NCBI RefSeq assembly: GCF_000226975.2
Contig: NZ_CP019285.1
Coordinates: 3,782,001 to 3,846,000 of the forward strand
Direction: 5' to 3'
DNA length: 64,000 nt
Source of the DNA: Halobiforma lacisalsi AJ5
GTDB lineage: Archaea; Halobacteriota; Halobacteria; Halobacteriales; Natrialbaceae
Under the pieces are notes generated by a model, which worked only from the letters and a program-made list of their open reading frames with translations, was not told the origin of the DNA and searched no databases. The position numbers were made by a program, and so were the translations under genes. This document shows, one piece after another, positions 1-64,000 of the stretch; positions within the stretch are counted from its first letter, which is position 1, and each line of letters opens with the position of its first letter.

Positions 1-814
1 CGACGTCGACCCAGCCGTCCTCGCCGAGGCCGGCCGCGGTTACGAGGTCGCTCCCCCGGTGGGGCGGGATCGCCACGAGCAGGTCGTACGCGAGTTCCTT
101 GCCTTCGACGGTCTCGATGACCTCGGCGTCGGGATCGACCTCGTCGACGTTGAAGAACGTCTCGAGGTTCACGTCGCGCTCTTCGAACAGGTCGCTCGCC
201 CAGTCGGCGATCGGCTCGAGGCCGTGGGCGCGGTTGATCGGGTAGGTGTAGGTGAGTTCGACCTCCTCCCGCAGACCGCGCTCGCGGAGCCAGTCGTCGA
301 CCATCAGGACGAACTCGACGGGTGCGGCCGGGCACATGTGCGGGACGCCGACGACGCTCAACACGAGGTGTCCCTCGGTGAACGCGGCCAGTTCGTCCCG
401 CAGCGCCTCGGCACCGTCGGGGCCGTAGAAGTGGTGGCCACCCTCCGCCAGGCCGGGAACGGCTTCGGGCTCGAGGGTCGCGCCGGTCGCCAGCACGAGC
501 TGATCGTAGGATAGTGCGGTCGCCCTCTCGGCCAGCGACAGCTGCTTTCGCTCGGTGTCGACGTCGGTGACTTCGTCGATCGTCAGCGTCACGCGCCGGT
601 CGACCAGCTCCTCGATCGGCCGTTTCGCGTCGTCGACCGTCTTCTTTCCGAACGGGACGTACAGGAAGGTCGGCTTGTAGACGTGGTGCTCGTCGGCCGT
701 GATCAGCCGGACGTCGACCTCGCCGGCCTCGATCTCCGGCTGAAGTTCGTCGGCGAGCCGGTTCGCGAGCACGGTACCGCCGGTTCCGCCGCCGACGATG
801 GCGACTCGGTGCAT
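1..814 (-). CDS. SQR-like FAD/NAD(P)-dependent oxidoreductase, partial
   Basis: The reading frame starts at ATG 814 and runs off the left window edge, giving 271 residues. The N-terminus has a Rossmann FAD-binding start (VAIVGGGTGG), and an ATGA segment (VLATGA) follows further in. A conserved Cys lies in a VPHMCPAAP context, where sulfide:quinone oxidoreductase-type flavoproteins place a redox Cys. Members oxidise sulfide or related sulfur species and pass electrons to quinone at the membrane. It begins one base after the stop of a TusA-like gene on the same strand, so the two are almost certainly co-transcribed, which supports a sulfur role. The missing C-terminus prevents a firm choice between true SQR and a related NADH dehydrogenase-like flavoprotein. 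Confidence 0.8.
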   Translation of the reverse strand, partial: MHRVAIVGGGTGGTVLANRLADELQPEIEAGEVDVRLITADEHHVYKPTFLYVPFGKKTVDDAKRPIEELVDRRVTLTIDEVTDVDTERKQLSLAERATALSYDQLVLATGATLEPEAVPGLAEGGHHFYGPDGAEALRDELAAFTEGHLVLSVVGVPHMCPAAPVEFVLMVDDWLRERGLREEVELTYTYPINRAHGLEPIADWASDLFEERDVNLETFFNVDEVDPDAEVIETVEGKELAYDLLVAIPPHRGSDLVTAAGLGEDGWVDV

Positions 815-815
815 C

Positions 816-1055
816 TCAGTTCACCTCCAGGTAGATACGCCACTCATCGTCCAGTTCCTCGATCTCGAGCAGGTCGTGGCCTGCCTCCTCGAGCCACTCC
901 GGAACGTCGGTCGTGGAGTTGCGGGCCGTGGTCTGCAGTTCGACCACGGTGCCCGGCTCGAGCGTTTTCACCTTCCCGATGAGGTCCATCAGCGGGCCGG
1001 GACACGTCGCACCACGCGAGTCGATCGTTACGTCAGGGGATATTGCGTTGGACAT
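816..1055 (-). CDS. TusA/SirA-like sulfur carrier protein
   Basis: This 79-residue protein has the family CPxP signature as CPGP, with the persulfide-carrying Cys at residue 18, preceded by the usual beta strand ending in DSRGATCPGP. TusA-family proteins carry sulfane sulfur as a cysteine persulfide between rhodaneses, DsrE-type proteins and acceptors in the cytoplasm. It is the first gene of a minus-strand operon with the SQR-like flavoprotein, so it may accept sulfur made there. A second TusA (12916-13161, with CPMP) lies in the other sulfur cluster of this window; the two share the fold but differ in sequence, so they are probably not interchangeable. Confidence 0.88.
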   Translation of the reverse strand: MSNAISPDVTIDSRGATCPGPLMDLIGKVKTLEPGTVVELQTTARNSTTDVPEWLEEAGHDLLEIEELDDEWRIYLEVN

Positions 1056-1084
1056 CGTTCGATCACGTTTGTGTCTATAGTTTT

Positions 1085-1100
1085 GTGCAATATAAACAAT
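1085..1100 (-). promoter_or_regulatory. Putative TATA promoter of tusA-SQR operon
   Basis: On the minus strand the sequence reads ATTGTTTATATTGCAC. The TTTATATT core lies about 35 to 41 bases before the ATG at 1055, a normal archaeal spacing. An ATATTGCAC element overlaps the downstream half of the TATA box; similar ATATTG elements precede other sulfur genes in this window. Confidence 0.55.
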
Positions 1101-1220
1101 CTCAGTAACCCCTGTCGGCTGGAATCGTCGAAGGGTATATGAGGTCCTCCTCGGATATCACGAACGACCACGGATACGGAGGGCTGGATCAGTCGGCTGC
1201 TTCTTCGGTCCGTTCCTGCG

Positions 1221-1257
1221 ACAGATATTGTTTCCTTTGTACACAACCATTATAGTG
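1221..1257 (+). promoter_or_regulatory. Putative promoter of thioredoxin gene
   Basis: A TTATAG box at 1250-1255 lies about 27 bases before ATG 1280, fitting a nearly leaderless transcript. An ACAGATATTGT element sits about 20 bases upstream of the box and resembles the ACAATATTGT palindrome of the second tusA promoter. Confidence 0.5.
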
Positions 1258-1279
1258 ATCGAGTGCGAACGACTGCGTG

Positions 1280-1720
1280 ATGGCTGACTCCCAGAACGGA
1301 AATCTCGACGACGAACGACAGCGGATTCGCGAAAAGAAAAAGCGCGAACTCCAGAAGCGCCTCGAGGACGGCGAGGAGTCGCTCGAGGACGCCGACGGGA
1401 CACCCGAAGAGCCGATCCACATCGAGGGGAGCGACCACCTCGACGAGGTCGTCGACGAGTACGACGTCGTGCTCGTGGACTGTTACGCCGACTGGTGTGG
1501 CCCCTGTCAGATGCTCGAGCCGACGATCGAAGCGCTGGCCGCCGAGACCGGCGCTGCGGTCGCGAAAGTCGACGTCGACGCTCACCAGCGACTGGCCCAG
1601 CAACTCGGCGCGCGCGGGGTCCCGACGCTGGTCCTCTACGCGGACGGCGAGCCGGTCGAGCGGATGGTCGGGGCACAGAACCGCGGGACGCTCGAGGGCC
1701 TGATCGAACAACACACGTAA
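1280..1720 (+). CDS. Thioredoxin with charged N-terminal extension
   Basis: The classic WCGPC active site is at residues 72-76, followed by the thioredoxin fold including the cis-proline context GVPTLVLY. The protein reduces disulfides in the cytoplasm. About 50 residues precede the domain; they are highly charged and helical in character (REKKKRELQKRLED), probably a coiled coil. A GTG lies at 1277, but ATG 1280 is preferred because it is the stronger codon and has a TATA box at suitable distance. It is divergent from the tusA-SQR operon and may be expressed with it, as thioredoxins often reduce protein persulfides; that link is inference. Confidence 0.9.
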   Translation: MADSQNGNLDDERQRIREKKKRELQKRLEDGEESLEDADGTPEEPIHIEGSDHLDEVVDEYDVVLVDCYADWCGPCQMLEPTIEALAAETGAAVAKVDVDAHQRLAQQLGARGVPTLVLYADGEPVERMVGAQNRGTLEGLIEQHT

Positions 1721-1789
1721 CGGCGAGGGCTCGACTCGGCCCGAGGAACGAATCGGACGGACGACCGACGATACGACCACTGCACCACC

Positions 1790-2326
1790 ATGACCACCGA
1801 CTGGCGACGGGCGCTCGAGACGCAACGCGAGGAGAAAGACCAGTACTTCGGCGAACATCCGCGCTCGCCGTTGCCCGATGGCGAGCGCGAGTCCTTCGAC
1901 GGCCTCGAGTACTACCCGGTCGACGGCGACTACCGGTTCGAACTCCCCCTCGAGGAGTACGACGATCCCGAACGGGTCACCGTCGGGACGAGCACCGACG
2001 GCGAACGGGAGTACCTGCGATGGGGCCAGTTCCGGTTCACTGTCGACGGCGAGGACGTCTCGTTGCAGGCTTACAAGGCCGATCCCGACGACGACCGGCT
2101 CTGGGTCCCCTTCCGGGACGCGACGAGCGGGGACGAGACCTACGGCGCAGGTCGATATCTGGACCTCGAGGCCGACCGCCACCGCACCGACGACGGGACC
2201 TGGATCCTCGATTTCAACGAGGCGTACAACCCGACCTGTGCCTACTCGGACCGGTACGAGTGTCCGCTCCCGCCGACGGAAAACTGGCTCGAGGTGGCGA
2301 TCGAGGCCGGCGAGAAGGCCTACTGA
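1790..2326 (+). CDS. DUF1684 family protein
   Basis: This 178-residue soluble protein matches my memory of DUF1684: an N-terminal W-R-x-A-L-x-x-Q-R-x-x-K-D region, a central predicted beta barrel and a conserved C-terminal run with DFNEAYNPTCAYS and CPLPPTENWL. The conserved N-P-x-C-x-Y-S and C-P-L-P-P-x-E-N motifs are the hallmark of the family. Its biochemical role is unknown to me. No signal peptide or membrane segment is visible. It follows the thioredoxin gene by about 70 bases on the same strand and could share its transcript. Confidence 0.8.
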   Translation: MTTDWRRALETQREEKDQYFGEHPRSPLPDGERESFDGLEYYPVDGDYRFELPLEEYDDPERVTVGTSTDGEREYLRWGQFRFTVDGEDVSLQAYKADPDDDRLWVPFRDATSGDETYGAGRYLDLEADRHRTDDGTWILDFNEAYNPTCAYSDRYECPLPPTENWLEVAIEAGEKAY

Positions 2327-2327
2327 T

Positions 2328-2897
2328 TCAGCCCGGGAGGAACAGGTTGAGAATCGCGACGACGATACCGGCCAGCCCCATCCTGACCCCGGCGACGATC
2401 CAGTTCTGCTTCGAGATCGAGCCGAGGTAGGCCCCGAACGTAAAGAGGAGGGCGACGCCGACCCCGACGGCGACGAGCGTCGCCTCGAGCAACGAGAAGA
2501 CGACGCCGTGGCCGAGAAACGGCACTAGCGGGAGGACGATCCCGATCAGGGGGCCGATGCCGCTGGCGACCGCGTTGATCTTGCGTGCACCCTTGCGGCG
2601 TTCCTGTACTTCCGTCCCCTCGAGGTCGGTCAACATCGCGCGCTCGATCCGCATCAGTTCCGCCTGCTTCTCGGCGCGTTCGATCTCCCAGACGCTCCAG
2701 ACGCCGGAGGTTCCGAGCCCGACGGCCGCCCCGAGTCCGATCGTAACGACGGTGAGCCCCTCGTCGACGCCCGAGAGATACGCGCCGACGACGACCCCGA
2801 TGCTCGTCAGCGTCCCGTCGAACCCGTTGGAGATGAAGTACCGCCGCGAGATGGATCTGACGTCGTCGTCCTCGAGGAGGGTGCGGATGGCGTCCAT
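2328..2897 (-). CDS. VIT1/CCC1-like integral membrane protein
   Basis: The 189-residue protein starts with RRYFISNGFDGTLTSIGVVVGAY, shortened here as a typical VIT/CCC1 opening (arginine-rich start followed by N-x-F-D-G and a glycine-rich helix). About five hydrophobic segments follow, interrupted by a charged middle loop (EIERAEKQAELMRIERAML) that in VIT proteins binds metal. Family members move Fe2+ or Mn2+ across membranes for storage or detoxification. The stop converges with the DUF1684 gene, one base apart. The substrate is not certain from sequence; haloarchaeal members are often shorter than plant VIT1. Confidence 0.75.
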   Translation of the reverse strand: MDAIRTLLEDDDVRSISRRYFISNGFDGTLTSIGVVVGAYLSGVDEGLTVVTIGLGAAVGLGTSGVWSVWEIERAEKQAELMRIERAMLTDLEGTEVQERRKGARKINAVASGIGPLIGIVLPLVPFLGHGVVFSLLEATLVAVGVGVALLFTFGAYLGSISKQNWIVAGVRMGLAGIVVAILNLFLPG

Positions 2898-2906
2898 GCG
2901 GTGGCC

Positions 2907-3200
2907 TCACCGATCCTGCGGCGTGCCGCTTTGCTCGACGAGCCGATCGCCACAGACCACCTGATCGATCGAGTGGACGCTCCCGCCGACGGTCTCGACG
3001 GTCCCTTCGACCGCGTCCGTATCGACGTCGTCGCCTTCGATCGTCAGCTTGAGCGTCTGGACCTCGCGGTCGGTCTCGACGAGCACGGCGTTGACACCGT
3101 CGACGCTCTCGCAATCGGCGACGGCGGCCGTGAACTCGAGAATGTCGGGCTCGTACGGTTTCAGGACGTCGAGGACGACTCGCCGGATCGGCGGTGTCAT
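2907..3200 (-). CDS. DUF211 family protein
   Basis: This 97-residue protein has the DUF211 pattern: an opening IRRVVLDVLKPYEP, a central region with a cysteine and glycine (ADCESVDGVNAVLVE), and a second strand-rich half with an IEGDD segment and SVHSIDQVVCG near the end. Archaeal DUF211 structures are small ferredoxin-like folds that form oligomers; the function is not known. It lies nine bases upstream of the VIT-like gene on the same strand, so a shared transcript and a link to metal handling are possible but unproven. Confidence 0.82.
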   Translation of the reverse strand: MTPPIRRVVLDVLKPYEPDILEFTAAVADCESVDGVNAVLVETDREVQTLKLTIEGDDVDTDAVEGTVETVGGSVHSIDQVVCGDRLVEQSGTPQDR

Positions 3201-3286
3201 GCGCGTGAGGTTCGCGCCGGACGACCTTAGTGGCGGGGGACGGGTTCACCCCCGGTCCCGACCGTCCCGTGAGGAGGAGGGGGCGG

Positions 3287-5863
3287 TTACCGCTCCAGTC
3301 GCCTCGCGACCGACGCGACCCCGAGGTAGCCCGGCAGCGCGACCGCGAGGACGACGGCGAGGATTCCCCAGTCCGTCGGCTCGAGCGGTACCGTCCCGAA
3401 GTAGCGGTTCAGCGGCGTGTAAAGCACGGCGAGCTGGAGGGCGATCGAGGCCGCGACGGCGGCCACGAGCCAGCGGTTCGACAGCGTCGGCGTCTCCCGC
3501 AGCCAGCGGATCACGTAGAGGCCGACGAACTCGAGGAAGACGAAACCCGTGAACACCATCGTCATCGCGTACGGCGTCGTTTCCGGCGCGCCCTCGAGCG
3601 TCGCGAACATGAGCACGAGCAGGACGACGGTCGTGACGGCTCCCATCCCACCGATCAGGGTGACCATCTGCCGGCCGATGATCCCGCCCTCCGGATCGCG
3701 GGGCGGCCTGTCCATCACGTCCTCTCCCTCGGGGTCGGCACCCAGTGCCAGCGCCGGCAGCCCGTCGGTCAGCAGGTTGATCCACAGCAACTGGACGGCA
3801 GGGAGGATGAGGTAGCCGTACAGCGAGGCGACGAAGACGATCGCCACCTCCGCGACGTTCGCGCTCAGGAGGTAGGCGACGAACTTCCAGACGTTGTCGA
3901 AGATCGCCCGCCCGCGTTCGATCGCCCGCTCGATCGTCGCGTAGTTGTCGTCCAGCAGGACCACGTCCGACGCCTGCCGCGCGACGTCAGTCCCGCGGAT
4001 TCCCATGGCGACGCCGACGTCGGCGTTTTTCAGCGCCGGGGCGTCGTTGACGCCGTCACCTGTCATCGCGACGTCGTGGCCACGGTCCTGCAGCGCCCGG
4101 AGGATGCGGACCTTGTGCTCCGGCGACGTTCGCGCGTAGACGTCGACCTCGGCGACCCGCTCGCGGAGCGTCTCGTCGTCCATCCCCTCGATTTCCCGCC
4201 CCTCGAGCACCTCGGTGCCGATCCCGAGCGAGTCGGCGATCGCCCGCGCGGTCCGGACGTTGTCGCCGGTCACCATGTTGACGGCGATGCCGGCCCGTTT
4301 CGTCGCCGCGATCGCGTCGGCGACCTCCGTCCGCGGCGGGTCGATCATCCCGACCAGCCCGACGAACGTGAGCCCGTCCCCGAGGTCGTCGGCCCCCTCT
4401 GGGTCCTCGCGGTAGGCCGTCGCCAGCACCCGGAGCGCGTCGTCCCCGAACCGACGGACCGCGGCCTCGATCCGGTCCCGGCGCTCGTCCGTCAACGCCG
4501 CCGGCCCGTCGTGGGTCAGGACTCGATCGCTGTGCTCGAGGACGACCTCGGGAGCGCCCTTGACGTAGCCGACGGTCCCCTCGTCCGTGCGGTGGACCGT
4601 CCCCATCCACTTGCGCTCGGAGGAGAACGGCACCTCGTCGGTCCGCGGGTAGTCCGCCGCGAGACGATCCTGCTCGAGGTCGGCCCGATCGGCGGCCTCG
4701 AGCAGCGCCCGCTCGGTGGGGTCCCCCTCCTCGAGGGTCGCGTCGTTACAGAGCGCCCCGATCCGCAGGAGCAGTCGCTCGCGCTCCTCGAGGTCGGCCG
4801 GGGCGGGCGCGTCGTCGAACTCACGGACGGCGTCGTTCACCCAGAGTCGGCTGACCGTCATCCGCCCCTCGGTGAGCGTGCCGGTCTTGTCCGTACAGAC
4901 GACGTCGACGGCACCGAGCGCCTCGACGGCCGGTAGCCGCCGGACGAGCGCGTTCTCGGCCGACATCGTCCGGACACCCAGCGCGAGCGTCAGCGTGACC
5001 ACCGCCGGCAACCCCTCCGGGATGGCGGCGACGGCGAGCGACACGGCGGTCAGCGCCGCCTGGACCGGTTCCGTGCCCCGCAGGATCAACAGCGGCGCGA
5101 CGAGCGCAGAGAGGACGAGGATGCCGAGTCCGAGGGTCCGCCCCAGTTGGTCGAGGTCCGACTGCAACGGCGTCTGCGTCTCCTTCGTCGCAGCGAGTTC
5201 CCGGGCGATCCCTCCGACCTCGGTTTCCATCCCGGTCCCGGTGACCACTGCCTCGCCCTTGCCGCGGGTGACGTTCGTCCCCTTGTAGACCAGGTTCGTC
5301 CGATCGGCCAGCGGCGCGTCCGTCTCGACCGCTTCGGTCGACTTCCCGACGGGAACGCTCTCACCGGTCAGGGCCGCCTCGTCGACCTCGAGTTCGGTCG
5401 CCTCGAGTAGTCGCCCGTCGGCGGGCACGACGTCACCGCCCCGGAAGACGATCACGTCCCCGGGGACGAGTTCCGTCGCCCCGATTTGGACCTCCTCGCC
5501 GTCCCGTCGAACGGTCGCCGTCGGCGCTGCCAGCTCCCGCAGCGACTCGAGGCTTCGTTCGGCCCGGTAGTCCTGAACGAAGCCGAAGATCCCGTTGGCC
5601 ACGACGATGATAGTGATCAACACGGCGTCGACGGCCTGACCCGCCCAGACCGACAGGACGGCCGCAACGAGCAGGACCCAGATCAGCACGCTGTCGAACT
5701 GCGCGACGAGGATCGTCGACGGCGACCGGCCGCCGCCCCGGACGATCTCGTTCTCCCCGTACTCCTCGAGCCGTCGCCGGGCCTCGGCGTCGGAGAGACC
5801 CTCCGGACGAGAGTCGAGGGTTTCGAGCACCGCTTCCGGAGAAGCGTCGTGTGGCGACCTCAT
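3287..5863 (-). CDS. P2A-type cation-transporting P-type ATPase
   Basis: All core P-type ATPase motifs are present in order: TGES in the actuator domain, PEGLP in transmembrane helix 4, the phosphorylation site DKTGTLT, KGAPE in the nucleotide domain and TGDGVNDAPALK in the hinge. The PEGLP motif and the N-terminal cation ATPase domain (SDAEARRRLEEYGENEI) place it with SERCA/PMR1-like pumps for Ca2+ or Mn2+ (possibly Na+). Ten transmembrane helices are plausible. A longer frame extends to 5968, but the ATG at 5863 matches the family start, giving 858 residues. It is divergent from the MFS gene across 194 bases. Confidence 0.92.
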   Translation of the reverse strand: MRSPHDASPEAVLETLDSRPEGLSDAEARRRLEEYGENEIVRGGGRSPSTILVAQFDSVLIWVLLVAAVLSVWAGQAVDAVLITIIVVANGIFGFVQDYRAERSLESLRELAAPTATVRRDGEEVQIGATELVPGDVIVFRGGDVVPADGRLLEATELEVDEAALTGESVPVGKSTEAVETDAPLADRTNLVYKGTNVTRGKGEAVVTGTGMETEVGGIARELAATKETQTPLQSDLDQLGRTLGLGILVLSALVAPLLILRGTEPVQAALTAVSLAVAAIPEGLPAVVTLTLALGVRTMSAENALVRRLPAVEALGAVDVVCTDKTGTLTEGRMTVSRLWVNDAVREFDDAPAPADLEERERLLLRIGALCNDATLEEGDPTERALLEAADRADLEQDRLAADYPRTDEVPFSSERKWMGTVHRTDEGTVGYVKGAPEVVLEHSDRVLTHDGPAALTDERRDRIEAAVRRFGDDALRVLATAYREDPEGADDLGDGLTFVGLVGMIDPPRTEVADAIAATKRAGIAVNMVTGDNVRTARAIADSLGIGTEVLEGREIEGMDDETLRERVAEVDVYARTSPEHKVRILRALQDRGHDVAMTGDGVNDAPALKNADVGVAMGIRGTDVARQASDVVLLDDNYATIERAIERGRAIFDNVWKFVAYLLSANVAEVAIVFVASLYGYLILPAVQLLWINLLTDGLPALALGADPEGEDVMDRPPRDPEGGIIGRQMVTLIGGMGAVTTVVLLVLMFATLEGAPETTPYAMTMVFTGFVFLEFVGLYVIRWLRETPTLSNRWLVAAVAASIALQLAVLYTPLNRYFGTVPLEPTDWGILAVVLAVALPGYLGVASVARRLER

Positions 5864-6057
5864 CCAGTGGACGTTTCTCCCGGAAACCCATAGTGGTACG
5901 CCGGTCGGGCCGGTGAAGGCGAGCCACACCGTGAACACGAAGTCGTGGCGCGCAGTAGCCAACGGCAAGCGGTCGATACGGTTCCCGGTTGCGCGGCGAT
6001 CCGCTGTGCAGCGATCCGTTCGACCGAACGGGCGACCCGGAGGGGACCACGATACCC

Positions 6058-7401
6058 ATGAGTCAGGAACAAGTCACGGTCGATACCGAGGAAACGGGGC
6101 CGATAGACACGTTCAGGCAGTTCTTCGCGCTCGAGCGGGACGTGCTGGTGCTCTCGCTTGCGATGTTCGCGTTCAGCCTCGGCTTCCAGATGACCAACCG
6201 GTTCATCCCGGAGTACATGGTCGCGCTCGGCGCGTCCGGCTTCGTCGTCGGGCTCTTCGGAACGTTCGGCAATATCATCTCCGCGCTGTACCCGTACCCG
6301 GGCGGCGCGATTTCGGATCGGATCGGCTCCCGGTACGCGCTGACGCTGTTCGGGTTGGTCTCGACCGTTGGGTTCGCCGTCTGGCTGTTCGCGCCGACGA
6401 TCGGCGCGTTCACGGTCGCGGGCGTGATGATCGAGCCGTGGGTCTGGATCTTCGTCGGCCTGGTGCTCGCGCAGGCCTGGAAGTCGTTCGGCCTCGGCGC
6501 GACCTTCGCCGTCGTCAAACAGGCGACCGACCCCTCGCGGCTGGCCGCCGGGTTCGCCAGCACGGAGACGTTCCGTCGAACCGCATTCCTGATCGGCCCG
6601 GTCCTCGCCGCCGTCCTCATCGACCTCCACCCCGAGTTCACGGTGAGTTTCCGGTACGTGCTGGCGGTAGCGGTCGTCTTCGGTATCGTCGGCACCGTCG
6701 TCCAGCACCTCCTCTACGATGCCAGCGAGGACACGTTCGGCGGCGCGTTCGAGGGAATCGGCCGGATCCGTCGGGACCTCCGGGAGATGCCCGCGGAACT
6801 CCGGCCGCTCCTGGTCGGCGATACGCTGGTGCGGTTCGCCAACGGGATGGTCTACGTCTTCTTCGTGCTGGTGGTCACCCAGTTCCTCGAGGTCGGCCTC
6901 GAGACGACGATCGCAGTCGGCGGGTTCTCCTATGCGGTCGACCTCTCGCCGGCGGCGTTCTTCGGCTACCTGCTGGGCGTCGAGATGTTCATCGCGCTGT
7001 TGATCATGGCACCCGCCGCGAAAGCCGCCGAGTACGTCGGACTCAAACCCGTCGTCGCGGTCGGGTTCGCGGTCTACGCGATCTTCCCGGTCGTGCTCAT
7101 CAATACGCCGCCGAGCGCCGCCGTGCTCGTCGCGGTGTTCGCGTTCTCCGGGCTCCGGTTCGCGGGTCTCCCCTCCCACAAGGCGCTGATCGTCGGCCCG
7201 GCCGAACGGGGGGCCGGCGGCCGCGTCACCGGCACCTACTACCTGCTGCGGAACACGATCGTCATCCCGAGTGCGGCGCTTGGCGGCTACCTCTGGGACT
7301 TCGTGAGCCCGGAGGTCGCCTTCACCATCGCCGCCGCGATCGGCGTCGTCGGCACCGGCTACTTCCTGGTCTTTGGGAAGGAGTTCGAAGCGTACGCCTG
7401 A
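6058..7401 (+). CDS. MFS transporter
   Basis: The protein has 447 residues with about twelve hydrophobic helices and the MFS loop 2-3 signature GGAISDRIGSRYAL (G-x3-D-R-x-G-R/S-R). An acidic cytoplasmic N-terminus of roughly 35 residues precedes helix 1. Major facilitator proteins are secondary carriers at the cytoplasmic membrane; I cannot name the substrate. The ATG at 6058 is chosen over an upstream in-frame ATG at 5989 because the extra residues are basic and Pro/Gly-rich, unlike halophile coding sequence. A Usp gene follows on the same strand after 66 bases with its own TATA-like box. Confidence 0.85.
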   Translation: MSQEQVTVDTEETGPIDTFRQFFALERDVLVLSLAMFAFSLGFQMTNRFIPEYMVALGASGFVVGLFGTFGNIISALYPYPGGAISDRIGSRYALTLFGLVSTVGFAVWLFAPTIGAFTVAGVMIEPWVWIFVGLVLAQAWKSFGLGATFAVVKQATDPSRLAAGFASTETFRRTAFLIGPVLAAVLIDLHPEFTVSFRYVLAVAVVFGIVGTVVQHLLYDASEDTFGGAFEGIGRIRRDLREMPAELRPLLVGDTLVRFANGMVYVFFVLVVTQFLEVGLETTIAVGGFSYAVDLSPAAFFGYLLGVEMFIALLIMAPAAKAAEYVGLKPVVAVGFAVYAIFPVVLINTPPSAAVLVAVFAFSGLRFAGLPSHKALIVGPAERGAGGRVTGTYYLLRNTIVIPSAALGGYLWDFVSPEVAFTIAAAIGVVGTGYFLVFGKEFEAYA

Positions 7402-7436
7402 TCCCGGCCACGACCTCCCCCGCTCCACGGGGATAG

Positions 7437-7445
7437 GCGTATACG
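7437..7445 (+). promoter_or_regulatory. TATA-like box of tandem Usp gene
   Basis: GGCGTATACG centres about 27 bases before ATG 7468, the expected position for a leaderless haloarchaeal transcript. Confidence 0.4.
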
Positions 7446-7467
7446 ACCGGCGGTCGAAGGTCGACGC

Positions 7468-8343
7468 ATGTACGACCTCGTTCTGGTCCCCGTCGACGGC
7501 AGCGACGCGGCGACGGCGGCGCTCGAGCACGCCCTCGAAATAGCGACCGACCACGGGGCGACGATTCATCTCCTCTACGTCGCCGACACGAACCGGCCCA
7601 GCCTCACTCGGCAGGGGCAGTCGGTCGTCGACGCCCTCGAGCGGGAAGGGGAGGAGGTGATCGCCGACGCGCGGGAGGTGGCCGACAAGTACGACGTCGC
7701 CGTCGTCGACGACGTCGTCCAGGGCGATCCGCGGTCCGTGATCCTCGAGTTCGCCGACTCGGAGCCCGCCGACCTCGTGGTGATGGGGACCCACGGGCAC
7801 CGACCCGGGAAGTACGTTCTCGGCAGTGTCACGGAAGGTGTCGTCCACGAAACCGAAACGCCGGTGCTCGCGGTCCGCGCCGACGACGATGTGCCCGGAG
7901 CGTATCCCTACGACGGCGTGCTGGTGCCCACCGACGGGAGCGACCTGGCCCTGGCGGCGGTTCGCCGCGGGAGCGAACTCGCGGCCCGACACGACGCGTC
8001 GGTCACCCTGCTCTCGGTCGTCGACGAACCCGCGCTGGGGATCGCCAGCGGCGTCGACTCGATCGCCGATCGGCTGGCCGACGACGCGCGGGATCACCTC
8101 GCCGAGGCGGCGACCGTCGCGAGCGACGCGGGGGCAGACGAGGTCGCGACCGAAGTCGAGTTCGGCTCGCCTCCGCGGGAAATCCGTTCGCGTGCGGCAG
8201 AGCCGGACGTCGATCTCGTCGTCATGGGAACCCACGGCCGGACCGGACTCGAGCAGCGCCTGCTCGGGTCGGTCACGGAGCGAGTGCTCAGGACCGCGCC
8301 GGTCCCCGTCCTCGTGGCGAAGCCGAAGATTCCGGAGGAATAG
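7468..8343 (+). CDS. Universal stress protein with two tandem UspA domains
   Basis: Two Usp domains lie in tandem, roughly residues 1-140 and 146-285. Each begins with a V-P-x-D-G-S strand (VPVDGS, VPTDGS) and ends with the ATP-binding pattern G-x2-G-x9-G-S-V-T-E (GTHGHRPG then GSVTE; GTHGRTG then GSVTE), so both halves should bind ATP. Tandem Usp proteins are cytoplasmic stress and transport-associated regulators. The gene sits between the MFS and ZIP transporter genes; haloarchaeal Usp genes commonly sit beside transporters, but a direct link is inference. Confidence 0.93.
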   Translation: MYDLVLVPVDGSDAATAALEHALEIATDHGATIHLLYVADTNRPSLTRQGQSVVDALEREGEEVIADAREVADKYDVAVVDDVVQGDPRSVILEFADSEPADLVVMGTHGHRPGKYVLGSVTEGVVHETETPVLAVRADDDVPGAYPYDGVLVPTDGSDLALAAVRRGSELAARHDASVTLLSVVDEPALGIASGVDSIADRLADDARDHLAEAATVASDAGADEVATEVEFGSPPREIRSRAAEPDVDLVVMGTHGRTGLEQRLLGSVTERVLRTAPVPVLVAKPKIPEE

Positions 8344-8357
8344 CCGGCTCCGCTGGT

Positions 8358-8366
8358 AATTTATAC
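8358..8366 (+). promoter_or_regulatory. TATA box of ZIP transporter gene
   Basis: AATTTATAC starts about 34 bases before ATG 8392 and is a close match to the haloarchaeal TTTATA core at leaderless spacing. Confidence 0.6.
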
Positions 8367-8391
8367 GTCCCGCCCGAGGTCCGAGGTACCG

Positions 8392-9189
8392 ATGGGACTG
8401 CTGGAGAACCTCGGGTTCGTCTTCGTCGCCGGATTCATCACGGCCCTCGCGACCGGGGTCGGCGCGCTGCCGTTTTTCTTCTTCGACGACATCAGCGACA
8501 GGGGAAACGTCGTGTTGTGGGGGCTCTCGTCGGGGATCATGGTCTCGGCGTCGGTGTTCGGCCTCATCGAGGAAGGGCTGGTCGAGGGAACGCCGCCCCA
8601 GATCCTCGCGGGGATGGCCGTCGGCGTCGTGCTAGTCGTCGTCGCCCACGACGTCCTCATGGACGCCGACATCGACCCCCGCGAGTACGAGGAGGCCGAC
8701 TTCAAGAAACTCGTGCTCATTCTCGGCATCCTGACCGTCCACAGCTTTCCCGAGGGGATCGCCGTCGGCGTCTCCTTCGCGGACCTCGGCCTCGAGGGCG
8801 GGACGCAGATCCTCGGCTTTACGGTCCCGGTGCTGGCGATCTTCATGACGATCGCGATCTCGATCCACAACGTCCCCGAGGGGACCGCCATCTCGATCCC
8901 GCTGAAGGCCATGGGCGTCTCCAAGTGGAAGATGGTCTGGTGGGCGGTCTTCTCGAGTCTCCCACAGCCGATCGGGGCGGTCATCGCCTTCGCGTTCGTC
9001 CGCGTCGCGCGGGAACTGCTCCCCTACGGCTTCGGCTTCGCCGCGGGGGCGATGATCTACCTGGTCCTTTCGGAGTTCATCCCCGAAGCCCTCGAGATCG
9101 GTGATCGGCTCCCCAACGGCGGAAAGCCGGAACTCGTCGCGGGGATCGTCCTCGGCGTGGCCGTGATGGTGCCGCTGACGTTCGTCTGA
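8392..9189 (+). CDS. ZIP family divalent metal transporter
   Basis: This 265-residue membrane protein has the two signature metal-binding helices of ZIP carriers, HSFPEG in TM4 and HNVPEG in TM5, within about eight hydrophobic segments. ZIP proteins import Zn2+, Fe2+ or Mn2+ into the cytoplasm. The TM3-4 loop (DADIDPREYEEADFKK) is acidic rather than histidine-rich. It ends directly against the convergent PiT-family gene with no intervening base. The exact metal cannot be told from sequence. Together with the VIT-like and P-type ATPase genes it forms a small metal-transport neighbourhood. Confidence 0.92.
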   Translation: MGLLENLGFVFVAGFITALATGVGALPFFFFDDISDRGNVVLWGLSSGIMVSASVFGLIEEGLVEGTPPQILAGMAVGVVLVVVAHDVLMDADIDPREYEEADFKKLVLILGILTVHSFPEGIAVGVSFADLGLEGGTQILGFTVPVLAIFMTIAISIHNVPEGTAISIPLKAMGVSKWKMVWWAVFSSLPQPIGAVIAFAFVRVARELLPYGFGFAAGAMIYLVLSEFIPEALEIGDRLPNGGKPELVAGIVLGVAVMVPLTFV

Positions 9190-10353
9190 TCAGCCGACGA
9201 CCGCCATCGAGCCGTAGCCCAGCCCGAACGCCAGGAGGAACGACACGATCCAGGCCCCGACCGTGATCGCGAGCTTTCGCGGGCTGACGCCGGCGCCGCC
9301 GACGGCGAGCCCCGCGCCGACGATCGCGCTGACGACGATCTCGTTGAACGAGACCGGGACCCCCAGCAGGACCGCCGTCTGGGCGATGAGAAACGAGGGG
9401 GTAAGCGTCGCGATCGACCGACGCGGGCCGAGCGAGGCGTACTCCTGGGAGATCGCCTTGATCATCCGCGGCGCACCGGTCCAGGAGCCGACCAGGATGC
9501 CGACGCCGCCGCCGAACAGGATGGCAAGCGGCGACACCACGGCAGCGTCGAACAGCGGCAACAGCGGGCCGACCGCGAGGCCGACCTGGCTCGCACCCGC
9601 TGAAAAGGCCACGAGTCCGCCGAGTACGAGCAGGAACCGGCGTAACCCGCCGGCTTCGTCCCGGGAGACGTCCCAGCGGACGATGGCACCGGCGAGTACG
9701 CCGGCAACCACTGTCACGACGGCTGTGCCAGTCGTCCCCTCGAGCGGCAGGACGCCGGCACCGGCGGTCGCGAGTGTCCCGCCGACGCCCGCGAAGAACG
9801 CGAACTCGAGGTTCGCGACGACGGCCCCGACCAGCCCCGCGAGGAGGGGGACGCTGACACGTTCGGGGACGTCGGGTCGGGGAAGGAGACTCGCAATGCC
9901 GTAGGCGACACCACCGCCGATAAACGGTGTAAGGAGCCACACCGCGCCGATCTCGGCGTACTTCCCCCAGGCCGGATCGCCGCCGAGGGCGAACCCGACG
10001 CCGACGACCGACCCGGTGACCGTGAACGCGGTCGCGATCGGGTAGCCGGTAACGATCCCGATCGCCATCAGGCCCGCGCCGATCAGCAACACGACGATGA
10101 CGGCGGTCGGCGGGAGCGAGACACCGGCGACCAGGTCGCGGCCGACGGCCTTGGAGACGCTCGCGCCCTGCGTGACCGCGCCGGCGAACCCGAGTATGCC
10201 GACGAAGAAGGCGGCCCGCATCGTCGAGACGGCGTTCGCGCCGACCGCCGGGGCGAACGGGGTCGCGCCGCTCGAGCCAGCGCCGATGGCCCAGGCCATG
10301 AACAGACTCGAGAGTGCGGCGACGACGAACGTCAGTAGTGGTAGGGGTTCCAT
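9190..10353 (-). CDS. PiT-family anion permease (phosphate or possibly sulfur oxyanion)
   Basis: The 387-residue protein has two inverted halves with the PiT repeats: an N-terminal GANAVSTMRAAFFVG and a C-terminal segment with WTGAPRMIKAIS and a serine-rich helix. About ten transmembrane helices are visible. PiT proteins are ion-coupled inorganic phosphate symporters, but the same family includes the bacterial sulfate permease CysP. Here the gene is the last of a minus-strand series MBL-rhodanese, YeeE, YeeE, PiT with gaps of 15, 52 and 37 bases, which suggests a sulfate or thiosulfate substrate. That assignment is inference; no pho gene is nearby. Confidence 0.82.
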   Translation of the reverse strand: MEPLPLLTFVVAALSSLFMAWAIGAGSSGATPFAPAVGANAVSTMRAAFFVGILGFAGAVTQGASVSKAVGRDLVAGVSLPPTAVIVVLLIGAGLMAIGIVTGYPIATAFTVTGSVVGVGFALGGDPAWGKYAEIGAVWLLTPFIGGGVAYGIASLLPRPDVPERVSVPLLAGLVGAVVANLEFAFFAGVGGTLATAGAGVLPLEGTTGTAVVTVVAGVLAGAIVRWDVSRDEAGGLRRFLLVLGGLVAFSAGASQVGLAVGPLLPLFDAAVVSPLAILFGGGVGILVGSWTGAPRMIKAISQEYASLGPRRSIATLTPSFLIAQTAVLLGVPVSFNEIVVSAIVGAGLAVGGAGVSPRKLAITVGAWIVSFLLAFGLGYGSMAVVG

Positions 10354-10390
10354 TGGAGGGGCGAAAATACGGTTGTCGGTTCGGGGGAAA

Positions 10391-10852
10391 TCAGTCGGCG
10401 CCCGCGGGAGCGGTCTCGCTCCCGGTCCGGTGACTGCGCCAGTACCCCTGGAGGTACGCGCCGACGAACATGCCGGCGAGCGCCCAGAGGATGGTGACGT
10501 TGCCGATGCCGAGGCTGGCGTAGGCTGCGCCGGGGCAGATCCCCGACAGCCCCCAGCCGACGCCGAAGATCGCGCCGCCGATCAGGACGTTGCGGTCGAA
10601 CGGCTTCAGCCGGCGGCCGTAGGTGTTGCCGGTCAGGGGTGCGCGGTCGAACAGCCGCGGCATCACCGCGAAGGCGATGCCGGAGACGATCGCTGCACCG
10701 AACATGACGAACACCAGCCCGAAGTCCTGGAACTGCAGGAAGTTCAGGACCACTTCGGGCTGGGCCATGTGGCTGAACCCGAGGCCGAATCCGAAGATCA
10801 GGCCGCCGACGAAGATCAGCGGCATGAACAGGGGATGTCGGTCCTCGCTCAT
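10391..10852 (-). CDS. YeeE/YedE (TsuA-like) half-protein, second half
   Basis: This 153-residue membrane protein has about four hydrophobic helices and the YeeE/YedE motif GLSGICPGAA with Cys at residue 106. In thiosulfate importers of the TsuA type, conserved cysteines in such G-x-C loops line the pore. It sits 52 bases downstream of a second YeeE/YedE half carrying the other cysteine motif, so the two probably assemble into one carrier. It may import thiosulfate or another sulfane compound for the adjacent rhodanese-MBL enzyme. The substrate is inferred from family and context. Confidence 0.87.
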   Translation of the reverse strand: MSEDRHPLFMPLIFVGGLIFGFGLGFSHMAQPEVVLNFLQFQDFGLVFVMFGAAIVSGIAFAVMPRLFDRAPLTGNTYGRRLKPFDRNVLIGGAIFGVGWGLSGICPGAAYASLGIGNVTILWALAGMFVGAYLQGYWRSHRTGSETAPAGAD

Positions 10853-10904
10853 GCCTCGTCACCCCAGTGGCCATCTCGAGCGGCTCGTCCGGGAATCCCG
10901 TCCG

Positions 10905-11462
10905 TCATGGACTCACCCCCAGTGCCATCACCGTCTGGGCCGTCAGGATCGCCACGAGCATGAACGTGATCACGCCGACGATCGACGTCTTCGAGGCAGA
11001 GCCGACGCCACAGACGCCGTGGCCCGACGTACAGCCTTTGCCGATCCGGGTGCCGATGCCGACCAGCACTCCGCCGAGGAACAGCCGCCACGGCTGGACC
11101 TCGGTCAGCCAGATCGTGAAGCCGCCGATCTCGCGCAACTGGCCGGTCGTCCCGGGCTCGTAGAGGCCGCTCGAGACCAGCCCCGACTGGAACGACATCG
11201 CGTACGCCGCCGCGCCCGCGATGATCCCGAGCGTGAAGACGACGCGCCAGTCCCGGGAGCCGCGGTACCGCTGGAACCGCGACTGGTCCGAGACGTACGA
11301 CAGCGTCGATTCGAGGAACGTACTCGCCCCCGCCGGGATGCCGGTGCCGAGGTAGATGACGACGGCTCCGAGGCCGACGAGCAGCCCCCCGACGGCGTAG
11401 CGGCTGATCCCTTCGGGGAAGAGGGTCTCGAACAGCGCCGGGTCGATGAGTTCGGTTACCAT
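10905..11462 (-). CDS. YeeE/YedE (TsuA-like) half-protein, first half
   Basis: The 185-residue membrane protein contains the first YeeE/YedE cysteine loop GKGCTSGHGVCG with Cys at residues 144 and 151, and several hydrophobic helices. An extra cytoplasmic stretch (residues 55-72, rich in Arg and Ser) lies after helix 1. It is encoded 15 bases after the MBL-rhodanese gene and directly before the second half, a conserved arrangement in sulfur operons. The pair likely forms a split version of the single-chain TsuA thiosulfate importer. Import of thiosulfate is inference. Confidence 0.87.
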   Translation of the reverse strand: MVTELIDPALFETLFPEGISRYAVGGLLVGLGAVVIYLGTGIPAGASTFLESTLSYVSDQSRFQRYRGSRDWRVVFTLGIIAGAAAYAMSFQSGLVSSGLYEPGTTGQLREIGGFTIWLTEVQPWRLFLGGVLVGIGTRIGKGCTSGHGVCGVGSASKTSIVGVITFMLVAILTAQTVMALGVSP

Positions 11463-11477
11463 TCGGGTAGGGCGGCG

Positions 11478-12671
11478 TTAGTCACCGGCCAGCGACTCCT
11501 GGCTGGCGGCACAGTTGTTCGGGCCGAGCTCGAGTTCGAACGCCTCCTCGTCGTCGGCCTCCTGCTGGCCGAGGTTCGTCGGGATGATGTCCTCGTAGTT
11601 GGCCGGACGGGGCGGCATGTCCGAGAGGATCAGCTCGACGAAGTCGTCTTCGTCCATCGTCAGCGCGTCCATCTCTTCCTCGAGCTGACCGATCGGTGCG
11701 GTGTAGGTGCCGTCCTCGGCTGGCTCTGCGGCGTCGCTGAAGTGTGCGCCGCCGATCAACGTGTCGTCGGGCAGCGTGAGTACGCGTTCCTGCAGCGACT
11801 CGTAGAGCTGTGCGGCGGCCTCGGGCGCGCCGTCGTCGCCCTCCTCCAGGTCGGGGCGGGCAACGCTCTCGACGAACAGACCGTCGCCCGTCGCGAGCAG
11901 CGAGCCGTCGATCAGGTACGAGGTCATCCCGGAGGTGTGCCCGGGCGTGTAGACGGTCTCGATGGTGGCGTCGCCGACCTCGAACTCGTCACCGTCCGCC
12001 GCGAGGGTCATCTCGTCGGCGTAGGTCACGCCGCGGTCGACCGACGCCTCGGGGATGACGCCCTCGACGCCGACCGCATCGAGCGCGCGGACGCCCGAGA
12101 TGTGGTCCGCGTGGATGTGCGTATCGATCGCGTAGGTCAGGTCGACGTCGAGTTCGTCTACGTCGTCGAGGTACCGATCCGTGAACGCACGCAGCGGGTC
12201 GATCACGGCCGCTTCGTCGCCGTCGACGACGAGGTAGCCGAGACAGCCGCTCGAGGGGCGCTGGTACTGGTACAGCGTCCCCGCGCCGTCGTAGCGGTCG
12301 ACCTCGACGCGCTCGTAGATGCGCGCCCAGCCGTTCATCCCGTCCTCGAGGTGTTCGACCTCGTAGCCGCGCTCTTTCAGCGTGCCCGCGACGTACTCGC
12401 TGGCGCCGCCTTTCGCACAGAGGACGGTGATTTCGCGGTCGTCCGGAATTCGTCCAAGAACGTCGTCGTCGATCTCGTCTTCGAGGAATTCGAAGTACGG
12501 GACGTTGATCGACTCGACGTTCTCGCCGTCGATTCGCCACTCTTCGTAGTCGCTTTGCATCCGCGCGTCGAGGATCGTCAGTTCCTCGCCGGCGTCGATT
12601 CGGGCCTTCAGCGCTTCCGGCGTCACGGAGTCGACCGTCACGTCCGGAGTCGGGAAGTCCATTTCGTCCAT
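11478..12671 (-). CDS. Rhodanese-metallo-beta-lactamase fusion (persulfide dioxygenase-like)
   Basis: The 397-residue protein has an N-terminal rhodanese domain (about 12-120) with catalytic Cys 85 in CAKGGAS, then an MBL domain (about 130-350) with metal ligands in HIHADH (His185, His187, Asp189, His190), His245 in TPGHTSG and Asp263 in TGDG. This fits the persulfide dioxygenase (ETHE1) group, which oxidises glutathione-type persulfide, while the rhodanese domain moves sulfane sulfur. Known bacterial fusions put the dioxygenase first, so the order is reversed. ATG 12671 is chosen; the open frame extends to 12743 but those residues lie over the promoter, and ATG 12662 is also possible. It heads the YeeE-YeeE-PiT operon. 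Confidence 0.9.
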   Translation of the reverse strand: MDEMDFPTPDVTVDSVTPEALKARIDAGEELTILDARMQSDYEEWRIDGENVESINVPYFEFLEDEIDDDVLGRIPDDREITVLCAKGGASEYVAGTLKERGYEVEHLEDGMNGWARIYERVEVDRYDGAGTLYQYQRPSSGCLGYLVVDGDEAAVIDPLRAFTDRYLDDVDELDVDLTYAIDTHIHADHISGVRALDAVGVEGVIPEASVDRGVTYADEMTLAADGDEFEVGDATIETVYTPGHTSGMTSYLIDGSLLATGDGLFVESVARPDLEEGDDGAPEAAAQLYESLQERVLTLPDDTLIGGAHFSDAAEPAEDGTYTAPIGQLEEEMDALTMDEDDFVELILSDMPPRPANYEDIIPTNLGQQEADDEEAFELELGPNNCAASQESLAGD

Positions 12672-12713
12672 GTTGTACAGTTCCCCGTATCGGCCGCTCC
12701 CACTTAAGAGTTT

Positions 12714-12727
12714 GTATAGTATTTCGT
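12714..12727 (-). promoter_or_regulatory. BRE/TATA promoter of MBL-YeeE operon
   Basis: On the minus strand this reads ACGAAATACTATAC, a BRE-like CGAAA followed by a TATA-like ATACTATA, about 45-50 bases before ATG 12671, implying a short leader. The same ACGAAATACT string precedes the flavoprotein gene at 14146. A TATTGTGCA element lies a few bases further upstream. Confidence 0.55.
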
Positions 12728-12858
12728 TTACTGCACAATACAAGGAACGGGTGCGTATGCATAAACAGCCCTCAAACGACCCTCGTGCGCGGATACACCT
12801 TCAAAATAGTCTCCCGACGAATAGCGGCTATTCACGTGGCGAACAATAACCGATACGC

Positions 12859-12882
12859 TTTTATGGGAACAGACAATATTGT
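12859..12882 (+). promoter_or_regulatory. TATA box and palindromic operator before tusA
   Basis: TTTTATGG at 12859-12866 is a TATA-like box. The perfect palindrome ACAATATTGT (12873-12882) lies between it and the expected transcription start near 12890, a position where a bound regulator would block initiation. The function is inferred from position and symmetry. Confidence 0.5.
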
Positions 12883-12915
12883 GTGATAGCTCCAATACAG
12901 AGCAACAGATCACAC

Positions 12916-13161
12916 ATGAGTTCGGAATACGAATCCACCGAGACCCTAGACGTGAAAGGACAGTCCTGCCCGATGCCCGTCGTCAAGACCAAGCAAGCGA
13001 TCGACGACCTCGAAGCCGACGAGGTGCTCGAGGTCGTCGCCACCGACTCGGGAAGCATGAGCGACATCCAGGGCTGGGCGAAGGGAACCGACGGCGTCGA
13101 ACTCCTCGATCAGGTCGAGGGGGACGGCACGTACACGCACTACGTGAAAAAGACCAACTAA
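12916..13161 (+). CDS. TusA/SirA-like sulfur carrier protein
   Basis: This 81-residue protein carries the family signature CPMP with the persulfide Cys at residue 18, followed by the usual amphipathic helix (VVKTKQAIDDLEADE). TusA proteins shuttle sulfane sulfur in the cytoplasm. An in-frame start at 12883 would add eleven residues overlapping the palindromic promoter, so ATG 12916 is preferred. The gene is followed one base later by a DsrE-like gene, a classic TusA-DsrE pairing, and is divergent from the rhodanese-MBL/YeeE operon across 244 bases. Together these look like one sulfane-sulfur uptake and transfer system. Confidence 0.93.
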   Translation: MSSEYESTETLDVKGQSCPMPVVKTKQAIDDLEADEVLEVVATDSGSMSDIQGWAKGTDGVELLDQVEGDGTYTHYVKKTN

Positions 13162-13162
13162 A

Positions 13163-13747
13163 ATGAGCACGGACACCCAGCCGTCATCGATCGACAGCGA
13201 CGAGGATGCCGCCGCCGAACTCGAGGCCCTCCGCGAGCGCGTCGCGGAACTCGAGGAGTCTGTCGCCGACGCGGCCGACGACGACGGCGGAAAGAAGATG
13301 ACGATCATCGCTACCCAGGGCACCTTCGACATGGCCTACCCGCCGCTGATCCTCGCGAGCACGGCGGCCGCCTTCGACTGGGACGTCGTCGTCTTCCACA
13401 CCTTCTGGGGGCTGGACATCCTCCACGAGGAGAACTCGAAGAACCTCAAGCTGAGCGCCGTCGGTAACCCGAACATGCCGATGCCGAACGCGCTCGCGGC
13501 CCTGCCCGGGATGGACGCCATGGCGACGAAGATGATGCGAAAGCGCATCGACGAGAACGACACGGCGACCATCGAAGAACTGATCGACCTCTCGCTGGAC
13601 CAGGGCGTCGAACTACAGGCCTGCCAGATGACGATCGAGTTGATGGACTACGACGAGGACGACTTCTACGACGGCGTCACCACCGGCGTCGGCGCGGCGA
13701 CCGCACTCCAGCACATGGCTGAGTCCGACGTCCAGTTGCTCGTCTAA
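13163..13747 (+). CDS. DsrE/DsrF/DrsH-like (DsrE2-type) sulfur transfer protein
   Basis: The 194-residue protein starts with an acidic coiled-coil-like segment (residues 12-40) and then a DsrE fold opening KKMTIIATQGTFDMAYPPL. The single conserved cysteine, Cys154 in LQACQMT, matches the sulfane-carrying Cys of DsrE2-type proteins. The stretch VVFHTFWGLDIL is also typical. These proteins accept persulfide sulfur from TusA or rhodanese. The ATG lies one base after the TusA stop, so they are co-translated. DsrE2 proteins in some bacteria are membrane-anchored; no clear membrane helix is visible here. Confidence 0.9.
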   Translation: MSTDTQPSSIDSDEDAAAELEALRERVAELEESVADAADDDGGKKMTIIATQGTFDMAYPPLILASTAAAFDWDVVVFHTFWGLDILHEENSKNLKLSAVGNPNMPMPNALAALPGMDAMATKMMRKRIDENDTATIEELIDLSLDQGVELQACQMTIELMDYDEDDFYDGVTTGVGAATALQHMAESDVQLLV

Positions 13748-13769
13748 CGCGCCGACACCACTCCCCAGT

Positions 13770-14021
13770 ATGACCGACAGTTCCCATCGGCCGTCCGAGA
13801 CGCCGCTCTCCCTGCGGGTCGTCGAGACCGTCGCCGACGCCGAGGACGTCGCCCCCACGGAGCTGCAGCCACCGATCAACCACGCCGTCGACGCGTCCGC
13901 GCTGAACCGACTGTTCGACGGAACCGCCTCCGGGGACTCGAGTCCCGCTGATTGCGTCACCTTTCGGTACTGCGGCTACGACGTGACCGTCCACGCGAAC
14001 GGACGTGTCGACCTCTCCTGA
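13770..14021 (+). CDS. HalOD1 output domain protein
   Basis: This 83-residue protein fits the haloarchaeal HalOD1 domain: a start with SLRVVETVADAEDVAPTELQPP, a middle LNRLFDG and an end FRYCGYDVTVHANGRVDL (written here within the known pattern of F-x-Y-x-G-Y-x-V-x-V). HalOD1 is a small domain often found at the output end of haloarchaeal signalling proteins or alone. It follows the DsrE gene by 22 bases and so probably belongs to the TusA-DsrE transcript, perhaps as a regulator or adaptor. The biochemical role is unknown. Confidence 0.85.
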   Translation: MTDSSHRPSETPLSLRVVETVADAEDVAPTELQPPINHAVDASALNRLFDGTASGDSSPADCVTFRYCGYDVTVHANGRVDLS

Positions 14022-14081
14022 AGCCCTGAAACGGATTTCTCGTCGCGGAGCGACGATGCGACCGTCTCTACGGACGGACCT

Positions 14082-14120
14082 TATTTGTTTTTAATATTGG
14101 GTAACCTACGAAATACTTTA
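14082..14120 (+). promoter_or_regulatory. Promoter of CoA-disulfide-reductase-like gene
   Basis: CGAAATACTTTA (14109-14120) is a good BRE plus TATA match; its TATA part starts 30 bases before ATG 14146, so the transcript is probably leaderless. An AT-rich tract including TTTTTAATATTGG (14088-14100) sits just upstream and shares the ATATTG element seen before other sulfur genes here. Confidence 0.6.
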
Positions 14121-14145
14121 CTCGTCCGCCGTGCTAGTCCCGAGT

Positions 14146-15495
14146 ATGACCGATCCGTTCGTCATCGTCGGCGGCGACGCAGCAGGAATGAGCGCCGCGA
14201 GCAAAGCCAAGCGCGAGGACCCCGACCGCGAGGTCGTCGTCTTCGAGAAGGGCGACTGGGTCTCGTACGCAGCCTGTGGCATGCCCTACTACGTCAAAGG
14301 AGAGGTCGACGACCTCGAGGACCTGGTGGCAGTCACGCCCGAGGAGTTCCGGGAGGAACGCGACGTCGACCTCCGAACGGGCCACGAGGTCGTCGCGATC
14401 GACCCCGAGGCCAAGACGGTGACCGTCGACGCCGACGGCGAGCGGTTCGACCAGCCGTACGGTGACCTGCTGATCGCCACCGGCGCGCGGGCGGTCGAGC
14501 CGCCGTTCGAGGGGTTCGACCTCGAGGGCGTGTTCACGCTCCGGAGCATGGACGAGGCGGACGCGATAGAGGACTTCGTGGACGAGCAGGAGCCTCGTAC
14601 GGCGGCCATCGTCGGCGGCGGGTACGTCGGCGTCGAGATGGCCGAGGCGCTCGTCGAACGGGGGATCGACGTCTCCGTCTTCGAGATGCTGCCACGGATC
14701 CTCCAGCCCTTCGGCGAGGCGACCGCCAGCACCGTCGCGGACCACCTCCGCGAGCAGGGGGTCGACCTCCACCTCGAGACGGCGGTCGAGGGGTTCGGCG
14801 GCGTCGACCGGGTCGAGACGGTCCAACTCGAGGACGACGCGGTGTCGGCCGACCTGGTCGTCGTTGGCGTCGGCGTCGCCCCCAACGTCGAACTCGCCGA
14901 GGAGGCGGGGATCGACCTCGGGCCGACGGGGGCCATCGCGACCGACGAGTACGGCCGCACGAACTACGAGGACGTCTTCGCGGCGGGCGACTGCGCGGAG
15001 GAGGACCACGTCGTCACCGGCGAGCCCGATCACGTCCCGCTCGCGCTCACGGCCAACCGTGCGGGACGGGCGATCGGGACGACGGTCGCGGGCGATCCCA
15101 CGCCGACCGGCGGCACCGCCGGCACGGCGATCGTCAAGGCCTTCGACCTGGGCGCAGCCCGGACGGGCATCCTCGAGGACGACCGGGCGCGCGAGGCCGG
15201 TTTCGATCCCGTCTCCGTGACGATCGATGCGGCCACGCGTCCGCACTACTACCCGGGCGCGACCGAACTCACGGTGACGCTGGTCGCGGACGGCGAGAGC
15301 GGGCGCGTCCTCGGCGCGAGCGTCGTCGGCGAGGAGGGAGTCAAGCGGATCGACACGGTCGCGACGGCGGTACACGCGGAACTGACCGTCGCCGAACTCC
15401 GCAACCTCGATCTGGCGTACGCACCGCCCTTTAGCCCCGTCTGGGACCCGATCCTCACCGCGGCGAAGGTCCTCGAGGGGAACGTCGACGGGTAA
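14146..15495 (+). CDS. CoA-disulfide reductase / NADH oxidase-like flavoprotein
   Basis: The 449-residue protein belongs to the single-cysteine pyridine nucleotide-disulfide reductases. It has an N-terminal FAD site (VIVGGDAAGMSAA), the redox Cys at residue 44 in SYAACGMPYY, an NAD(P)H site (AAIVGGGYVGVEMAE), the ATGA motif, the FAD-binding FAAGDCAE and a C-terminal dimerisation domain. Relatives reduce CoA-disulfide, CoA-persulfide or polysulfide, or act as NADH oxidase. The adjacent TusA-DsrE genes favour a persulfide role, but that is inference. ATG 14146 is chosen from alignment of the FAD motif and the leaderless promoter; an upstream start at 14131 is unlikely. Confidence 0.9.
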   Translation: MTDPFVIVGGDAAGMSAASKAKREDPDREVVVFEKGDWVSYAACGMPYYVKGEVDDLEDLVAVTPEEFREERDVDLRTGHEVVAIDPEAKTVTVDADGERFDQPYGDLLIATGARAVEPPFEGFDLEGVFTLRSMDEADAIEDFVDEQEPRTAAIVGGGYVGVEMAEALVERGIDVSVFEMLPRILQPFGEATASTVADHLREQGVDLHLETAVEGFGGVDRVETVQLEDDAVSADLVVVGVGVAPNVELAEEAGIDLGPTGAIATDEYGRTNYEDVFAAGDCAEEDHVVTGEPDHVPLALTANRAGRAIGTTVAGDPTPTGGTAGTAIVKAFDLGAARTGILEDDRAREAGFDPVSVTIDAATRPHYYPGATELTVTLVADGESGRVLGASVVGEEGVKRIDTVATAVHAELTVAELRNLDLAYAPPFSPVWDPILTAAKVLEGNVDG

Positions 15496-15547
15496 CGGCG
15501 AGGTGACTTCAGGCTCTGAGAACAGTCGCAACATATGACCTGACTCG

Positions 15548-15721
15548 ATGCCAAAGGGCGACTATCAGGAGTCGACGATGAGCGAACAGGACCCTACCGA
15601 ACGAAAGCAGTCGGACCCGTACTGCAACCGGGACGATCTCGAGCGACTCGAGGAAGCGACCGACTCGGACGTCGCGGACGCGATCGCCGAACTCGAGGGC
15701 GCAGAATCGGACGACGAGTAG
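15548..15721 (+). CDS. Small acidic hypothetical protein
   Basis: A 57-residue open frame from ATG 15548 to TAG 15721 (47 residues if the internal ATG 15578 is used) encodes a hydrophilic acidic protein with a single Cys in SDPYCNRDDLERLEE. The composition, codon use rich in CTCGAG and GAC, and position 52 bases after the flavoprotein stop support real coding. I do not recognise the family. It may be co-transcribed with the flavoprotein. The next 100 bases (15722-15821) hold no gene I can support; the stretch lies between converging genes. Confidence 0.6.
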   Translation: MPKGDYQESTMSEQDPTERKQSDPYCNRDDLERLEEATDSDVADAIAELEGAESDDE

Positions 15722-15821
15722 GCGGTTCGCCGTTGCCGCCCCGTCTCCTTTCCCCTCCGACCCCGCCTCGCCGCCCGTCGACCTTGTCGCCGGCCTCGTC
15801 CCCGTCCTCGTTCCCCTCCGC

Positions 15822-16487
15822 TCAGAACAACTCGACGCGTATCCCTGCGTCCTCTACGTCCGACGCGAACGCCTCCGGGTCGGTCTCGATCGGGTCGAAC
15901 GTATCGTAGTGGACCGGCAGCACCAGCTCCGGCTCCACGCTGCGCGCGAAGTCCGCGGCCTCGTGGCGGTCCATCGTGAAGTGGCCCCCGATCGGCGGGA
16001 CGAACACGTCCGCCCTGATCCCCTCGTGGTGCGGGAGGAAGTCCGTATCCGAGGGGACGTAGACGGTCGTCCCCTCGAGATCCAGGATCAGACCGATCAC
16101 CTCCCCGTCGGCGTGGAACGGCTCGCCGTCGTCGTCGACGTGGTCCCCGCCGGGATCGTTGTACGCCGGGACGGTTCTGACGTCGATTCCGTCGACCGTT
16201 ACCTCCCCCTCGTAAGGGAGGTCGACGACGTCGAACGTGAGGTCGGCGGTGTCGACGTCTTCGTAGACGGCGACCGTCGCATCCTTGCCGGCGACGGCCT
16301 CGATGGCGTCGGGATCGTAGTGATCGAAGTCGTCGTGGGTGACGAAGACGACGTCGCCGTCACCGGGTTCGCCCTCGAGTACGTCGCTCCACGGATCGAC
16401 GTAGACGACGGTGCCGTCGTCGGTTTCGATGCGGACGCTGGCGTGGCCGAGTCGCTCGAACGCGAGCGAGTCGTAGTCGACGGACAT
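15822..16487 (-). CDS. MBL-fold metallohydrolase (UlaG/UPF0173-like)
   Basis: The 221-residue protein has a single-domain metallo-beta-lactamase fold with FERLGHASVRIE near the start, a metal motif THDDFDHYDPD (the H-x-D-x-D-H variant as H-D-D-F-D-H), GHFTMDRHEA and a terminal VLPVHYDTF. This layout matches the UlaG-like/UPF0173 hydrolases, cytoplasmic enzymes of mostly unknown substrate. ATG 16487 is chosen over an upstream start at 16502. It shows no operon partner: the lipoyl gene upstream ends 100 bases away on the same strand. Confidence 0.85.
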   Translation of the reverse strand: MSVDYDSLAFERLGHASVRIETDDGTVVYVDPWSDVLEGEPGDGDVVFVTHDDFDHYDPDAIEAVAGKDATVAVYEDVDTADLTFDVVDLPYEGEVTVDGIDVRTVPAYNDPGGDHVDDDGEPFHADGEVIGLILDLEGTTVYVPSDTDFLPHHEGIRADVFVPPIGGHFTMDRHEAADFARSVEPELVLPVHYDTFDPIETDPEAFASDVEDAGIRVELF

Positions 16488-16587
16488 CGGTGGTAGCTGC
16501 ACCGCGCTAGGTCTTAGTACCGCCGCCCAGCCGACGCCCGCCGTCGCTCGTGCGGGAGAAACGGGAGCGGTCGCGAGGGCGGGACGA

Positions 16588-16851
16588 TCACTCGGGAACG
16601 ATCCAGGCCAGCGTCGCCCCGCGTTCTACCTCGTCGTCCTCCTCGAGGACGATTTCGGCGAGTTCGCCCGCGACGGGCGCGGGCACGTCGACGCTGACTT
16701 TCTCGACCTGGTACTCGCAGATCGTCTCGCCCTCCGTGACGTGGCTCCCCTCGCGGGCGAACCAGTTGACGACGACGCCCTCGTCCTCCTCGGCGTCGTC
16801 CGGCCAGACGGCGTCCGTATCGACGGCGACGCGGTCCTCGCCCGCGCTCAT
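16588..16851 (-). CDS. Stand-alone lipoyl-domain protein
   Basis: The 87-residue protein is a single lipoyl domain with the lipoylation lysine at residue 51 in YQVEKVSVDVPAP, followed by the second half with EIVLEEDDEVERGATLAWI. In 2-oxoacid dehydrogenase complexes such a domain is usually the N-terminus of E2; here the gene stops after it, with no catalytic acyltransferase or E1/E3-binding domain. Its ATG overlaps the stop of the E1 beta gene (ATGA), so it is translationally coupled. It should carry the acyl group produced by E1, but its acceptor enzyme is not in this window. Confidence 0.88.
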   Translation of the reverse strand: MSAGEDRVAVDTDAVWPDDAEEDEGVVVNWFAREGSHVTEGETICEYQVEKVSVDVPAPVAGELAEIVLEEDDEVERGATLAWIVPE

Positions 16852-17933
16852 TCTGCCCCCGATTCGGTCGACCGAACGCTCCTGACCGCCGCCGCGACGT
16901 CCTCGGCGCCCGGGATCACCTCGTTCTCCATCGGCCTGGAGTACGGCAGCGGCACGTCCGGCACCGCGACCCGCTCGACGCCCTCGAGGTCGGCCAGCCG
17001 GTCCTCCGCGACGGAGGCGATGATCTCGCCGGTGACGCCGTAGGAGCGGTAGTCCTCGTCGACGACCACGAGGTGACCGGTCTTCGCTACCGACTCGCGG
17101 ACGGTCTCCGTGTCCAGCGGCACCAGCGTCCGCAGGTCGATCACCTCGGCGTCGATCCCGTCGTCGGCGAGCTCCGCCGCGGCCTCGAGCGCGCGGTGGA
17201 CGTGCAGGCCGAGCGTGACGACCGTGACGTCCTCGCCCTCGCGTTTCACATCGGCGCTGCCGAAAGGGATCGTGTACGCCTCCTCCGGCACGGGCGTCTT
17301 CGGCCCGTCGGGAGCGGGCATCCAGCCGATCCCCATCAGTCGCTTGTGGAACATGTAGACGACCGGGTCGTCGTCCCGGATGGCGTTGTGCATCAGCCCC
17401 TTCGCGTCGTACGCCGTCGAGGGGACCACGACCTTCATCCCCGGCAGGTGGGCGAAGGTGCCGTACAGCGTCTGGGAGTGCTGGGCGGCGTCGTTGTAGG
17501 TCCCACCGACGGCGGTGGTCAACACCATCGGAACCGACACGCTCGCCCCGCTCATGTACGTGTTCTTCGCCATCTGGTTGTAGATCTGGTCCATACAGAC
17601 GCCGAAGAAGTCGACGAACATCAGCTCCGCAATCGGGCGCATCCCCTCCTGTGCGGCCCCGACGGCGGCCCCGATGTAGGCCGTCTCGCTGATCGGCACG
17701 TCCATGATCCGGTCGTGGCCGAACTCCTCGAGCAGCCCCTCGGTGCTGTCGAAGATGCCGCCGTAGTCGGCGACGTCCTCGCCCATGTAGAAGACCTCCT
17801 CGTCCTCGCGCATCTCGTGGGCGATCGCCTCGACCATCGCGCGGCTCATCGTCAGGTCGCGCTCGACGACCTGTGGTTCGGCGTCGCCTGCGGTCTCGGC
17901 TTCGGGCTCTTGTTCGGGTTCGGATTCCGCCAT
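16848..17933 (-). CDS. 2-oxoacid/acetoin dehydrogenase E1 component, beta subunit
   Basis: The 361-residue protein follows the transketolase-like E1 beta fold: an N-terminal SRAMVEAIAHEMREDEEVFYMGED region, then DYGG-x-F, the conserved ISETAYIGAAVGAA, and a C-terminal transketolase domain with TLVPLD and VVVDEDYRSYGV. A 25-residue Glu-rich N-terminal tail precedes the fold. With E1 alpha it forms the thiamine-diphosphate enzyme that decarboxylates a 2-oxoacid or cleaves acetoin. Its start overlaps the E1 alpha stop (ATGA). The substrate cannot be set by sequence alone; similarity to AcoB-like proteins suggests acetoin or a branched 2-oxoacid. Confidence 0.9.
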   Translation of the reverse strand: MAESEPEQEPEAETAGDAEPQVVERDLTMSRAMVEAIAHEMREDEEVFYMGEDVADYGGIFDSTEGLLEEFGHDRIMDVPISETAYIGAAVGAAQEGMRPIAELMFVDFFGVCMDQIYNQMAKNTYMSGASVSVPMVLTTAVGGTYNDAAQHSQTLYGTFAHLPGMKVVVPSTAYDAKGLMHNAIRDDDPVVYMFHKRLMGIGWMPAPDGPKTPVPEEAYTIPFGSADVKREGEDVTVVTLGLHVHRALEAAAELADDGIDAEVIDLRTLVPLDTETVRESVAKTGHLVVVDEDYRSYGVTGEIIASVAEDRLADLEGVERVAVPDVPLPYSRPMENEVIPGAEDVAAAVRSVRSTESGAE

Positions 17934-19000
17934 CAGTCATCACCCCCGCTTTCCACACCCGCTCTCGCGTCCGTCCCCAGGTCGTACGCGGGTTCCTCGT
18001 CGGTCACGCCCGACGGCGGGTTCGCGAACACGTCCTCGTAGGCGTCCTCGGGCGACGGTTCGGGCTGGTCCTTGGCCCACTCGATCGCCTCGTCGACCCG
18101 CTCGTGGGCGTCCTCCCGGATCGACTCGAGAGTCTCGTCCTCGACGCCGCGTCGGCGCAGTTCCGCCGCCAGCCGCTCGATCGAGTCGCGGTCGGCCGCC
18201 GCCTCCTGGTCGGCCTCGGGGCGGTAGGTCTGGGGATCCCCCATGAAGTGACCCATCCGCCGGTGGACCTGTACCTCGAGCAGCGACGGCCCGTTGCGGT
18301 CTCGAGCGCGGCCGATGGCCTCCTTCGCGGCCTCGGAGACGGCGACGGCGTCGTCGCTGTCGACGCGGGTGCCGGGCATGTCGAACCCCTCGGCCCGCCG
18401 GGAGCCGTCCGCGACGTCCGAGACGCGCTCTTTGGGCATGCTGATCGCCCAGTCGTTGTCCTCGATCACGAAGACCACCGGGAGTTCGCGGACCGCCGCG
18501 AGGTTCAGCGACTCGAAGAAGCCGCCCTGGCTGATCGCGCCCTCCCCGAGGAAGGCGACGGCGACGCTGTCCTCGTTTCGCTTGCTCGCGGCGAGTCCGG
18601 CCCCGACCGCGGGCGGACACCCCTCGGCGATGATCCCGCTGCAGGCAAAGCCCGCGTCGGGATCGAACAGGTGCATGTGCCCGCCCTTGCCGCCACAGAG
18701 GCCGGTCTCGCGGCCGAATATCTCCGCGGTCATGCGCTTCAGGTCGACCCCCTTCGCGATGGCGACGTGGTGTGGCCGGTGGGGCGCGGTCACCGTGTCG
18801 TCGTCCCGTAGGTGCCGGCAGACCCCCGCGGCCGCGGCTTCCTGGCCGGCGGCCAGGTGCAGCTCCCCCGGGATCGGGCCGGCCGAGATGTCGAAAGCCG
18901 GCTGTTTCCCCTCCAGGTACTCCTCCTGGAGTCGTTCCTCGTAGTATCGGGCCGTGACCATGTCCTCGAACATGGCTTGTAGTTCGGTAACTCCTCCCAT
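17933..19000 (-). CDS. 2-oxoacid/acetoin dehydrogenase E1 component, alpha subunit
   Basis: This 355-residue protein shows the E1 alpha pattern: YYEERLQEEYLEGK near the start, the GGKGGHMHLFD motif, and a thiamine-diphosphate site beginning LGEGAISQGGFFESLN and ending IEDNDWAIS, followed by the phosphorylation-loop region RMGHFMGDPQTYR. It is first in the E1alpha-E1beta-lipoyl operon, each pair overlapping by four or three bases. The short N-terminus and GGKGGHMH sequence are closest to AcoA-like (acetoin-type) enzymes. Haloarchaea also use such clusters for other 2-oxoacids, so the substrate stays open. Confidence 0.9.
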   Translation of the reverse strand: MGGVTELQAMFEDMVTARYYEERLQEEYLEGKQPAFDISAGPIPGELHLAAGQEAAAAGVCRHLRDDDTVTAPHRPHHVAIAKGVDLKRMTAEIFGRETGLCGGKGGHMHLFDPDAGFACSGIIAEGCPPAVGAGLAASKRNEDSVAVAFLGEGAISQGGFFESLNLAAVRELPVVFVIEDNDWAISMPKERVSDVADGSRRAEGFDMPGTRVDSDDAVAVSEAAKEAIGRARDRNGPSLLEVQVHRRMGHFMGDPQTYRPEADQEAAADRDSIERLAAELRRRGVEDETLESIREDAHERVDEAIEWAKDQPEPSPEDAYEDVFANPPSGVTDEEPAYDLGTDARAGVESGGDD

Positions 19001-19105
19001 GGATACCCGAGCGGGGGTTCCACACGAGGGTAGTTATAGGTATCTCGCGGGGCCCGACGCCCGCCTCCGAGGAACGCTTTTGTGCCGGCCGTCGCTTGTC
19101 CCCGT

Positions 19106-19825
19106 ATGAGCGAGTCGGAGCCGGAGTCGGGCACGGACCGCGGCGCCGACGGACCAGGCGACCGCGAGGGCGAGTCCCGCGGAGAGTACGCGCTCGAGGA
19201 GGACGACCGGGACGCCGTCGACGTCGACGACGTCCTCGAGCGCCTGGACGAACTCGAGCGGTCGGTCTCGAGCCCCTCCGAGCGGGCCGACGTCCGCAGC
19301 GTCCGGCGGATGCTCGAGCGGGTCCCGGGTGGTCGGTCGGTCAGCAACGGCATCCAGCGGTACACGACCCGGGACGTCGCCGAGGGGTTCGTCGGCGGCG
19401 TCCTGCTGTCGCTACCGATGGTCGTGGAGGACGGCGTCTTCGAGATCGCCGCGTGGTTCCTCGAGGCGACCGTCGCCGGGATCCCGGTCGCGCTGGTCGC
19501 GAACGTGACGTTCATCGTCCTCCTGACCCACGGGTTACTCTACTGGACCGATTTCCGGGACGTTGAGGTATCGAGACCCCTGTTCGGGATCGTCCCGCGG
19601 CGATTGCTCGGCGTCCTGTCCGTGTCGTTTCTCACCGCCGTGTTCCTGCTGGTGCTGTGGGGCCGACACGCGGCGGGCGACCCGACGCCCCTCGAGTTCT
19701 TCGCACGGGCGACGATCGTCTGGGCCGCGGCCGCGGTCGGCGCGTCGCTGGGGGACATCCTTCCCGGAGAAAGCGAGGGAACCGAGGTCGCGCTCGAGTC
19801 CGTCGGAATGGGGGAGGACGACTGA
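19106..19825 (+). CDS. DUF2391 family membrane protein
   Basis: The 239-residue protein has an acidic cytoplasmic N-terminus of about 90 residues with a short coiled-coil-like segment (VLERLDELERSV), then about four to five hydrophobic helices beginning RDVAEGFVGGVLLSLPMVVE. This matches my memory of the DUF2391/TIGR02587 family of putative integral membrane proteins, whose function is unknown. ATG 19106 is preferred over an upstream start at 19082, whose residues overlap probable promoter DNA. It is divergent from the E1 alpha gene, with 105 bases between. Confidence 0.75.
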   Translation: MSESEPESGTDRGADGPGDREGESRGEYALEEDDRDAVDVDDVLERLDELERSVSSPSERADVRSVRRMLERVPGGRSVSNGIQRYTTRDVAEGFVGGVLLSLPMVVEDGVFEIAAWFLEATVAGIPVALVANVTFIVLLTHGLLYWTDFRDVEVSRPLFGIVPRRLLGVLSVSFLTAVFLLVLWGRHAAGDPTPLEFFARATIVWAAAAVGASLGDILPGESEGTEVALESVGMGEDD

Positions 19826-19860
19826 GCGAAAGAGAGCGAACCGACGCGCGCTTGCAGTTC

Positions 19861-20583
19861 TTATTCGTCCGGAAGCGGGGAGATCGTGACGACGGCTTCG
19901 CCATCGATGACCGTCCGGTCGTGGTTCTCATCGCCGTCGTCGTTGCCGTCGCCGTCGTCGCTGCCGTCGCCGTCGTCGGCAACCGACGAAACCGTCGTTC
20001 GCACCCGATACCGATCGTCACCCAGGTCCTCGAGGAGTTCACACTCCGCGGTGACCGCGTCGCCGATTTCGACCGGCGCGAGGAACTCGAGATCCTGAGA
20101 CAGGTAGACCGTCGTCCCCGGGAACCGGGCCAGCGCGGCGCTGATCGTCCCGGCGACGAGCGTGCCGTGTGCGATGCGACCGTCGAACATCGTCCCTTCG
20201 GCGAACCCGTCCTCGAGGTGGAGGCGATTGGTGTCGCCGGAGGCGGTCGCGAACGCCGAGACGTCGGGCTCGGAGATCCGTTTGGTGAACCGTACGTACT
20301 CGCCGACGCCGAGTTCGTCGTGTTCCTCGACGGAGCGTTCGGTCAGCCACGCCTCGTCGCCGAAGGAGAGTTCGGCCAGCGGCGACTCGACGGTCGTCGA
20401 GTTCACGCAGTCGCGGTCGGCGTCGCTCGTCTCCGACGCCGTCGGCGGCTGGACACCCATCGATGCGAGGAGCGCGTTGTTCGCCTCGAGATAGCTGTTG
20501 AACACGTGTTTCGAGATGCTGGACCACTGCTCGCGTACCGGTGTAACGGTTGACGTCTCGGAGTCCGGACTGTGAGTGCTCAT
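19861..20583 (-). CDS. MaoC-like (R)-specific enoyl-CoA hydratase
   Basis: The MaoC hot-dog domain covers about residues 75-240 with the hydratase motif ASGDTNRLHLED (Asp117, Asn119, His122) and then AHGTLVAG. An N-terminal region of about 45 residues (EQWSSISKHVFNSYLEANNALLASMG) resembles a segment seen in polyhydroxyalkanoate-linked haloarchaeal MaoC proteins, so a PhaJ-like role in supplying (R)-3-hydroxyacyl-CoA is possible. Near the C-terminus (about residues 201-222) lies an Asp/Gly repeat insert that interrupts the last strands and comes from an 18-bp DNA repeat. No PHA synthase gene is in this window. Confidence 0.85.
   Translation of the reverse strand: MSTHSPDSETSTVTPVREQWSSISKHVFNSYLEANNALLASMGVQPPTASETSDADRDCVNSTTVESPLAELSFGDEAWLTERSVEEHDELGVGEYVRFTKRISEPDVSAFATASGDTNRLHLEDGFAEGTMFDGRIAHGTLVAGTISAALARFPGTTVYLSQDLEFLAPVEIGDAVTAECELLEDLGDDRYRVRTTVSSVADDGDGSDDGDGNDDGDENHDRTVIDGEAVVTISPLPDE
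19933..19980. repeat. 18-bp tandem repeat inside MaoC gene
   Basis: Two full copies and a partial third copy of an 18-base unit beginning GCCGTCGTCG (19933-19950, 19951-19968, 19969-19980) encode the DDGDG-type insert of the MaoC protein. The copies differ by one base, which suggests recent slippage expansion in frame. Confidence 0.7.
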
Positions 20584-20740
20584 GGTGAATACGTCGCCGG
20601 CTCGCTCGAGAGCGGTGCCAGCGAAGCGACGACGACTAGTTTGCGATCGCGTCCCTTGGCGTCGTTGCCAAATCGTATTGTCACTGCGATCGTGACCGTT
20701 CACGTTTCGAACTGGTCGAACGCGAACGGGGGGCCGCCAG

Positions 20741-21592
20741 CTAGAGCGCCGCGATCCCACCCAGGAATTTGGTACTCACGTCGTTGAACGCCCGCGGCCG
20801 GTCCTGGTTGACCAGGTGGCCCGACCGGTCCAGCGTGAGGTGCCGGCCGTCGTCGACCGTCGCCGCGATACGCTCACCCTGGCGAACGACCGGTGGGGCC
20901 TCCTGTTCGCCGTGGACGACGAGCGTCGGCGTCGAGACGCCCGACAGCGACGGGGGATCGTACCGGAAGAGGGCGTCGAAGACCTTCCGGAACTCCGCGT
21001 TCGAGACCTCGCCGACGGCCTCCATGGCCGACGACTGGGTTGCCGGGTCGACGGAGAGCCACCGCTGCCCCGTCGTCGCGCGGATCGAGTACAGCAACGA
21101 TCGGAAGGTCGCCCGCGGGCCGGCCATCGACAGCGAGGTGGATACCGCCGGCAGCGGCGAGGCGAACCCCTTGATGCCGGTCGGCAGGTCGACCGGCGGC
21201 ATCGAACGCAGTGCGCCCGCGAGGATCGCGCCGGCCGCCCGGTCCGGGTTGCGGTGGAGGTACTCCTGGACGACCATCGATCCCAGGGAAAGACCACAGA
21301 GGATCGGCTCGGGGGCCTCAGCGTCAGCGTCCGCCTCTAGCTGACCGAGCAACGCCTCGAGGTCGTCGGCGAAGAGTTCGATCGAGTACCGATCGCGGTC
21401 GGTCGAGCCCGTGTTGCCGTGGCCGCGAAGGTCCATCGTGACGACGCGGTAGTCGTCGGCGAAGTGCTCGACCTGTGGCTTCCAGGAGCGGCCGTTCATC
21501 CAGCCGCCGTGGACGAACACGAGCGGCCTGCCGTCGCCGCGGACGTCGTACCAGAGGGAGCCGGAGCCGTCGTCGAACGGGAACGTTGCCAT
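20741..21592 (-). CDS. Alpha/beta hydrolase
   Basis: The 283-residue protein has the alpha/beta-hydrolase layout: an oxyanion motif VFVHGGWMNG, the nucleophile elbow GLSLGS with Ser102, an acidic residue after the strand TLVVHGEQE, and the catalytic His in RSGHLVN near the end. The cap region sits between about residues 120 and 200. The substrate is unknown; the sequence is of the general esterase/haloperoxidase-like type. ATG 21592 is preferred over a GTG at 21598. It lies 157 bases upstream of the MaoC gene on the same strand, so the two may or may not share a transcript. Confidence 0.88.
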   Translation of the reverse strand: MATFPFDDGSGSLWYDVRGDGRPLVFVHGGWMNGRSWKPQVEHFADDYRVVTMDLRGHGNTGSTDRDRYSIELFADDLEALLGQLEADADAEAPEPILCGLSLGSMVVQEYLHRNPDRAAGAILAGALRSMPPVDLPTGIKGFASPLPAVSTSLSMAGPRATFRSLLYSIRATTGQRWLSVDPATQSSAMEAVGEVSNAEFRKVFDALFRYDPPSLSGVSTPTLVVHGEQEAPPVVRQGERIAATVDDGRHLTLDRSGHLVNQDRPRAFNDVSTKFLGGIAAL

Positions 21593-21636
21593 CGACACCG
21601 ACTGTGTGCCGAGCGCATATATACTGTCTGCCGGAC

Positions 21637-23268
21637 CTAGCGCGAGTCGTCGTCACCGCCGCCCTCGAGCCACCGGTCCCAGAACGGTTCGAACTCGGAG
21701 TCGTCCTCGGCGATCCGGCTCCACTCCGCGAGGCCGCGCTCCTCGCGGCTCCCGGGGATCGTGTTGTCGAGCACGAGCGCCGCCAGGCCGCCGACGGCCA
21801 TTCCCGTCGACCCGACGATGAAGACGGTGTCGACGACGGCGAGCGCCGCGGCCTCGAGCCAGGCCGCGACGACCGTACCGGCGACGGGGCCCGCCTCGAG
21901 CAGCGGGGCGAGCGTCGCCTGTGGGTCGATGGCGGCGCGGAACGCGAGCGTGCTCTCGAAGTTCGCCATGTACTCCGGGATCGCCAGCCCGACGAAGAGG
22001 GCGAAGCCGACGACGAAGACGTTTCTCGAGGAGTCGAGGTCGACGTGTCGCAGGTTCGAGACGCCGACGGCGACGATCTGGGCGAACATCGCGACGAAGA
22101 GCCCGCCGATGATCGGGTCCGGGATCGTCGCGATGAGCTGGCCGAAGTAGCCGACGAAGCCGGCGATCAGCATGACGACAGCGCCGATCTGGACGACGTA
22201 CCGCGAGGCGACGCCGGTGAGCCCGATCGCGCCGATGTTCTCGGAGTAGGAGGTCGACCCGCCGGTCCCCATCAGGCCGGAGAACACGTTCATCAGGCCC
22301 TCCATCCCGATCCCGTGGTTGATCCGCTTCTCGCTCGGCGCGGCCGACCCTGTCAGGTTCGCGACCGCGTAGTAGTCGCCGATGCTCTCGACCATCGAGG
22401 CGAGTACGCCCGCGAACATGCCGACGACGAACGGGGTCGTCACCTGCGGGGTCCCCCACTGGAGCGGGTGGATGGGCAACAGCAGCGACGCGTCGGTCAC
22501 GTCGCCGAGCGGCACGTGTCCCGGGTGACCGGCGCTCAGGACGCCGAGCCAGGACAGCGTCGCGGCGACAATCCAGGCGATGCCGATCGCGAGCAAGACC
22601 GGATACAGTCTGAACGCCCGGTGCTGGAACTCGAGGTACTGGGAGAAAAGCAGGATGAGCCCGAGGGTGAGCCCGAGCAGCCACCAGCTCTGGTCCGGGC
22701 CGGTCACCTGCGGCGCGTCGAACAGCGCCAGACCGATCAGCGCGATGGTCGGCGCGATGACGACCGGCGAGAGGTACCGTCTGAGCTTGCCCACCAGCCC
22801 CAGATAGCCCATCGCGACCTGGACGAGCGCGGCGACGACGATCGCCCCCTGTAACTGGAGCAGGGCCGCTTGCCAGGCCGGTTGCCCCTCGAGACCCCCG
22901 AGGTCGCCGGCCGTGACGACCGCGACGATGGCGAGGGCCGGTGCGAGCATCGAGAACGGCGCGCCCTGGACGATCGGGTACCGGTTCCCGAACGTCGTCT
23001 GGGCGAGCGTCGCGATCCCCGAGACGACGAAGAACGTGCCGATGAACTGGGCGCGGATCCCGTCGGGCATGCCCATCGCCTCAGCCAGGATCAGCGGGAC
23101 CGCGATGTTGGCCCCGACCATCGTCAGGTAGTGCTGGATCCCGAGCACCGCCGATTCGCCGAGGGGCGGTTCGTCCTCGATTCCGTACGCGATCTCGTCC
23201 GTGGTTCCGGTAGCCTTCTCCCCCTCTTCCGCTTCCGCTTCAACTGCCGCTGGATCGTCCTCCTTCAT
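21637..23268 (-). CDS. NCS2 family uracil-xanthine permease
   Basis: The 543-residue protein has about fourteen hydrophobic segments with the nucleobase-ascorbate transporter pattern: QHYLTMVGANIAVPLIL in helix 1, VQGAPFSMLAP in the half-helix region, the substrate-site helix with MVESIGDYYAVA, and GLMGTGGSTSYSENIGAIGLTGVASR (shortened here as NCS2 signature G-x-S-T-S-x-x-x-N-I). NCS2 carriers bring uracil, xanthine or related bases into the cell with a cation. The acidic N-tail (about 30 residues) and C-tail are cytoplasmic. No pyrimidine or purine genes flank it, so specificity is open. Confidence 0.9.
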   Translation of the reverse strand: MKEDDPAAVEAEAEEGEKATGTTDEIAYGIEDEPPLGESAVLGIQHYLTMVGANIAVPLILAEAMGMPDGIRAQFIGTFFVVSGIATLAQTTFGNRYPIVQGAPFSMLAPALAIVAVVTAGDLGGLEGQPAWQAALLQLQGAIVVAALVQVAMGYLGLVGKLRRYLSPVVIAPTIALIGLALFDAPQVTGPDQSWWLLGLTLGLILLFSQYLEFQHRAFRLYPVLLAIGIAWIVAATLSWLGVLSAGHPGHVPLGDVTDASLLLPIHPLQWGTPQVTTPFVVGMFAGVLASMVESIGDYYAVANLTGSAAPSEKRINHGIGMEGLMNVFSGLMGTGGSTSYSENIGAIGLTGVASRYVVQIGAVVMLIAGFVGYFGQLIATIPDPIIGGLFVAMFAQIVAVGVSNLRHVDLDSSRNVFVVGFALFVGLAIPEYMANFESTLAFRAAIDPQATLAPLLEAGPVAGTVVAAWLEAAALAVVDTVFIVGSTGMAVGGLAALVLDNTIPGSREERGLAEWSRIAEDDSEFEPFWDRWLEGGGDDDSR

Positions 23269-23370
23269 GCTCGATGTGATCTCGTCGGAAAAGGGAAGAG
23301 GGGCTTCAAGTGAGTGTTGATACGCAGCCGAACCTCGCCGCCGTCCGTCGATATCGCGTACTCTCTCGCG

Positions 23371-25605
23371 CTAGTCGCTCTCGCTCGCCGCGTTTGCTTC
23401 CGTTCGGATCACCGCGGGCGACAGCGCCGACAGGTCCACCAGCCGACCGCCGGTCTCCTCGGCGATCACGTCCGTCAGATCGGCCCGCCGATCTTCTCCC
23501 CCAGCGTCGACCACGAGCACGCGCGCGCCGCTGTCCGCCAGTCCGCGGGCCGCCCGCCGAGTCGCCGCCGTGGGACTGCCGTCCGCGACGTTCGCCCGGC
23601 CGTCCGTGACGAGGACGACCACCGACGCCTCGGTCTCCGCCCGCTCGAGGACGCGCCGCGAGGTCTCGAGCCCCGCCGGAAGCGGCGTCCGGTCCCCGGT
23701 CGGGAGTTCCTTGAGGTGGCGCGCGGCGAGGGAGACGCTGTCCGTCGGCGGCAGCAGGACCTCGGCGTCGTCGCCCGCGAACGTCACGAACGCGACCCGG
23801 TCCCGCTGGCGGTAGCTGTCCCGCAGCAGTTCGAGGACGACGCCTTTCGCGGCCCGCATCGCCGGCCGCATCGAGGCGCTGGCGTCGACCGCGAAGACGA
23901 TCGTCGCCGCCGCGTCGCCGGCGCGAACCGACCGCCGGAGATCACGTTCGCGGACGCTCGAGTCGCCTCGGGAGGCCGCCGCGCGAACCGACGCCGCCGC
24001 GTCGACGGGGCCGTCACCCGAAGCCGAGGCGCGTTCGGTCCTGACGCGTGCACCCCGATTGTTCGCGCTCGGCGTCGCTGACCCCCTGTCCCCGGCTCCG
24101 GCGGCCGCCGCATCCGGCGAGTCCTCGAGGTCGGCCGACTCGAGGTCGGGAGCCGCGGCGTCCCCGATCTCGGCGCGCCGCTGGCCGGGAACGATGGGGG
24201 TCGCGTTCTCGTTTCCGTCGGTTTCGGGACCGTCCCCGCTCGAGTCGGTCTCCCTGCTCGAGTCCGTCGGGTCACTCGAGCCGGAACGGTCCTCGAGCGT
24301 CGTAGGCGCGGGTTCGCCCTCTCCGCCTCCCTCACCTTTTTCGTTCCCGTTCGGATCGCCGTCGCCGGACCGCCCGGAGCGGTCTGCGGACCCGTCGTCC
24401 GCCTCCGTACCGTCATCGTCGACGCTGCCGGGCGAGTCCGCACCGTCATCACCGTCGCTCCCGTCCCGATCGGCGGTCGACTCGTCCTCGCGGTCGGATC
24501 GCTCCTCGCCGTCGCCGTCGTCCTCCGGGTCGCCCTCCTCGCGGGGCTCGTCGAACCGTTCCTCGAGCAACTCCTCGAGGTCCGGCGGCTCCTCGAACGG
24601 ATCGCTGCGGAGCCGATGCGGGAGCGCGTACCGGGCCGCCTCGCGGACGTCCGACTCGATGACCGTCGTGTGGCCCTCGAGCGCGGCCAGGGTCGTCGCC
24701 GTCCGGGCGATGGCCACGTCGCCGCGGTGGCCGTCGACGCCCGCATCCAGACAGAGGCGCGCGATCTCCTCCTTGAACTCCCTCGGGAGGGAGACCTCGG
24801 GAAGTCGCTCGCGAGCCTCGCGGAGGTCCGTCCGGAGCGTGGCGACATCGTCCGCGAACGCCGTCCCCGTCGACGGCTCGCCGCCGTCTCCGTCGCCCGC
24901 ATCGTCGTCGCTTCCGTCCTCGAGCACGCGATCCATGACCTCGACGCGGTCCGCCACGTCCCGACACCCCTCGACGGCCGCCCGGAGCGCGAACCGGTCA
25001 CGCAACTGTGGGCGGAGGTCGCCCTCCTCGGGGTTCATCGTTCCGATCAGCGTGAACTCGGCCGGATGGGAGACGCTCATGCCGTCGCGTTCGACCGTGT
25101 TGACGCCGGTCGCGGCGGCGTCGAGGAGTACGTCGACCAGGTGGTCCTCGAGCAGGTTCACCTCGTCGACGTAGAGGATCCCCCGATGGGCGCGGGCCAG
25201 CAGGCCGGGATCGAAGTCGGCCTCGCCGGCGAGCGCGTCCTCGACCGAGAGGGTGCCGACGACCCGATCACGCGTCGCGCCGAGCGGGAGCGTCACGAGC
25301 GGGACCGGCCGGGTTTCGACCGGGAGTTCGTCCGGGTCCCGGTCTCGACAGTCGGCACACTGGAGGGCGGGGTCCTCGGGGTCACAGCCGTAGGGACAGT
25401 CCGCGACGGCACGCTGGTCGGGGAGCAAGTCTGCGAGTCCGCGGACCGCCGTGGACTTCGCGGTCCCCTTCTCGCCGGCGATCAACGCTCCGTCCAGGTC
25501 GTCGTTGACCGCGACGGCGAGCAACACTCGCTTGAGCTCCCGCTGGCCGACGATCGCCGGAAAGGGGAGCGACGATAGCTTTTTGTCCCCGGCGTTTGCA
25601 ACCAT
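23371..25605 (-). CDS. ChlD/BchD-like AAA+ and VWA chelatase subunit
   Basis: The 744-residue protein joins an N-terminal AAA+ domain (Walker A GEKGTAKS at 44-51, Walker B ILYVDEVN at 143-150, with the four-cysteine insert between residues 70 and 86 typical of ChlI/BchI), a long acidic Ser/Asp-rich linker (about 345-500), and a C-terminal VWA domain with the MIDAS start DASAS at about 574. Such proteins supply ATP-driven remodelling to a large chelatase subunit. It is divergent from cobN by 34 bases, so it is probably the partner of CobN in cobalt insertion, replacing separate CobS and CobT. Confidence 0.9.
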   Translation of the reverse strand: MVANAGDKKLSSLPFPAIVGQRELKRVLLAVAVNDDLDGALIAGEKGTAKSTAVRGLADLLPDQRAVADCPYGCDPEDPALQCADCRDRDPDELPVETRPVPLVTLPLGATRDRVVGTLSVEDALAGEADFDPGLLARAHRGILYVDEVNLLEDHLVDVLLDAAATGVNTVERDGMSVSHPAEFTLIGTMNPEEGDLRPQLRDRFALRAAVEGCRDVADRVEVMDRVLEDGSDDDAGDGDGGEPSTGTAFADDVATLRTDLREARERLPEVSLPREFKEEIARLCLDAGVDGHRGDVAIARTATTLAALEGHTTVIESDVREAARYALPHRLRSDPFEEPPDLEELLEERFDEPREEGDPEDDGDGEERSDREDESTADRDGSDGDDGADSPGSVDDDGTEADDGSADRSGRSGDGDPNGNEKGEGGGEGEPAPTTLEDRSGSSDPTDSSRETDSSGDGPETDGNENATPIVPGQRRAEIGDAAAPDLESADLEDSPDAAAAGAGDRGSATPSANNRGARVRTERASASGDGPVDAAASVRAAASRGDSSVRERDLRRSVRAGDAAATIVFAVDASASMRPAMRAAKGVVLELLRDSYRQRDRVAFVTFAGDDAEVLLPPTDSVSLAARHLKELPTGDRTPLPAGLETSRRVLERAETEASVVVLVTDGRANVADGSPTAATRRAARGLADSGARVLVVDAGGEDRRADLTDVIAEETGGRLVDLSALSPAVIRTEANAASESD

Positions 25606-25639
25606 GGTTGAGCTAATACAATAGAGGTTTAAAAACTCG
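25606..25639. promoter_or_regulatory. Compact divergent promoter between chlD-like gene and cobN
   Basis: Only 34 bases separate the two start codons. The stretch contains TAATACAATA and TTTAAAAA, which can serve as AT-rich core elements, but at least one TATA box must overlap or abut the opposite gene's start. Binding for one gene would therefore likely compete with the other, ensuring linked control. This is inference from spacing. Confidence 0.5.
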
Positions 25640-28600
25640 ATGACACGGATCGGGATCTACACGGCGACGGAGAACGAGCTCGGATCGATCGGGCGGGCCG
25701 CCGAACGGCTCGCCGACGAACGAACGGACATCGAGTTGGTCGTCCGCTCGGAGAGCGACCTCGAGGACGAAGCCGACATCGAGGCGTTCGTCGACGACCT
25801 CCGGGACGCCGCGGCGGCGATCTTCTGGCTCCACGGGGCCGATGACAGCATGCCCGGCTACGAGTACGCCACGGGAGCGCTCGAGGAGGCCGGCGTCCCG
25901 CTGATCGTCAAGGCGACCGGCGATGCGTTCGCCCTCGAGGACACGACGGTCTCTACCGAGCATCGGGACCGCGTCTACGACTACCTCGAGCGCGGCGGGA
26001 CGATCAACGTCGAGAACCTGTGTCGGTTCCTGGCGGCCGAGTACGAGGGGCGAGACCTCGAGTACGACGGGCCGACCGACCTCCCCACGGAGGGCGTCTA
26101 CCATCCCGACTACCCCGGAATCGGGTACGAGGAACTGCTCGAGACCCACGACCCAGGGAAGCCGACGGTCGCGATCTGGTTCTACGAGTCCCACTGGACC
26201 CACGAGAACACCCGCTACGTCGATCGGCAGATCCGGGCGCTCGAGGAGCAGGGCGCGAACGCGCTCCCGATCTTCTGTAATCCGGCGACCGACACTGACG
26301 AACAGGAGGAGAGCGAGGCGTCGGACGACGCCTCGGAAAGTCGAGCGGCGAAGCCGCGAGACGCGGAATGGGTAACCGACAACTGGCTGCTAACCGAGGA
26401 CGGCGAACCGATCGTCGACGCCGTCCTCTCTTCCTTTATGTTCTCCCTCTCGATGGACGAGCGCGGTCGCAGCGCAAGTGACGAGGGCGACAGCGCGGAG
26501 GACGTCTTCCTCGACCGCCTTGGGGTGCCCGTCCTGCAGACGGTGACGACGATGCGGTCGCGGTCACGATACCAGTCCAGCGATACGGGCGTGATGGGCT
26601 TCGAACTCGCCCTCTCCGTGGCGCTGCCGGAGTTCGACGGCAACGTCATCACCCATCCCATCTCGGGGAAGGAACGCACCGACGACGAGGCCGGCATCGG
26701 CTCCGCGCCGAAACACCACTTCCCGATCGAGGACCGGATCGACCACGCGACCCGGCTCGCGGTCAACTGGGCACGTCTCCGCCACACGCCCAACGAGGAG
26801 AAGAACGTCGCCGTCGTCCTGCACAACTACCCGCCGAGCGACGACGGGATCGGGACCGCGTTCGGCCTCGACAGCCCCGAGTCGACCGTGAACCTGCTCG
26901 AGGAACTCCACGCCCGCGGGTACGACCTCGGCGACGGTCTGCCCGAGGACGGCCGGACGCTGGTCGAAAACCTGACCGCACAGCTCACCCTCGAGGACCG
27001 CTGGGTCGCGCCGGAGGACGTCCGCGACCTCTCGGTCGACACCGTTTCGCCGGAGACGTACGCCGAGTGGTTCGAGGCCGCCGACGAGCGCTTCCGGGAG
27101 AACGTCGTCGAGGAGTGGGGCGAGGTTCCCGACCGCCCGTTCGCGATTCCAGGCGTCGAGTTCGGCAACGTGCTCGTCACGGTCCAGCCCCCGCGCGGGT
27201 TCGGGATGGACCCCTCGACGGTCTACCACGACTCGGATCTGCAGCCGCCACACGACTACTACGCGTTCTACGGCTGGCTGCGCAACGCGTTCGAGGCCGA
27301 CGCCGTCGTCCACCTCGGGACCCACGGCAGCCTCGAGTGGCTGCCCGGCAAGACGGTCGGCCTCGACGGCGAGAGCGCGCCGGACCAACTGATCGACGAC
27401 CTCCCGAACGTCTACCCCTACATCGTCAACAACCCCGGCGAGGGCACCCAGGCGAAGCGCCGCTCCTACGCCGCGATCGTCGACTACCTGACCCCCGTGA
27501 TGCGGGCCGCGGGGACCTACGACGAACTCTCGGAACTCGAGGACCTCGCGAACCAGTACCGCGAGGCGGGGATGGAGGACGCCCGCGCGGACGACGGCGA
27601 GCACCTCGAGACGCTGATCCGGGAGAAAGTCGCGGAACTGGACCTCGCGGTCGAGTTGGGTATCGAGGGGACGATCGACGAGAAAGCCGACGTCCGCGGC
27701 CCCGACGAGGCCGGCTCGAGCCTCGCCGAGGGTGACGTCAGCGGAGACGACCTCGCGATCGACCAACTCGTCGAACGCGTCCACGAGTACCTCACCGACG
27801 TGAAGACGACCCAGATCCGGCTCGGGCTTCACACCATGTCAGAGCCGCCGGAAGGCGAGCGCCTCGTGGAGTACCTCGTCGCGCTGACTCGCCTCGAGAA
27901 CCCCGGCGCGCCGAGCCTGCGCGAGAGCGTCGCCGGCGCGCTGGGTGTGGACTACGACAAGATGCTGAACGCCCCCGGCGAGTACGACGACGATCTCGGT
28001 ATGACCTACGCCGAAGCCGCCGACAGGGTCCGCGAGACCAGCGTCGACCTGATCGAGACGCTGGCAGCGAACGACTTCGACGTACCCGTGTCGGAACTCG
28101 AGAGCGGTCCCGATGCTGAGGTCAACATCAACCTCATGATCGTCGACCTCGAGACGATCGGCGATGCGAAGGCGAAACCGGGTGCTCACGACGACCTCCG
28201 CGAGGTGCTGGCGTACATCTGCGAGGAGGCCCAGCCCCGCGTGCAGGGGGCCGAGGACGAGATTCCACGCACCGCCGACGCGCTCTCGGGCGAGTACGTG
28301 CCCCCCGGCGGCTCGGGCGCGCCGACCCGTGGCGGCGTCGATCTGCTGCCGACCGCGCGGAACTTCTACACGCTCGATCCCCGCAAGGTGCCCGCGAAGC
28401 CCGCCTGGCAGGTCGGCAAGGAGGTCGCCGAGGGCGTCCTCGAGCGCCATCGCGACGAGGCGGGCGACTATCCGGAGGAGATCGGTGTCGTCGCCTGGGG
28501 AACCCCCACCGTACGGACTCGCGGCGAGACCATCGCCCAGGTACTCGCCATGATGGGCGTCGAACCCGTCTGGACCGATGCCGGTCGGATCGACGACGTC

Positions 28601-29593
28601 GAGCCGATCCCGCTCGAGGACCTCGACCGGCCCCGGATCGACGTGACGACCCGGGTCTCGGGCCTGTTCCGGGACGCGTTCCCCGCGGCCGCGGGCGTCA
28701 TCCACGACGCCGTCGACGCGGTCGTCGACCTCGACGAGCCCCACGAGATGAATTACGTGAAGAAACACGTCGAGGAGGAGGCCGAAGAACTGCAGGACGA
28801 GGACGGGCTGGACGAGTCGGACGCCCGAAAGGCGGCGAAACACCGCGTCTTCACGACGAAACCCGGCGGCTACGGCGCCGGGACGAACAAGGCCGTCGAC
28901 GAGGGTAACTGGGACGACCGCGCCGATCTCGCCTCCGTCTACGTCCAGTGGGGCGGCTACGCGATGGGGTCGCGCGGTCGGGTGTCGGACGCCCACGACG
29001 CCTTCGAACGGCGACTCTCGAGCGTCGACGCCACGGTGAAACTCGAGGACACGATGGAACAGGACGAGTTCGACTCCTCGGACTGGTACGCCTTCCACGG
29101 CGGGTTCATCTCCGCGGTGAGCGAGGTGTCGGGCGAGGAGCCGGCGTCCTACGTCGGCGACTCCTCGAACCCCGACGATGTCTCGGTCTACACGAACGAG
29201 GAGAAGGTCCGCAAGGCGATGCGCTCGCGGGTGCTCAACCCCGACTGGCTCGAGTCGATGGAGGAGCACGGCTACAAGGGCGCCGGCGACCTCTCGACGA
29301 CGGTCGACGTGACGCTGGGCTGGGACGCGACGGCCGGCGTCGTGAGCGACACGCTGTGGGCGGAGGTCGCCGAGAAGTACGCCTTCGACGAGGATCGACA
29401 GGAATGGATGCGCGACGTCAACCCCTGGGCGCTCGAGTCGATCACGGACACCCTGCTCGAGGCGGTAGAGCGGGACCTCTGGGACGCCGACGAGGAGACG
29501 GTCGACCGACTGCGGGACCTGAACCTCTCGGTGGAGGGAGACCTCGAGGCGCGGACGACCAACGAAGCGGTGGAGGTATCGAACGATGACTGA
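25640..29593 (+). CDS. cobN: Cobaltochelatase large subunit CobN
   Basis: The 1317-residue protein is full length for CobN (about 1200-1350) and carries family segments such as GTHGSLEWLPGKTVGL, VNNPGEGTQAKRRSYAAI, and LGLHTMSEPP, and a C-terminal part with the KPGGYGAG and YVQWGGYAMGSRG motifs. CobN inserts Co2+ into hydrogenobyrinic acid a,c-diamide with an AAA+/VWA motor. Here that motor is the divergent ChlD-like gene. Two low-complexity acidic inserts (about residues 218-240 and 273-285) interrupt the first third; the first is built from two perfect DNA hairpins (see findings). cbiC follows 57 bases later. Confidence 0.95.
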   Translation: MTRIGIYTATENELGSIGRAAERLADERTDIELVVRSESDLEDEADIEAFVDDLRDAAAAIFWLHGADDSMPGYEYATGALEEAGVPLIVKATGDAFALEDTTVSTEHRDRVYDYLERGGTINVENLCRFLAAEYEGRDLEYDGPTDLPTEGVYHPDYPGIGYEELLETHDPGKPTVAIWFYESHWTHENTRYVDRQIRALEEQGANALPIFCNPATDTDEQEESEASDDASESRAAKPRDAEWVTDNWLLTEDGEPIVDAVLSSFMFSLSMDERGRSASDEGDSAEDVFLDRLGVPVLQTVTTMRSRSRYQSSDTGVMGFELALSVALPEFDGNVITHPISGKERTDDEAGIGSAPKHHFPIEDRIDHATRLAVNWARLRHTPNEEKNVAVVLHNYPPSDDGIGTAFGLDSPESTVNLLEELHARGYDLGDGLPEDGRTLVENLTAQLTLEDRWVAPEDVRDLSVDTVSPETYAEWFEAADERFRENVVEEWGEVPDRPFAIPGVEFGNVLVTVQPPRGFGMDPSTVYHDSDLQPPHDYYAFYGWLRNAFEADAVVHLGTHGSLEWLPGKTVGLDGESAPDQLIDDLPNVYPYIVNNPGEGTQAKRRSYAAIVDYLTPVMRAAGTYDELSELEDLANQYREAGMEDARADDGEHLETLIREKVAELDLAVELGIEGTIDEKADVRGPDEAGSSLAEGDVSGDDLAIDQLVERVHEYLTDVKTTQIRLGLHTMSEPPEGERLVEYLVALTRLENPGAPSLRESVAGALGVDYDKMLNAPGEYDDDLGMTYAEAADRVRETSVDLIETLAANDFDVPVSELESGPDAEVNINLMIVDLETIGDAKAKPGAHDDLREVLAYICEEAQPRVQGAEDEIPRTADALSGEYVPPGGSGAPTRGGVDLLPTARNFYTLDPRKVPAKPAWQVGKEVAEGVLERHRDEAGDYPEEIGVVAWGTPTVRTRGETIAQVLAMMGVEPVWTDAGRIDDVEPIPLEDLDRPRIDVTTRVSGLFRDAFPAAAGVIHDAVDAVVDLDEPHEMNYVKKHVEEEAEELQDEDGLDESDARKAAKHRVFTTKPGGYGAGTNKAVDEGNWDDRADLASVYVQWGGYAMGSRGRVSDAHDAFERRLSSVDATVKLEDTMEQDEFDSSDWYAFHGGFISAVSEVSGEEPASYVGDSSNPDDVSVYTNEEKVRKAMRSRVLNPDWLESMEEHGYKGAGDLSTTVDVTLGWDATAGVVSDTLWAEVAEKYAFDEDRQEWMRDVNPWALESITDTLLEAVERDLWDADEETVDRLRDLNLSVEGDLEARTTNEAVEVSNDD
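26315..26366. repeat. Coding palindromic element in cobN
   Basis: Two perfect hairpins lie in tandem inside the gene: arms GAGGCGTC/GACGCCTC (26315-26322, 26327-26334) and GCGGC/GCCGC (26345-26349, 26353-26357). They encode an Ala/Ser/Asp/Arg-rich insert absent from my memory of bacterial CobN. The segment AGCCGCGAGACGCGG (26352-26366) recurs in reverse orientation in cbiL with one mismatch. Confidence 0.5.
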
Positions 29594-29649
29594 CGAGGCT
29601 GTTCGCCCGGCGACCGACACCGACACCGACACGACGAGTGTGAGACACG

Positions 29650-30474
29650 ATGAGCGATAGCCACCACGATCAGGACCACGATCAGGAGTTCGAGGAGGAG
29701 TACGCCGACCTCGGCGCGACCACCCGGAACGCGATGGACATCGCGGAGACGAGCATGGACATCGTCCGGGAGTTCGTCCCCGACGAGACGCTCGCGGACC
29801 GGATCCGCCAGAAGTCGGTCCACTCGATGGGCGACATCGAGTTCCAGCACCTGGTCCGCTTTACCGGCACGGACAGCCTCGGCGACGACGAGGACGCCCC
29901 CGTTCGGGCCGGCGCTCGCGCCGTCCTCGAGGAGGCGGACGTGATCACCGACATCACGATGGTGAAAGCCGGCGTCACCGGCCGCGGCCACGACTGCGAG
30001 GTCTCGAAGGCCATCGGCCACGGGACGGAACTCGCCGAACGGACCGGAATGACACGCACGGCAGCAGCCATGCTCGAACTCGACAAGGAGGACGCCTTCG
30101 AGGGATCGATCGTCACGATCGGCAACGCGCCCACGGCGGCACTCGCCCTCGCGGACTGCATCGAGCAGGGGACCCGACCCGCCGTCGTCGTCGCGAACCC
30201 GGTCGGGTTCGTCAAGGCCGAGGAGAGCCGGGAACGGATCCGTGAGGTCAGCGAGGAGTACGGCGTCCCGGCGATCACCCACGTCGGCCGCCGCGGCGGC
30301 AGCGGCCTTGCCGCCGCGCTGACGAACGAACTGATCCACGTCGCGAAGGACGTCCGGGCCGAGGGGCTCGAGTTGGACCTCGAGGCGGAGACTCGAGCGG
30401 CCAGGGCTCGATCCGGTGACGGCGGCGACGCCGACGCCGACGGGGACGGGGACGGGGACGGGGACGGCACATGA
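29650..30474 (+). CDS. cbiC: Precorrin-8X / cobalt-precorrin-8 methylmutase CbiC
   Basis: The 274-residue protein matches CbiC/CobH: RQKSVHSMGDIEFQHLVRFT with the catalytic His region, ITDITMVKAGVTGR, GNAPTAALALADCIEQG and ANPVGFVKAEESR. The enzyme moves the methyl group from C11 to C12, giving (hydrogeno- or cobyrinate) the final ring pattern. An acidic His/Asp-rich N-tail of about 20 residues and a C-tail of Asp/Gly repeats from a hexanucleotide repeat are additions to the usual length of about 210. It overlaps cbiE (ATGA) and so is translationally coupled. Confidence 0.95.
   Translation: MSDSHHDQDHDQEFEEEYADLGATTRNAMDIAETSMDIVREFVPDETLADRIRQKSVHSMGDIEFQHLVRFTGTDSLGDDEDAPVRAGARAVLEEADVITDITMVKAGVTGRGHDCEVSKAIGHGTELAERTGMTRTAAAMLELDKEDAFEGSIVTIGNAPTAALALADCIEQGTRPAVVVANPVGFVKAEESRERIREVSEEYGVPAITHVGRRGGSGLAAALTNELIHVAKDVRAEGLELDLEAETRAARARSGDGGDADADGDGDGDGDGT
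30439..30468. repeat. GACGGG hexanucleotide repeat at cbiC 3' end
   Basis: Four copies of GACGGG followed by GACGGC encode the Asp-Gly tail of CbiC and end three bases before the cbiE start overlap. Slippage here would change tail length in steps of two residues without a frameshift. Confidence 0.75.
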
Positions 30475-31265
30475 GCGACGACTACGACCTCGAGTCCGGC
30501 CCGGACCCGGCGACGTTCGCGGCCGCCGAACCCGAACCCAAGCCCGACGTCGACGAGAGCCACGCGGACCCGGTCCACGTCGTCGGCATCGGACCGGGGA
30601 ACCGCGAGTACCTGACTCCGAGGGGCGAGCGGGCGATCCGCGAGGCGGACGTCGTCGTCGGGTTCACGACCGTCGTCGAGTTCGTCGAGGAACTGACGGA
30701 CGACAGCACGGACCTGCTCACGTGTGGCTACAGGGACGAAGCCGACGCCCTCGAGGCGTTCGGCGACCGCGTCGCGGCCGGCGAGTCGGGAGTCGCCGTC
30801 GCGATGGGCGATCCGAACCACTCGGGCTACCAGTTCGTCGGGAAGGTCCAAGACGCCGTCGCGACCGCGGCCCCCGAAACCCCGGTTCGGATCGTACCGG
30901 GTATCTCCTCGCTCCAGGTGGCCGCCAGCCGTGCCCGGACGCCGATGGAGGAGACCGAGTTCGTCACGCTGCACAAGAGCGGCGACCTCGAGTCCGAGAT
31001 GGAACGGCTGTCCGACGCCGTCGGGGATCGCCACCTGCTCGTGCTCCCGCGGCCCTACGACCTGATGCCCGGCGACGTCGCCGCGTTCCTCCTCGAGCGC
31101 GGGGCCGACCCCGAACTCGAGGCACTGGTGCTCGAGAAGTTGACCCACGCCGACGAGACCGTAGATCGACGGACGCTGGCGGAGCTATCGGAACACGCCG
31201 GCGGCGACGGGAAGGAGGACACGCCGTTTTCGGATCTGGTCGTCCTCGCGGTTCGGCGCTCGTAA
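30471..31265 (+). CDS. cbiE: Cobalt-precorrin-7 (C5)-methyltransferase CbiE
   Basis: The 264-residue protein has the SAM-dependent tetrapyrrole methylase fold. The N-terminal motif VVGIGPGNREYLTPRGERAI is diagnostic for CbiE (the Y-L-T-P segment), followed by AMGDPNHSG and IVPGISSLQVAASR. It methylates C5 late in corrin synthesis. In many bacteria CbiE is fused to CbiT; here CbiT is separate at 35339-35917. An acidic extension of about 30 residues precedes the domain. The gene is coupled to cbiC by an ATGA overlap and is last before an oppositely oriented small gene. Confidence 0.9.
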   Translation: MSDDYDLESGPDPATFAAAEPEPKPDVDESHADPVHVVGIGPGNREYLTPRGERAIREADVVVGFTTVVEFVEELTDDSTDLLTCGYRDEADALEAFGDRVAAGESGVAVAMGDPNHSGYQFVGKVQDAVATAAPETPVRIVPGISSLQVAASRARTPMEETEFVTLHKSGDLESEMERLSDAVGDRHLLVLPRPYDLMPGDVAAFLLERGADPELEALVLEKLTHADETVDRRTLAELSEHAGGDGKEDTPFSDLVVLAVRRS

Positions 31266-31300
31266 GAAGGAGTCAGCGTCGCCCTCGACCGGACGGGACC

Positions 31301-31474
31301 TCACTGCCCGTCCTGATCGTACTCGTTGAGGACGGACGCGACCGTGTCGGAGACCTCCTCGAGTGCGACGTCGTTCGTCTTCCGGAGATCGCCCGTCTCC
31401 CGCGCCTCGTTGAGATGGCGAAGCGCCTCCCGGAGGTGGTACTCGGCTCCGTGATCGGCGTCGTCTCCGGTCAT
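31301..31474 (-). CDS. Small conserved-looking hypothetical protein (57 aa)
   Basis: A short minus-strand frame from ATG 31474 encodes a 57-residue helical, charged protein (EYHLREALRHLNEARETGDLR) with a well-balanced haloarchaeal acidic composition. A much longer open frame upstream (to 32239) is Arg/Pro-rich and looks non-coding, so only this 3' part is accepted. I do not recognise the family. It points against the cbi genes, converging with cbiE 35 bases away, and therefore is not part of the cobalamin transcript. The 281 bases after its start (31475-31755) hold no further gene I can support and must contain promoters for it and for the M3 peptidase gene. Confidence 0.6.
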   Translation of the reverse strand: MTGDDADHGAEYHLREALRHLNEARETGDLRKTNDVALEEVSDTVASVLNEYDQDGQ

Positions 31475-31755
31475 AGTGATCGGAACCGGAGTACGTGATC
31501 GAAACGGGTAAGCGCGTCGGTGGTCGGCCCGGTCGTTCCCGTTCCCTTCGGGTCCCGGTCGGGCCGGTGACGTGATCGCGGACACTCGGTCGAACGAGCT
31601 GTCAGCGTCGAAGACATTATACCGGTGCCCGTGCAATCGAACCGTAACAGCGGTCGATCCATGACCAACTAACTTCTCAGTCGGCGCTCGATCGCGCCCG
31701 CCGTCGTCGCCGTTGCTTCGCCTTCGCCGAAAGTGCCTACCGTCGCTAGAGACGA

Positions 31756-33534
31756 ATGCATCTACCACCACGAACCGAGATCGACCCGGAGTATCGCTTC
31801 GACCTGACCGCAATCTTCGACGCGCCGGCGGACTGGAGCGCCGCCCGCGACGACCTCCGCGAACGACTCGAGCGGCTGGAGTCGCTGGCGGCCGACACCC
31901 CGGAGACGGCCGCGGAACTCGAGGAACTGCTCGCCGAAACGGAGGCGTGTTACGAGCGTCGACAGCGGTTAGAGCTCTACGCCCAGTTGTCGAAGAACGT
32001 GAACACCGACTCGGAGTCGGCAGCGGACCGCGAGCGTGCGCTGCGCGAGGCAACGGCCGCGTTCGAACCCGTCGCCGCGGCAGTCCGCCGAGCCCTTGGT
32101 GACCTCTCCGAGGGGACGTTCGACGACCTCGTGGAACCGCTCGAGGAGTACCGGTACTACGCCGCCAACCTGCGGCGACAGGCGTCACACGTTCGATCGC
32201 CGGCCGTCGAGGACGTGATCGCAGACCACGAGGAAGCACGGTCCGGGTCCGATCGGATCCTCAGGGAGATCACGACCGCGGACTTCGATCCGCCGACCCT
32301 CGAACGTCCCGACGGCGAGACGGTCCAGGTTCGGCCGGGGAACTACCGGACTGAACTCTCCAACCCCGACCGGGACTACCGACGGCGAGTGTACGAGGCC
32401 TACCACGCGGAGCGAAACCGGTTCGCCGCGACGATCGTCCGGGCCTCCGCGGAGAAACTCGCCGCGGCGGCGACGGAGGCCGACGTCCGCGGCTACGATT
32501 CGATCAGGGACCGGGACCTCCGCGGGACCTATCCGGAGTCGGGACTCGAGCCGGCGCTCCCGGAACCGGTCCACGACACGATCCTCGAGGCCGTTCGGGC
32601 GAACCTCGAGCCCTACCACCGCGCCCAGCGTGTTCGACGCGAGAAGCTCGGCCTCGAGCGGCTCCGGCCGTGGGATCGCCGTGTCTCGCTGGCCGACCCC
32701 CCAGAACCCGACCTCGACTACGAGGAGTCGCGGGAGCTGATCCTCGAGTCGCTCGCGCCGCTCGGCGAGGAGTACGTCGCTCGAGCGCGGGCGTTCCTGG
32801 ACGACCGCCGGATCGACGTCTACCCCACGCAGGACAAGCGGACCGATATTCCCGCGTACTGCCCGTCGTCCGCGGCGGACGGCGCGTTCGTCCTCGCGAA
32901 CTTCCGCGGCGACGTCCGGACGACGTTCTACGTCGCCCACGAACTGGGGCACGCACTCGCCGTCGCGTACAACCGCGAGGGGCCGACGCGGTACGCGACG
33001 TGCCCGACCGCGGTCTGTGAGATCCCCTCGATCCTGCACGAACTGCTGCTCGCGGAGCACTGTCTGGAACGGGGCGGTGCGCTCGCCGCCCACGCCCGGA
33101 ACCGCCTCGTCGAGTGTATCGCGGGGAACCTCTATCGGAACGCCCGCACCGCGGCGTACAACCACGCCCTCGCGACGACGGTCGAGTCCGGCGAGGACCT
33201 AACCGTCGAGCGCGCCCGGAACGCGTACGCCGACCTGCTCGAGGAGTTCGACCCGGTGTACGACCGCGACGGCGTCGCCGACCGGATCGAGGGGATCGGA
33301 CTGCGGATCCCCTACTCGAGCTACCAGTACGTTCTCGGCGCGACGGGGGCGCTCGCGGTCCGCGATCGGCTTCGCGATGGAACGCTCGCGGCGGACGAGT
33401 ACCGGGGATTCCTCGGTCGAACGGGTCGGCGGCCGCCGCTCGAGTCGTTCGCGGCGCTGGATCTCGACGTTCGATCGCACGACCCGTTCGAACGCGCCGC
33501 GGCGACGTTCGACGGCTACCTCGACGGGCTGTAG
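31756..33534 (+). CDS. M3 family oligoendopeptidase (PepF-like)
   Basis: The 592-residue protein is full length for the oligoendopeptidase F branch of family M3. The zinc site is VAHELGHALA (His395, Glu396, His399), with the third ligand probably Glu422 in VCEIPSI about 25 residues later. An all-helical N-terminal region with LEELLAETEACYERRQRLELYAQL is typical. The enzyme cleaves short peptides in the cytoplasm. It sits between cbiE and cbiA on the same strand but has its own upstream region and no known corrin role, so it is likely a bystander in the locus. Confidence 0.9.
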   Translation: MHLPPRTEIDPEYRFDLTAIFDAPADWSAARDDLRERLERLESLAADTPETAAELEELLAETEACYERRQRLELYAQLSKNVNTDSESAADRERALREATAAFEPVAAAVRRALGDLSEGTFDDLVEPLEEYRYYAANLRRQASHVRSPAVEDVIADHEEARSGSDRILREITTADFDPPTLERPDGETVQVRPGNYRTELSNPDRDYRRRVYEAYHAERNRFAATIVRASAEKLAAAATEADVRGYDSIRDRDLRGTYPESGLEPALPEPVHDTILEAVRANLEPYHRAQRVRREKLGLERLRPWDRRVSLADPPEPDLDYEESRELILESLAPLGEEYVARARAFLDDRRIDVYPTQDKRTDIPAYCPSSAADGAFVLANFRGDVRTTFYVAHELGHALAVAYNREGPTRYATCPTAVCEIPSILHELLLAEHCLERGGALAAHARNRLVECIAGNLYRNARTAAYNHALATTVESGEDLTVERARNAYADLLEEFDPVYDRDGVADRIEGIGLRIPYSSYQYVLGATGALAVRDRLRDGTLAADEYRGFLGRTGRRPPLESFAALDLDVRSHDPFERAAATFDGYLDGL

Positions 33535-33687
33535 CCGCAATCGATATAGCGCCTATCGATTTACCGCGGTCGCACACTCGGGAAACCCCCACGAGAGAGC
33601 GAAAGCGGCCTCGAGCGGGCCGTGTCGGCAGGGGACGCGACGCGCCCGACCGTCGACGGGCGAAATCACCGACGGATTCAAGTCTAC

Positions 33688-33708
33688 TTGTCGTAATCCA
33701 AGCGACAA
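33688..33708. promoter_or_regulatory. Inverted repeat before cbiA
   Basis: TTGTCG, nine bases, CGACAA form a perfect 6-bp inverted repeat ending two bases before a possible start codon at 33711. It could be an operator or a small hairpin in the leader of the cbiA transcript. TTGT-type half-sites recur in the cbiT upstream region. Confidence 0.4.
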
Positions 33709-33710
33709 CG

Positions 33711-33797
33711 ATGGGAAACGTCACAGCCGACCCGTGCGGACGCATTGCCCCGGTCCGCGATCGGAACCCGGTGCCGACCCGGGGAGGAGACCGATGA
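33711..33797 (+). CDS. Possible 28-residue leader peptide upstream of cbiA
   Basis: An ATG at 33711, right after the inverted repeat, opens a 28-codon frame whose TGA overlaps the cbiA ATG (ATGA), the same coupling geometry as the real cbi genes. The peptide is basic and Pro-rich, unlike normal halophile proteins, with one Cys. It may be a regulatory leader peptide or chance. Confidence is low because composition argues against a stable protein. Confidence 0.25.
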   Translation: MGNVTADPCGRIAPVRDRNPVPTRGGDR

Positions 33798-35161
33798 AGG
33801 GGTTCGTCCTCGGCGGCGTCAGCTCCGGCGTCGGTAAGACGGTCGCGACGCTGGCGATCATCCAGGCCCTCGAGGACGCCGGCTACGGCGTCCAGCCCGC
33901 GAAGGCCGGCCCCGACTTCATCGATCCGAGCCACCACGAGGCGATCGCGGGCCGACCCTCCCGGACGCTCGACCGCTGGCTCGAGGGCGAGGAGGGGCTG
34001 CGGCGCAACTACGCCCGCGGCGAGGGCGGCGTCGACGGGTCACACCCGTCTGCCCGGGGGACGTCGTCCCCCGCTATCTGCGTCGTCGAGGGAGTCATGG
34101 GGCTGTACGACGGCGACGGCTCGAGTACTGCGATGGTCGCCGAGGCGCTCGATCTCCCCGTCGTGCTGGTCGTCGACGCCGCGGCGGGGATGGAAAGCGT
34201 CGCCGCGACCGCACTGGGGTTCCGGGAGTACGCCGACCGGATCGGCCGCGGGATCGAGGTCGCGGGCGTCGTCGCCCAACGCGCCCACGGCGGCCGCCAC
34301 GAGGCGGGGATCCGCGACGCTCTGCCGCCGGAACTCGAGTACTTCGGCCGGATCCCGCCGAACGACGACCTCGAGATCCCCGACCGGCACCTCGGTCTGG
34401 AGATGGGCGACGAGGCGGCGCTGCCCCGAGAGGCGCTTCGGGAAGCCGCCGAGTCGATCGCGGTCGAACGGCTCGTGGCGGCGGCGAGCGAGGCCGTACA
34501 GCCCGAAACGTCGGAAATGGAGGCCGACCCCGTCGACGCGACGGTCGCCGTCGCCAGCGACGCCGCTTTCGTCTTCCGGTATCCGGCGACGATCGAACGG
34601 TTCCGTGAACGAGCAACGGTCCGGACGTTCTCTCCCGTCGCGGGCGATCCCGTCCCCGACTGCGACGGGGTCTACCTCCCCGGTGGCTACCCCGAACTCC
34701 ACGCCGACGCGCTCGAGTCGGCCGATACGCTCACCGAGTTGGGAGAACTCGCGAGCGAGGGACTTCCCGTCTTCGGGGAGTGTGGCGGGCTCATGGCGAT
34801 GAGCCAGTCGTTGACGACCGCTGACGGCGATCGCCACGAGATGGCGGGGATCCTGCCGGCGGACGTGACCATGCACGACCGCTACCGGGCGCTCGATCAC
34901 GTCGAACTCGAGGCCCGCGAAGGGACACTCACGGCGACGGCCGGCGACCGACTCCGCGGCCACGAGTTCCACTACTCGAGCGCGGCCGTCGACGGCGACG
35001 CCCGGTTCGCGTTCGAGACGGTTCGCGGCGACGGTATCGACGGGGACCACGACGGCCTCCTCGAGTACGAGTCGCTCGGGACGTACGCCCACGTTCACCC
35101 GGAGAGCGGGGCGTTCGACCGGTTCCTCGAAGTACTCGAGTCGAGCGCCGGTCATCGGTAG
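33794..35161 (+). CDS. cbiA: Cobyrinic acid a,c-diamide synthase CbiA
   Basis: The 455-residue protein has an N-terminal P-loop synthetase domain (GVSSGVGKT, Lys15) with AKAGPDFIDPSHH and VVEGVMGLYDG, and a C-terminal class I glutamine amidotransferase domain with nucleophile Cys330 in GECGGLM, preceded by LPGGYPELHA. It amidates the a and c side chains of (co)byrinic acid with glutamine and ATP. ATG 33794 matches the conserved start; a longer frame upstream is Arg-rich. An insert of about 14 residues (near 80-93) just before VVEGVMG comes from two tandem perfect DNA hairpins. Confidence 0.95.
   Translation: MKGFVLGGVSSGVGKTVATLAIIQALEDAGYGVQPAKAGPDFIDPSHHEAIAGRPSRTLDRWLEGEEGLRRNYARGEGGVDGSHPSARGTSSPAICVVEGVMGLYDGDGSSTAMVAEALDLPVVLVVDAAAGMESVAATALGFREYADRIGRGIEVAGVVAQRAHGGRHEAGIRDALPPELEYFGRIPPNDDLEIPDRHLGLEMGDEAALPREALREAAESIAVERLVAAASEAVQPETSEMEADPVDATVAVASDAAFVFRYPATIERFRERATVRTFSPVAGDPVPDCDGVYLPGGYPELHADALESADTLTELGELASEGLPVFGECGGLMAMSQSLTTADGDRHEMAGILPADVTMHDRYRALDHVELEAREGTLTATAGDRLRGHEFHYSSAAVDGDARFAFETVRGDGIDGDHDGLLEYESLGTYAHVHPESGAFDRFLEVLESSAGHR
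34034..34072. repeat. Two tandem perfect hairpins inside cbiA
   Basis: GACGGGT-cac-ACCCGTC (34034-34050) and GGGGGAC-gtc-GTCCCCC (34056-34072) are both perfect 7-bp stems with 3-base loops, five bases apart. They encode a Gly/Ser/Pro-rich in-frame insert of the CbiA protein. Confidence 0.7.
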
Positions 35162-35251
35162 CGCTGGTTTTCGATCCGGCCCCGCTACGACACCCGATTC
35201 ATAGTGAAAATCGTCGTCTGTGAACAGTTACGTCACCGTTAGAAACTCGTT

Positions 35252-35315
35252 TTGTACTAACACAACCGAGAATTCGCAACCGAATTTGCTCTACACCAAA
35301 CACAATTGTTTTAGG
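35252..35315 (+). promoter_or_regulatory. Promoter region of cbiT operon
   Basis: The 177-base gap before cbiT is markedly AT-rich. TTTTAGG (35309-35315) lies about 27 bases before ATG 35339 and is the likely TATA box. The 8-bp palindrome ACAATTGT (35302-35309) touches it, and TTGT-N6-ACAA lies upstream (35252-35265). These are plausible regulator sites for the ten-gene operon that follows. Confidence 0.5.
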
Positions 35316-35338
35316 GACGGCTACTGTTCTCACGGCTG

Positions 35339-35917
35339 ATGTCATCCATCGCGTTGCCACACGACGCGAAGGCCGGACCGACGAAACCCGAGGTTCGGGC
35401 CGTCCTCCAGTCGAAACTCGCGCTCGAGGAGGACGACCACTTCGCGGAGGTCGGCTCCTGTACCGGGGCCGTCACGATCGACGCCGCACGGACGGCGGGA
35501 CGCGTGACCGCCCTCGAGCGGAAGGCGGACCGGCTCGAGACCACCGAGAAGAACCTCGCGGCGAACGCGGAGTCGACGCGCGCCGACGTCGAACTCCGGA
35601 ACGCGGAGGCGCCCGACGGGCTCCCCGACGATGCAGACGCGCTCTTCCTCGGCGGGAGCCGGAACTTCGAGGCCGTCCTCGATCACGCGGTCGAGACCGG
35701 GGTCGACCGGATCGTGATGAACGTCTCACGGCTCGAGGTAGCGGGCGCCGCGGCGGAGGCCTTCCGCGAGCGCGACCTCCTCGAGGAGGTCGTCCAGTTC
35801 CAGGTGAGCCACGGCTACGAACTCGCCGGCGCGACGAGTTTCGACGCGGACAACCCGGTGTACATGCTCGTCGGGAGCGCGGCCGAAGGGAGCGCGGACC
35901 GAGGTGAGCCGCGATGA
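35339..35917 (+). CDS. cbiT: Cobalt-precorrin-6B C15-methyltransferase (decarboxylating) CbiT
   Basis: The 192-residue protein has a class I SAM methyltransferase fold with LPHDAKAGPTKPEVRAV at the start, the SAM-binding loop VGSCTGAVTID (Cys replaces the second Gly of the common G-x-G-T-G), ALERKADRLETTEKN after strand 2 and FLGGSRNFEAVLDHA. CbiT methylates C15 and removes the C12 acetate carboxyl. It is first in the overlapping run of cbi genes; its stop overlaps the cbiL ATG (ATGA). The Cys-for-Gly change is seen in other archaeal CbiT sequences as far as I recall. Confidence 0.9.
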   Translation: MSSIALPHDAKAGPTKPEVRAVLQSKLALEEDDHFAEVGSCTGAVTIDAARTAGRVTALERKADRLETTEKNLAANAESTRADVELRNAEAPDGLPDDADALFLGGSRNFEAVLDHAVETGVDRIVMNVSRLEVAGAAAEAFRERDLLEEVVQFQVSHGYELAGATSFDADNPVYMLVGSAAEGSADRGEPR

Positions 35918-36777
35918 CGCTGTACGGCGTCGGGCTCGGCCCCGGCGACGCAGACCTCGTGACCGTCCGCGGCAAGCGCGTCCTCGAGCGTGCGGACGTC
36001 GTCTACTCGCCGGGACGGCTCTCCCGGACGGTCGCGCTCGAGCACGTCGACGAGTCGACGATCGGCGACCTCGAGTTCCCGATGACGAGGGACGAGGAGA
36101 AGCTCCGCAGCGCCTGGAAAGCAGCCGCCGAGGAGGTGGCCTCGACGGCCGCGGACGGCGACGTCGCGTTCGTCACCCTCGGCGATCCGAACGTCTACTC
36201 GACGTTCGGCCACCTGCACCGGACGATGGCGGCGTTTCACCCGGACGTGGAGCTCGAGATCGTCCCTGGGGTCAGCGCGGTGACCGCGTTCGCGACCGCG
36301 CTCGGCGTCGAGATAGAGGCCGGGGCGGGACTCGCGCTACGGGAAGCCGCCGGCGGCGCGAGTCCGACCGGTCCGGACCGGATGATCCTGTTCAAGGTCA
36401 CCGACGCGCCCGCGACCCACGAGGGACTCGCCGAGGCCGGCTACGAGGTGACCTACGGCCGTCGCCTGTTCATGGAACAGGGCGAGACGGTCGTCACCGA
36501 CGACCCCGACGCGATCGCCGAGCGGGACTACTACACGCTCGCCTACGCCGAACGGGCGGACCTCGAGGTCGAGCCGGCGACGGCGGCCTTCGAGACCGAG
36601 ACCCCGAACGCCGACGGCGCGACGGAATCCGAGTCCAGCGCGGAGACCGACGCGAGCGCGACGCTCGAGACGGCGGAGCCGATCCGAGCCGAGTCTCGCG
36701 GCTCCGAGCTGGCCGATCTCGAGCGTAGCGAAGCCTTAGAGGGCGGCGACTGGCACCGAGACCGGGACTGGTACTGA
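35914..36777 (+). CDS. cbiL: Cobalt-factor II C20-methyltransferase CbiL
   Basis: The 287-residue protein has the tetrapyrrole methylase fold with LYGVGLGPGDADLVTVRG (CbiL-type start), VTLGDPNVYSTFGHL and IVPGVSAVTAFAT. It places the methyl group at C20, the first step after the sirohydrochlorin branch. The last about 60 residues form an acidic, low-complexity extension ending in WHRDRDWY; within it lies a palindromic DNA element shared with cobN. The gene overlaps cbiT by four bases and cbiF by one base. Confidence 0.92.
   Translation: MTLYGVGLGPGDADLVTVRGKRVLERADVVYSPGRLSRTVALEHVDESTIGDLEFPMTRDEEKLRSAWKAAAEEVASTAADGDVAFVTLGDPNVYSTFGHLHRTMAAFHPDVELEIVPGVSAVTAFATALGVEIEAGAGLALREAAGGASPTGPDRMILFKVTDAPATHEGLAEAGYEVTYGRRLFMEQGETVVTDDPDAIAERDYYTLAYAERADLEVEPATAAFETETPNADGATESESSAETDASATLETAEPIRAESRGSELADLERSEALEGGDWHRDRDWY
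36689..36704. repeat. Palindromic element copy in cbiL
   Basis: GAGCCG-N7-CGGCTC (36686-36704) forms a hairpin in the coding sequence of the CbiL tail. Read on the minus strand, 36689-36703 gives AGCCGCGAGACTCGG, matching 14 of 15 bases of a segment inside the cobN insert. Confidence 0.45.
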
Positions 36778-37679
36778 TGACCGGAAACACGGACGCAGAC
36801 GGCGAGAATCGTATCGATACCGACGGGGAGTCCGGCCTCCCGGACGAGTTCGACGAGCGGATCGTCGAGCACAGCGCCGGCGACGAGCAGGAGGGGATCC
36901 CGTTCGTCGGCGCCGGCCCCGGCGATCCGCGGCTGCTGACCGTCGCCGGGAAGGAACTGCTCGAGGACGCGGACCTCGTGGTTCACGCCGGCTCGCTGGT
37001 CAACAGCGAACTCCTCGAGGCCTACTGCGACGGCGCCGAACTCGTGAACTCGGTCGGCAAGGACCTCAAGGAACTCGTTCCCCTGATGCGGGACGCCTAC
37101 GAGGAGGGCCGGACCGTCGTCCGCCTCCACAGCGGCGATCCCGCGATCTACGGGGCCGCCCTCGAACAAATGGACGCCCTGGAGGGCGAAGGCGTGCCGA
37201 CCTACTTCGTTCCGGGCGTCACCTCCGCGTTCGCGGCCAGCGCGACGCTGCGGACGCAACTGACGCTCAACGAGGTGGCGAACCACGTGGCGTTCACCCG
37301 ACCGCAGGGCAAGACCCTGAGCGAGGAGGAAGACCACGTCTCCGAGTTCGTGGGGATGGGCGACGTGACGACCTGTCTCTACCTCGGGACCCACGCCGTC
37401 CGGGAGACGATGGAGCGGCTGCTCGCGGACGGCCACGACCCCGAAACGCCGGTCGCGGTGGTCTACCACGCCTCCTGGCCGGACGAGGACGTGATCGTCG
37501 GGACGATCGACGACATCGCGGACAGGGTCGAGGCGGCCGGCTACCGCGCCTCGGCGCTGGTCGTCATCGGCGAGGCCGTGACGGGTGCGGGCTACGAACG
37601 GTCCTACCTCTATGGCGACTGGGCGAACGACGGATCGAACGGCGGATCGAACGACGCCGACGAAGCTGAGATCGACTGA
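36777..37679 (+). CDS. cbiF: Cobalt-precorrin-4 C11-methyltransferase CbiF
   Basis: The 300-residue protein has the methylase domain from about residue 40: IPFVGAGPGDPRLLTVAG, VVHAGSLVNSELL (the CbiF/CobM-specific A-G-S-L), RLHSGDPAIYGA and VPGVTSAFAASA. It methylates C11. A 38-residue acidic tail precedes the domain, as in its neighbours. It overlaps cbiL at the TGATG junction and is seven bases from cbiG, so all three are one transcript. Confidence 0.93.
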   Translation: MTGNTDADGENRIDTDGESGLPDEFDERIVEHSAGDEQEGIPFVGAGPGDPRLLTVAGKELLEDADLVVHAGSLVNSELLEAYCDGAELVNSVGKDLKELVPLMRDAYEEGRTVVRLHSGDPAIYGAALEQMDALEGEGVPTYFVPGVTSAFAASATLRTQLTLNEVANHVAFTRPQGKTLSEEEDHVSEFVGMGDVTTCLYLGTHAVRETMERLLADGHDPETPVAVVYHASWPDEDVIVGTIDDIADRVEAAGYRASALVVIGEAVTGAGYERSYLYGDWANDGSNGGSNDADEAEID

Positions 37680-37686
37680 CATCGAC

Positions 37687-38673
37687 ATGAGTACGGACGA
37701 CACCACTGAGACGACCGACGACGGATCGGACGGCGGTCACTGCTCGACGCCCGACTCGGACGGCGAGGTCGCCGAGGAGATCGCGATCGTCGCCTTCGAA
37801 CGCAAGATGGCGACCGCCGAGGAGATCGCGGCCGAACTCGCGGACCGTTACGAGCGGATCGAGATCCTCGAGTACCACGGCGACGTCTTCGAGGAGCACT
37901 GGGGCGAGTACGACTGTTTCGTCGGCCTGATGGCCTCGGGCATCGCGATGCGGAAGACGGCCCACCTGCTCGACGACAAGTGGGACGATCCCGCGATCTG
38001 CGTCGTCGACGAGGAGTTGACGTGGGCGATCCCGATCACGGGCGGCCACCACGGCGCGAACCAGGTCGCACAGGACCTGGCGACGATGGGTGCCGTGCCG
38101 GCGATGACGACCGCGAGCGAGGCCGCCGGCAAGCAGGGCGTCGAGTCCCGCGCGAAGGCGATGGACGCCCACGTCGTCAACGGGGATTCGACCGTCCAGA
38201 CGAACCTCGCCGTCCTCGACGACGAACTCGGCCCCGTCGCCCGACTGGACGGCCCGAAGGCGGTGCTCGTCGGTGACGACGTGACGGTCCTCAAACGCAA
38301 CAAGGAGGACGGCGTCGTCATCGGCACGGGCAGCGTCTCCGGCGCGAGCGCGGACGCCTTCCTCGAGGCCTGGGAGGCGGCCCTCGAGCGCACCGAGTAC
38401 GGGTTCGAGGACGTCGAGTTCGTCGCCACCGCGACGCGGAAGGAAGACGAGGAGGGACTGCTCGAGGCGGCCCGGGAACGCGACCTGGGCGTCGTCGCCT
38501 TCGACAAGGAAACGCTGCTCGAGCACGAGGGGCCGACCCCCTCGAAATCGAAGGAGTTGATCGGCTGGCCGGGCGTCTCCGAGGCGAGCGCCATCGCCGG
38601 GGGGCGCGAGCAGGAACTGGTACTCGAGAAGATCGGTTACGAGGACGAGGTAACGGTGGCGATCGGCCGATGA
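37687..38673 (+). CDS. cbiG: Cobalt-precorrin-5A hydrolase CbiG
   Basis: The 328-residue protein opens the C20-C1 lactone and releases acetaldehyde. After an acidic N-tail of about 30 residues, the N-terminal domain has FVGLMASGIAMRKTAHLL, CVVDEELTWAIPITGGHHGANQVAQDL split across the conserved core, and the C-terminal CbiG domain has ATATRKEDEEGLLEAA and GWPGVSEASAIAGG. ATG 37687 is chosen; an upstream frame to 37585 lies inside cbiF. Its stop overlaps the first cbiH ATG (ATGA). Confidence 0.92.
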   Translation: MSTDDTTETTDDGSDGGHCSTPDSDGEVAEEIAIVAFERKMATAEEIAAELADRYERIEILEYHGDVFEEHWGEYDCFVGLMASGIAMRKTAHLLDDKWDDPAICVVDEELTWAIPITGGHHGANQVAQDLATMGAVPAMTTASEAAGKQGVESRAKAMDAHVVNGDSTVQTNLAVLDDELGPVARLDGPKAVLVGDDVTVLKRNKEDGVVIGTGSVSGASADAFLEAWEAALERTEYGFEDVEFVATATRKEDEEGLLEAARERDLGVVAFDKETLLEHEGPTPSKSKELIGWPGVSEASAIAGGREQELVLEKIGYEDEVTVAIGR

Positions 38674-39545
38674 GCGCCGAGGACGCCGACGCGGACACGA
38701 CCGAGGGTACCCCCGACGATCACGGCACCCTCTACGTCGTCGGCATCGGCCCCGGGCTGCCCGCCCACATGACCCAGCGCGCGAAGTCGGTCATCGAGTC
38801 CGCGGACGTTGTCATCGCCTCGAACCTCTACCAGGAGTTCCTGCGCGAGGACGGCACGATTCCGCCGGAGTCACGGACCGACGAGGACGGGATCGCGACC
38901 CGCGAGGACGGGAGCCAGCAGGAGATCGTTCGCTCGACGATGGGTCGCCAGATCGAACTCGCCCGCGCGGCGTTCGACTACGTCCGCGAGGGGAAGACGG
39001 TCGCCCACGTTTCGGGCGGCGATCCCTCCGTCTACGGCAAGTCCGACCTCATCTTCAAGATGGCCGAGGAGGAGTCTGCCACGGACGTCCCGATCGAGAT
39101 CGTCCCCGGAGTGACGGCGGCGCTCGGCGGAGCGGCAAACGTCGGCGCGCCGCTGTGTAACGACTTCTGTACGGTCTCGCTGTCGGACAAGTGGCGCGGC
39201 TGGGACGAGATCGAGGAGAAACTGCGCGCCGCGGCGGTCTCCGATTTCGTGATCGTCCTCTACAACTGCTGGCGCAACTACGAGCGGGCGGTCGAGATCG
39301 TTCGTGAGGAACGCACCGACGACGCCCTCGTGGCGATCGTCAACGACGCGGGCCGTGCGGACGCCGGCCGCAACGGCGAGAGCCGGCACGTGACGACGCT
39401 CGGCGAGGCCGCCGACCACGACGACAAGGTGTCGGGGATGGGCACTTCGCTGATCATCGGCACCCACGAGACCGAAACCTGGAGCAACGACGACCGAACG
39501 TACCTCGTCACCCCGCGCGGCGGGCGTGACGTCGACGACTTCTGA
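38670..39545 (+). CDS. cbiH: Precorrin-3B C17-methyltransferase CbiH, first paralog
   Basis: The 291-residue methylase has YVVGIGPGLPAHMTQRA, HVSGGDPSVYGKSDL, IVPGVTAALGGAANVGAPLCNDFCTVSLSD (the CbiH ring-contraction family core) and VLYNCWRNYERA. CbiH methylates C17 and contracts the ring from porphyrin to corrin size. The paired cysteines in LCNDFCTVS are notable and differ from the second copy, where the first is V and the second is V/S. It is followed six bases later by the second paralog. Haloarchaea are known to carry two CbiH copies; which does the canonical step is not clear. Confidence 0.88.
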   Translation: MSAEDADADTTEGTPDDHGTLYVVGIGPGLPAHMTQRAKSVIESADVVIASNLYQEFLREDGTIPPESRTDEDGIATREDGSQQEIVRSTMGRQIELARAAFDYVREGKTVAHVSGGDPSVYGKSDLIFKMAEEESATDVPIEIVPGVTAALGGAANVGAPLCNDFCTVSLSDKWRGWDEIEEKLRAAAVSDFVIVLYNCWRNYERAVEIVREERTDDALVAIVNDAGRADAGRNGESRHVTTLGEAADHDDKVSGMGTSLIIGTHETETWSNDDRTYLVTPRGGRDVDDF

Positions 39546-39551
39546 CCACAC

Positions 39552-40550
39552 ATGAGCACGGAGACAGACACGGATACGGACGCGGACGCTGAAAACGAGG
39601 AATCGACGTCGAACTGCGGCGCGTCGGGCGCCGAATCGGAGACGAGCCGCTCGAGTTCGAAGTGTGGTGGTTCGAGTGGGAGTGACGACTCGAGCGGGTC
39701 GAAATGCGGCGCCTCGAGTTCCGAAGACGACTCGAACGAAGAAGAGGTCGGCGCGACCGTCGAGGACTTCGACGCCGACCCTGGCCAGCTCGTGGCGGTC
39801 GGCCTCGGCCCCGGTCAGCCCGAGGGGATGACCGAGCGCGCGAAGACGGCGCTGCACGAGGCCGAACACATCGTCGGCTACACGACCTACATCGAACTGC
39901 TGCCGGACGAGATCACCGAAGGGGCCGACGAGATCTACGACACGCCCATGTGCGGCGAAGTCTCCCGCACGGAGGAGGCGATCGACCGGGCGCTCGCGGG
40001 CAACGACGTGGCGATCGTCGGCAGCGGCGACCCCAACGTCTACGCGCTCGCCGGGCTGGCACTCGAGATCCTCGAGTCCAAGGGCGCGACGGCGACGATG
40101 GTCGACTTCGAGGTCGTTCCGGGCGTTCCCGCGGCCCAGTCCTGCGGCGCTCGGCTCGGTGCGCCGCTCGTCAACGACACCGTCTCGATCTCGCTGTCCG
40201 ATCACCTCGTGCCGATGCCCGAGATCGAGTCCAGGCTCCACGCGGCCGCGAAGGAGGGCTTCACGATCACGATCTACAACCCCTGGAGTCGGAAGCGCCG
40301 CGAGAACTTCGAAAAAGCCTGCGAGATCCTCCTGACCCACCGCGACGAGGACACCCCGGTCGGCATTGTCCACGGCGCGGGCCGCGAGGACGAAGAAGTG
40401 GTAATCACGGAACTCGGCGACCTCGAGGAGTTCGGCGAGCGCGAGATCGTCGACATGACGACGACGATCGTCGTCGGGACGGAGGACACCTACGTCTGGG
40501 ACGACCGGATGGTACGGCCCCGCGGCTACGAGACGAAGTACGACTACTGA
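39552..40550 (+). CDS. cbiH: Precorrin-3B C17-methyltransferase CbiH, second paralog with Cys-Gly tail
   Basis: The 332-residue protein has a CbiH-type methylase domain from about residue 78 (VAVGLGPGQPEGMTERAKTA, IVGSGDPNVYALAG, VPGVPAAQSCGARLGAPL, ISLSDHLVPMPEI, TIYNPWSRKR). Before it lies an unusual Ser/Asp-rich tail with three copies of a C-G-A/G-S motif (Cys22, Cys38, Cys52), spaced 16 and 14 residues. The tail could bind a metal or cluster, or be a carrier for cobalt, but nothing proves it. A ferredoxin gene follows 13 bases later, which fits a redox-linked ring contraction. Confidence 0.88.
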   Translation: MSTETDTDTDADAENEESTSNCGASGAESETSRSSSKCGGSSGSDDSSGSKCGASSSEDDSNEEEVGATVEDFDADPGQLVAVGLGPGQPEGMTERAKTALHEAEHIVGYTTYIELLPDEITEGADEIYDTPMCGEVSRTEEAIDRALAGNDVAIVGSGDPNVYALAGLALEILESKGATATMVDFEVVPGVPAAQSCGARLGAPLVNDTVSISLSDHLVPMPEIESRLHAAAKEGFTITIYNPWSRKRRENFEKACEILLTHRDEDTPVGIVHGAGREDEEVVITELGDLEEFGEREIVDMTTTIVVGTEDTYVWDDRMVRPRGYETKYDY

Positions 40551-40563
40551 CTCGATAAACCAC

Positions 40564-40830
40564 ATGCCACGATACGAAATCACGATCGAGAAGGACGCCT
40601 GCGACGGGATCTTCGCCTGCCTCACCCGGGATCCGCGCTTCGTGGAAGCCCCGGACGGGCTGGCGACGATCGATCCCGACGCGGACCCGGTCTACGACTG
40701 CGACGGCGAAGTCAGCGACGACGGCGAGCGAGTGGTGGCCGCGTTCGACGACGACCGCCTCGAGGAGGCCAGACGGGCCGCAGCGGCCTGTCCGACGGAC
40801 GCGATCATCGTCGAGGAGGTGGACGAATGA
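40564..40830 (+). CDS. Small ferredoxin-like protein in cobalamin operon
   Basis: The 88-residue protein has ferredoxin features: ITIEKDACDGIFACLTRDPRF with Cys13 and Cys19, and a C-terminal AAACPTDAIIVEE with Cys76 followed by Pro. An extra Cys46 lies in VYDCDGE. The C-x5-C plus C-P layout fits a single 3Fe-4S (or 4Fe-4S) cluster ferredoxin. It is coupled to the next gene by an ATGA overlap. A role as electron donor for a reductive step, for example the precorrin-6A reduction whose usual enzyme CbiJ is absent here, is possible but unproven. Confidence 0.82.
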   Translation: MPRYEITIEKDACDGIFACLTRDPRFVEAPDGLATIDPDADPVYDCDGEVSDDGERVVAAFDDDRLEEARRAAAACPTDAIIVEEVDE

Positions 40831-41603
40831 CCGAGACCACCGGGACGGACGAACCGGTCAAGGACGACGCTCTCGAGATCGAGGTTCCGGCCGACCCCCT
40901 CGCCGGCCACCCGGCGTCGGCGTACTTCTGGGGACACGTCGCGGGCGGTGGTCGCGTCTCGGAAGACGGCCTCGAGGTCGTCACCGGCGACGAGCGTGCC
41001 GCTCGCGTGCTCGCGGCGATCGCGGGCGCGGACGGTGGCGACCTCGACCGCGAGACCACGAGTCGCGAGTACGCCCACGACGCCTCGATCACCCGGACCG
41101 AGGAGGACTACACGCTCTCGCTCTCGACCACCGGAGACGACGGGACGCTGCTCGGCCGCCGCTCGCCGCTCGGACTCCCTGTCGACGGGCGCGGAAACTA
41201 CCGGTTCGGCGCGTTCGCGGACCACCGGCGCGAACTCCTGCGGGGTCTGCTCGAGGGCTGTGGCACGATCTGTTTCAAGTCCTCGAGCGGCACCGTCGGC
41301 ATCTCGTTCGTCCACGAAGACCGGGGACTCCTCGAGAGCGTCCGGGACCTGATCGCCGACCACCCGATCGACGCCCCCTGTGACGACGTCGCGGAGACCT
41401 CGTCGGGGAGCTACTGGTTCGGCCTCGACGACGACGCGGTCCCCGCGTTCGGACGCTGGCTCTACGAGACCGCCGAGGGGACCGGCCTCTACGCGCCGAG
41501 TCGCCGCCGAAAGCTCGAGCGCAGCCTAGAGCAAGCGGATCTCGGCGACGGTGGCAGTGGCGGTGACAGTGACGACCCAGGTTCGGGAGGTGAGCAGTCG
41601 TGA
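40827..41603 (+). CDS. Cobalamin operon protein with degenerate LAGLIDADG-like repeats
   Basis: The 258-residue soluble protein is not a known corrin enzyme. Residues 34-42 (FWGHVAGGG) and 138-146 (LRGLLEGCG) both align with the nine-residue LAGLIDADG core; each is followed by strand-rich sequence (GTICFKSSSGTVGISFVH) and then a helix like that of homing endonucleases and WhiA-type proteins. The acidic catalytic residue before the final Gly is replaced by Gly41 and Cys145, so cleavage is unlikely. A DNA-binding or structural role inside the operon is inferred. It overlaps the ferredoxin (ATGA) and cbiX (GTGA). Confidence 0.7.
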   Translation: MTETTGTDEPVKDDALEIEVPADPLAGHPASAYFWGHVAGGGRVSEDGLEVVTGDERAARVLAAIAGADGGDLDRETTSREYAHDASITRTEEDYTLSLSTTGDDGTLLGRRSPLGLPVDGRGNYRFGAFADHRRELLRGLLEGCGTICFKSSSGTVGISFVHEDRGLLESVRDLIADHPIDAPCDDVAETSSGSYWFGLDDDAVPAFGRWLYETAEGTGLYAPSRRRKLERSLEQADLGDGGSGGDSDDPGSGGEQS

Positions 41604-42817
41604 CGGACGCGGCGGCGACCGGCGTCGACGACGAAGCCGTCCTCCTGGTCGGCCACGGGTCGCGACGCGAGAAGTCCAACGAACAGGTCCGGGAACTGGC
41701 CGCTGGCCTCGAGTCGCGGCTCGGCGTCCCCGTCGACGCCGCCTTCCTCGAACTCGCGAAGCCGTCGATCGAGGACGCGATCGCCGACCTCGCGACGGTC
41801 GTCTCGGAACTGACGGTCGTCCACTGCTCGCTGTTCGCCGCGAGCCACGTCAAAAACGACGTCCCGGTCTCGATCGAGCAGGCGCGTGCGGAACACGACG
41901 GCCTGGCGATCAACAACGGCAGGCACCTGGGGATCCACCCGGCCATGCTCGAGGTGCTGGACGATCGCGCCGCCGCGGTCGAGCGGGACCTCGGCGTCGA
42001 CCGCGAGGACGACGAGGTCACGGTCGTGCTCTGTGGCCGGGGCTCGAGCGATCCGGACGCCAACGCCGACGTCCACAAACTCGCTCGCCTCCTGTACGAG
42101 GGACGGGGGTTCGACCGCGTCGAGGCCTCGTTCGTCGGCGTCACGGAGCCGACCCTCGAGGAGACGCTGCACGATCTCTCCAAGCACCGGCCGGACGCCG
42201 TCGTCGTGCTCCCCTACATGCTCGGGGACGGCGTCCTCACCCAGCGGGTACGGGACTGGACGGCCGACTTCGACGAGGACTACCCTTACGTCGACGCCCT
42301 CGCGGGCGACCCGCTCGGGACCGACTCCCGGCTGCTCGACGTCTTCGCCGACCGATGGCAGGAGGCCCGCACGGACAGCGTCGAGATGTCCTGTGACACG
42401 TGCAAGTACAAGGTCGGCCTCGAGGGCTACGAGGAGGACGTCGGCGGCGCGCGGGCGATGCTGCGTGCGCTGACCCACCAGGAGAGCCATGCCGACCGCG
42501 ACGACGTCGACGACGAACCCCACAGCCACGACGCGCCCGCGAAACACGTCGCCGTCTGTACGAACCGGACGTGCGCCGAGGCGGGCGCGCCGGCCGTCCT
42601 CGAGCGCCTGCGACAGGCGGTCCGGGACGCTGACGACTGCGACGCACGGGTTACGCGCTCGTCCTGTCTGGGACGCTGTGGCGACGGGCCGATGGTCGCG
42701 GTCTATCCCGACGGGGTCTGGTACGGCGACGTCGCCGAAGACGACACGGACCGGATCGTCGGGGAACACCTCACGGACGACCGGATCGTCAGCGACCTCG
42801 TCGACCAGACGCTGTGA
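41600..42817 (+). CDS. cbiX: Sirohydrochlorin cobaltochelatase CbiX with C-terminal 2Fe-2S domain
   Basis: The 405-residue protein has two CbiX-type halves: VLLVGHGSRREKSN (His19) and VVHCSLFAASHVKNDVP in the first, VTVVLCGRGSSDPDAN and VVVLPYMLGDGVLTQR in the second. A His/Asp-rich linker (about 294-312) follows, then a thioredoxin-like 2Fe-2S domain with CTNRTC, SSCLGRC and VAVYPDGVWYGDV. CbiX inserts Co2+ into sirohydrochlorin at the start of the anaerobic route. The GTG start at 41600 overlaps the previous stop (GTGA). The middle MSCDTCKYKV adds two more cysteines. The role of the cluster is unknown. Confidence 0.93.
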   Translation: MTDAAATGVDDEAVLLVGHGSRREKSNEQVRELAAGLESRLGVPVDAAFLELAKPSIEDAIADLATVVSELTVVHCSLFAASHVKNDVPVSIEQARAEHDGLAINNGRHLGIHPAMLEVLDDRAAAVERDLGVDREDDEVTVVLCGRGSSDPDANADVHKLARLLYEGRGFDRVEASFVGVTEPTLEETLHDLSKHRPDAVVVLPYMLGDGVLTQRVRDWTADFDEDYPYVDALAGDPLGTDSRLLDVFADRWQEARTDSVEMSCDTCKYKVGLEGYEEDVGGARAMLRALTHQESHADRDDVDDEPHSHDAPAKHVAVCTNRTCAEAGAPAVLERLRQAVRDADDCDARVTRSSCLGRCGDGPMVAVYPDGVWYGDVAEDDTDRIVGEHLTDDRIVSDLVDQTL

Positions 42818-42881
42818 GTATCGTCCGCCAACCGACTTCGACCACACGACGAAAACACACGACGAAACCACGAGATCAGAC

Positions 42882-43253
42882 ATGAGCTGCCACGAAATCG
42901 AAGCGCTACGACTCGGACTGATAACCGTCCTCGGCGTCGGGGACGACAGCGACCGCGAACACGCACGACAGGAACTCGAGGGCCACCTCGAGGGACCGAT
43001 CGAGGGCCTCGTCGAGGCCGACAGCCTGGCCGAGATCGAACGCCACCTCGACGCGGCCCTGGTCGACCTCGAGAGCGACCTCGCCGCGATGGAGGCCGAC
43101 GATCCCGCTTACGACTACACGCGGGGGCGACTGCTCGAGCTTCGAAACGCCGAGCGTGCGGTAAAGCGGTTACGAACGCAGGGCGAGAGCGTCGTCGACG
43201 GGCTGGGCGAGGCCCACGACGCGCTCCACGAGACGTTCCCGGTCGAAGAATGA
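42882..43253 (+). CDS. DUF3209 family protein
   Basis: The 123-residue protein begins MSCHEIEALRLGLITVLG, the start I associate with DUF3209, a family found almost only in haloarchaeal and related cobalamin operons. The rest is helical (LEIERHLDAALVDLESDLAAM; RNAERAVKRLRTQGESV). Cys3 and His4 could bind metal. It has no known activity. Position after cbiX suggests a cobalt-handling or assembly partner of the chelatase. ATG 42882 is used; an upstream frame lies inside cbiX. Its stop overlaps the next gene (ATGA). Confidence 0.82.
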   Translation: MSCHEIEALRLGLITVLGVGDDSDREHARQELEGHLEGPIEGLVEADSLAEIERHLDAALVDLESDLAAMEADDPAYDYTRGRLLELRNAERAVKRLRTQGESVVDGLGEAHDALHETFPVEE

Positions 43254-44539
43254 GCGCGAGGGACACCGAGACGGCCGACCGACCGCGTTCCGGGGAGTTC
43301 CGTCGACGCGCACTCGGCGAGATCGAGCCGGCGCGCAGTCGTCACATGTGGACCAGATCGGCCGTCCACATCTCGGACGGGCGGATCTTCGCCGGGACGC
43401 AGGACGGTACCGTGACCGCGTACGATCGCGACTCCCTCGAGCCGCAGTGGTCGGCGACCCATCCAGGTCAGGCGGTCGGGATCACGACACTCGAGGGGGC
43501 GGACGGACCGACGGTCGCAGTCGCCGGCCGCGGCGAACGCGGAGCCATCGTCGGCTACGACGCGGAGACGGGCGACTCCCGCTGGCGATACGAGGCGGCC
43601 GAGGACGTCGGGGACCCCGCCGATACGGGAGTGTTCGCCCTCCCATACGTCGTTGCGCTCGAGTCCAACGACGACGGCGGCCTGTACGCCGCGGCCAGGC
43701 GCTACGAACGCGACGGCGACGAGCGCCGCTGGGAGAGCGTCGTCTACGCGTTCGGGACCGACGGGACGGTCCGCTGGCAGTACGGGACCGACGCGTCGCC
43801 GATCGCGATCGACCTGGATCCCGACGAGGCCACGGGACGGCTTGCGGTCGCGTACAATCGCTGTCCCGGCCGCCACGACAACGGCCTGGTCGTCCTCGAG
43901 GCCGAGACGGGCGACCTCGCCTGGACCTGGGATCCCGGAACCGACGGCGAGCGCCGCGTCGGCGACGTCTCCCTCGAGGGCGGCCGCGCGGCGGTCGCGA
44001 GCCACGGGGACAAGCGCGGCTACCTGCTCGAGTCCGGCGGAGCCGAACGGTGGCGGGTGGACCTCGCCGTCGAAACCGAAATCGGCGCGGAGACGCTGTA
44101 CGCCTATCCGAATCACGCGTGTCTCGCGGACGGCGCCGTCGCGTTCGCGACCGGGAACACGTACGCCGTGGCGGGTCGCGAGACGGAGCACCGGCACCCG
44201 AACGAGCACCGCCTTGCCGTCGTCGACGCCGAGACGGGCGGCCCGCTGTGGGACGCCGATCTCGGCGGCTTCGTGAACGGGCTCGCGTCCGACGACGGGA
44301 CGCTCGTCGCCCCGTGTGCACAGAACTTCCGCGTGCGGGATCCGGACACCCACGCGGTGCGCTGGTTCGACCTCGAGTCCGAACCGGGAGACGCGGCCGG
44401 CACGGAGCGGTTCGACGGGATCGCTGCGGCGGCCGCGATCCACGACGGGACGATCGCTGCGATCGAGGAGCCGGTCGAGTACCACGACCAAGGAGAGACC
44501 CGCGGCGAGTACGCCCTCCGCGTCGGATCGGTCGTCTGA
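43250..44539 (+). CDS. PQQ-like beta-propeller repeat protein
   Basis: The 429-residue protein is made of propeller repeats of the PQQ/BamB type, for example GRIFAGTQDGTVTAYDRDSLEPQW, VGYDAETGDSRWRYE, VVLEAETGDLAWTWD and AVVDAETGGPLWDADLG, each ending in a Trp. No signal peptide or membrane helix is seen, so it is probably cytoplasmic. It is the last gene of the cobalamin operon, joined to DUF3209 by ATGA overlap. Such a propeller may scaffold the pathway enzymes or bind an intermediate; this is inference. A T-rich terminator follows. Confidence 0.82.
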   Translation: MSARDTETADRPRSGEFRRRALGEIEPARSRHMWTRSAVHISDGRIFAGTQDGTVTAYDRDSLEPQWSATHPGQAVGITTLEGADGPTVAVAGRGERGAIVGYDAETGDSRWRYEAAEDVGDPADTGVFALPYVVALESNDDGGLYAAARRYERDGDERRWESVVYAFGTDGTVRWQYGTDASPIAIDLDPDEATGRLAVAYNRCPGRHDNGLVVLEAETGDLAWTWDPGTDGERRVGDVSLEGGRAAVASHGDKRGYLLESGGAERWRVDLAVETEIGAETLYAYPNHACLADGAVAFATGNTYAVAGRETEHRHPNEHRLAVVDAETGGPLWDADLGGFVNGLASDDGTLVAPCAQNFRVRDPDTHAVRWFDLESEPGDAAGTERFDGIAAAAAIHDGTIAAIEEPVEYHDQGETRGEYALRVGSVV

Positions 44540-44559
44540 GCGGCGTTCTTTTTTCGCTC
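44538..44559 (+). terminator. T-rich terminator after cobalamin operon
   Basis: GAGCG and CGCTC form a short inverted repeat around a CTTTTTT run immediately after the propeller stop codon. Archaeal termination at such oligo-T tracts is common. Confidence 0.5.
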
Positions 44560-44644
44560 TTTCCTGCTCGCGCGGCCGCCTGTACGGACGCACACGCAAG
44601 CGAAACCACCACAACGCTGTCGCTTGTGAATCTTCCCGCTAACA

Positions 44645-45944
44645 ATGGGCTACGGCGACCACGGCTCCGGAGGGCGTCCGGACCTCGGGCCACCTCCACG
44701 CGGCGGCGATAGGGCGGATCGAACGAGTCGGAGACTACTCCCCGACGGCGGACAGGCAGAAGTCGAAGAACCCGAGGAGGAGGAAGGCGACGACGAACCC
44801 TCCGAAACTGAAGCCAGCGGAGAGGACGAGAGCGACGAGCAGATGGGCGAGGAGCCGACTGCGGAAGACGACGAAGCGGAACCGGAGGAAGACGAATCCG
44901 AACCCGAGGCAGAACCGGACTCCGCAGACGAATCGACCGACGAGGAATCGACCGACGAGGAACCGGCTGGCGAGGAACCGGCTGGCGAGGAATCGACCAA
45001 CGAAGAACCGGCTGGCGAGGAACCGGCTGGCGAGGAATCGACCAACGAAGAACCGGCTGGCGAGGAACCGGCTGGCGAGGAATCGACCAACGAAGAACCG
45101 GCTGGCGAGGAACCGGCTGGCGAGGAATCGACCAACGAAGAACCGGCTGGCGAGGAACGAGGAACCGGCTGACCAGGAATCGACCGACGAGGAACCGGCC
45201 GACGAGGAAGACGAGCGAGAGGAGGGCCACGCTGACGATGCCGAGGACGTCTACGAGGGCGACGACGCCTCCGGCGTCCTCCATCTCGACCTCGACGGGC
45301 TCTTTCTGGATCTGCTCGGCCTCGAGGTCAACCTGAACCAGGTCACGCTCGACGTCTCCGCTCGGCCGGGAGGGAACAACCTGCTCGGGAACCTGCTCTC
45401 GGCAGTGACGGGCCTGCTCGACGGTCCGAGCGCCCTGGTGAACAAGGCGAAATCGATGCTCGGCAAACCCGCGGCGTGGCTTCGATCGTTGGCCGGTGGC
45501 GTCCGGGACCAACTCGGGTCGCTGGCGAGGAAGCCGGGGCAGTTCCTTCGCGGGTTGGTTCGCAAGCCGATGGAGCTACTCCGTGGACTCGGTAGCGGCG
45601 AGACGGAAACGCCGGAAGAACCACCGGAGGAAGCGGACGTCGAGGCCGACGAGGAGGAGCCCAAACCCGAAGAGGGTGACGAGGAGACGGCCGAAGGCCC
45701 GGGTCCGATCTCCAGAGTCACGGGCTGGATACGGGACCGATTCGCCGCGGCCGGAGGCTGGGTGAAGGAGAAATTCGCCGGCCTCGTGCCCGGCTTGCCG
45801 GTCGAGGAACTCATCGCGACGGTCGTCCGGGAAGTCGTACAGGCGCTGCTCGAGCAGGCCGAAGGCGAGGACGGTCGTGAACGTGAACGTGAACGGGCGG
45901 ACGAACAGCCGGAAGCGGACACGCAGGCGGAGGCAGGATCATGA
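44645..45944 (+). pseudogene. Acidic repeat protein with LLGL/NLLGNLL module, frameshifted
   Basis: The ATG at 44645 opens a 175-codon frame (to 45172) of Glu/Ala/Thr repeats that stops early. From about 45159 the sequence continues in another frame to 45944 without a nearby start (first ATG 45405). A 7-bp tandem duplication GAGGAAC (45152-45165) explains the shift; removing it joins the frames into about 430 residues. The second part has LFLDLLGLEVNLNQVTLDVSA, NNLLGNLLSAVTGLLDG, then amphipathic basic helices (WLRSLAGGVRDQLGSLARKPGQ). I recall similar LLGL-NLLGNLL modules in haloarchaeal and bacterial hypothetical proteins; function unknown. Its end overlaps the next gene (ATGA). Sequencing error is an alternative cause. 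Confidence 0.75.
44957..45158. repeat. 45-bp coding minisatellite
   Basis: Four near-perfect 45-base units (44957-45001, 45002-45046, 45047-45091, 45092-45136) and a partial fifth encode the 15-residue repeat EEPAGEEPAGEESTN. Units 2 to 4 look identical. The tract ends at the 7-bp duplication that breaks the frame. Confidence 0.92.
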
Positions 45945-46441
45945 GTGAGGAATCTACTACCGGTACGAGCACGAGTACGAGTTCGGCCGCGGAATCGTTG
46001 ACCGGGCGTATCGACTACGAGGAGATCACCCAGAACATCGACGTCGGCGAACTCGTCGAGGGCACCCAGTGGGAGGACGATATCGACGACGAGCAGCCGC
46101 TCGGTGAGGCTCTGGGCGGCCTGATCGGCGCGATCATCGGCCGAAAGCTCGGCGAGAGCCTCGGTCGGATGATCGGCGAGATGACCCTCGACGAACTGCT
46201 CGGAACGGATAGCGAAGCGGAGGAGGAAGAGGAGGAAACCGCCGACGAAGACGAGGAAACCACGGAAGAAGAGGAGGAAGCCGGGGAGGAAGAAGCCGAC
46301 GAGGGAGACGAGCAAGTCGAAGCCGAATCCGAGTCCGGAGACGAGAGCGAAGAAGCCGAAACCGACGAGGAAGGTTCGGAGACCGACAGCGAATCGGAAT
46401 CCGCCGACGAAACCGACGAGGACGACAACGAGGAGGCGTAA
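45941..46441 (+). CDS. Acidic glycine-zipper protein B
   Basis: The 166-residue protein has a Ser/Thr-rich start, a short ordered part (RIDYEEITQNIDVGELVEG), then a perfect glycine zipper with Gly at 55, 59, 63, 67, 71, 75 and 79 (GGLIGAIIGRKLGESLGRMIG), and a C-terminal half of almost only Glu, Asp, Ser and Ala. Such zippers pack helices tightly or insert into membranes. The next gene repeats the same zipper. Its ATG overlaps the end of the frameshifted gene. I do not recognise the family; oligomerisation at a membrane or particle is inference. Confidence 0.75.
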   Translation: MSEESTTGTSTSTSSAAESLTGRIDYEEITQNIDVGELVEGTQWEDDIDDEQPLGEALGGLIGAIIGRKLGESLGRMIGEMTLDELLGTDSEAEEEEEETADEDEETTEEEEEAGEEEADEGDEQVEAESESGDESEEAETDEEGSETDSESESADETDEDDNEEA

Positions 46442-46495
46442 CCCCGTGCTCGTGACGCACCCACTCACGTCCTGGCGGCGCTCGAGGTGGTCCCC

Positions 46496-47311
46496 GTGAC
46501 CGACGGAACGGACCTGAAGGGGATGATCGCCGACGAGGTGAGCAACCAGGTCGGGGTCGGCGATCTGCTCGGGGACGGCAGCATCGAGGACGAGGTCGAC
46601 GCGGGCGAGATCGGTGCGGCGGTCGGCCGGCAGTTCGGCGAGAGCCTCGGCCGGGAGATCGGCGCCTCGATCGGTCGCAACGTTCACGAGGCACTTGCGA
46701 CCGAGTTGGCCGGGACCGAGGAGGACGCGGAAGGCGACGAACACGAGGGAGAAGGCGAGGGCGACGACGAGACCGGAGAACCGCTTCGAACGACGGTCAC
46801 GACGGCCGTCCGAGATGGGGTCAGCGAGGCGTTCGAGGACAGCAGCGTGCGGGAACCGCTCGAGTCGGTAGCCGATAGCGCGACGGGTGAGACGGATCTG
46901 CTGGGCGAGGAGGCGGCAGAAGAGGAGGCAGCAGAAGAGGAGGCAGCAGAAGAGGAGGCAGCCGGAGGGGGGGCGGAACCGGACGAACCAGAACAGCCGA
47001 CAGAGGAAGAGGAGGAAGCGACGGAAGCCGACCAAGACGAAGGGGAAACCGACCCCGAGGAGGCCGAGGACGGCCCGTCCGCCGACGAACTCGAGGACCT
47101 CAGGCGCGAGACGCTCGAGGATTTCCTCGGGGTGATGTCCTACGAGGACCTGCAGTCGGTCGCAAAGGACGTCGACGTCAAGGCGAACCTGAGCCGCGAG
47201 GAGATGACCGAGGAGATCATCGAGGCCGTGACGGGCGAGGAGAGCGAAGGAAGCGACGGGGACGACGGGGACGACGAGGAAGAGGCAGACGCAACGGCGA
47301 ACGCCGAGTAA
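46496..47311 (+). CDS. Acidic glycine-zipper protein C with SAP/Rho-N-like end
   Basis: From GTG 46496 (another GTG at 46487 is possible) the protein has 271 residues. Residues 40-60 form a glycine zipper with Gly at 40, 44, 48, 52, 56 and 60 (GAAVGRQFGESLGREIGASIG), closely matching protein B in GESLGR-x-IG. A second ordered part (TTVTTAVRDGVSEAFEDSSV) follows, then Glu/Ala repeats (EEEAA). Near the C-terminus, LEDFLGVMSYEDLQSVAKDVDV and the following helix resemble a SAP/Rho-N-type helix-extended-helix motif. Function unknown. It lies 54 bases after protein B on the same strand. Confidence 0.72.
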   Translation: MTDGTDLKGMIADEVSNQVGVGDLLGDGSIEDEVDAGEIGAAVGRQFGESLGREIGASIGRNVHEALATELAGTEEDAEGDEHEGEGEGDDETGEPLRTTVTTAVRDGVSEAFEDSSVREPLESVADSATGETDLLGEEAAEEEAAEEEAAEEEAAGGGAEPDEPEQPTEEEEEATEADQDEGETDPEEAEDGPSADELEDLRRETLEDFLGVMSYEDLQSVAKDVDVKANLSREEMTEEIIEAVTGEESEGSDGDDGDDEEEADATANAE

Positions 47312-47384
47312 CTGTTGCGGTTCCCGGCAGACTCGAGGCGAGACGATACACCGAGCGAATCGAGAACGACCGCGAGGATACACA

Positions 47385-48257
47385 GTGACAGACCCCACGC
47401 GCGAGCAGGTGACGGAGATCCTGGACGAGACCGACGCGGCGAGCGCCCGGCTTATGACGGCCGGGGACGAGGGCGAGGACGAGGCTCCCGCCGACGCCGA
47501 CGAGTTCCGCGAGGCGGCCCGGAAGGCGAACGAACTCGTGGCGTCGGCCGATCCAGACGCGTTGCTCGAGGCGGTCGGACTCGACACCCTCCCCGACGGG
47601 TCGGAGCCGTCGTCGATCCCCGAGGCGATCTCCGAGGGTGACGCCGACGCGGTCGAGGACCTCGAGCGGTTGCTCCGACTCGCAGATCTCGGGGACCGGG
47701 TCGACGAGGACGAGGTGGCGAGCGACCTCGACGTGGCCGTAGACGGGCTGCAAGCGGCTACTCGAGGGGGCGACGGGGAGACGGAGACGGGAGCGGAAAC
47801 GGCGCCAGAGGAAGGTGAGAGGGCCGACGCCGAGCCCAAAGAGCACGGAGAGCCGTCCGAGGATGGGGACGGCGAGTCCGAAGACGGGGCGGCGGACGAC
47901 CTCGAGGAACGGCTCCGTGACGCCGTGAAGTCGAACGTCACGGAGTTCAGCGACGGGATCGACCGACTCCGCGATCAACTCGAGGGGATGGCGGAGGGTG
48001 ACGCTGACTCAGGAGCCGACTCCGAATCCGAATCCGGAGAACCTGACCGGGACGAACCTTCGGACGGTGAGGACGACGGCCTCCTCGAGTCGGACCTCGG
48101 AGCGGGCGGGCGCGACTCCCCCAGCGGCGCGACCCGCCACTCGACGATGGCCCCGTCGCCGTCGAAGCGGGCGGACCTGCGTGCCGTGCGCCGGTTCTCG
48201 ACGATGCCGGAGCGGAACCAACTGTTCGACGAAGACGAGGGTCAGGATACGGACTGA
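47385..48257 (+). CDS. Acidic hypothetical protein D of the cluster
   Basis: From GTG 47385 a 290-residue protein is encoded. An ordered N-terminal part of about 125 residues is helical (REQVTEILDETDAASARLM, DEFREAARKANELVASADPDALLEAVGL, AVEDLERLLRLADLGDRV). A Glu/Gly/Asp-rich middle follows, then a second helix (LEERLRDAVKSNVTEFSDGI) and finally a short basic, Ser/Pro-rich segment (SPSKRADLRAVRRFS) before an acidic end. The basic tail may bind the acidic partners or nucleic acid. I recognise no family. It is 73 bases after protein C, likely in the same transcript. Confidence 0.72.
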   Translation: MTDPTREQVTEILDETDAASARLMTAGDEGEDEAPADADEFREAARKANELVASADPDALLEAVGLDTLPDGSEPSSIPEAISEGDADAVEDLERLLRLADLGDRVDEDEVASDLDVAVDGLQAATRGGDGETETGAETAPEEGERADAEPKEHGEPSEDGDGESEDGAADDLEERLRDAVKSNVTEFSDGIDRLRDQLEGMAEGDADSGADSESESGEPDRDEPSDGEDDGLLESDLGAGGRDSPSGATRHSTMAPSPSKRADLRAVRRFSTMPERNQLFDEDEGQDTD

Positions 48258-48353
48258 CGGGACGGTCGTCGATCGCCCGGCGGGACGAGGCGGGGCAGGG
48301 ACGGGGGCGAGGACGGGAGTACCACTTTGGTCGTCGCGCCCGCAGGGTCCGGT

Positions 48354-48830
48354 ATGTACGACGCCATCGTCGTCGCGACCGACGGGAGCGAGACCGGAAC
48401 CGCCGCCGTCGACCACGCGATCGGGCTCGCGAGCCGGTTCGGTGCCAACCTGTTCGGCCTGACGGTCCTCGAGAGCCGGACGGACTACGACAACGCGATC
48501 GTCGACCCCGAGGAGGTCGACCGCCGGCGACGGGAGCAAGCCGAGGAGATCGTTGCGGACCTCGAGTCGGCGGCGGCCGAAGCCGGCGTCGACGTCGAGA
48601 CGGCCGTCGAGTCGGGCGTCCCGTACGAGGAGATCATCGCGGCCGCGAAGGCGCGGGACGCGGACGCGATCGTCGTCGGCTCTCGTGGGCGGTCCTCGTT
48701 CAAACGGGCGCTGCTCGGCGGGACCGTCGACGCGGTCGTCAGGTACGCCGACCGGCCGGTGGTGGTCGTCGACGGCCCGGACGAGGACGGCGACGGGAGC
48801 GAGACCGGGAACGACTCGGTCCCCGAGTAA
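48354..48830 (+). CDS. Universal stress protein (UspA domain)
   Basis: The 158-residue protein starts MYDAIVVATDGSETG and ends the domain with VGSRGRSSFKRALLGGTVDAVVRYADRPVVVVDG, split here as the ATP-loop G-x2-G-x9-G pattern. It should bind ATP in the cytoplasm. ATG 48354 is chosen over an upstream frame start at 48327. It follows the acidic cluster by 96 bases and precedes a second Usp gene, which has its own promoter. Confidence 0.92.
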   Translation: MYDAIVVATDGSETGTAAVDHAIGLASRFGANLFGLTVLESRTDYDNAIVDPEEVDRRRREQAEEIVADLESAAAEAGVDVETAVESGVPYEEIIAAAKARDADAIVVGSRGRSSFKRALLGGTVDAVVRYADRPVVVVDGPDEDGDGSETGNDSVPE

Positions 48831-48853
48831 CCTGATTCCGTCCGGAGGGCGAA

Positions 48854-48862
48854 GGTTTACTT
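48854..48862 (+). promoter_or_regulatory. TATA box of second Usp gene
   Basis: GGTTTACTT begins 32 bases before ATG 48886, a typical haloarchaeal promoter position. Confidence 0.5.
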
Positions 48863-48885
48863 TCGCTGTCGTATCATATCGTGGT

Positions 48886-49377
48886 ATGTCACTGCTCGTT
48901 CCGTTCGACGGGTCCCCGCTCGCGGAGAAGGCACTCGAGAGGGCGGCCACGTTCGGCGATCACCTCGAGGAGGACGTGATCGCACTGACAGTTATCCCGG
49001 ACGATGCGGACTACGCTCGCGACCGCGGCTGGATCGCGCCCGGCGAACCGTTCGACCGCGATGCGATCGCCGCGGGCATGGAGACACGGGCCCGGGACGT
49101 CGCTCCCGAGGCGACGTTCCGCGTCGAGCGGGTCAGCTCCGACGAACCGACGGCGACCTCGACGACGAACGTCGTCCGCGAGATCCGCCGCGTCGCCGGC
49201 GAGGTCGAGGCGACCGTCGTCTTCATCGGGTCGGAGAACGCCGGGTCGGTGATCTCGCCCCAGTCCAGCGTCGGCAGTCCGGTGGCCAACGACCAGCGGT
49301 ACGACGTGTACGTGGTTCGCCACCCGGACGAGACGAGCGACGCGGACGACGTGTCCGACGTCGACTCCCTCGAGTGA
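48886..49377 (+). CDS. Universal stress protein (UspA-like)
   Basis: The 163-residue protein starts SLLVPFDGSPLAEKALERA and contains the Usp strand order with VVFIGSENAGSVISPQSSVGSPVAN at the nucleotide loop. That loop departs from the usual G-x2-G-x9-GS, so ATP binding is uncertain. The gene lies just before the first acetyl-CoA ligase and is transcribed in the same direction, but each has its own TATA box. Confidence 0.82.
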   Translation: MSLLVPFDGSPLAEKALERAATFGDHLEEDVIALTVIPDDADYARDRGWIAPGEPFDRDAIAAGMETRARDVAPEATFRVERVSSDEPTATSTTNVVREIRRVAGEVEATVVFIGSENAGSVISPQSSVGSPVANDQRYDVYVVRHPDETSDADDVSDVDSLE

Positions 49378-49451
49378 TCCAATAACTGGGTCGATATTTT
49401 CCGGCAAAATCGACGTGCGGCGGCCCGGAATCGATCCGATTCGGAGGAACG

Positions 49452-49458
49452 TTTATCC
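49452..49458 (+). promoter_or_regulatory. TATA box of first acetyl-CoA ligase gene
   Basis: TTTATCC starts 33 bases before ATG 49485, consistent with a nearly leaderless transcript. Confidence 0.6.
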
Positions 49459-49484
49459 GCTTGACTCGCTTCGGTTCGAACGAC

Positions 49485-51473
<1,989 letters not shown>

Positions 51474-51570
51474 CGTGTTTCGGAGTTTCGAATATCACGA
51501 AACGTCGATGTCGAGTTCGAATCCGTACGATCACGGAAGCACCTGGAACAGTCGCCGACAGTCGGTAGAA

Positions 51571-51578
51571 TTATATTC
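51571..51578 (+). promoter_or_regulatory. TATA box of Bat-type regulator gene
   Basis: TTATATTC starts 35 bases before ATG 51606. Upstream, GTTTCG and CGAAAC half-sites (about 51476-51509) form a loose inverted repeat after the acs stop codon. Confidence 0.5.
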
Positions 51579-51605
51579 GCAAGACCAGAAAACGCGAAAC
51601 AACCT

Positions 51606-53837
51606 ATGAGCGTCGATGCGGGGAAGGCCGACGTCCTCTCGAGGCGACAGTACGAGTCCCTGCTCGACGCCGCCGAAACGTACCGCGAGGCGCTGGTCGT
51701 TCGGCTCTGTGGGGACGTCGGCCTGCGCCCCGCGGAACTCGCCCGACTCACGATCGACGACGTCGAACAGGCGCGGATCGACCCGCCGCGGTATCTGGTC
51801 CGCGTGCCGGGAACCGAGGAAGGGCGTGACGGCCGGACCGCGTACCTCCCGACAAGGGTCGAGCGCGAACTCCGGCGGTACGCCAGGAGCAACGACCTCT
51901 CCCCGGCAGATCGGATCTTTTCGGTGACTCCGCGTCGACTCCAGATGCTCGTCTCCGACGTCGCCGACCGCGCGGCCGACCTGTACGACGACCCCGCGCT
52001 CGCGGACGTGTCGACGGGCGACCTCCGTCACTACTTCGCGTACCGCTCGCTCGTCGACCGCGGGATCAACCCTCGCGTCGTCAAGGCCGCCGGCGGCTGG
52101 CGCAGTTTCGAGGCCCTCGAGTCGTACCTCCCGGAGCCGACCGAGGCCGAGATCGTCGACGCCTTCGAGGCCATCGAGCGGCCGTCGGACCCGCGAGGCC
52201 GCGACCGGTCCCGGGCAGGCGACAGGGCGGACACGGTCGGCGACGATAGCGTCGTCCGGCTCCTGCTCGCCGCGAGCGACCAGTACGCGCTCGTCCGCCT
52301 CGACGAGGACGGCTACGTCGAACGCTGGAACCGCAGCGCGGCCGCCATGTTCGGCTACCGGGCCGGCGAAATCGTCGGCACGCACGTCTCGGCGTTCTAC
52401 CCGGACGACGCCGTCGACGAGGGAGAGCCCGAGCGGGTGCTGTCGGCCGCCCTCGAGGACTCGGGCCACGAGGTCGAGGGGTGGCGCGTCCGCAAGGACG
52501 GGTCGACGTTCCGCGCGACGACGGTCGTCACCCCGCTGCGGGACGACCGGGGGCGACACCGCGGCTACGCGCTGTTCGTCCGCGACGTCTCGAGCTACTA
52601 CGACGAACTCGCCGACCTCCGCGGCCGCCGGGCGGAACTCGAACGCCGGTACGCGCTGGCCCGGCGACACCGCGAACTGACGGAGTCGTTGCTCGAGGCC
52701 GACGACCACGAGGCGGTCGAGACGGAGACCTGCGAGACGCTGGCCCGGGGCGACGGCTACGAGTTCGCCTGGATCGACCGGACGACGATGGCCGACCGCC
52801 GCCGGGAGTGGCGCGTCGCGAGCGGGATCGAACCCGACGCGATCGACCCGCTCGCACCCGAGACGTGGGAGGCCGGGTCGACGGAGGACGACGACCGCTC
52901 CGAGGGCGAAGGAGACAGAGACTCCAGTATCCGGGTCGCCGAGCGCGACGGCCGGACGTTCGCACGCGTCCCGCTGGCGTACGGCGATACCACCTACGGC
53001 ACGCTGACGGTCACGACCGACCGGGAGTCGGCCTTCGACGGGGACGAACGGTCCTGGCTCGCGACGATCGGCCGCCAGGTCGGCTACGCGATCACCGCCG
53101 TCCGCCGGCGGAACCTCCTGCTGTCGGATCGCGTCGTCGAGTTCGACCTCGCCTGTCGGGACGACCGCTCGTTCCTCGTGGACGTCTCCGAGCGGCTGGA
53201 CTGTCGGTTCGAACTCGACTCGCTCGTGCCGACCTCGGAGTCGACCCAGCTGTACTACCTCCGGCTCGAGGACGCCGAGCCCGCGGCCGTGTTCGACCTC
53301 GCCCAGGAGAGCGACAGCGTCGCGGACTTCCGGCTGATCGAGACCTACGAGGACGGCTGGCGCGTCGAGTTCGTCGTCGAGGGCTCGTCACCGCTGTTGA
53401 CCCTCTCGGAGTACGGCGTCACCGTCCGCGCGGCGACGGTGGAGTCCGGGACGGCGACGATCACCGGCGAGTGCGCCGGCGACGCGGACCTGCGGACGAT
53501 CGTCGACGGGTTCCGGGCCGCGTTCCCCGACTCGGAACTGGTCGGCAAACGCGAGGCCGAACGGACCGTCCGGACCGCCCGCGAGTTCCGCGAGGGCCTC
53601 GAGGAACGGTTGACCGACCGCCAGGTCGCCGCGTTGCGAGCGGCGTACTTCGGAGGGTACTACGACTGGCCCCGCGAGAGCACGGCCGAGGAGATCGCCG
53701 ACGCAATGGGGGTCTCCTCACCGACGCTGCACAACCACCTCCGGAAAGGCCAGCACGAACTCCTGCGGACGTTCTTCGACGACCCCTCCGACGACCGCCA
53801 GGAGTCCGACGGCGAGCGGGCCGCGACGACCGAGTGA
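51606..53837 (+). CDS. Integrase-like/PAS/GAF/Bat HTH-10 transcription regulator
   Basis: The 743-residue protein joins four parts. Residues 1-195 look like the catalytic domain of a tyrosine recombinase (Arg41 in GLRPAELARL, Arg141 in GDLRHYFAYRSL, Trp165, Tyr174 in ALESYL), but the His three residues before Arg141 is Gly138, so strand cleavage is doubtful. A PAS domain follows (about 215-335), then a GAF domain (about 365-515), the bacterio-opsin-activator linker domain and a C-terminal HTH-10 (LTDRQVAALRAAYFGGYYDWPRESTAEEIADAMG, cited in parts). It probably senses a ligand or redox state and activates transcription. Its place between the two acs genes suggests acetate control. Confidence 0.9.
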   Translation: MSVDAGKADVLSRRQYESLLDAAETYREALVVRLCGDVGLRPAELARLTIDDVEQARIDPPRYLVRVPGTEEGRDGRTAYLPTRVERELRRYARSNDLSPADRIFSVTPRRLQMLVSDVADRAADLYDDPALADVSTGDLRHYFAYRSLVDRGINPRVVKAAGGWRSFEALESYLPEPTEAEIVDAFEAIERPSDPRGRDRSRAGDRADTVGDDSVVRLLLAASDQYALVRLDEDGYVERWNRSAAAMFGYRAGEIVGTHVSAFYPDDAVDEGEPERVLSAALEDSGHEVEGWRVRKDGSTFRATTVVTPLRDDRGRHRGYALFVRDVSSYYDELADLRGRRAELERRYALARRHRELTESLLEADDHEAVETETCETLARGDGYEFAWIDRTTMADRRREWRVASGIEPDAIDPLAPETWEAGSTEDDDRSEGEGDRDSSIRVAERDGRTFARVPLAYGDTTYGTLTVTTDRESAFDGDERSWLATIGRQVGYAITAVRRRNLLLSDRVVEFDLACRDDRSFLVDVSERLDCRFELDSLVPTSESTQLYYLRLEDAEPAAVFDLAQESDSVADFRLIETYEDGWRVEFVVEGSSPLLTLSEYGVTVRAATVESGTATITGECAGDADLRTIVDGFRAAFPDSELVGKREAERTVRTAREFREGLEERLTDRQVAALRAAYFGGYYDWPRESTAEEIADAMGVSSPTLHNHLRKGQHELLRTFFDDPSDDRQESDGERAATTE

Positions 53838-53980
53838 GCAGTCATCGCTGTGGGACCTAAGCCTCTAGAGCGTTCGTGCGACGGACCGAACCGCCCCTCG
53901 CTCGAGACCCGTTCCGACCGTTCGATCGCGCGTTCTGGGATCGGTCGGGCGCGATGACCGGCGACTGTTCGGATTATTTC

Positions 53981-54059
53981 AATATTCGATAGTAGAAATA
54001 TTCTGATACCCGTCGGTTCGGCGAGTCCATTTGGTACAACTAGAGGCCGCCTTTACTAT
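53981..54059 (+). promoter_or_regulatory. Promoter region of second acetyl-CoA ligase gene
   Basis: TTTACTAT (54052-54059) starts 35 bases before ATG 54087 and is the likely TATA box. Two AATATT sites (53981-53986 and 53997-54002), one helical turn and a half apart, lie about 50-70 bases upstream of it, a plausible activator site for the neighbouring Bat-type regulator. Confidence 0.5.
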
Positions 54060-54086
54060 GGTCCTTGCAGATTGGTTGTGTGTATC

Positions 54087-56063
<1,977 letters not shown>

Positions 56064-56133
56064 CCGACCACAGCTTCGGTTTTCGGTTTTCCGCGAATCG
56101 ACCGGAACCCGAACCGAGACCACGCGAAAGAAT

Positions 56134-56571
56134 ATGAGAGATAATAACACTCAAGATTCGGACGACGAACTCGAAACGGACGGTGGGGTGGCCGGCGGAC
56201 ACGGCCAGGCCCACCGAGACACCGACTACCTCAACCAGGAGGTCAACCTGCTCAAGCCCAGCACCCCGTTCATGCGCGACCATTTGCGGGTGGTCTGGAC
56301 GGGGTTCGTGATCTGGGTCGTGGCCGTGTTTGGACCGGTGACGCTGACGTACCTGGCGACGGACGCGATGACGACCCAGATGCCGGTGCTTGGTTTCCCG
56401 TGGCACTACTTCCTGGTCGCGTTCGGCGCGCCGACCAGCGCCTTGCTCCTGTCGGTGTGGTACTCGCGCAAGCGGGACGCGCTCGACGAGAAGTACGGTA
56501 TCGATCACACGACCCCCGAAGGAACCGAACACGGCGGAGCGACGGCCGCCGACGGTGGTGTTGACGAATGA
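56134..56571 (+). CDS. DUF4212 small subunit of a sodium:solute symporter
   Basis: The 145-residue protein has two transmembrane helices (VVWTGFVIWVVAVFGPVTLTYL and WHYFLVAFGAPTSALLLSVWY, cited in parts) flanked by acidic tails and the DUF4212 marker NQEVNLLKP. DUF4212 proteins are encoded next to SSS-family carriers (VC2705 type) and are thought to be their small subunit. The stop overlaps the symporter ATG (ATGA). ATG 56134 is chosen; an upstream frame lies inside acs. T-rich DNA after acs (56078-56093) may terminate some transcripts before this gene. Confidence 0.9.
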   Translation: MRDNNTQDSDDELETDGGVAGGHGQAHRDTDYLNQEVNLLKPSTPFMRDHLRVVWTGFVIWVVAVFGPVTLTYLATDAMTTQMPVLGFPWHYFLVAFGAPTSALLLSVWYSRKRDALDEKYGIDHTTPEGTEHGGATAADGGVDE

Positions 56572-58292
56572 CTGGGACTGGGACTGAGACTGGGATACCG
56601 GGGATCACGGCCCTGCCGCTACAGGAAAGTCTGCTCCCCGAATCGCTGGACATCTCGTTCAAGGTGGTTCCGGCCGTCCTCGTGCTGGGGATGCTGGCGC
56701 TGTTCCTCGCGATCGGGTTCGTCTTCCGCGTGGCGGACACCGAAGACATGTGGGTCGCCGGCCGCTCGATCGGGAACGTCGAGAACGGGATGGCGATCGG
56801 CGCGAACTGGATGTCCGCCGCGTCCTACCTCGGGATGGCGGCATCGATCGCACTGGCCGGCTTCTACGGGCTGGTGTTCGTCGTCGGCTGGACGACGGGA
56901 TACTTCATCCTGCTGATCTTCCTGGCGGCGCAGCTGCGCCGGTTCGGGAAGTACACCGCACCGGACTTCGTCGGCGACCGGTTCAACTCCGACAGCGCCC
57001 GCGCGATCGCCGCGGTGACGACGTTCCTCATCGGGTTCGTCTACGCTATCGGCCAGGCGAAGGGCATGGCGCTCGTCGGCCTGTACGTCTTCGGCGACTT
57101 CGGGTTCCTGCTCCCCGGACTCGACGGCTACCAGGTGATGGTCATCTTCATGATGGCGATCACCGTCGGCTACCTGACGCTGTCCGGGATGCTGGGCGCG
57201 ACGAAGAACCAGGCGGTCCAGTACACCATCCTCATCGTGGCGTTCCTGGTCGGCCTGTTCGTCGTTGGCTACACGAACGGCTACTCGACGGTGCTGCCGC
57301 AACTCGAGTACGGCATGCTGATCGACGACCTCGGCAGCGAGTTCTCCGAACCGTTCGTCACCTCGAGTTACTACCTGTGGATCGCGACGACGTTCTCGCT
57401 GATCGTCGGGACCTGCGGGCTACCCCACGTGCTGGTGCGGTTCTACACGGTCGAGAGCGAGCGGACGGCCCGCTGGTCGACCGTCTGGGGGCTGTTCTTC
57501 ATCTGTCTCCTGTACTGGAGCGCGCCGGCGTTCGCGGCGTTCGGGACCGACCTCTACACCACGAACGTCCGCCCGACGTACGGTGATCCCGGCATGGCGA
57601 GTGCGGCAAGCGAGGTCATCGTCGTGCTGGCCGCTCAGCTATCGAACCTGCCCGAGTGGTTCGTCGGCATCGTCGCCGCGGGCGGGATCGCCGCGGCCAT
57701 CGCGACGGTCGCCGGGCTGTTCATCGCCGGCTCGTCGGCGATCAGCCACGACATCTACACGAACATCATCAACGAGGACGCGACCCAGCGTCAGCAGATC
57801 CTCGTCGGTCGCCTCTCGATCGTCGCGCTGGGCGTGCTGACCACGCTCGCGGCACTCGACCCCGCGTCGTCGATCGCCGCGCTGGTTGGCTACGCGTTCG
57901 CACTGGCTGGCTCCGTGCTGTTCCCGATGTTCTTCATCGGGATGTGGTGGGAGAACGCCAACCGCCAGGGTGCCCTCGCGGGCATGACCACCGGGCTGGT
58001 CCTCTGGTCCATCCCGATGATCAACGAGATCGTTCCGACGTACGTCTCCTCGCTGGAGGCACCGCTGTCGGCGGGGCTGGCACAGTGGATGCCGGCCATC
58101 GGCTCGGCGCTCATCACGCTGCCGATCGTCTTCGCGGTCACGATCATCGTCTCGCTGGTGACCGACGACCCGCCGGCCGAAACGAAGCGTATCGTCCGCC
58201 AGTGTCACAGCCCCGAACCGATGGGCCAGCAACAGACCGCGGAAGACGTCGTCGCCGACGGGGGCGAAAGCCAGACCCCCGCGGATGACTGA
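56568..58292 (+). CDS. Sodium:solute symporter (SSS family, VC2705/ActP-like)
   Basis: The 574-residue carrier has about thirteen hydrophobic helices, with the family segments MWVAGRSIGNVENGMAIGANWMSAASYLG, YTAPDFVGDRF and LPHVLVRFYTV. This subgroup, encoded with DUF4212, is close to the acetate/glycolate symporter ActP and uses Na+ or H+. Linked genes for acetyl-CoA ligase and Usp support acetate or a similar short acid as substrate. A Gln/Ala/Asp-rich cytoplasmic C-tail follows the last helix. A Usp gene follows three bases later. Confidence 0.92.
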   Translation: MTGTGTETGIPGITALPLQESLLPESLDISFKVVPAVLVLGMLALFLAIGFVFRVADTEDMWVAGRSIGNVENGMAIGANWMSAASYLGMAASIALAGFYGLVFVVGWTTGYFILLIFLAAQLRRFGKYTAPDFVGDRFNSDSARAIAAVTTFLIGFVYAIGQAKGMALVGLYVFGDFGFLLPGLDGYQVMVIFMMAITVGYLTLSGMLGATKNQAVQYTILIVAFLVGLFVVGYTNGYSTVLPQLEYGMLIDDLGSEFSEPFVTSSYYLWIATTFSLIVGTCGLPHVLVRFYTVESERTARWSTVWGLFFICLLYWSAPAFAAFGTDLYTTNVRPTYGDPGMASAASEVIVVLAAQLSNLPEWFVGIVAAGGIAAAIATVAGLFIAGSSAISHDIYTNIINEDATQRQQILVGRLSIVALGVLTTLAALDPASSIAALVGYAFALAGSVLFPMFFIGMWWENANRQGALAGMTTGLVLWSIPMINEIVPTYVSSLEAPLSAGLAQWMPAIGSALITLPIVFAVTIIVSLVTDDPPAETKRIVRQCHSPEPMGQQQTAEDVVADGGESQTPADD

Positions 58293-58295
58293 TCC

Positions 58296-58754
58296 ATGTA
58301 CGAGAAAATCCTCATTCCGACCGACGGAAGCGACACGGCAGCCGGTGCCGTCGATCACGGCATCGATCTCGCCGAAAAGTACGACGCCGAGGTTCACGCC
58401 CTGTACGTGGTCGATACCGACTCGATGAGTATCACCCTGGGCGGCGAACAACTCGATCGCATCGAACAGGGGCAGTTCGACGAGATGGACGAGATCCGGG
58501 AACGGGCCGAAAGCGCCACCGGGTACGTCGCGGACCGGGCCCGGGAACGTGACGTTCCGGCCGTCGAGCACATTTCGGCGGGACGACCCCACTCGCTGAT
58601 CGGCGATTACGTCGAGGACAACGGCATCGACCTCGTCGTCATGGGCTCACACGGCCGTTCGGGCATCACGCGGGCGCTGCTCGGCAGCGTCACCGAACGA
58701 ACGCTCCGGTCGACGCACGTGCCGATCCTGGTCGTCGACGCGCAGGCCGAGTAG
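58296..58754 (+). CDS. Universal stress protein (UspA domain)
   Basis: The 152-residue protein starts MYEKILIPTDGSDTA and has the complete ATP loop GSHGRSG followed by LLGSVTER. It is encoded three bases after the symporter, so it is in the same transcript, and may modulate that carrier as proposed for other transporter-linked Usp proteins. It ends at a strong hairpin terminator. Confidence 0.95.
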   Translation: MYEKILIPTDGSDTAAGAVDHGIDLAEKYDAEVHALYVVDTDSMSITLGGEQLDRIEQGQFDEMDEIRERAESATGYVADRARERDVPAVEHISAGRPHSLIGDYVEDNGIDLVVMGSHGRSGITRALLGSVTERTLRSTHVPILVVDAQAE

Positions 58755-58779
58755 GCGGTCGCCGACCGCACCGATTTTT
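58755..58779 (+). terminator. Hairpin plus T-run terminator
   Basis: GCGGTC-gcc-GACCGC (58755-58769) is a perfect 6-bp stem followed four bases later by ATTTTT, resembling an intrinsic terminator at the end of the acetate operon. Confidence 0.65.
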
Positions 58780-58791
58780 CCGAGACGGACG

Positions 58792-59019
58792 TTACCGGCT
58801 CGAGCGCTGCCGGCTGGTGGCGAGTTCGAAGTTCCAGACGAACCCGAAATACGCCACGACGCCGGCGAACATGCACGCGTAGTACGCCCACGTCGGCCCG
58901 TCGACGAACGTGAAAAGCACCTCGACCATCGTCACCCAGACGACCGCGAACGCGAGGTCCGCCAGGATCCCCCACCGTTCCTCCCGTGCCGTCGCGAGTC
59001 GTTCACGGATGTCGCTCAT
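58792..59019 (-). CDS. Small two-helix membrane protein
   Basis: The 75-residue protein has a charged N-terminus (SDIRERLATAREERW) and two hydrophobic helices (about residues 20-38 and 44-63) connected by DGPTW. I do not recognise a named family with certainty. The frame is open further upstream, to 59355, but that part is Arg/Ser-rich; ATG 59019 is the sensible start. It converges with the Usp gene and is divergent from the Trm56 gene. Confidence 0.7.
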   Translation of the reverse strand: MSDIRERLATAREERWGILADLAFAVVWVTMVEVLFTFVDGPTWAYYACMFAGVVAYFGFVWNFELATSRQRSSR

Positions 59020-59152
59020 CGATCGCTCACCCGTCCGTTCGTCGGTTCGCCGACGACTAGCTCCATCGTGCGAACGTTTCGCAGGCAGTGGAAAAAGCCT
59101 ATCGGGAGTCGCGAAGCGAAACCCCCTAACCGACCCCGCTCCGAGGTCCGCT

Positions 59153-59728
59153 ATGCACGACGACGAACCCGAAGCCGCCGTCCTTCGGCTCGGCCACCGG
59201 CCCGGCCGGGACGACCGGATGACGACCCACGTCGGACTGACGGCCCGCGCACTCGGGGCCGACCGCGTGTGGTTCCCCGACAACGCCGGCCAGTCGCTCG
59301 AGACCGTCGCGGACATCACCGATCGGTTCGGCGGCCCCTTCGAGGCCGACCTCACCGACTCCCCGAAGGCACTGCTCCGCGAGTGGGACGGCCGCGTCGT
59401 CCATCTGACGATGTACGGGGAACGCGTCCAGGACGTCGAAACCGAGATCCGACGCGCCCACCGGGACGACGGCGAACCGGTCCTGATCGTCGTCGGCTCC
59501 GAGAAGGTGCCGTTCGACGTCTACGAGCTAGCCGACTGGAACGTCGGCGTCACGAACCAGCCCCACTCGGAGGTCGCCGGCCTCGCGGTCTTTCTCGACC
59601 GCCTGTTCGAGGGCGAGGAACTCGAGGCCGAGTGGGAGGACGCAGACCGCCGGGTCGTCCCGATGGAGACCGGGAAGCGAGTCGAGTCGCCCGACGAAAC
59701 TGGGACGGAGGCAAGCGACGATGGGTGA
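59153..59728 (+). CDS. trm56: tRNA (cytidine(56)-2'-O)-methyltransferase Trm56
   Basis: The 191-residue protein has the archaeal Trm56 (SPOUT) pattern: VLRLGHRPGRDDRMTTHVGLTARALGA at the start, VHLTMYGERV, and the knot region IVVGSEKVPFDVYELADWNVGVTNQPHSEVAGLAVFLDRLF (cited in parts). It methylates the 2'-O of C56 in the T-arm of tRNAs with SAM. ATG 59153 fits the family start. An acidic tail of about 25 residues ends the protein. It is single, with an amphi-Trp gene 100 bases downstream. Confidence 0.93.
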   Translation: MHDDEPEAAVLRLGHRPGRDDRMTTHVGLTARALGADRVWFPDNAGQSLETVADITDRFGGPFEADLTDSPKALLREWDGRVVHLTMYGERVQDVETEIRRAHRDDGEPVLIVVGSEKVPFDVYELADWNVGVTNQPHSEVAGLAVFLDRLFEGEELEAEWEDADRRVVPMETGKRVESPDETGTEASDDG

Positions 59729-59828
59729 CTGACCGGGCCCGTCTCGAGGCCAAGGCGCGAACAGGGACAGTCGCGAGGCCTGCCACTTCGCGGCCAACCT
59801 ATTTGACCGCGTTCGTGGCAATGCGCCT

Positions 59829-60083
59829 GTGAGCGAAACCACCAGCTACGAGGAAGAGGTCCCGCGCGAAGAGGCGGCCGACCTGCTACAGGCGCTCGCC
59901 AGCGAGGTCCGCGGCGACAGCGGGGACATCGCGGAGGTACAGGTCGGCAACAAGACGCTGACGCTCCGTCCCGGCGCGACGGTCGAGTACGGTATCGAGA
60001 TCGAGGAACGCTCGCCCATGCTCGGCGGCGACCGCGAGGAGATTACCGTCACTATCGGCTGGGAAGCAAGCGAGGCGGAGTGA
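59829..60083 (+). CDS. amphi-Trp domain protein
   Basis: The 84-residue protein matches the amphi-Trp domain: a YEEEVPREEAADLLQALASEVR helix, an NKTLTLRPGATVEYGIEIEE sheet and an ITVTIGW strand with the key Trp near the end. The role of the family is unknown. The start is GTG at 59829; the only nearby ATG (59821) hits a stop after three codons. It lies 119 bases before tfe. Confidence 0.85.
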   Translation: MSETTSYEEEVPREEAADLLQALASEVRGDSGDIAEVQVGNKTLTLRPGATVEYGIEIEERSPMLGGDREEITVTIGWEASEAE

Positions 60084-60202
60084 CCGGTTCGCGTCGCGAA
60101 CTCGAGTCGTCCGTCGCCGATCTCCGTCACCGGTCTCCGCCGCCCGGGACGTCCGGAGGCAGTTGACAAGACTTAATGGCCGGATGGCGTTATACGTAGG
60201 TA

Positions 60203-60736
60203 ATGGCTTTTGAGGACCTGCTCGAGGATCCGGTCGTCCAGAAGTACTTACACGAGCTGGTCGGTCCCAAGGGGATGCCCGTCGCGGCGGCGCCGCCGGA
60301 CGGGGAAGTGACCGACGAGGAACTCGCCGAAGAGCTCGATCTCGAGCTGAACGACGTGCGCCGGGCGCTGTTTATCCTGTACGAGAACGACCTCGCCAGC
60401 TACCGACGGCTGCGCGACGAGGACTCCGGCTGGCTCACCTACCTCTGGACCTTCGAGTACGACAATATCCCGGAGAACCTCGAGGAAGAGATGTACCGGC
60501 TCCACGACGCCCTGGAGGAGCGCCAGGAGTACGAGCGCAACCACGAATTCTACCTCTGTGAGATCTGTTCGATCCGGTTCGAGTTCGGCGAGGCGATGGA
60601 CTACGGGTTCGAGTGTCCCGAGTGTGGCTCGCCGGTCGAATCGATGGACAACGATCGACTGATCAACGCGATGCACGACCGGATCGAGGCGCTCGAGGAC
60701 GAACTCAACATCGAGAAAACGGACGCGGAAGCCTGA
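60203..60736 (+). CDS. tfe: Transcription initiation factor E, alpha subunit (TFE)
   Basis: The 177-residue protein has an N-terminal winged helix (LAEELDLELNDVRRALFILYENDLASYRR, shown in part) and a zinc ribbon with Cys119, Cys122, Cys138 and Cys141 (CEIC and CPEC). TFE stabilises open promoter complexes of archaeal RNA polymerase. ATG 60203 lies about 27 bases after an ACTTAATGG element that may act as its TATA box. Its stop overlaps the DUF2110 start (TGATG). Confidence 0.97.
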   Translation: MAFEDLLEDPVVQKYLHELVGPKGMPVAAAPPDGEVTDEELAEELDLELNDVRRALFILYENDLASYRRLRDEDSGWLTYLWTFEYDNIPENLEEEMYRLHDALEERQEYERNHEFYLCEICSIRFEFGEAMDYGFECPECGSPVESMDNDRLINAMHDRIEALEDELNIEKTDAEA

Positions 60737-61407
60737 TGGTCGTACTTGCAACCAAACTCTACGTCGACGGCGACGCCCGCGAGCGGGCGCTGGATTCCCT
60801 GCGGTCGCTCGTGGACAACGAGATCGGCGAACTGGCCGTCGAGTACGAACTCGGCGTCCGCCACGACGACTTCCCCTCGGTCACGATCGAGGGCGACGAC
60901 GCCACCGTCGCACGCAACGTCCTCCGCGAGGAGTTCGGTGAGATCGTCCCCGATCTCGAGGACGGCGAGACCCACGTCGGCACGCTCGAATCGTGGGACG
61001 AGGAGGGGATCGCCCTCGACGCCGGAACGGCGGTCCGGATCCCGACCGACGAACTCGGGCTCGGGCCCGGTTCACCGACGCAACTGCGCGAGCGGTACGG
61101 GCTGGTCCAGCACATGCCCCTGCGGTTCGTCTACGACGCCGACGGCGCGTCGCGACTGGCCGACGAGGAGCGGGACCGCCTCTACGACTGGACCCGCGGC
61201 AACGGCCGCCTCAACGTCAACAGCGCCACCCGAGCGGAGGTTCGCGCGACGCTGAACCGCGCCGGTCACGCCCAGGACTACGTCACGGTCGAACGGCTGG
61301 GCCTCCTCGAGCAGAGCGTGATCTGTACCGAAGATACCGACCCGCCGGGGCTGCTGGCCAGCGTCGGCGAGTACCTCCCGGCGGAACTGCGCTGTGTCGT
61401 TCCCTGA
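60736..61407 (+). CDS. DUF2110 family protein
   Basis: The 223-residue protein begins VVLATKLYVDGDARERALDSL and includes LRERYGLVQHMPLRFVYD and VNSATRAEVRATLNRAGHAQDY, consistent with DUF2110, an archaeal family usually encoded beside tfe. Function unknown; the fixed link with tfe suggests a part in transcription or RNA processing. The ATG overlaps the tfe stop codon, so the two are translationally coupled. Confidence 0.85.
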   Translation: MVVLATKLYVDGDARERALDSLRSLVDNEIGELAVEYELGVRHDDFPSVTIEGDDATVARNVLREEFGEIVPDLEDGETHVGTLESWDEEGIALDAGTAVRIPTDELGLGPGSPTQLRERYGLVQHMPLRFVYDADGASRLADEERDRLYDWTRGNGRLNVNSATRAEVRATLNRAGHAQDYVTVERLGLLEQSVICTEDTDPPGLLASVGEYLPAELRCVVP

Positions 61408-61428
61408 TCCCGGTAGATCTAGATACGT

Positions 61429-62196
61429 ATGAATCGACGCCTCCTTCTCGCCGTCGTCGCGGTCGCACTGCTTGTCGGCTTCGCCGGCTGTTCGACGATC
61501 TTCGGCGGCATCTCCGACGAAGAACTCGATCGAGAGGTCGAGTACGACGACCTGCGCGACAGCGACGCGGACGTCGCCATCGAGATCGAAGACGCCGGTC
61601 TGATCACCAACGGCGAGTTCCGCGCGGTGTACGACCTCAACGGCACCGAGGAACTGTCGCTGTACCGCTCGTCGTTCTACCGCGACGAGGCGCTGGACGT
61701 CTACGGGGTCCGGTACTACCACCCGAACGGGACGGAAATGACGGGCTCGGAACTCGAGGTCGATCAGAGCCGCTCGAGCACCGAGATCACCGTCCCCGAC
61801 GGGAACGGGACGCTCGCGTTCTCGGGAAGCGCCGGGAGCCGGACGTTCCGGCTGCCGGCCTTCGTCGAGGGATCCTACGAAGTGACCCTCCCCGAGGGGT
61901 ACCGGACGTCGAACTTCCTGTTCGGCGACGTCAACCCGGGCGGCTACGAACGGGAGATCGTCGACGATCGGGAGCGACTGGTCTGGGATCAGGTCGATAG
62001 CACGATCTCGCTGCGGTTCTACCTGACCCGGGACATCACGCTGTTTACCGGCCTGATCGGGGTCGTCGTGGTGCTCGGAACCCTCGGTATCGGCTATTAC
62101 TACCTGCAGGTCAAGCAACTGCGGGAGCAACGCGAGGAGATGGGGCTAGACGTCGAGCTCGAGGACGATTCGGACGACGGGCCGGGGCTACTGTAG
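61429..62196 (+). CDS. DUF5803 family membrane-anchored lipoprotein
   Basis: The 255-residue protein has a signal sequence with a lipobox (LVGFAGCS, lipid-modified Cys at residue 21), an extracytoplasmic beta-rich region (about 30-200) and one C-terminal transmembrane helix (LFTGLIGVVVVLGTLGIGYYYL, about 208-229) with a charged cytoplasmic tail. This fits haloarchaeal DUF5803. Its role is unknown. It follows DUF2110 after 21 bases and is probably in the tfe transcript. Confidence 0.85.
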   Translation: MNRRLLLAVVAVALLVGFAGCSTIFGGISDEELDREVEYDDLRDSDADVAIEIEDAGLITNGEFRAVYDLNGTEELSLYRSSFYRDEALDVYGVRYYHPNGTEMTGSELEVDQSRSSTEITVPDGNGTLAFSGSAGSRTFRLPAFVEGSYEVTLPEGYRTSNFLFGDVNPGGYEREIVDDRERLVWDQVDSTISLRFYLTRDITLFTGLIGVVVVLGTLGIGYYYLQVKQLREQREEMGLDVELEDDSDDGPGLL

Positions 62197-62236
62197 GGGG
62201 CGCGACTGGGCTCGATAGTCGGTTCCCGGCTGCCGG

Positions 62237-62272
62237 TTTTCTTCCGTTTCCGTCCCCTTTCATGCTCGTTTT
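62237..62272 (+). terminator. T-rich intergenic tract between converging genes
   Basis: Four short T-runs (TTTT, TTT, TTT, TTTT) occur in 36 bases after the lipoprotein gene and before the convergent cheW gene, a likely termination zone for the plus-strand transcript. Confidence 0.4.
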
Positions 62273-62314
62273 CGGAACCGACGACGAGTCAGGGGACCGC
62301 TCCGTCACCGTCGA

Positions 62315-62833
62315 TCAGCCGTGGATCGCCCGCTCGTCGAGCAGGATCGCGCCGCCGTCCTCGAGGGTGAACCGGCCCTCGACGTGGCTGGTGGCGACCC
62401 GCGGCGGTTCGAGGGCGTCGCGCTCGATCGTCCTGGTCCTGCCGACGCGATCGACGAGCCACCCGTAGTAGGCGCCGTCGCCGTCCGTCACTCCGAGAAC
62501 GAGCAACGTCGGCTCCGCCGGCTGGGGGCGGTCGCTGGACCCGGCTCCGACGCCGGTGAAGATCCGCGCCAGGTCGACGATCCGGACGCGTTCGCCGTCG
62601 ACGGTGATCGTACCCGCGTTCCACGGCTCCGGAGCACTCATTACGGGTTCGGGGTCGGACACGCCGAGCACGGTCGCGATAGCGTCCGTCCGGACGCAGT
62701 AGCGGTCGTCGGCGAGGCCGAACGTGAGGACCCGGAGCGGACCGGCGTCGCGGTTCGAACCGTGACTCGAGTTCGCGTCCGGGTGCCGGTCGTCGTCAGG
62801 GACCGGATCGTCGACGTCGGAGGGCGGGGTCAT
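62315..62833 (-). CDS. CheW-like chemotaxis adaptor protein
   Basis: The 172-residue protein has a CheW domain after an acidic 30-residue tail: LRVLTFGLADDRYCVRTDAIATVLGV, a central ERVRIVDLARIF, and YGWLVDRVGRTRTI. CheW proteins couple receptors to the CheA kinase in the cytoplasm. The GTVTVDG-type turn and missing conserved G-x-I-x-x-R-G-x-I-x-P-V loop (only NAGTITVDGERVRIVD is seen) suggest a divergent member. It is divergent from a second CheW gene across 161 bases. Confidence 0.75.
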   Translation of the reverse strand: MTPPSDVDDPVPDDDRHPDANSSHGSNRDAGPLRVLTFGLADDRYCVRTDAIATVLGVSDPEPVMSAPEPWNAGTITVDGERVRIVDLARIFTGVGAGSSDRPQPAEPTLLVLGVTDGDGAYYGWLVDRVGRTRTIERDALEPPRVATSHVEGRFTLEDGGAILLDERAIHG

Positions 62834-62958
62834 TCTCCCGCAGCTACTCAGTTAGCGAAAATAAGGGTTGGGGACGCCGGAGCGTCCGTTCGCTGGGGTT
62901 CGATAGCCGATCACCGCCCCGTCGACGGCCGGGACGAACCGGCCGAGCGCGGTGAACG

Positions 62959-62967
62959 TTTTTATCG
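62959..62967 (+). promoter_or_regulatory. TATA box of second CheW gene
   Basis: TTTTTATCG starts 36 bases before ATG 62995, a strong haloarchaeal promoter match. Confidence 0.6.
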
Positions 62968-62994
62968 CTGGACTGGGATACCCGAACGAAACCA

Positions 62995-63795
62995 ATGGCG
63001 GAGCTACCCGACAAACTCCTCGGCATCGATATCGACGGGAGCGACGGCTCCCGTTCGGGACGAACCCGCAGCGCGGACGATCCCGGCCAGGACGCGGAGG
63101 AACGGATCCGCGTCGTCCTGTTCCGGGTCGGCGACCACCGGTTCGCGGTGCCGGTCGACGACGTTCGGACGACGACCGAACTCCAGGAAGACGTGACGCC
63201 GGTTCCGCGAGCCGCCGACGTCATCGAGGGCGTCGTCGACCTCCGCGGGGAGGTTACGGCGGTACTCGACCCGTCGGTTCACTTCCCGCCGGCCCGGGTC
63301 GATCCCGACAGCGACCAACTGCTCGTCTTCGAACGCCCCGCCGACCTGCAGGCCGCGGCGATCCGCGTCGACGACGTCCTCCGCGTCGAACCGGTCCCGG
63401 AGTCGAAAGTCCACGACGAAGAGAGCATCGCGGACTCCCCGTTCGACGGGGACGCACTCGAGCACCCGCTCGTCGCAGCGCTGCTCGAGCGTGAACGACG
63501 GCCGACGCGGCGGCTCGAGGACCCGGTCGTCACTCCCGAGCCGGTCGACGGGGCGGGCGAGGCCGGAAGCGATCCCGAACGCGAACGGACCGGATCCGGG
63601 GCGGACGCGAGCGACCCCGCCGTGGAGTCGTTCGACCTCGAGGAGGACGATGGGGCCGCCGACGTATCCGCGACGGGAGCGACGGCCGATCGGGTTATCG
63701 TCGAGGGAACCCCCTTGATCGACGTGGAGGACTTCCTGGCGGCGTCCGGGCAGCGCGGCGATTCGCAACCGGCCCTCGAGACTGACCCGGCATAG
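62995..63795 (+). CDS. CheW-like chemotaxis adaptor with acidic tail
   Basis: The 266-residue protein has a CheW domain at about residues 35-175 (RVVLFRVGDHRFAVPVDDVRTT, VIEGVVDLRGEVTAVLDPSVHF with the conserved G-x-x-D-L-R-G loop, and VDDVLRVEPVPES). A long acidic, low-complexity tail (about 180-266) ends with a short ordered segment (VIVEGTPLIDVEDFLAA) that may bind a partner. It probably links a signalling receptor to CheA; no cheA or receptor gene is in this window. The split with the divergent CheW suggests two adaptors under joint control. Confidence 0.88.
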   Translation: MAELPDKLLGIDIDGSDGSRSGRTRSADDPGQDAEERIRVVLFRVGDHRFAVPVDDVRTTTELQEDVTPVPRAADVIEGVVDLRGEVTAVLDPSVHFPPARVDPDSDQLLVFERPADLQAAAIRVDDVLRVEPVPESKVHDEESIADSPFDGDALEHPLVAALLERERRPTRRLEDPVVTPEPVDGAGEAGSDPERERTGSGADASDPAVESFDLEEDDGAADVSATGATADRVIVEGTPLIDVEDFLAASGQRGDSQPALETDPA

Positions 63796-64000
63796 CGACT
63801 CGAGGTCGGTCGGGAGTCAGCGTCGGCGGTCCGACGACGAAACGGCCGCCAGTCGCGAGGTAGCCCCGGACGACCCGTCGAATACACCGTGTGTATAACC
63901 GTTCGTGGTACCCCCGCTTTCCCCGGTCGTCGACCCGGTATCTGTACCTTATCACGATTGATAATCGAGAGACAGCATTTATGGTAATCGTATTTCTATC
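63796..64000. other. Window-end intergenic region, possibly the start of another gene
   Basis: No complete gene is visible. The DNA becomes AT-rich after 63940. CGATT-gat-AATCG (63955-63967) is a 5-bp inverted repeat, and an ATG at 63981 with six open codons follows to the window end. It may be a regulated start of a gene outside the window; nothing more can be said. Confidence 0.35.

Follow-up and report, generated by a model that had tools for sequence, protein, structure and literature searches.

A catalytically dead LAGLIDADG protein in the haloarchaeal cobalamin operon and its possible role at the CbiX step

The gene at positions 40827..41603 (+ strand) of the window, the 64,000-nucleotide stretch of the Halobiforma lacisalsi AJ5 genome analyzed here, encodes a 258-residue protein that the open reading frame, its sequence, an AlphaFold model, fold searches and orthologs securely identify as a two-repeat LAGLIDADG protein. 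Our computations place this fold, with its lost catalytic acids, acidic sheet and Cys-Cys-His set, in one slot of the cobalamin operon of Halobacteria, with five gene-less operons as exceptions. We tentatively favor, at somewhat short of an even chance, the explanation that a homing endonuclease was domesticated, lost its activity and may now act as an accessory subunit at the CbiX cobaltochelatase step, where it would handle cobalt via the Cys-His set. Domesticated LAGLIDADG proteins are already known (WhiA, HO). In the openly readable literature, however, neither a search for LAGLIDADG proteins linked with cobalamin or cofactor biosynthesis nor one on DUF3209 returned a report of such a link. 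If true, this would be, to our knowledge, the first LAGLIDADG protein to serve cofactor biosynthesis instead of DNA or RNA.

Operon context and fold

The initial annotation had described the open reading frame and within it two nonapeptides about 100 residues apart, FWGHVAGGG (residues 34-42; 40926..40952, +) and LRGLLEGCG (residues 138-146; 41238..41264, +). Both were recovered where it had placed them, with starts that differ by 104 residues. Public records label the gene "cobalamin biosynthesis protein" or "hypothetical protein". It overlaps the stop of the ferredoxin gene at its 5' end (ATGA) and the start of cbiX at its 3' end (GTGA), and the operon is thus tightly packed around it. The gene order is cbiT, cbiL, cbiF, cbiG, cbiH1, cbiH2, ferredoxin, the LAGLIDADG-fold gene, cbiX-[2Fe-2S], DUF3209 and a beta-propeller protein. 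The first six genes form the upstream remainder of the operon (35339..40550, +; Pfam) in a conserved order, and cbiT was named by position only because it had no Pfam match. Pfam identified a single-cluster [4Fe-4S] ferredoxin (Fer4_15; 40564..40830, +) directly 5' of the gene and, directly 3', the CbiX cobaltochelatase with a C-terminal thioredoxin-like [2Fe-2S] domain (41600..42817, +). The DUF3209 protein (42882..43253, +; Pfam) belongs to the same module as the ferredoxin, the LAGLIDADG protein and CbiX. Its helical model (pLDDT 94.6) matched the hypothetical protein TTHB059 of Thermus thermophilus in Foldseek (E 2e-5, 35% identity), and its conserved His and Glu residues suggest that this helical protein may bind metal.

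A LAGLIDADG-like fold, with the expected strand and helix pattern after each motif, had been proposed from the sequence, and profile-profile search and structure prediction with fold comparison had been named as checks. The AlphaFold model, calculated from a 43-sequence alignment (pLDDT 84.5, pTM 0.82), shows that pattern twice as helix-strand-strand-helix-strand-strand; the two LAGLIDADG helices are arranged as a pseudo-dimer and each is followed by strand-strand-helix-strand-strand, as in the LAGLIDADG superfamily. The best 50 matches listed by Foldseek against the PDB were all LAGLIDADG proteins, and VIA-align 2 gave Z scores of 15.3 for WhiA, 14.8 for PI-PfuI and 14.1 for I-DmoI over 170-190 residues. 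Sequence profiles led to the same superfamily. Pfam LAGLIDADG_3 (PF14528) was matched by 23/43 orthologs at E<=1 (best E 2.2e-4), below the curated cut-off, and a PHROG endonuclease family by 11/43 (best E 1.3e-5). The window's own copy matched neither; searches of Pfam, NCBIfam and the PDB with this sequence alone were empty, and the family profile (the window copy and 42 relatives, 52 relatives having been drawn from the genome collection) gave one chance match only against PDB sequences. Using hhalign with trimmed endonuclease alignments, we aligned the family profile with haloarchaeal intein LAGLIDADG domains along both repeats over ~186 colinear columns (probability 93%, score 52, E 2.6e-7), and nine neighboring gene families used as controls scored <=22. 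Each half of the protein, taken alone, aligned best with the corresponding endonuclease repeat. The two repeats showed no significant alignment with each other, so internal symmetry cannot serve as evidence. AlphaFold, Foldseek, VIA-align 2 and hhalign all agree on the fold that the initial annotation had suspected.

Catalytic positions, conserved residues and surface charge

At the catalytic column of either motif (position 8), haloarchaeal intein endonucleases have exclusively D or E. The window copy has G41 and C145 at these positions. Of 96 distinct orthologs, 57 have S, 25 D, 7 N, 4 G and 3 A at the catalytic position of repeat 1; at that of repeat 2, 95 have Cys and one has Ala. The earlier statement that Gly and Cys replace the catalytic acids is thus correct for the window copy and does not hold as a family rule. 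The idea of a dead endonuclease stood up: the repeat-2 acid is gone from all 96 orthologs and the repeat-1 position is drifting, and with its catalytic acids lost the protein should not cut DNA.

Another set of residues is kept instead. The second motif runs into C145-G-T-I-C149 (41259..41273, +), in which C149 is present in 96/96 and C145 in 95/96 orthologs, and His84 (41076..41078, +), in the hairpin after strand 3 of repeat 1, is invariant (96/96). Judged by sequence, these three (near-)invariant residues are candidate ligands for a soft metal such as cobalt. By analogy with I-CreI, C149 presumably faces the former DNA side, beside the catalytic position. Other conserved positions are E143 (96/96), R80, R139 and R226/K229; the last two bound R226-R-R-K229 (41502..41513, +), the conserved start of the C-terminal helix, which aligns with the RK motif ending intein endonuclease domains.

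The basic DNA-binding sheet of active endonucleases was not found. K/R make up 7.7% and D/E 17.5% of the sheet-strand residues of the family; in haloarchaeal intein endonucleases these shares are 14.8% and 10.8%. Because acidity is a general trait of haloarchaeal proteins, the difference in charge carries less weight than it otherwise would; the endonucleases in this comparison are likewise haloarchaeal. The profiles of the family and of these intein endonucleases (LAGLIDADG_3, PF14528) align colinearly through repeat 1, repeat 2 and the RK region at the C terminus, while the operon protein differs in having Cys or variable residues for D/E, no basic sheet, no intein and no mobility.

In several Natrialbaceae (L005, L008, L013, L021, L022, L023, L027, L033) the first hairpin of repeat 1 carries a variable insertion of ~15-20 residues, rich in Arg and charged residues. 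A few orthologs (G281:C1:315666-316379, G014:C3:2530753-2531565, G173 and G183) matched in two pieces, which frameshifts or lengthy insertions may explain; in G014 a second CbiG copy is present as well.

Distribution and the operons that lack the gene

A profile search found the gene in 145/292 Halobacteria genomes, and when 393 genomes from across the phylum were sampled, every significant match fell in Halobacteria. It was present in 145 of the 150 genomes with CbiG and in none of the 142 without, its distribution lying wholly inside that of CbiG (Fisher p ~1e-78, a value that ignores kinship among genomes). Its upstream neighbor was the ferredoxin gene in 76/78 loci and its downstream neighbor cbiX in 77/78. 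These class-wide counts bear out the long-term residence of the gene in the cobalamin operon that had been proposed. A divergent ortholog in G021 (L115:3951-5922) lies outside the cbi operon, where it is followed by genes for a rhodanese and a CDF cation-efflux transporter; these neighbors, a single case, point to metal and thiol chemistry.

Five genomes (G001, G007, G128, G268 and G052) have the operon and lack the gene, and in all five CbiX has a His-rich tail. The operons of G001, G007, G128 and G268 form one clade; ferredoxin and DUF3209 are absent from them as well, and their CbiX has the tail in place of the [2Fe-2S] domain. Ferredoxin and DUF3209 are both retained in G052, a genome of the same genus as the window, and the His-rich CbiX copy of G052 starts exactly at the vacant gene slot. 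Of the gene-positive loci scored for CbiX type, 75/76 have the [2Fe-2S] form and one (L047) the His-rich form. The association of CbiX type with gene presence gave a Fisher p of 2e-7, yet it reflects only about two independent events.

Haloarchaeal cbi operons fall into two lineages. The first combines the LAGLIDADG protein with ferredoxin, DUF3209 and CbiX-[2Fe-2S]; the second (L136, L137, L138, L145) has none of these and a His-rich CbiX, and COX1 is missing in 3/4 of its genomes. As a marker of aerobic life the gene was only partly borne out: COX1 is absent from three of the five gene-less genomes (G001, G007 and G128, which are probably anaerobes on this ground) but present in G268 and G052.

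Possible functions of the protein

How a dead endonuclease could serve the CbiX step may be pictured as follows. An ancestral homing endonuclease would have been domesticated and become a permanent part of the cobalt-early B12 operon in Halobacteria, and its descendant would no longer act on DNA and would serve CbiX instead. Where the two repeats meet, the former metal-binding centre, which would now have thiolates, may hold Co(II) and pass it on to CbiX; metal binding, the partner and the direction of transfer are what we infer here. The protein would thereby do the job of the His-rich CbiX tail found in the few gene-less genomes. Such a tail of CbiX-L has been proposed as a metal store and delivery device (PMC7689651), and if it works in this way, the LAGLIDADG protein would be dispensable beside it. 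CobW and the His-rich CbiX-L tail would be functional analogues, given their proposed supply of cobalt to the chelatase (PMC7689651); CobW, however, is a G3E GTPase, and we claim no sequence or fold relation to it. To its module we would also assign ferredoxin, the CbiX [2Fe-2S] domain and DUF3209, which perhaps keep cobalt and early intermediates reduced in aerobic cells. This cobalt-handling proposal draws on the swap with a His-rich CbiX in 5/5 gene-less operons, in G052 at the exact slot. Counted against it are the small number of about two independent swap events, the additional loss of ferredoxin and DUF3209 in the four-genome clade, the His-rich CbiX of the gene-positive locus L047, the one ortholog with Ala at position 145 and the fact that the CDF transporter neighbor in G021 is one case. 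A bolder version, which we consider rather unlikely, holds that the Mg-binding catalytic centre was rebuilt with cysteine as a cobalt site, making the protein a metallochaperone of the B12 chelatase, a stand-in for the His-rich CbiX tail and an aerobic haloarchaeal adaptation to the oxygen-sensitive cobalt-early pathway.

Among the alternatives, a scaffold or ferredoxin dock ranks first, followed by a regulator and then an enzyme. The protein might hold CbiX, ferredoxin and the early methylases together, or dock ferredoxin to allow electron transfer to a corrinoid intermediate, without handling metal itself. We regard this as unlikely. The place between ferredoxin and cbiX, fixed in 76/78 loci, the conserved residues and the joint absence of ferredoxin, DUF3209 and the CbiX [2Fe-2S] domain in the G001/G007/G128/G268 clade would all fit a scaffold, but the invariant Cys pair and His would be left unexplained, and G052 lost the gene alone while ferredoxin and DUF3209 were kept. 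Less likely again is a dead LAGLIDADG regulator that recognizes a cbi operator in the manner of WhiA, perhaps together with a metal or a corrinoid as ligand, or paired with ferredoxin as its Fe-S partner (cf. WhiA/WhiB). The initial annotation had named a WhiA-like DNA-binding regulator and a scaffold side by side. The N-terminal domain of WhiA (DUF199) is likewise a dead two-repeat LAGLIDADG fold in a cellular role and the best structural match (Z 15.3), and the gene was never found without the operon. WhiA, however, is a transcription factor of Gram-positive bacteria with a C-terminal helix-turn-helix, whereas the present protein is archaeal and operon-bound, has an acidic sheet and aligned with WhiA over the LAGLIDADG part only; after that part the AlphaFold model contains no helix-turn-helix, only a helix at residues 224-243 and a short tail. 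Its gene also lies mid-operon with overlapping starts and stops. An operator- or promoter-like element, TACACCAAACACAATTGTTTTA (35292..35313, +), does precede cbiT as the sole match (<=1 mismatch) in the whole 4.38-Mb genome, and almost every one of 55 loci examined across the class has a strongly conserved sequence near CTACnnCAAnCAAAATTGTTTTA just 5' of cbiT. We rejected the LAGLIDADG protein as its reader: none of the five gene-less genomes has lost the element, which is near-exact in G001, G007 and G128 and slightly diverged in G268 and G052. Some factor reads it, but this protein hardly does. These observations do not support the WhiA-like regulator.

It is more doubtful still that the protein is a pathway enzyme filling the CbiD (EC 2.1.1.195) or CbiJ (EC 1.3.1.106) gap. 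The published gaps were confirmed, with CbiD and CbiJ each in 0/145 genomes, and genes of the cobalamin cluster including HVO_B0055 of Haloferax volcanii have been published as gap candidates (PMC8305020). HVO_B0055, listed there as an unassigned open-issue gene of this cluster (PMC8305020), occupies the same slot between cbiX1 (B0054) and B0056/cbiH2 (B0057), and we equate the two by gene order only. A substitute should be present wherever the operon runs without CbiD and CbiJ, but G001, G007, G128 and G052, all within the 145-genome sample (G268 lies outside it), carry the operon and lack CbiD, CbiJ and the LAGLIDADG-fold gene alike. Sharing the gaps without having the gene, they make it unlikely to bridge them; Foldseek and VIA-align 2 gave no resemblance to a methyltransferase or reductase, and the methylation already has a published candidate in CbiH1. 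These phyletic data remove the gene as a good candidate for either gap, and the fold and dead active site make the unassigned gene in the HVO_B0055 slot testable. A selfish homing endonuclease, still active or recently inactivated, is hardly credible. Fold and homology, and the D kept at the repeat-1 position in 25/96 orthologs, would suit it, but the gene occupies the same slot in nearly every operon class-wide, with no operon-free copy and no intein, intron or free-standing selfish gene as its setting, and it shows purifying conservation with the repeat-2 acid gone in 96/96 sequences.

Other domesticated or repurposed LAGLIDADG proteins are the HO endonuclease (PMC7282813) and the maturases, of which bI3 was among the Foldseek matches. 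HO and bI3 act on DNA or RNA, whereas the nucleic-acid surface seems to be gone from the haloarchaeal protein.

Farther along the window, at 44645-48257, several very acidic proteins are encoded in a row; they carry EEPAGEEPAGEESTN tandem repeats and motifs resembling IGRxLGESLGRxIG, and no relation to the operon was seen.
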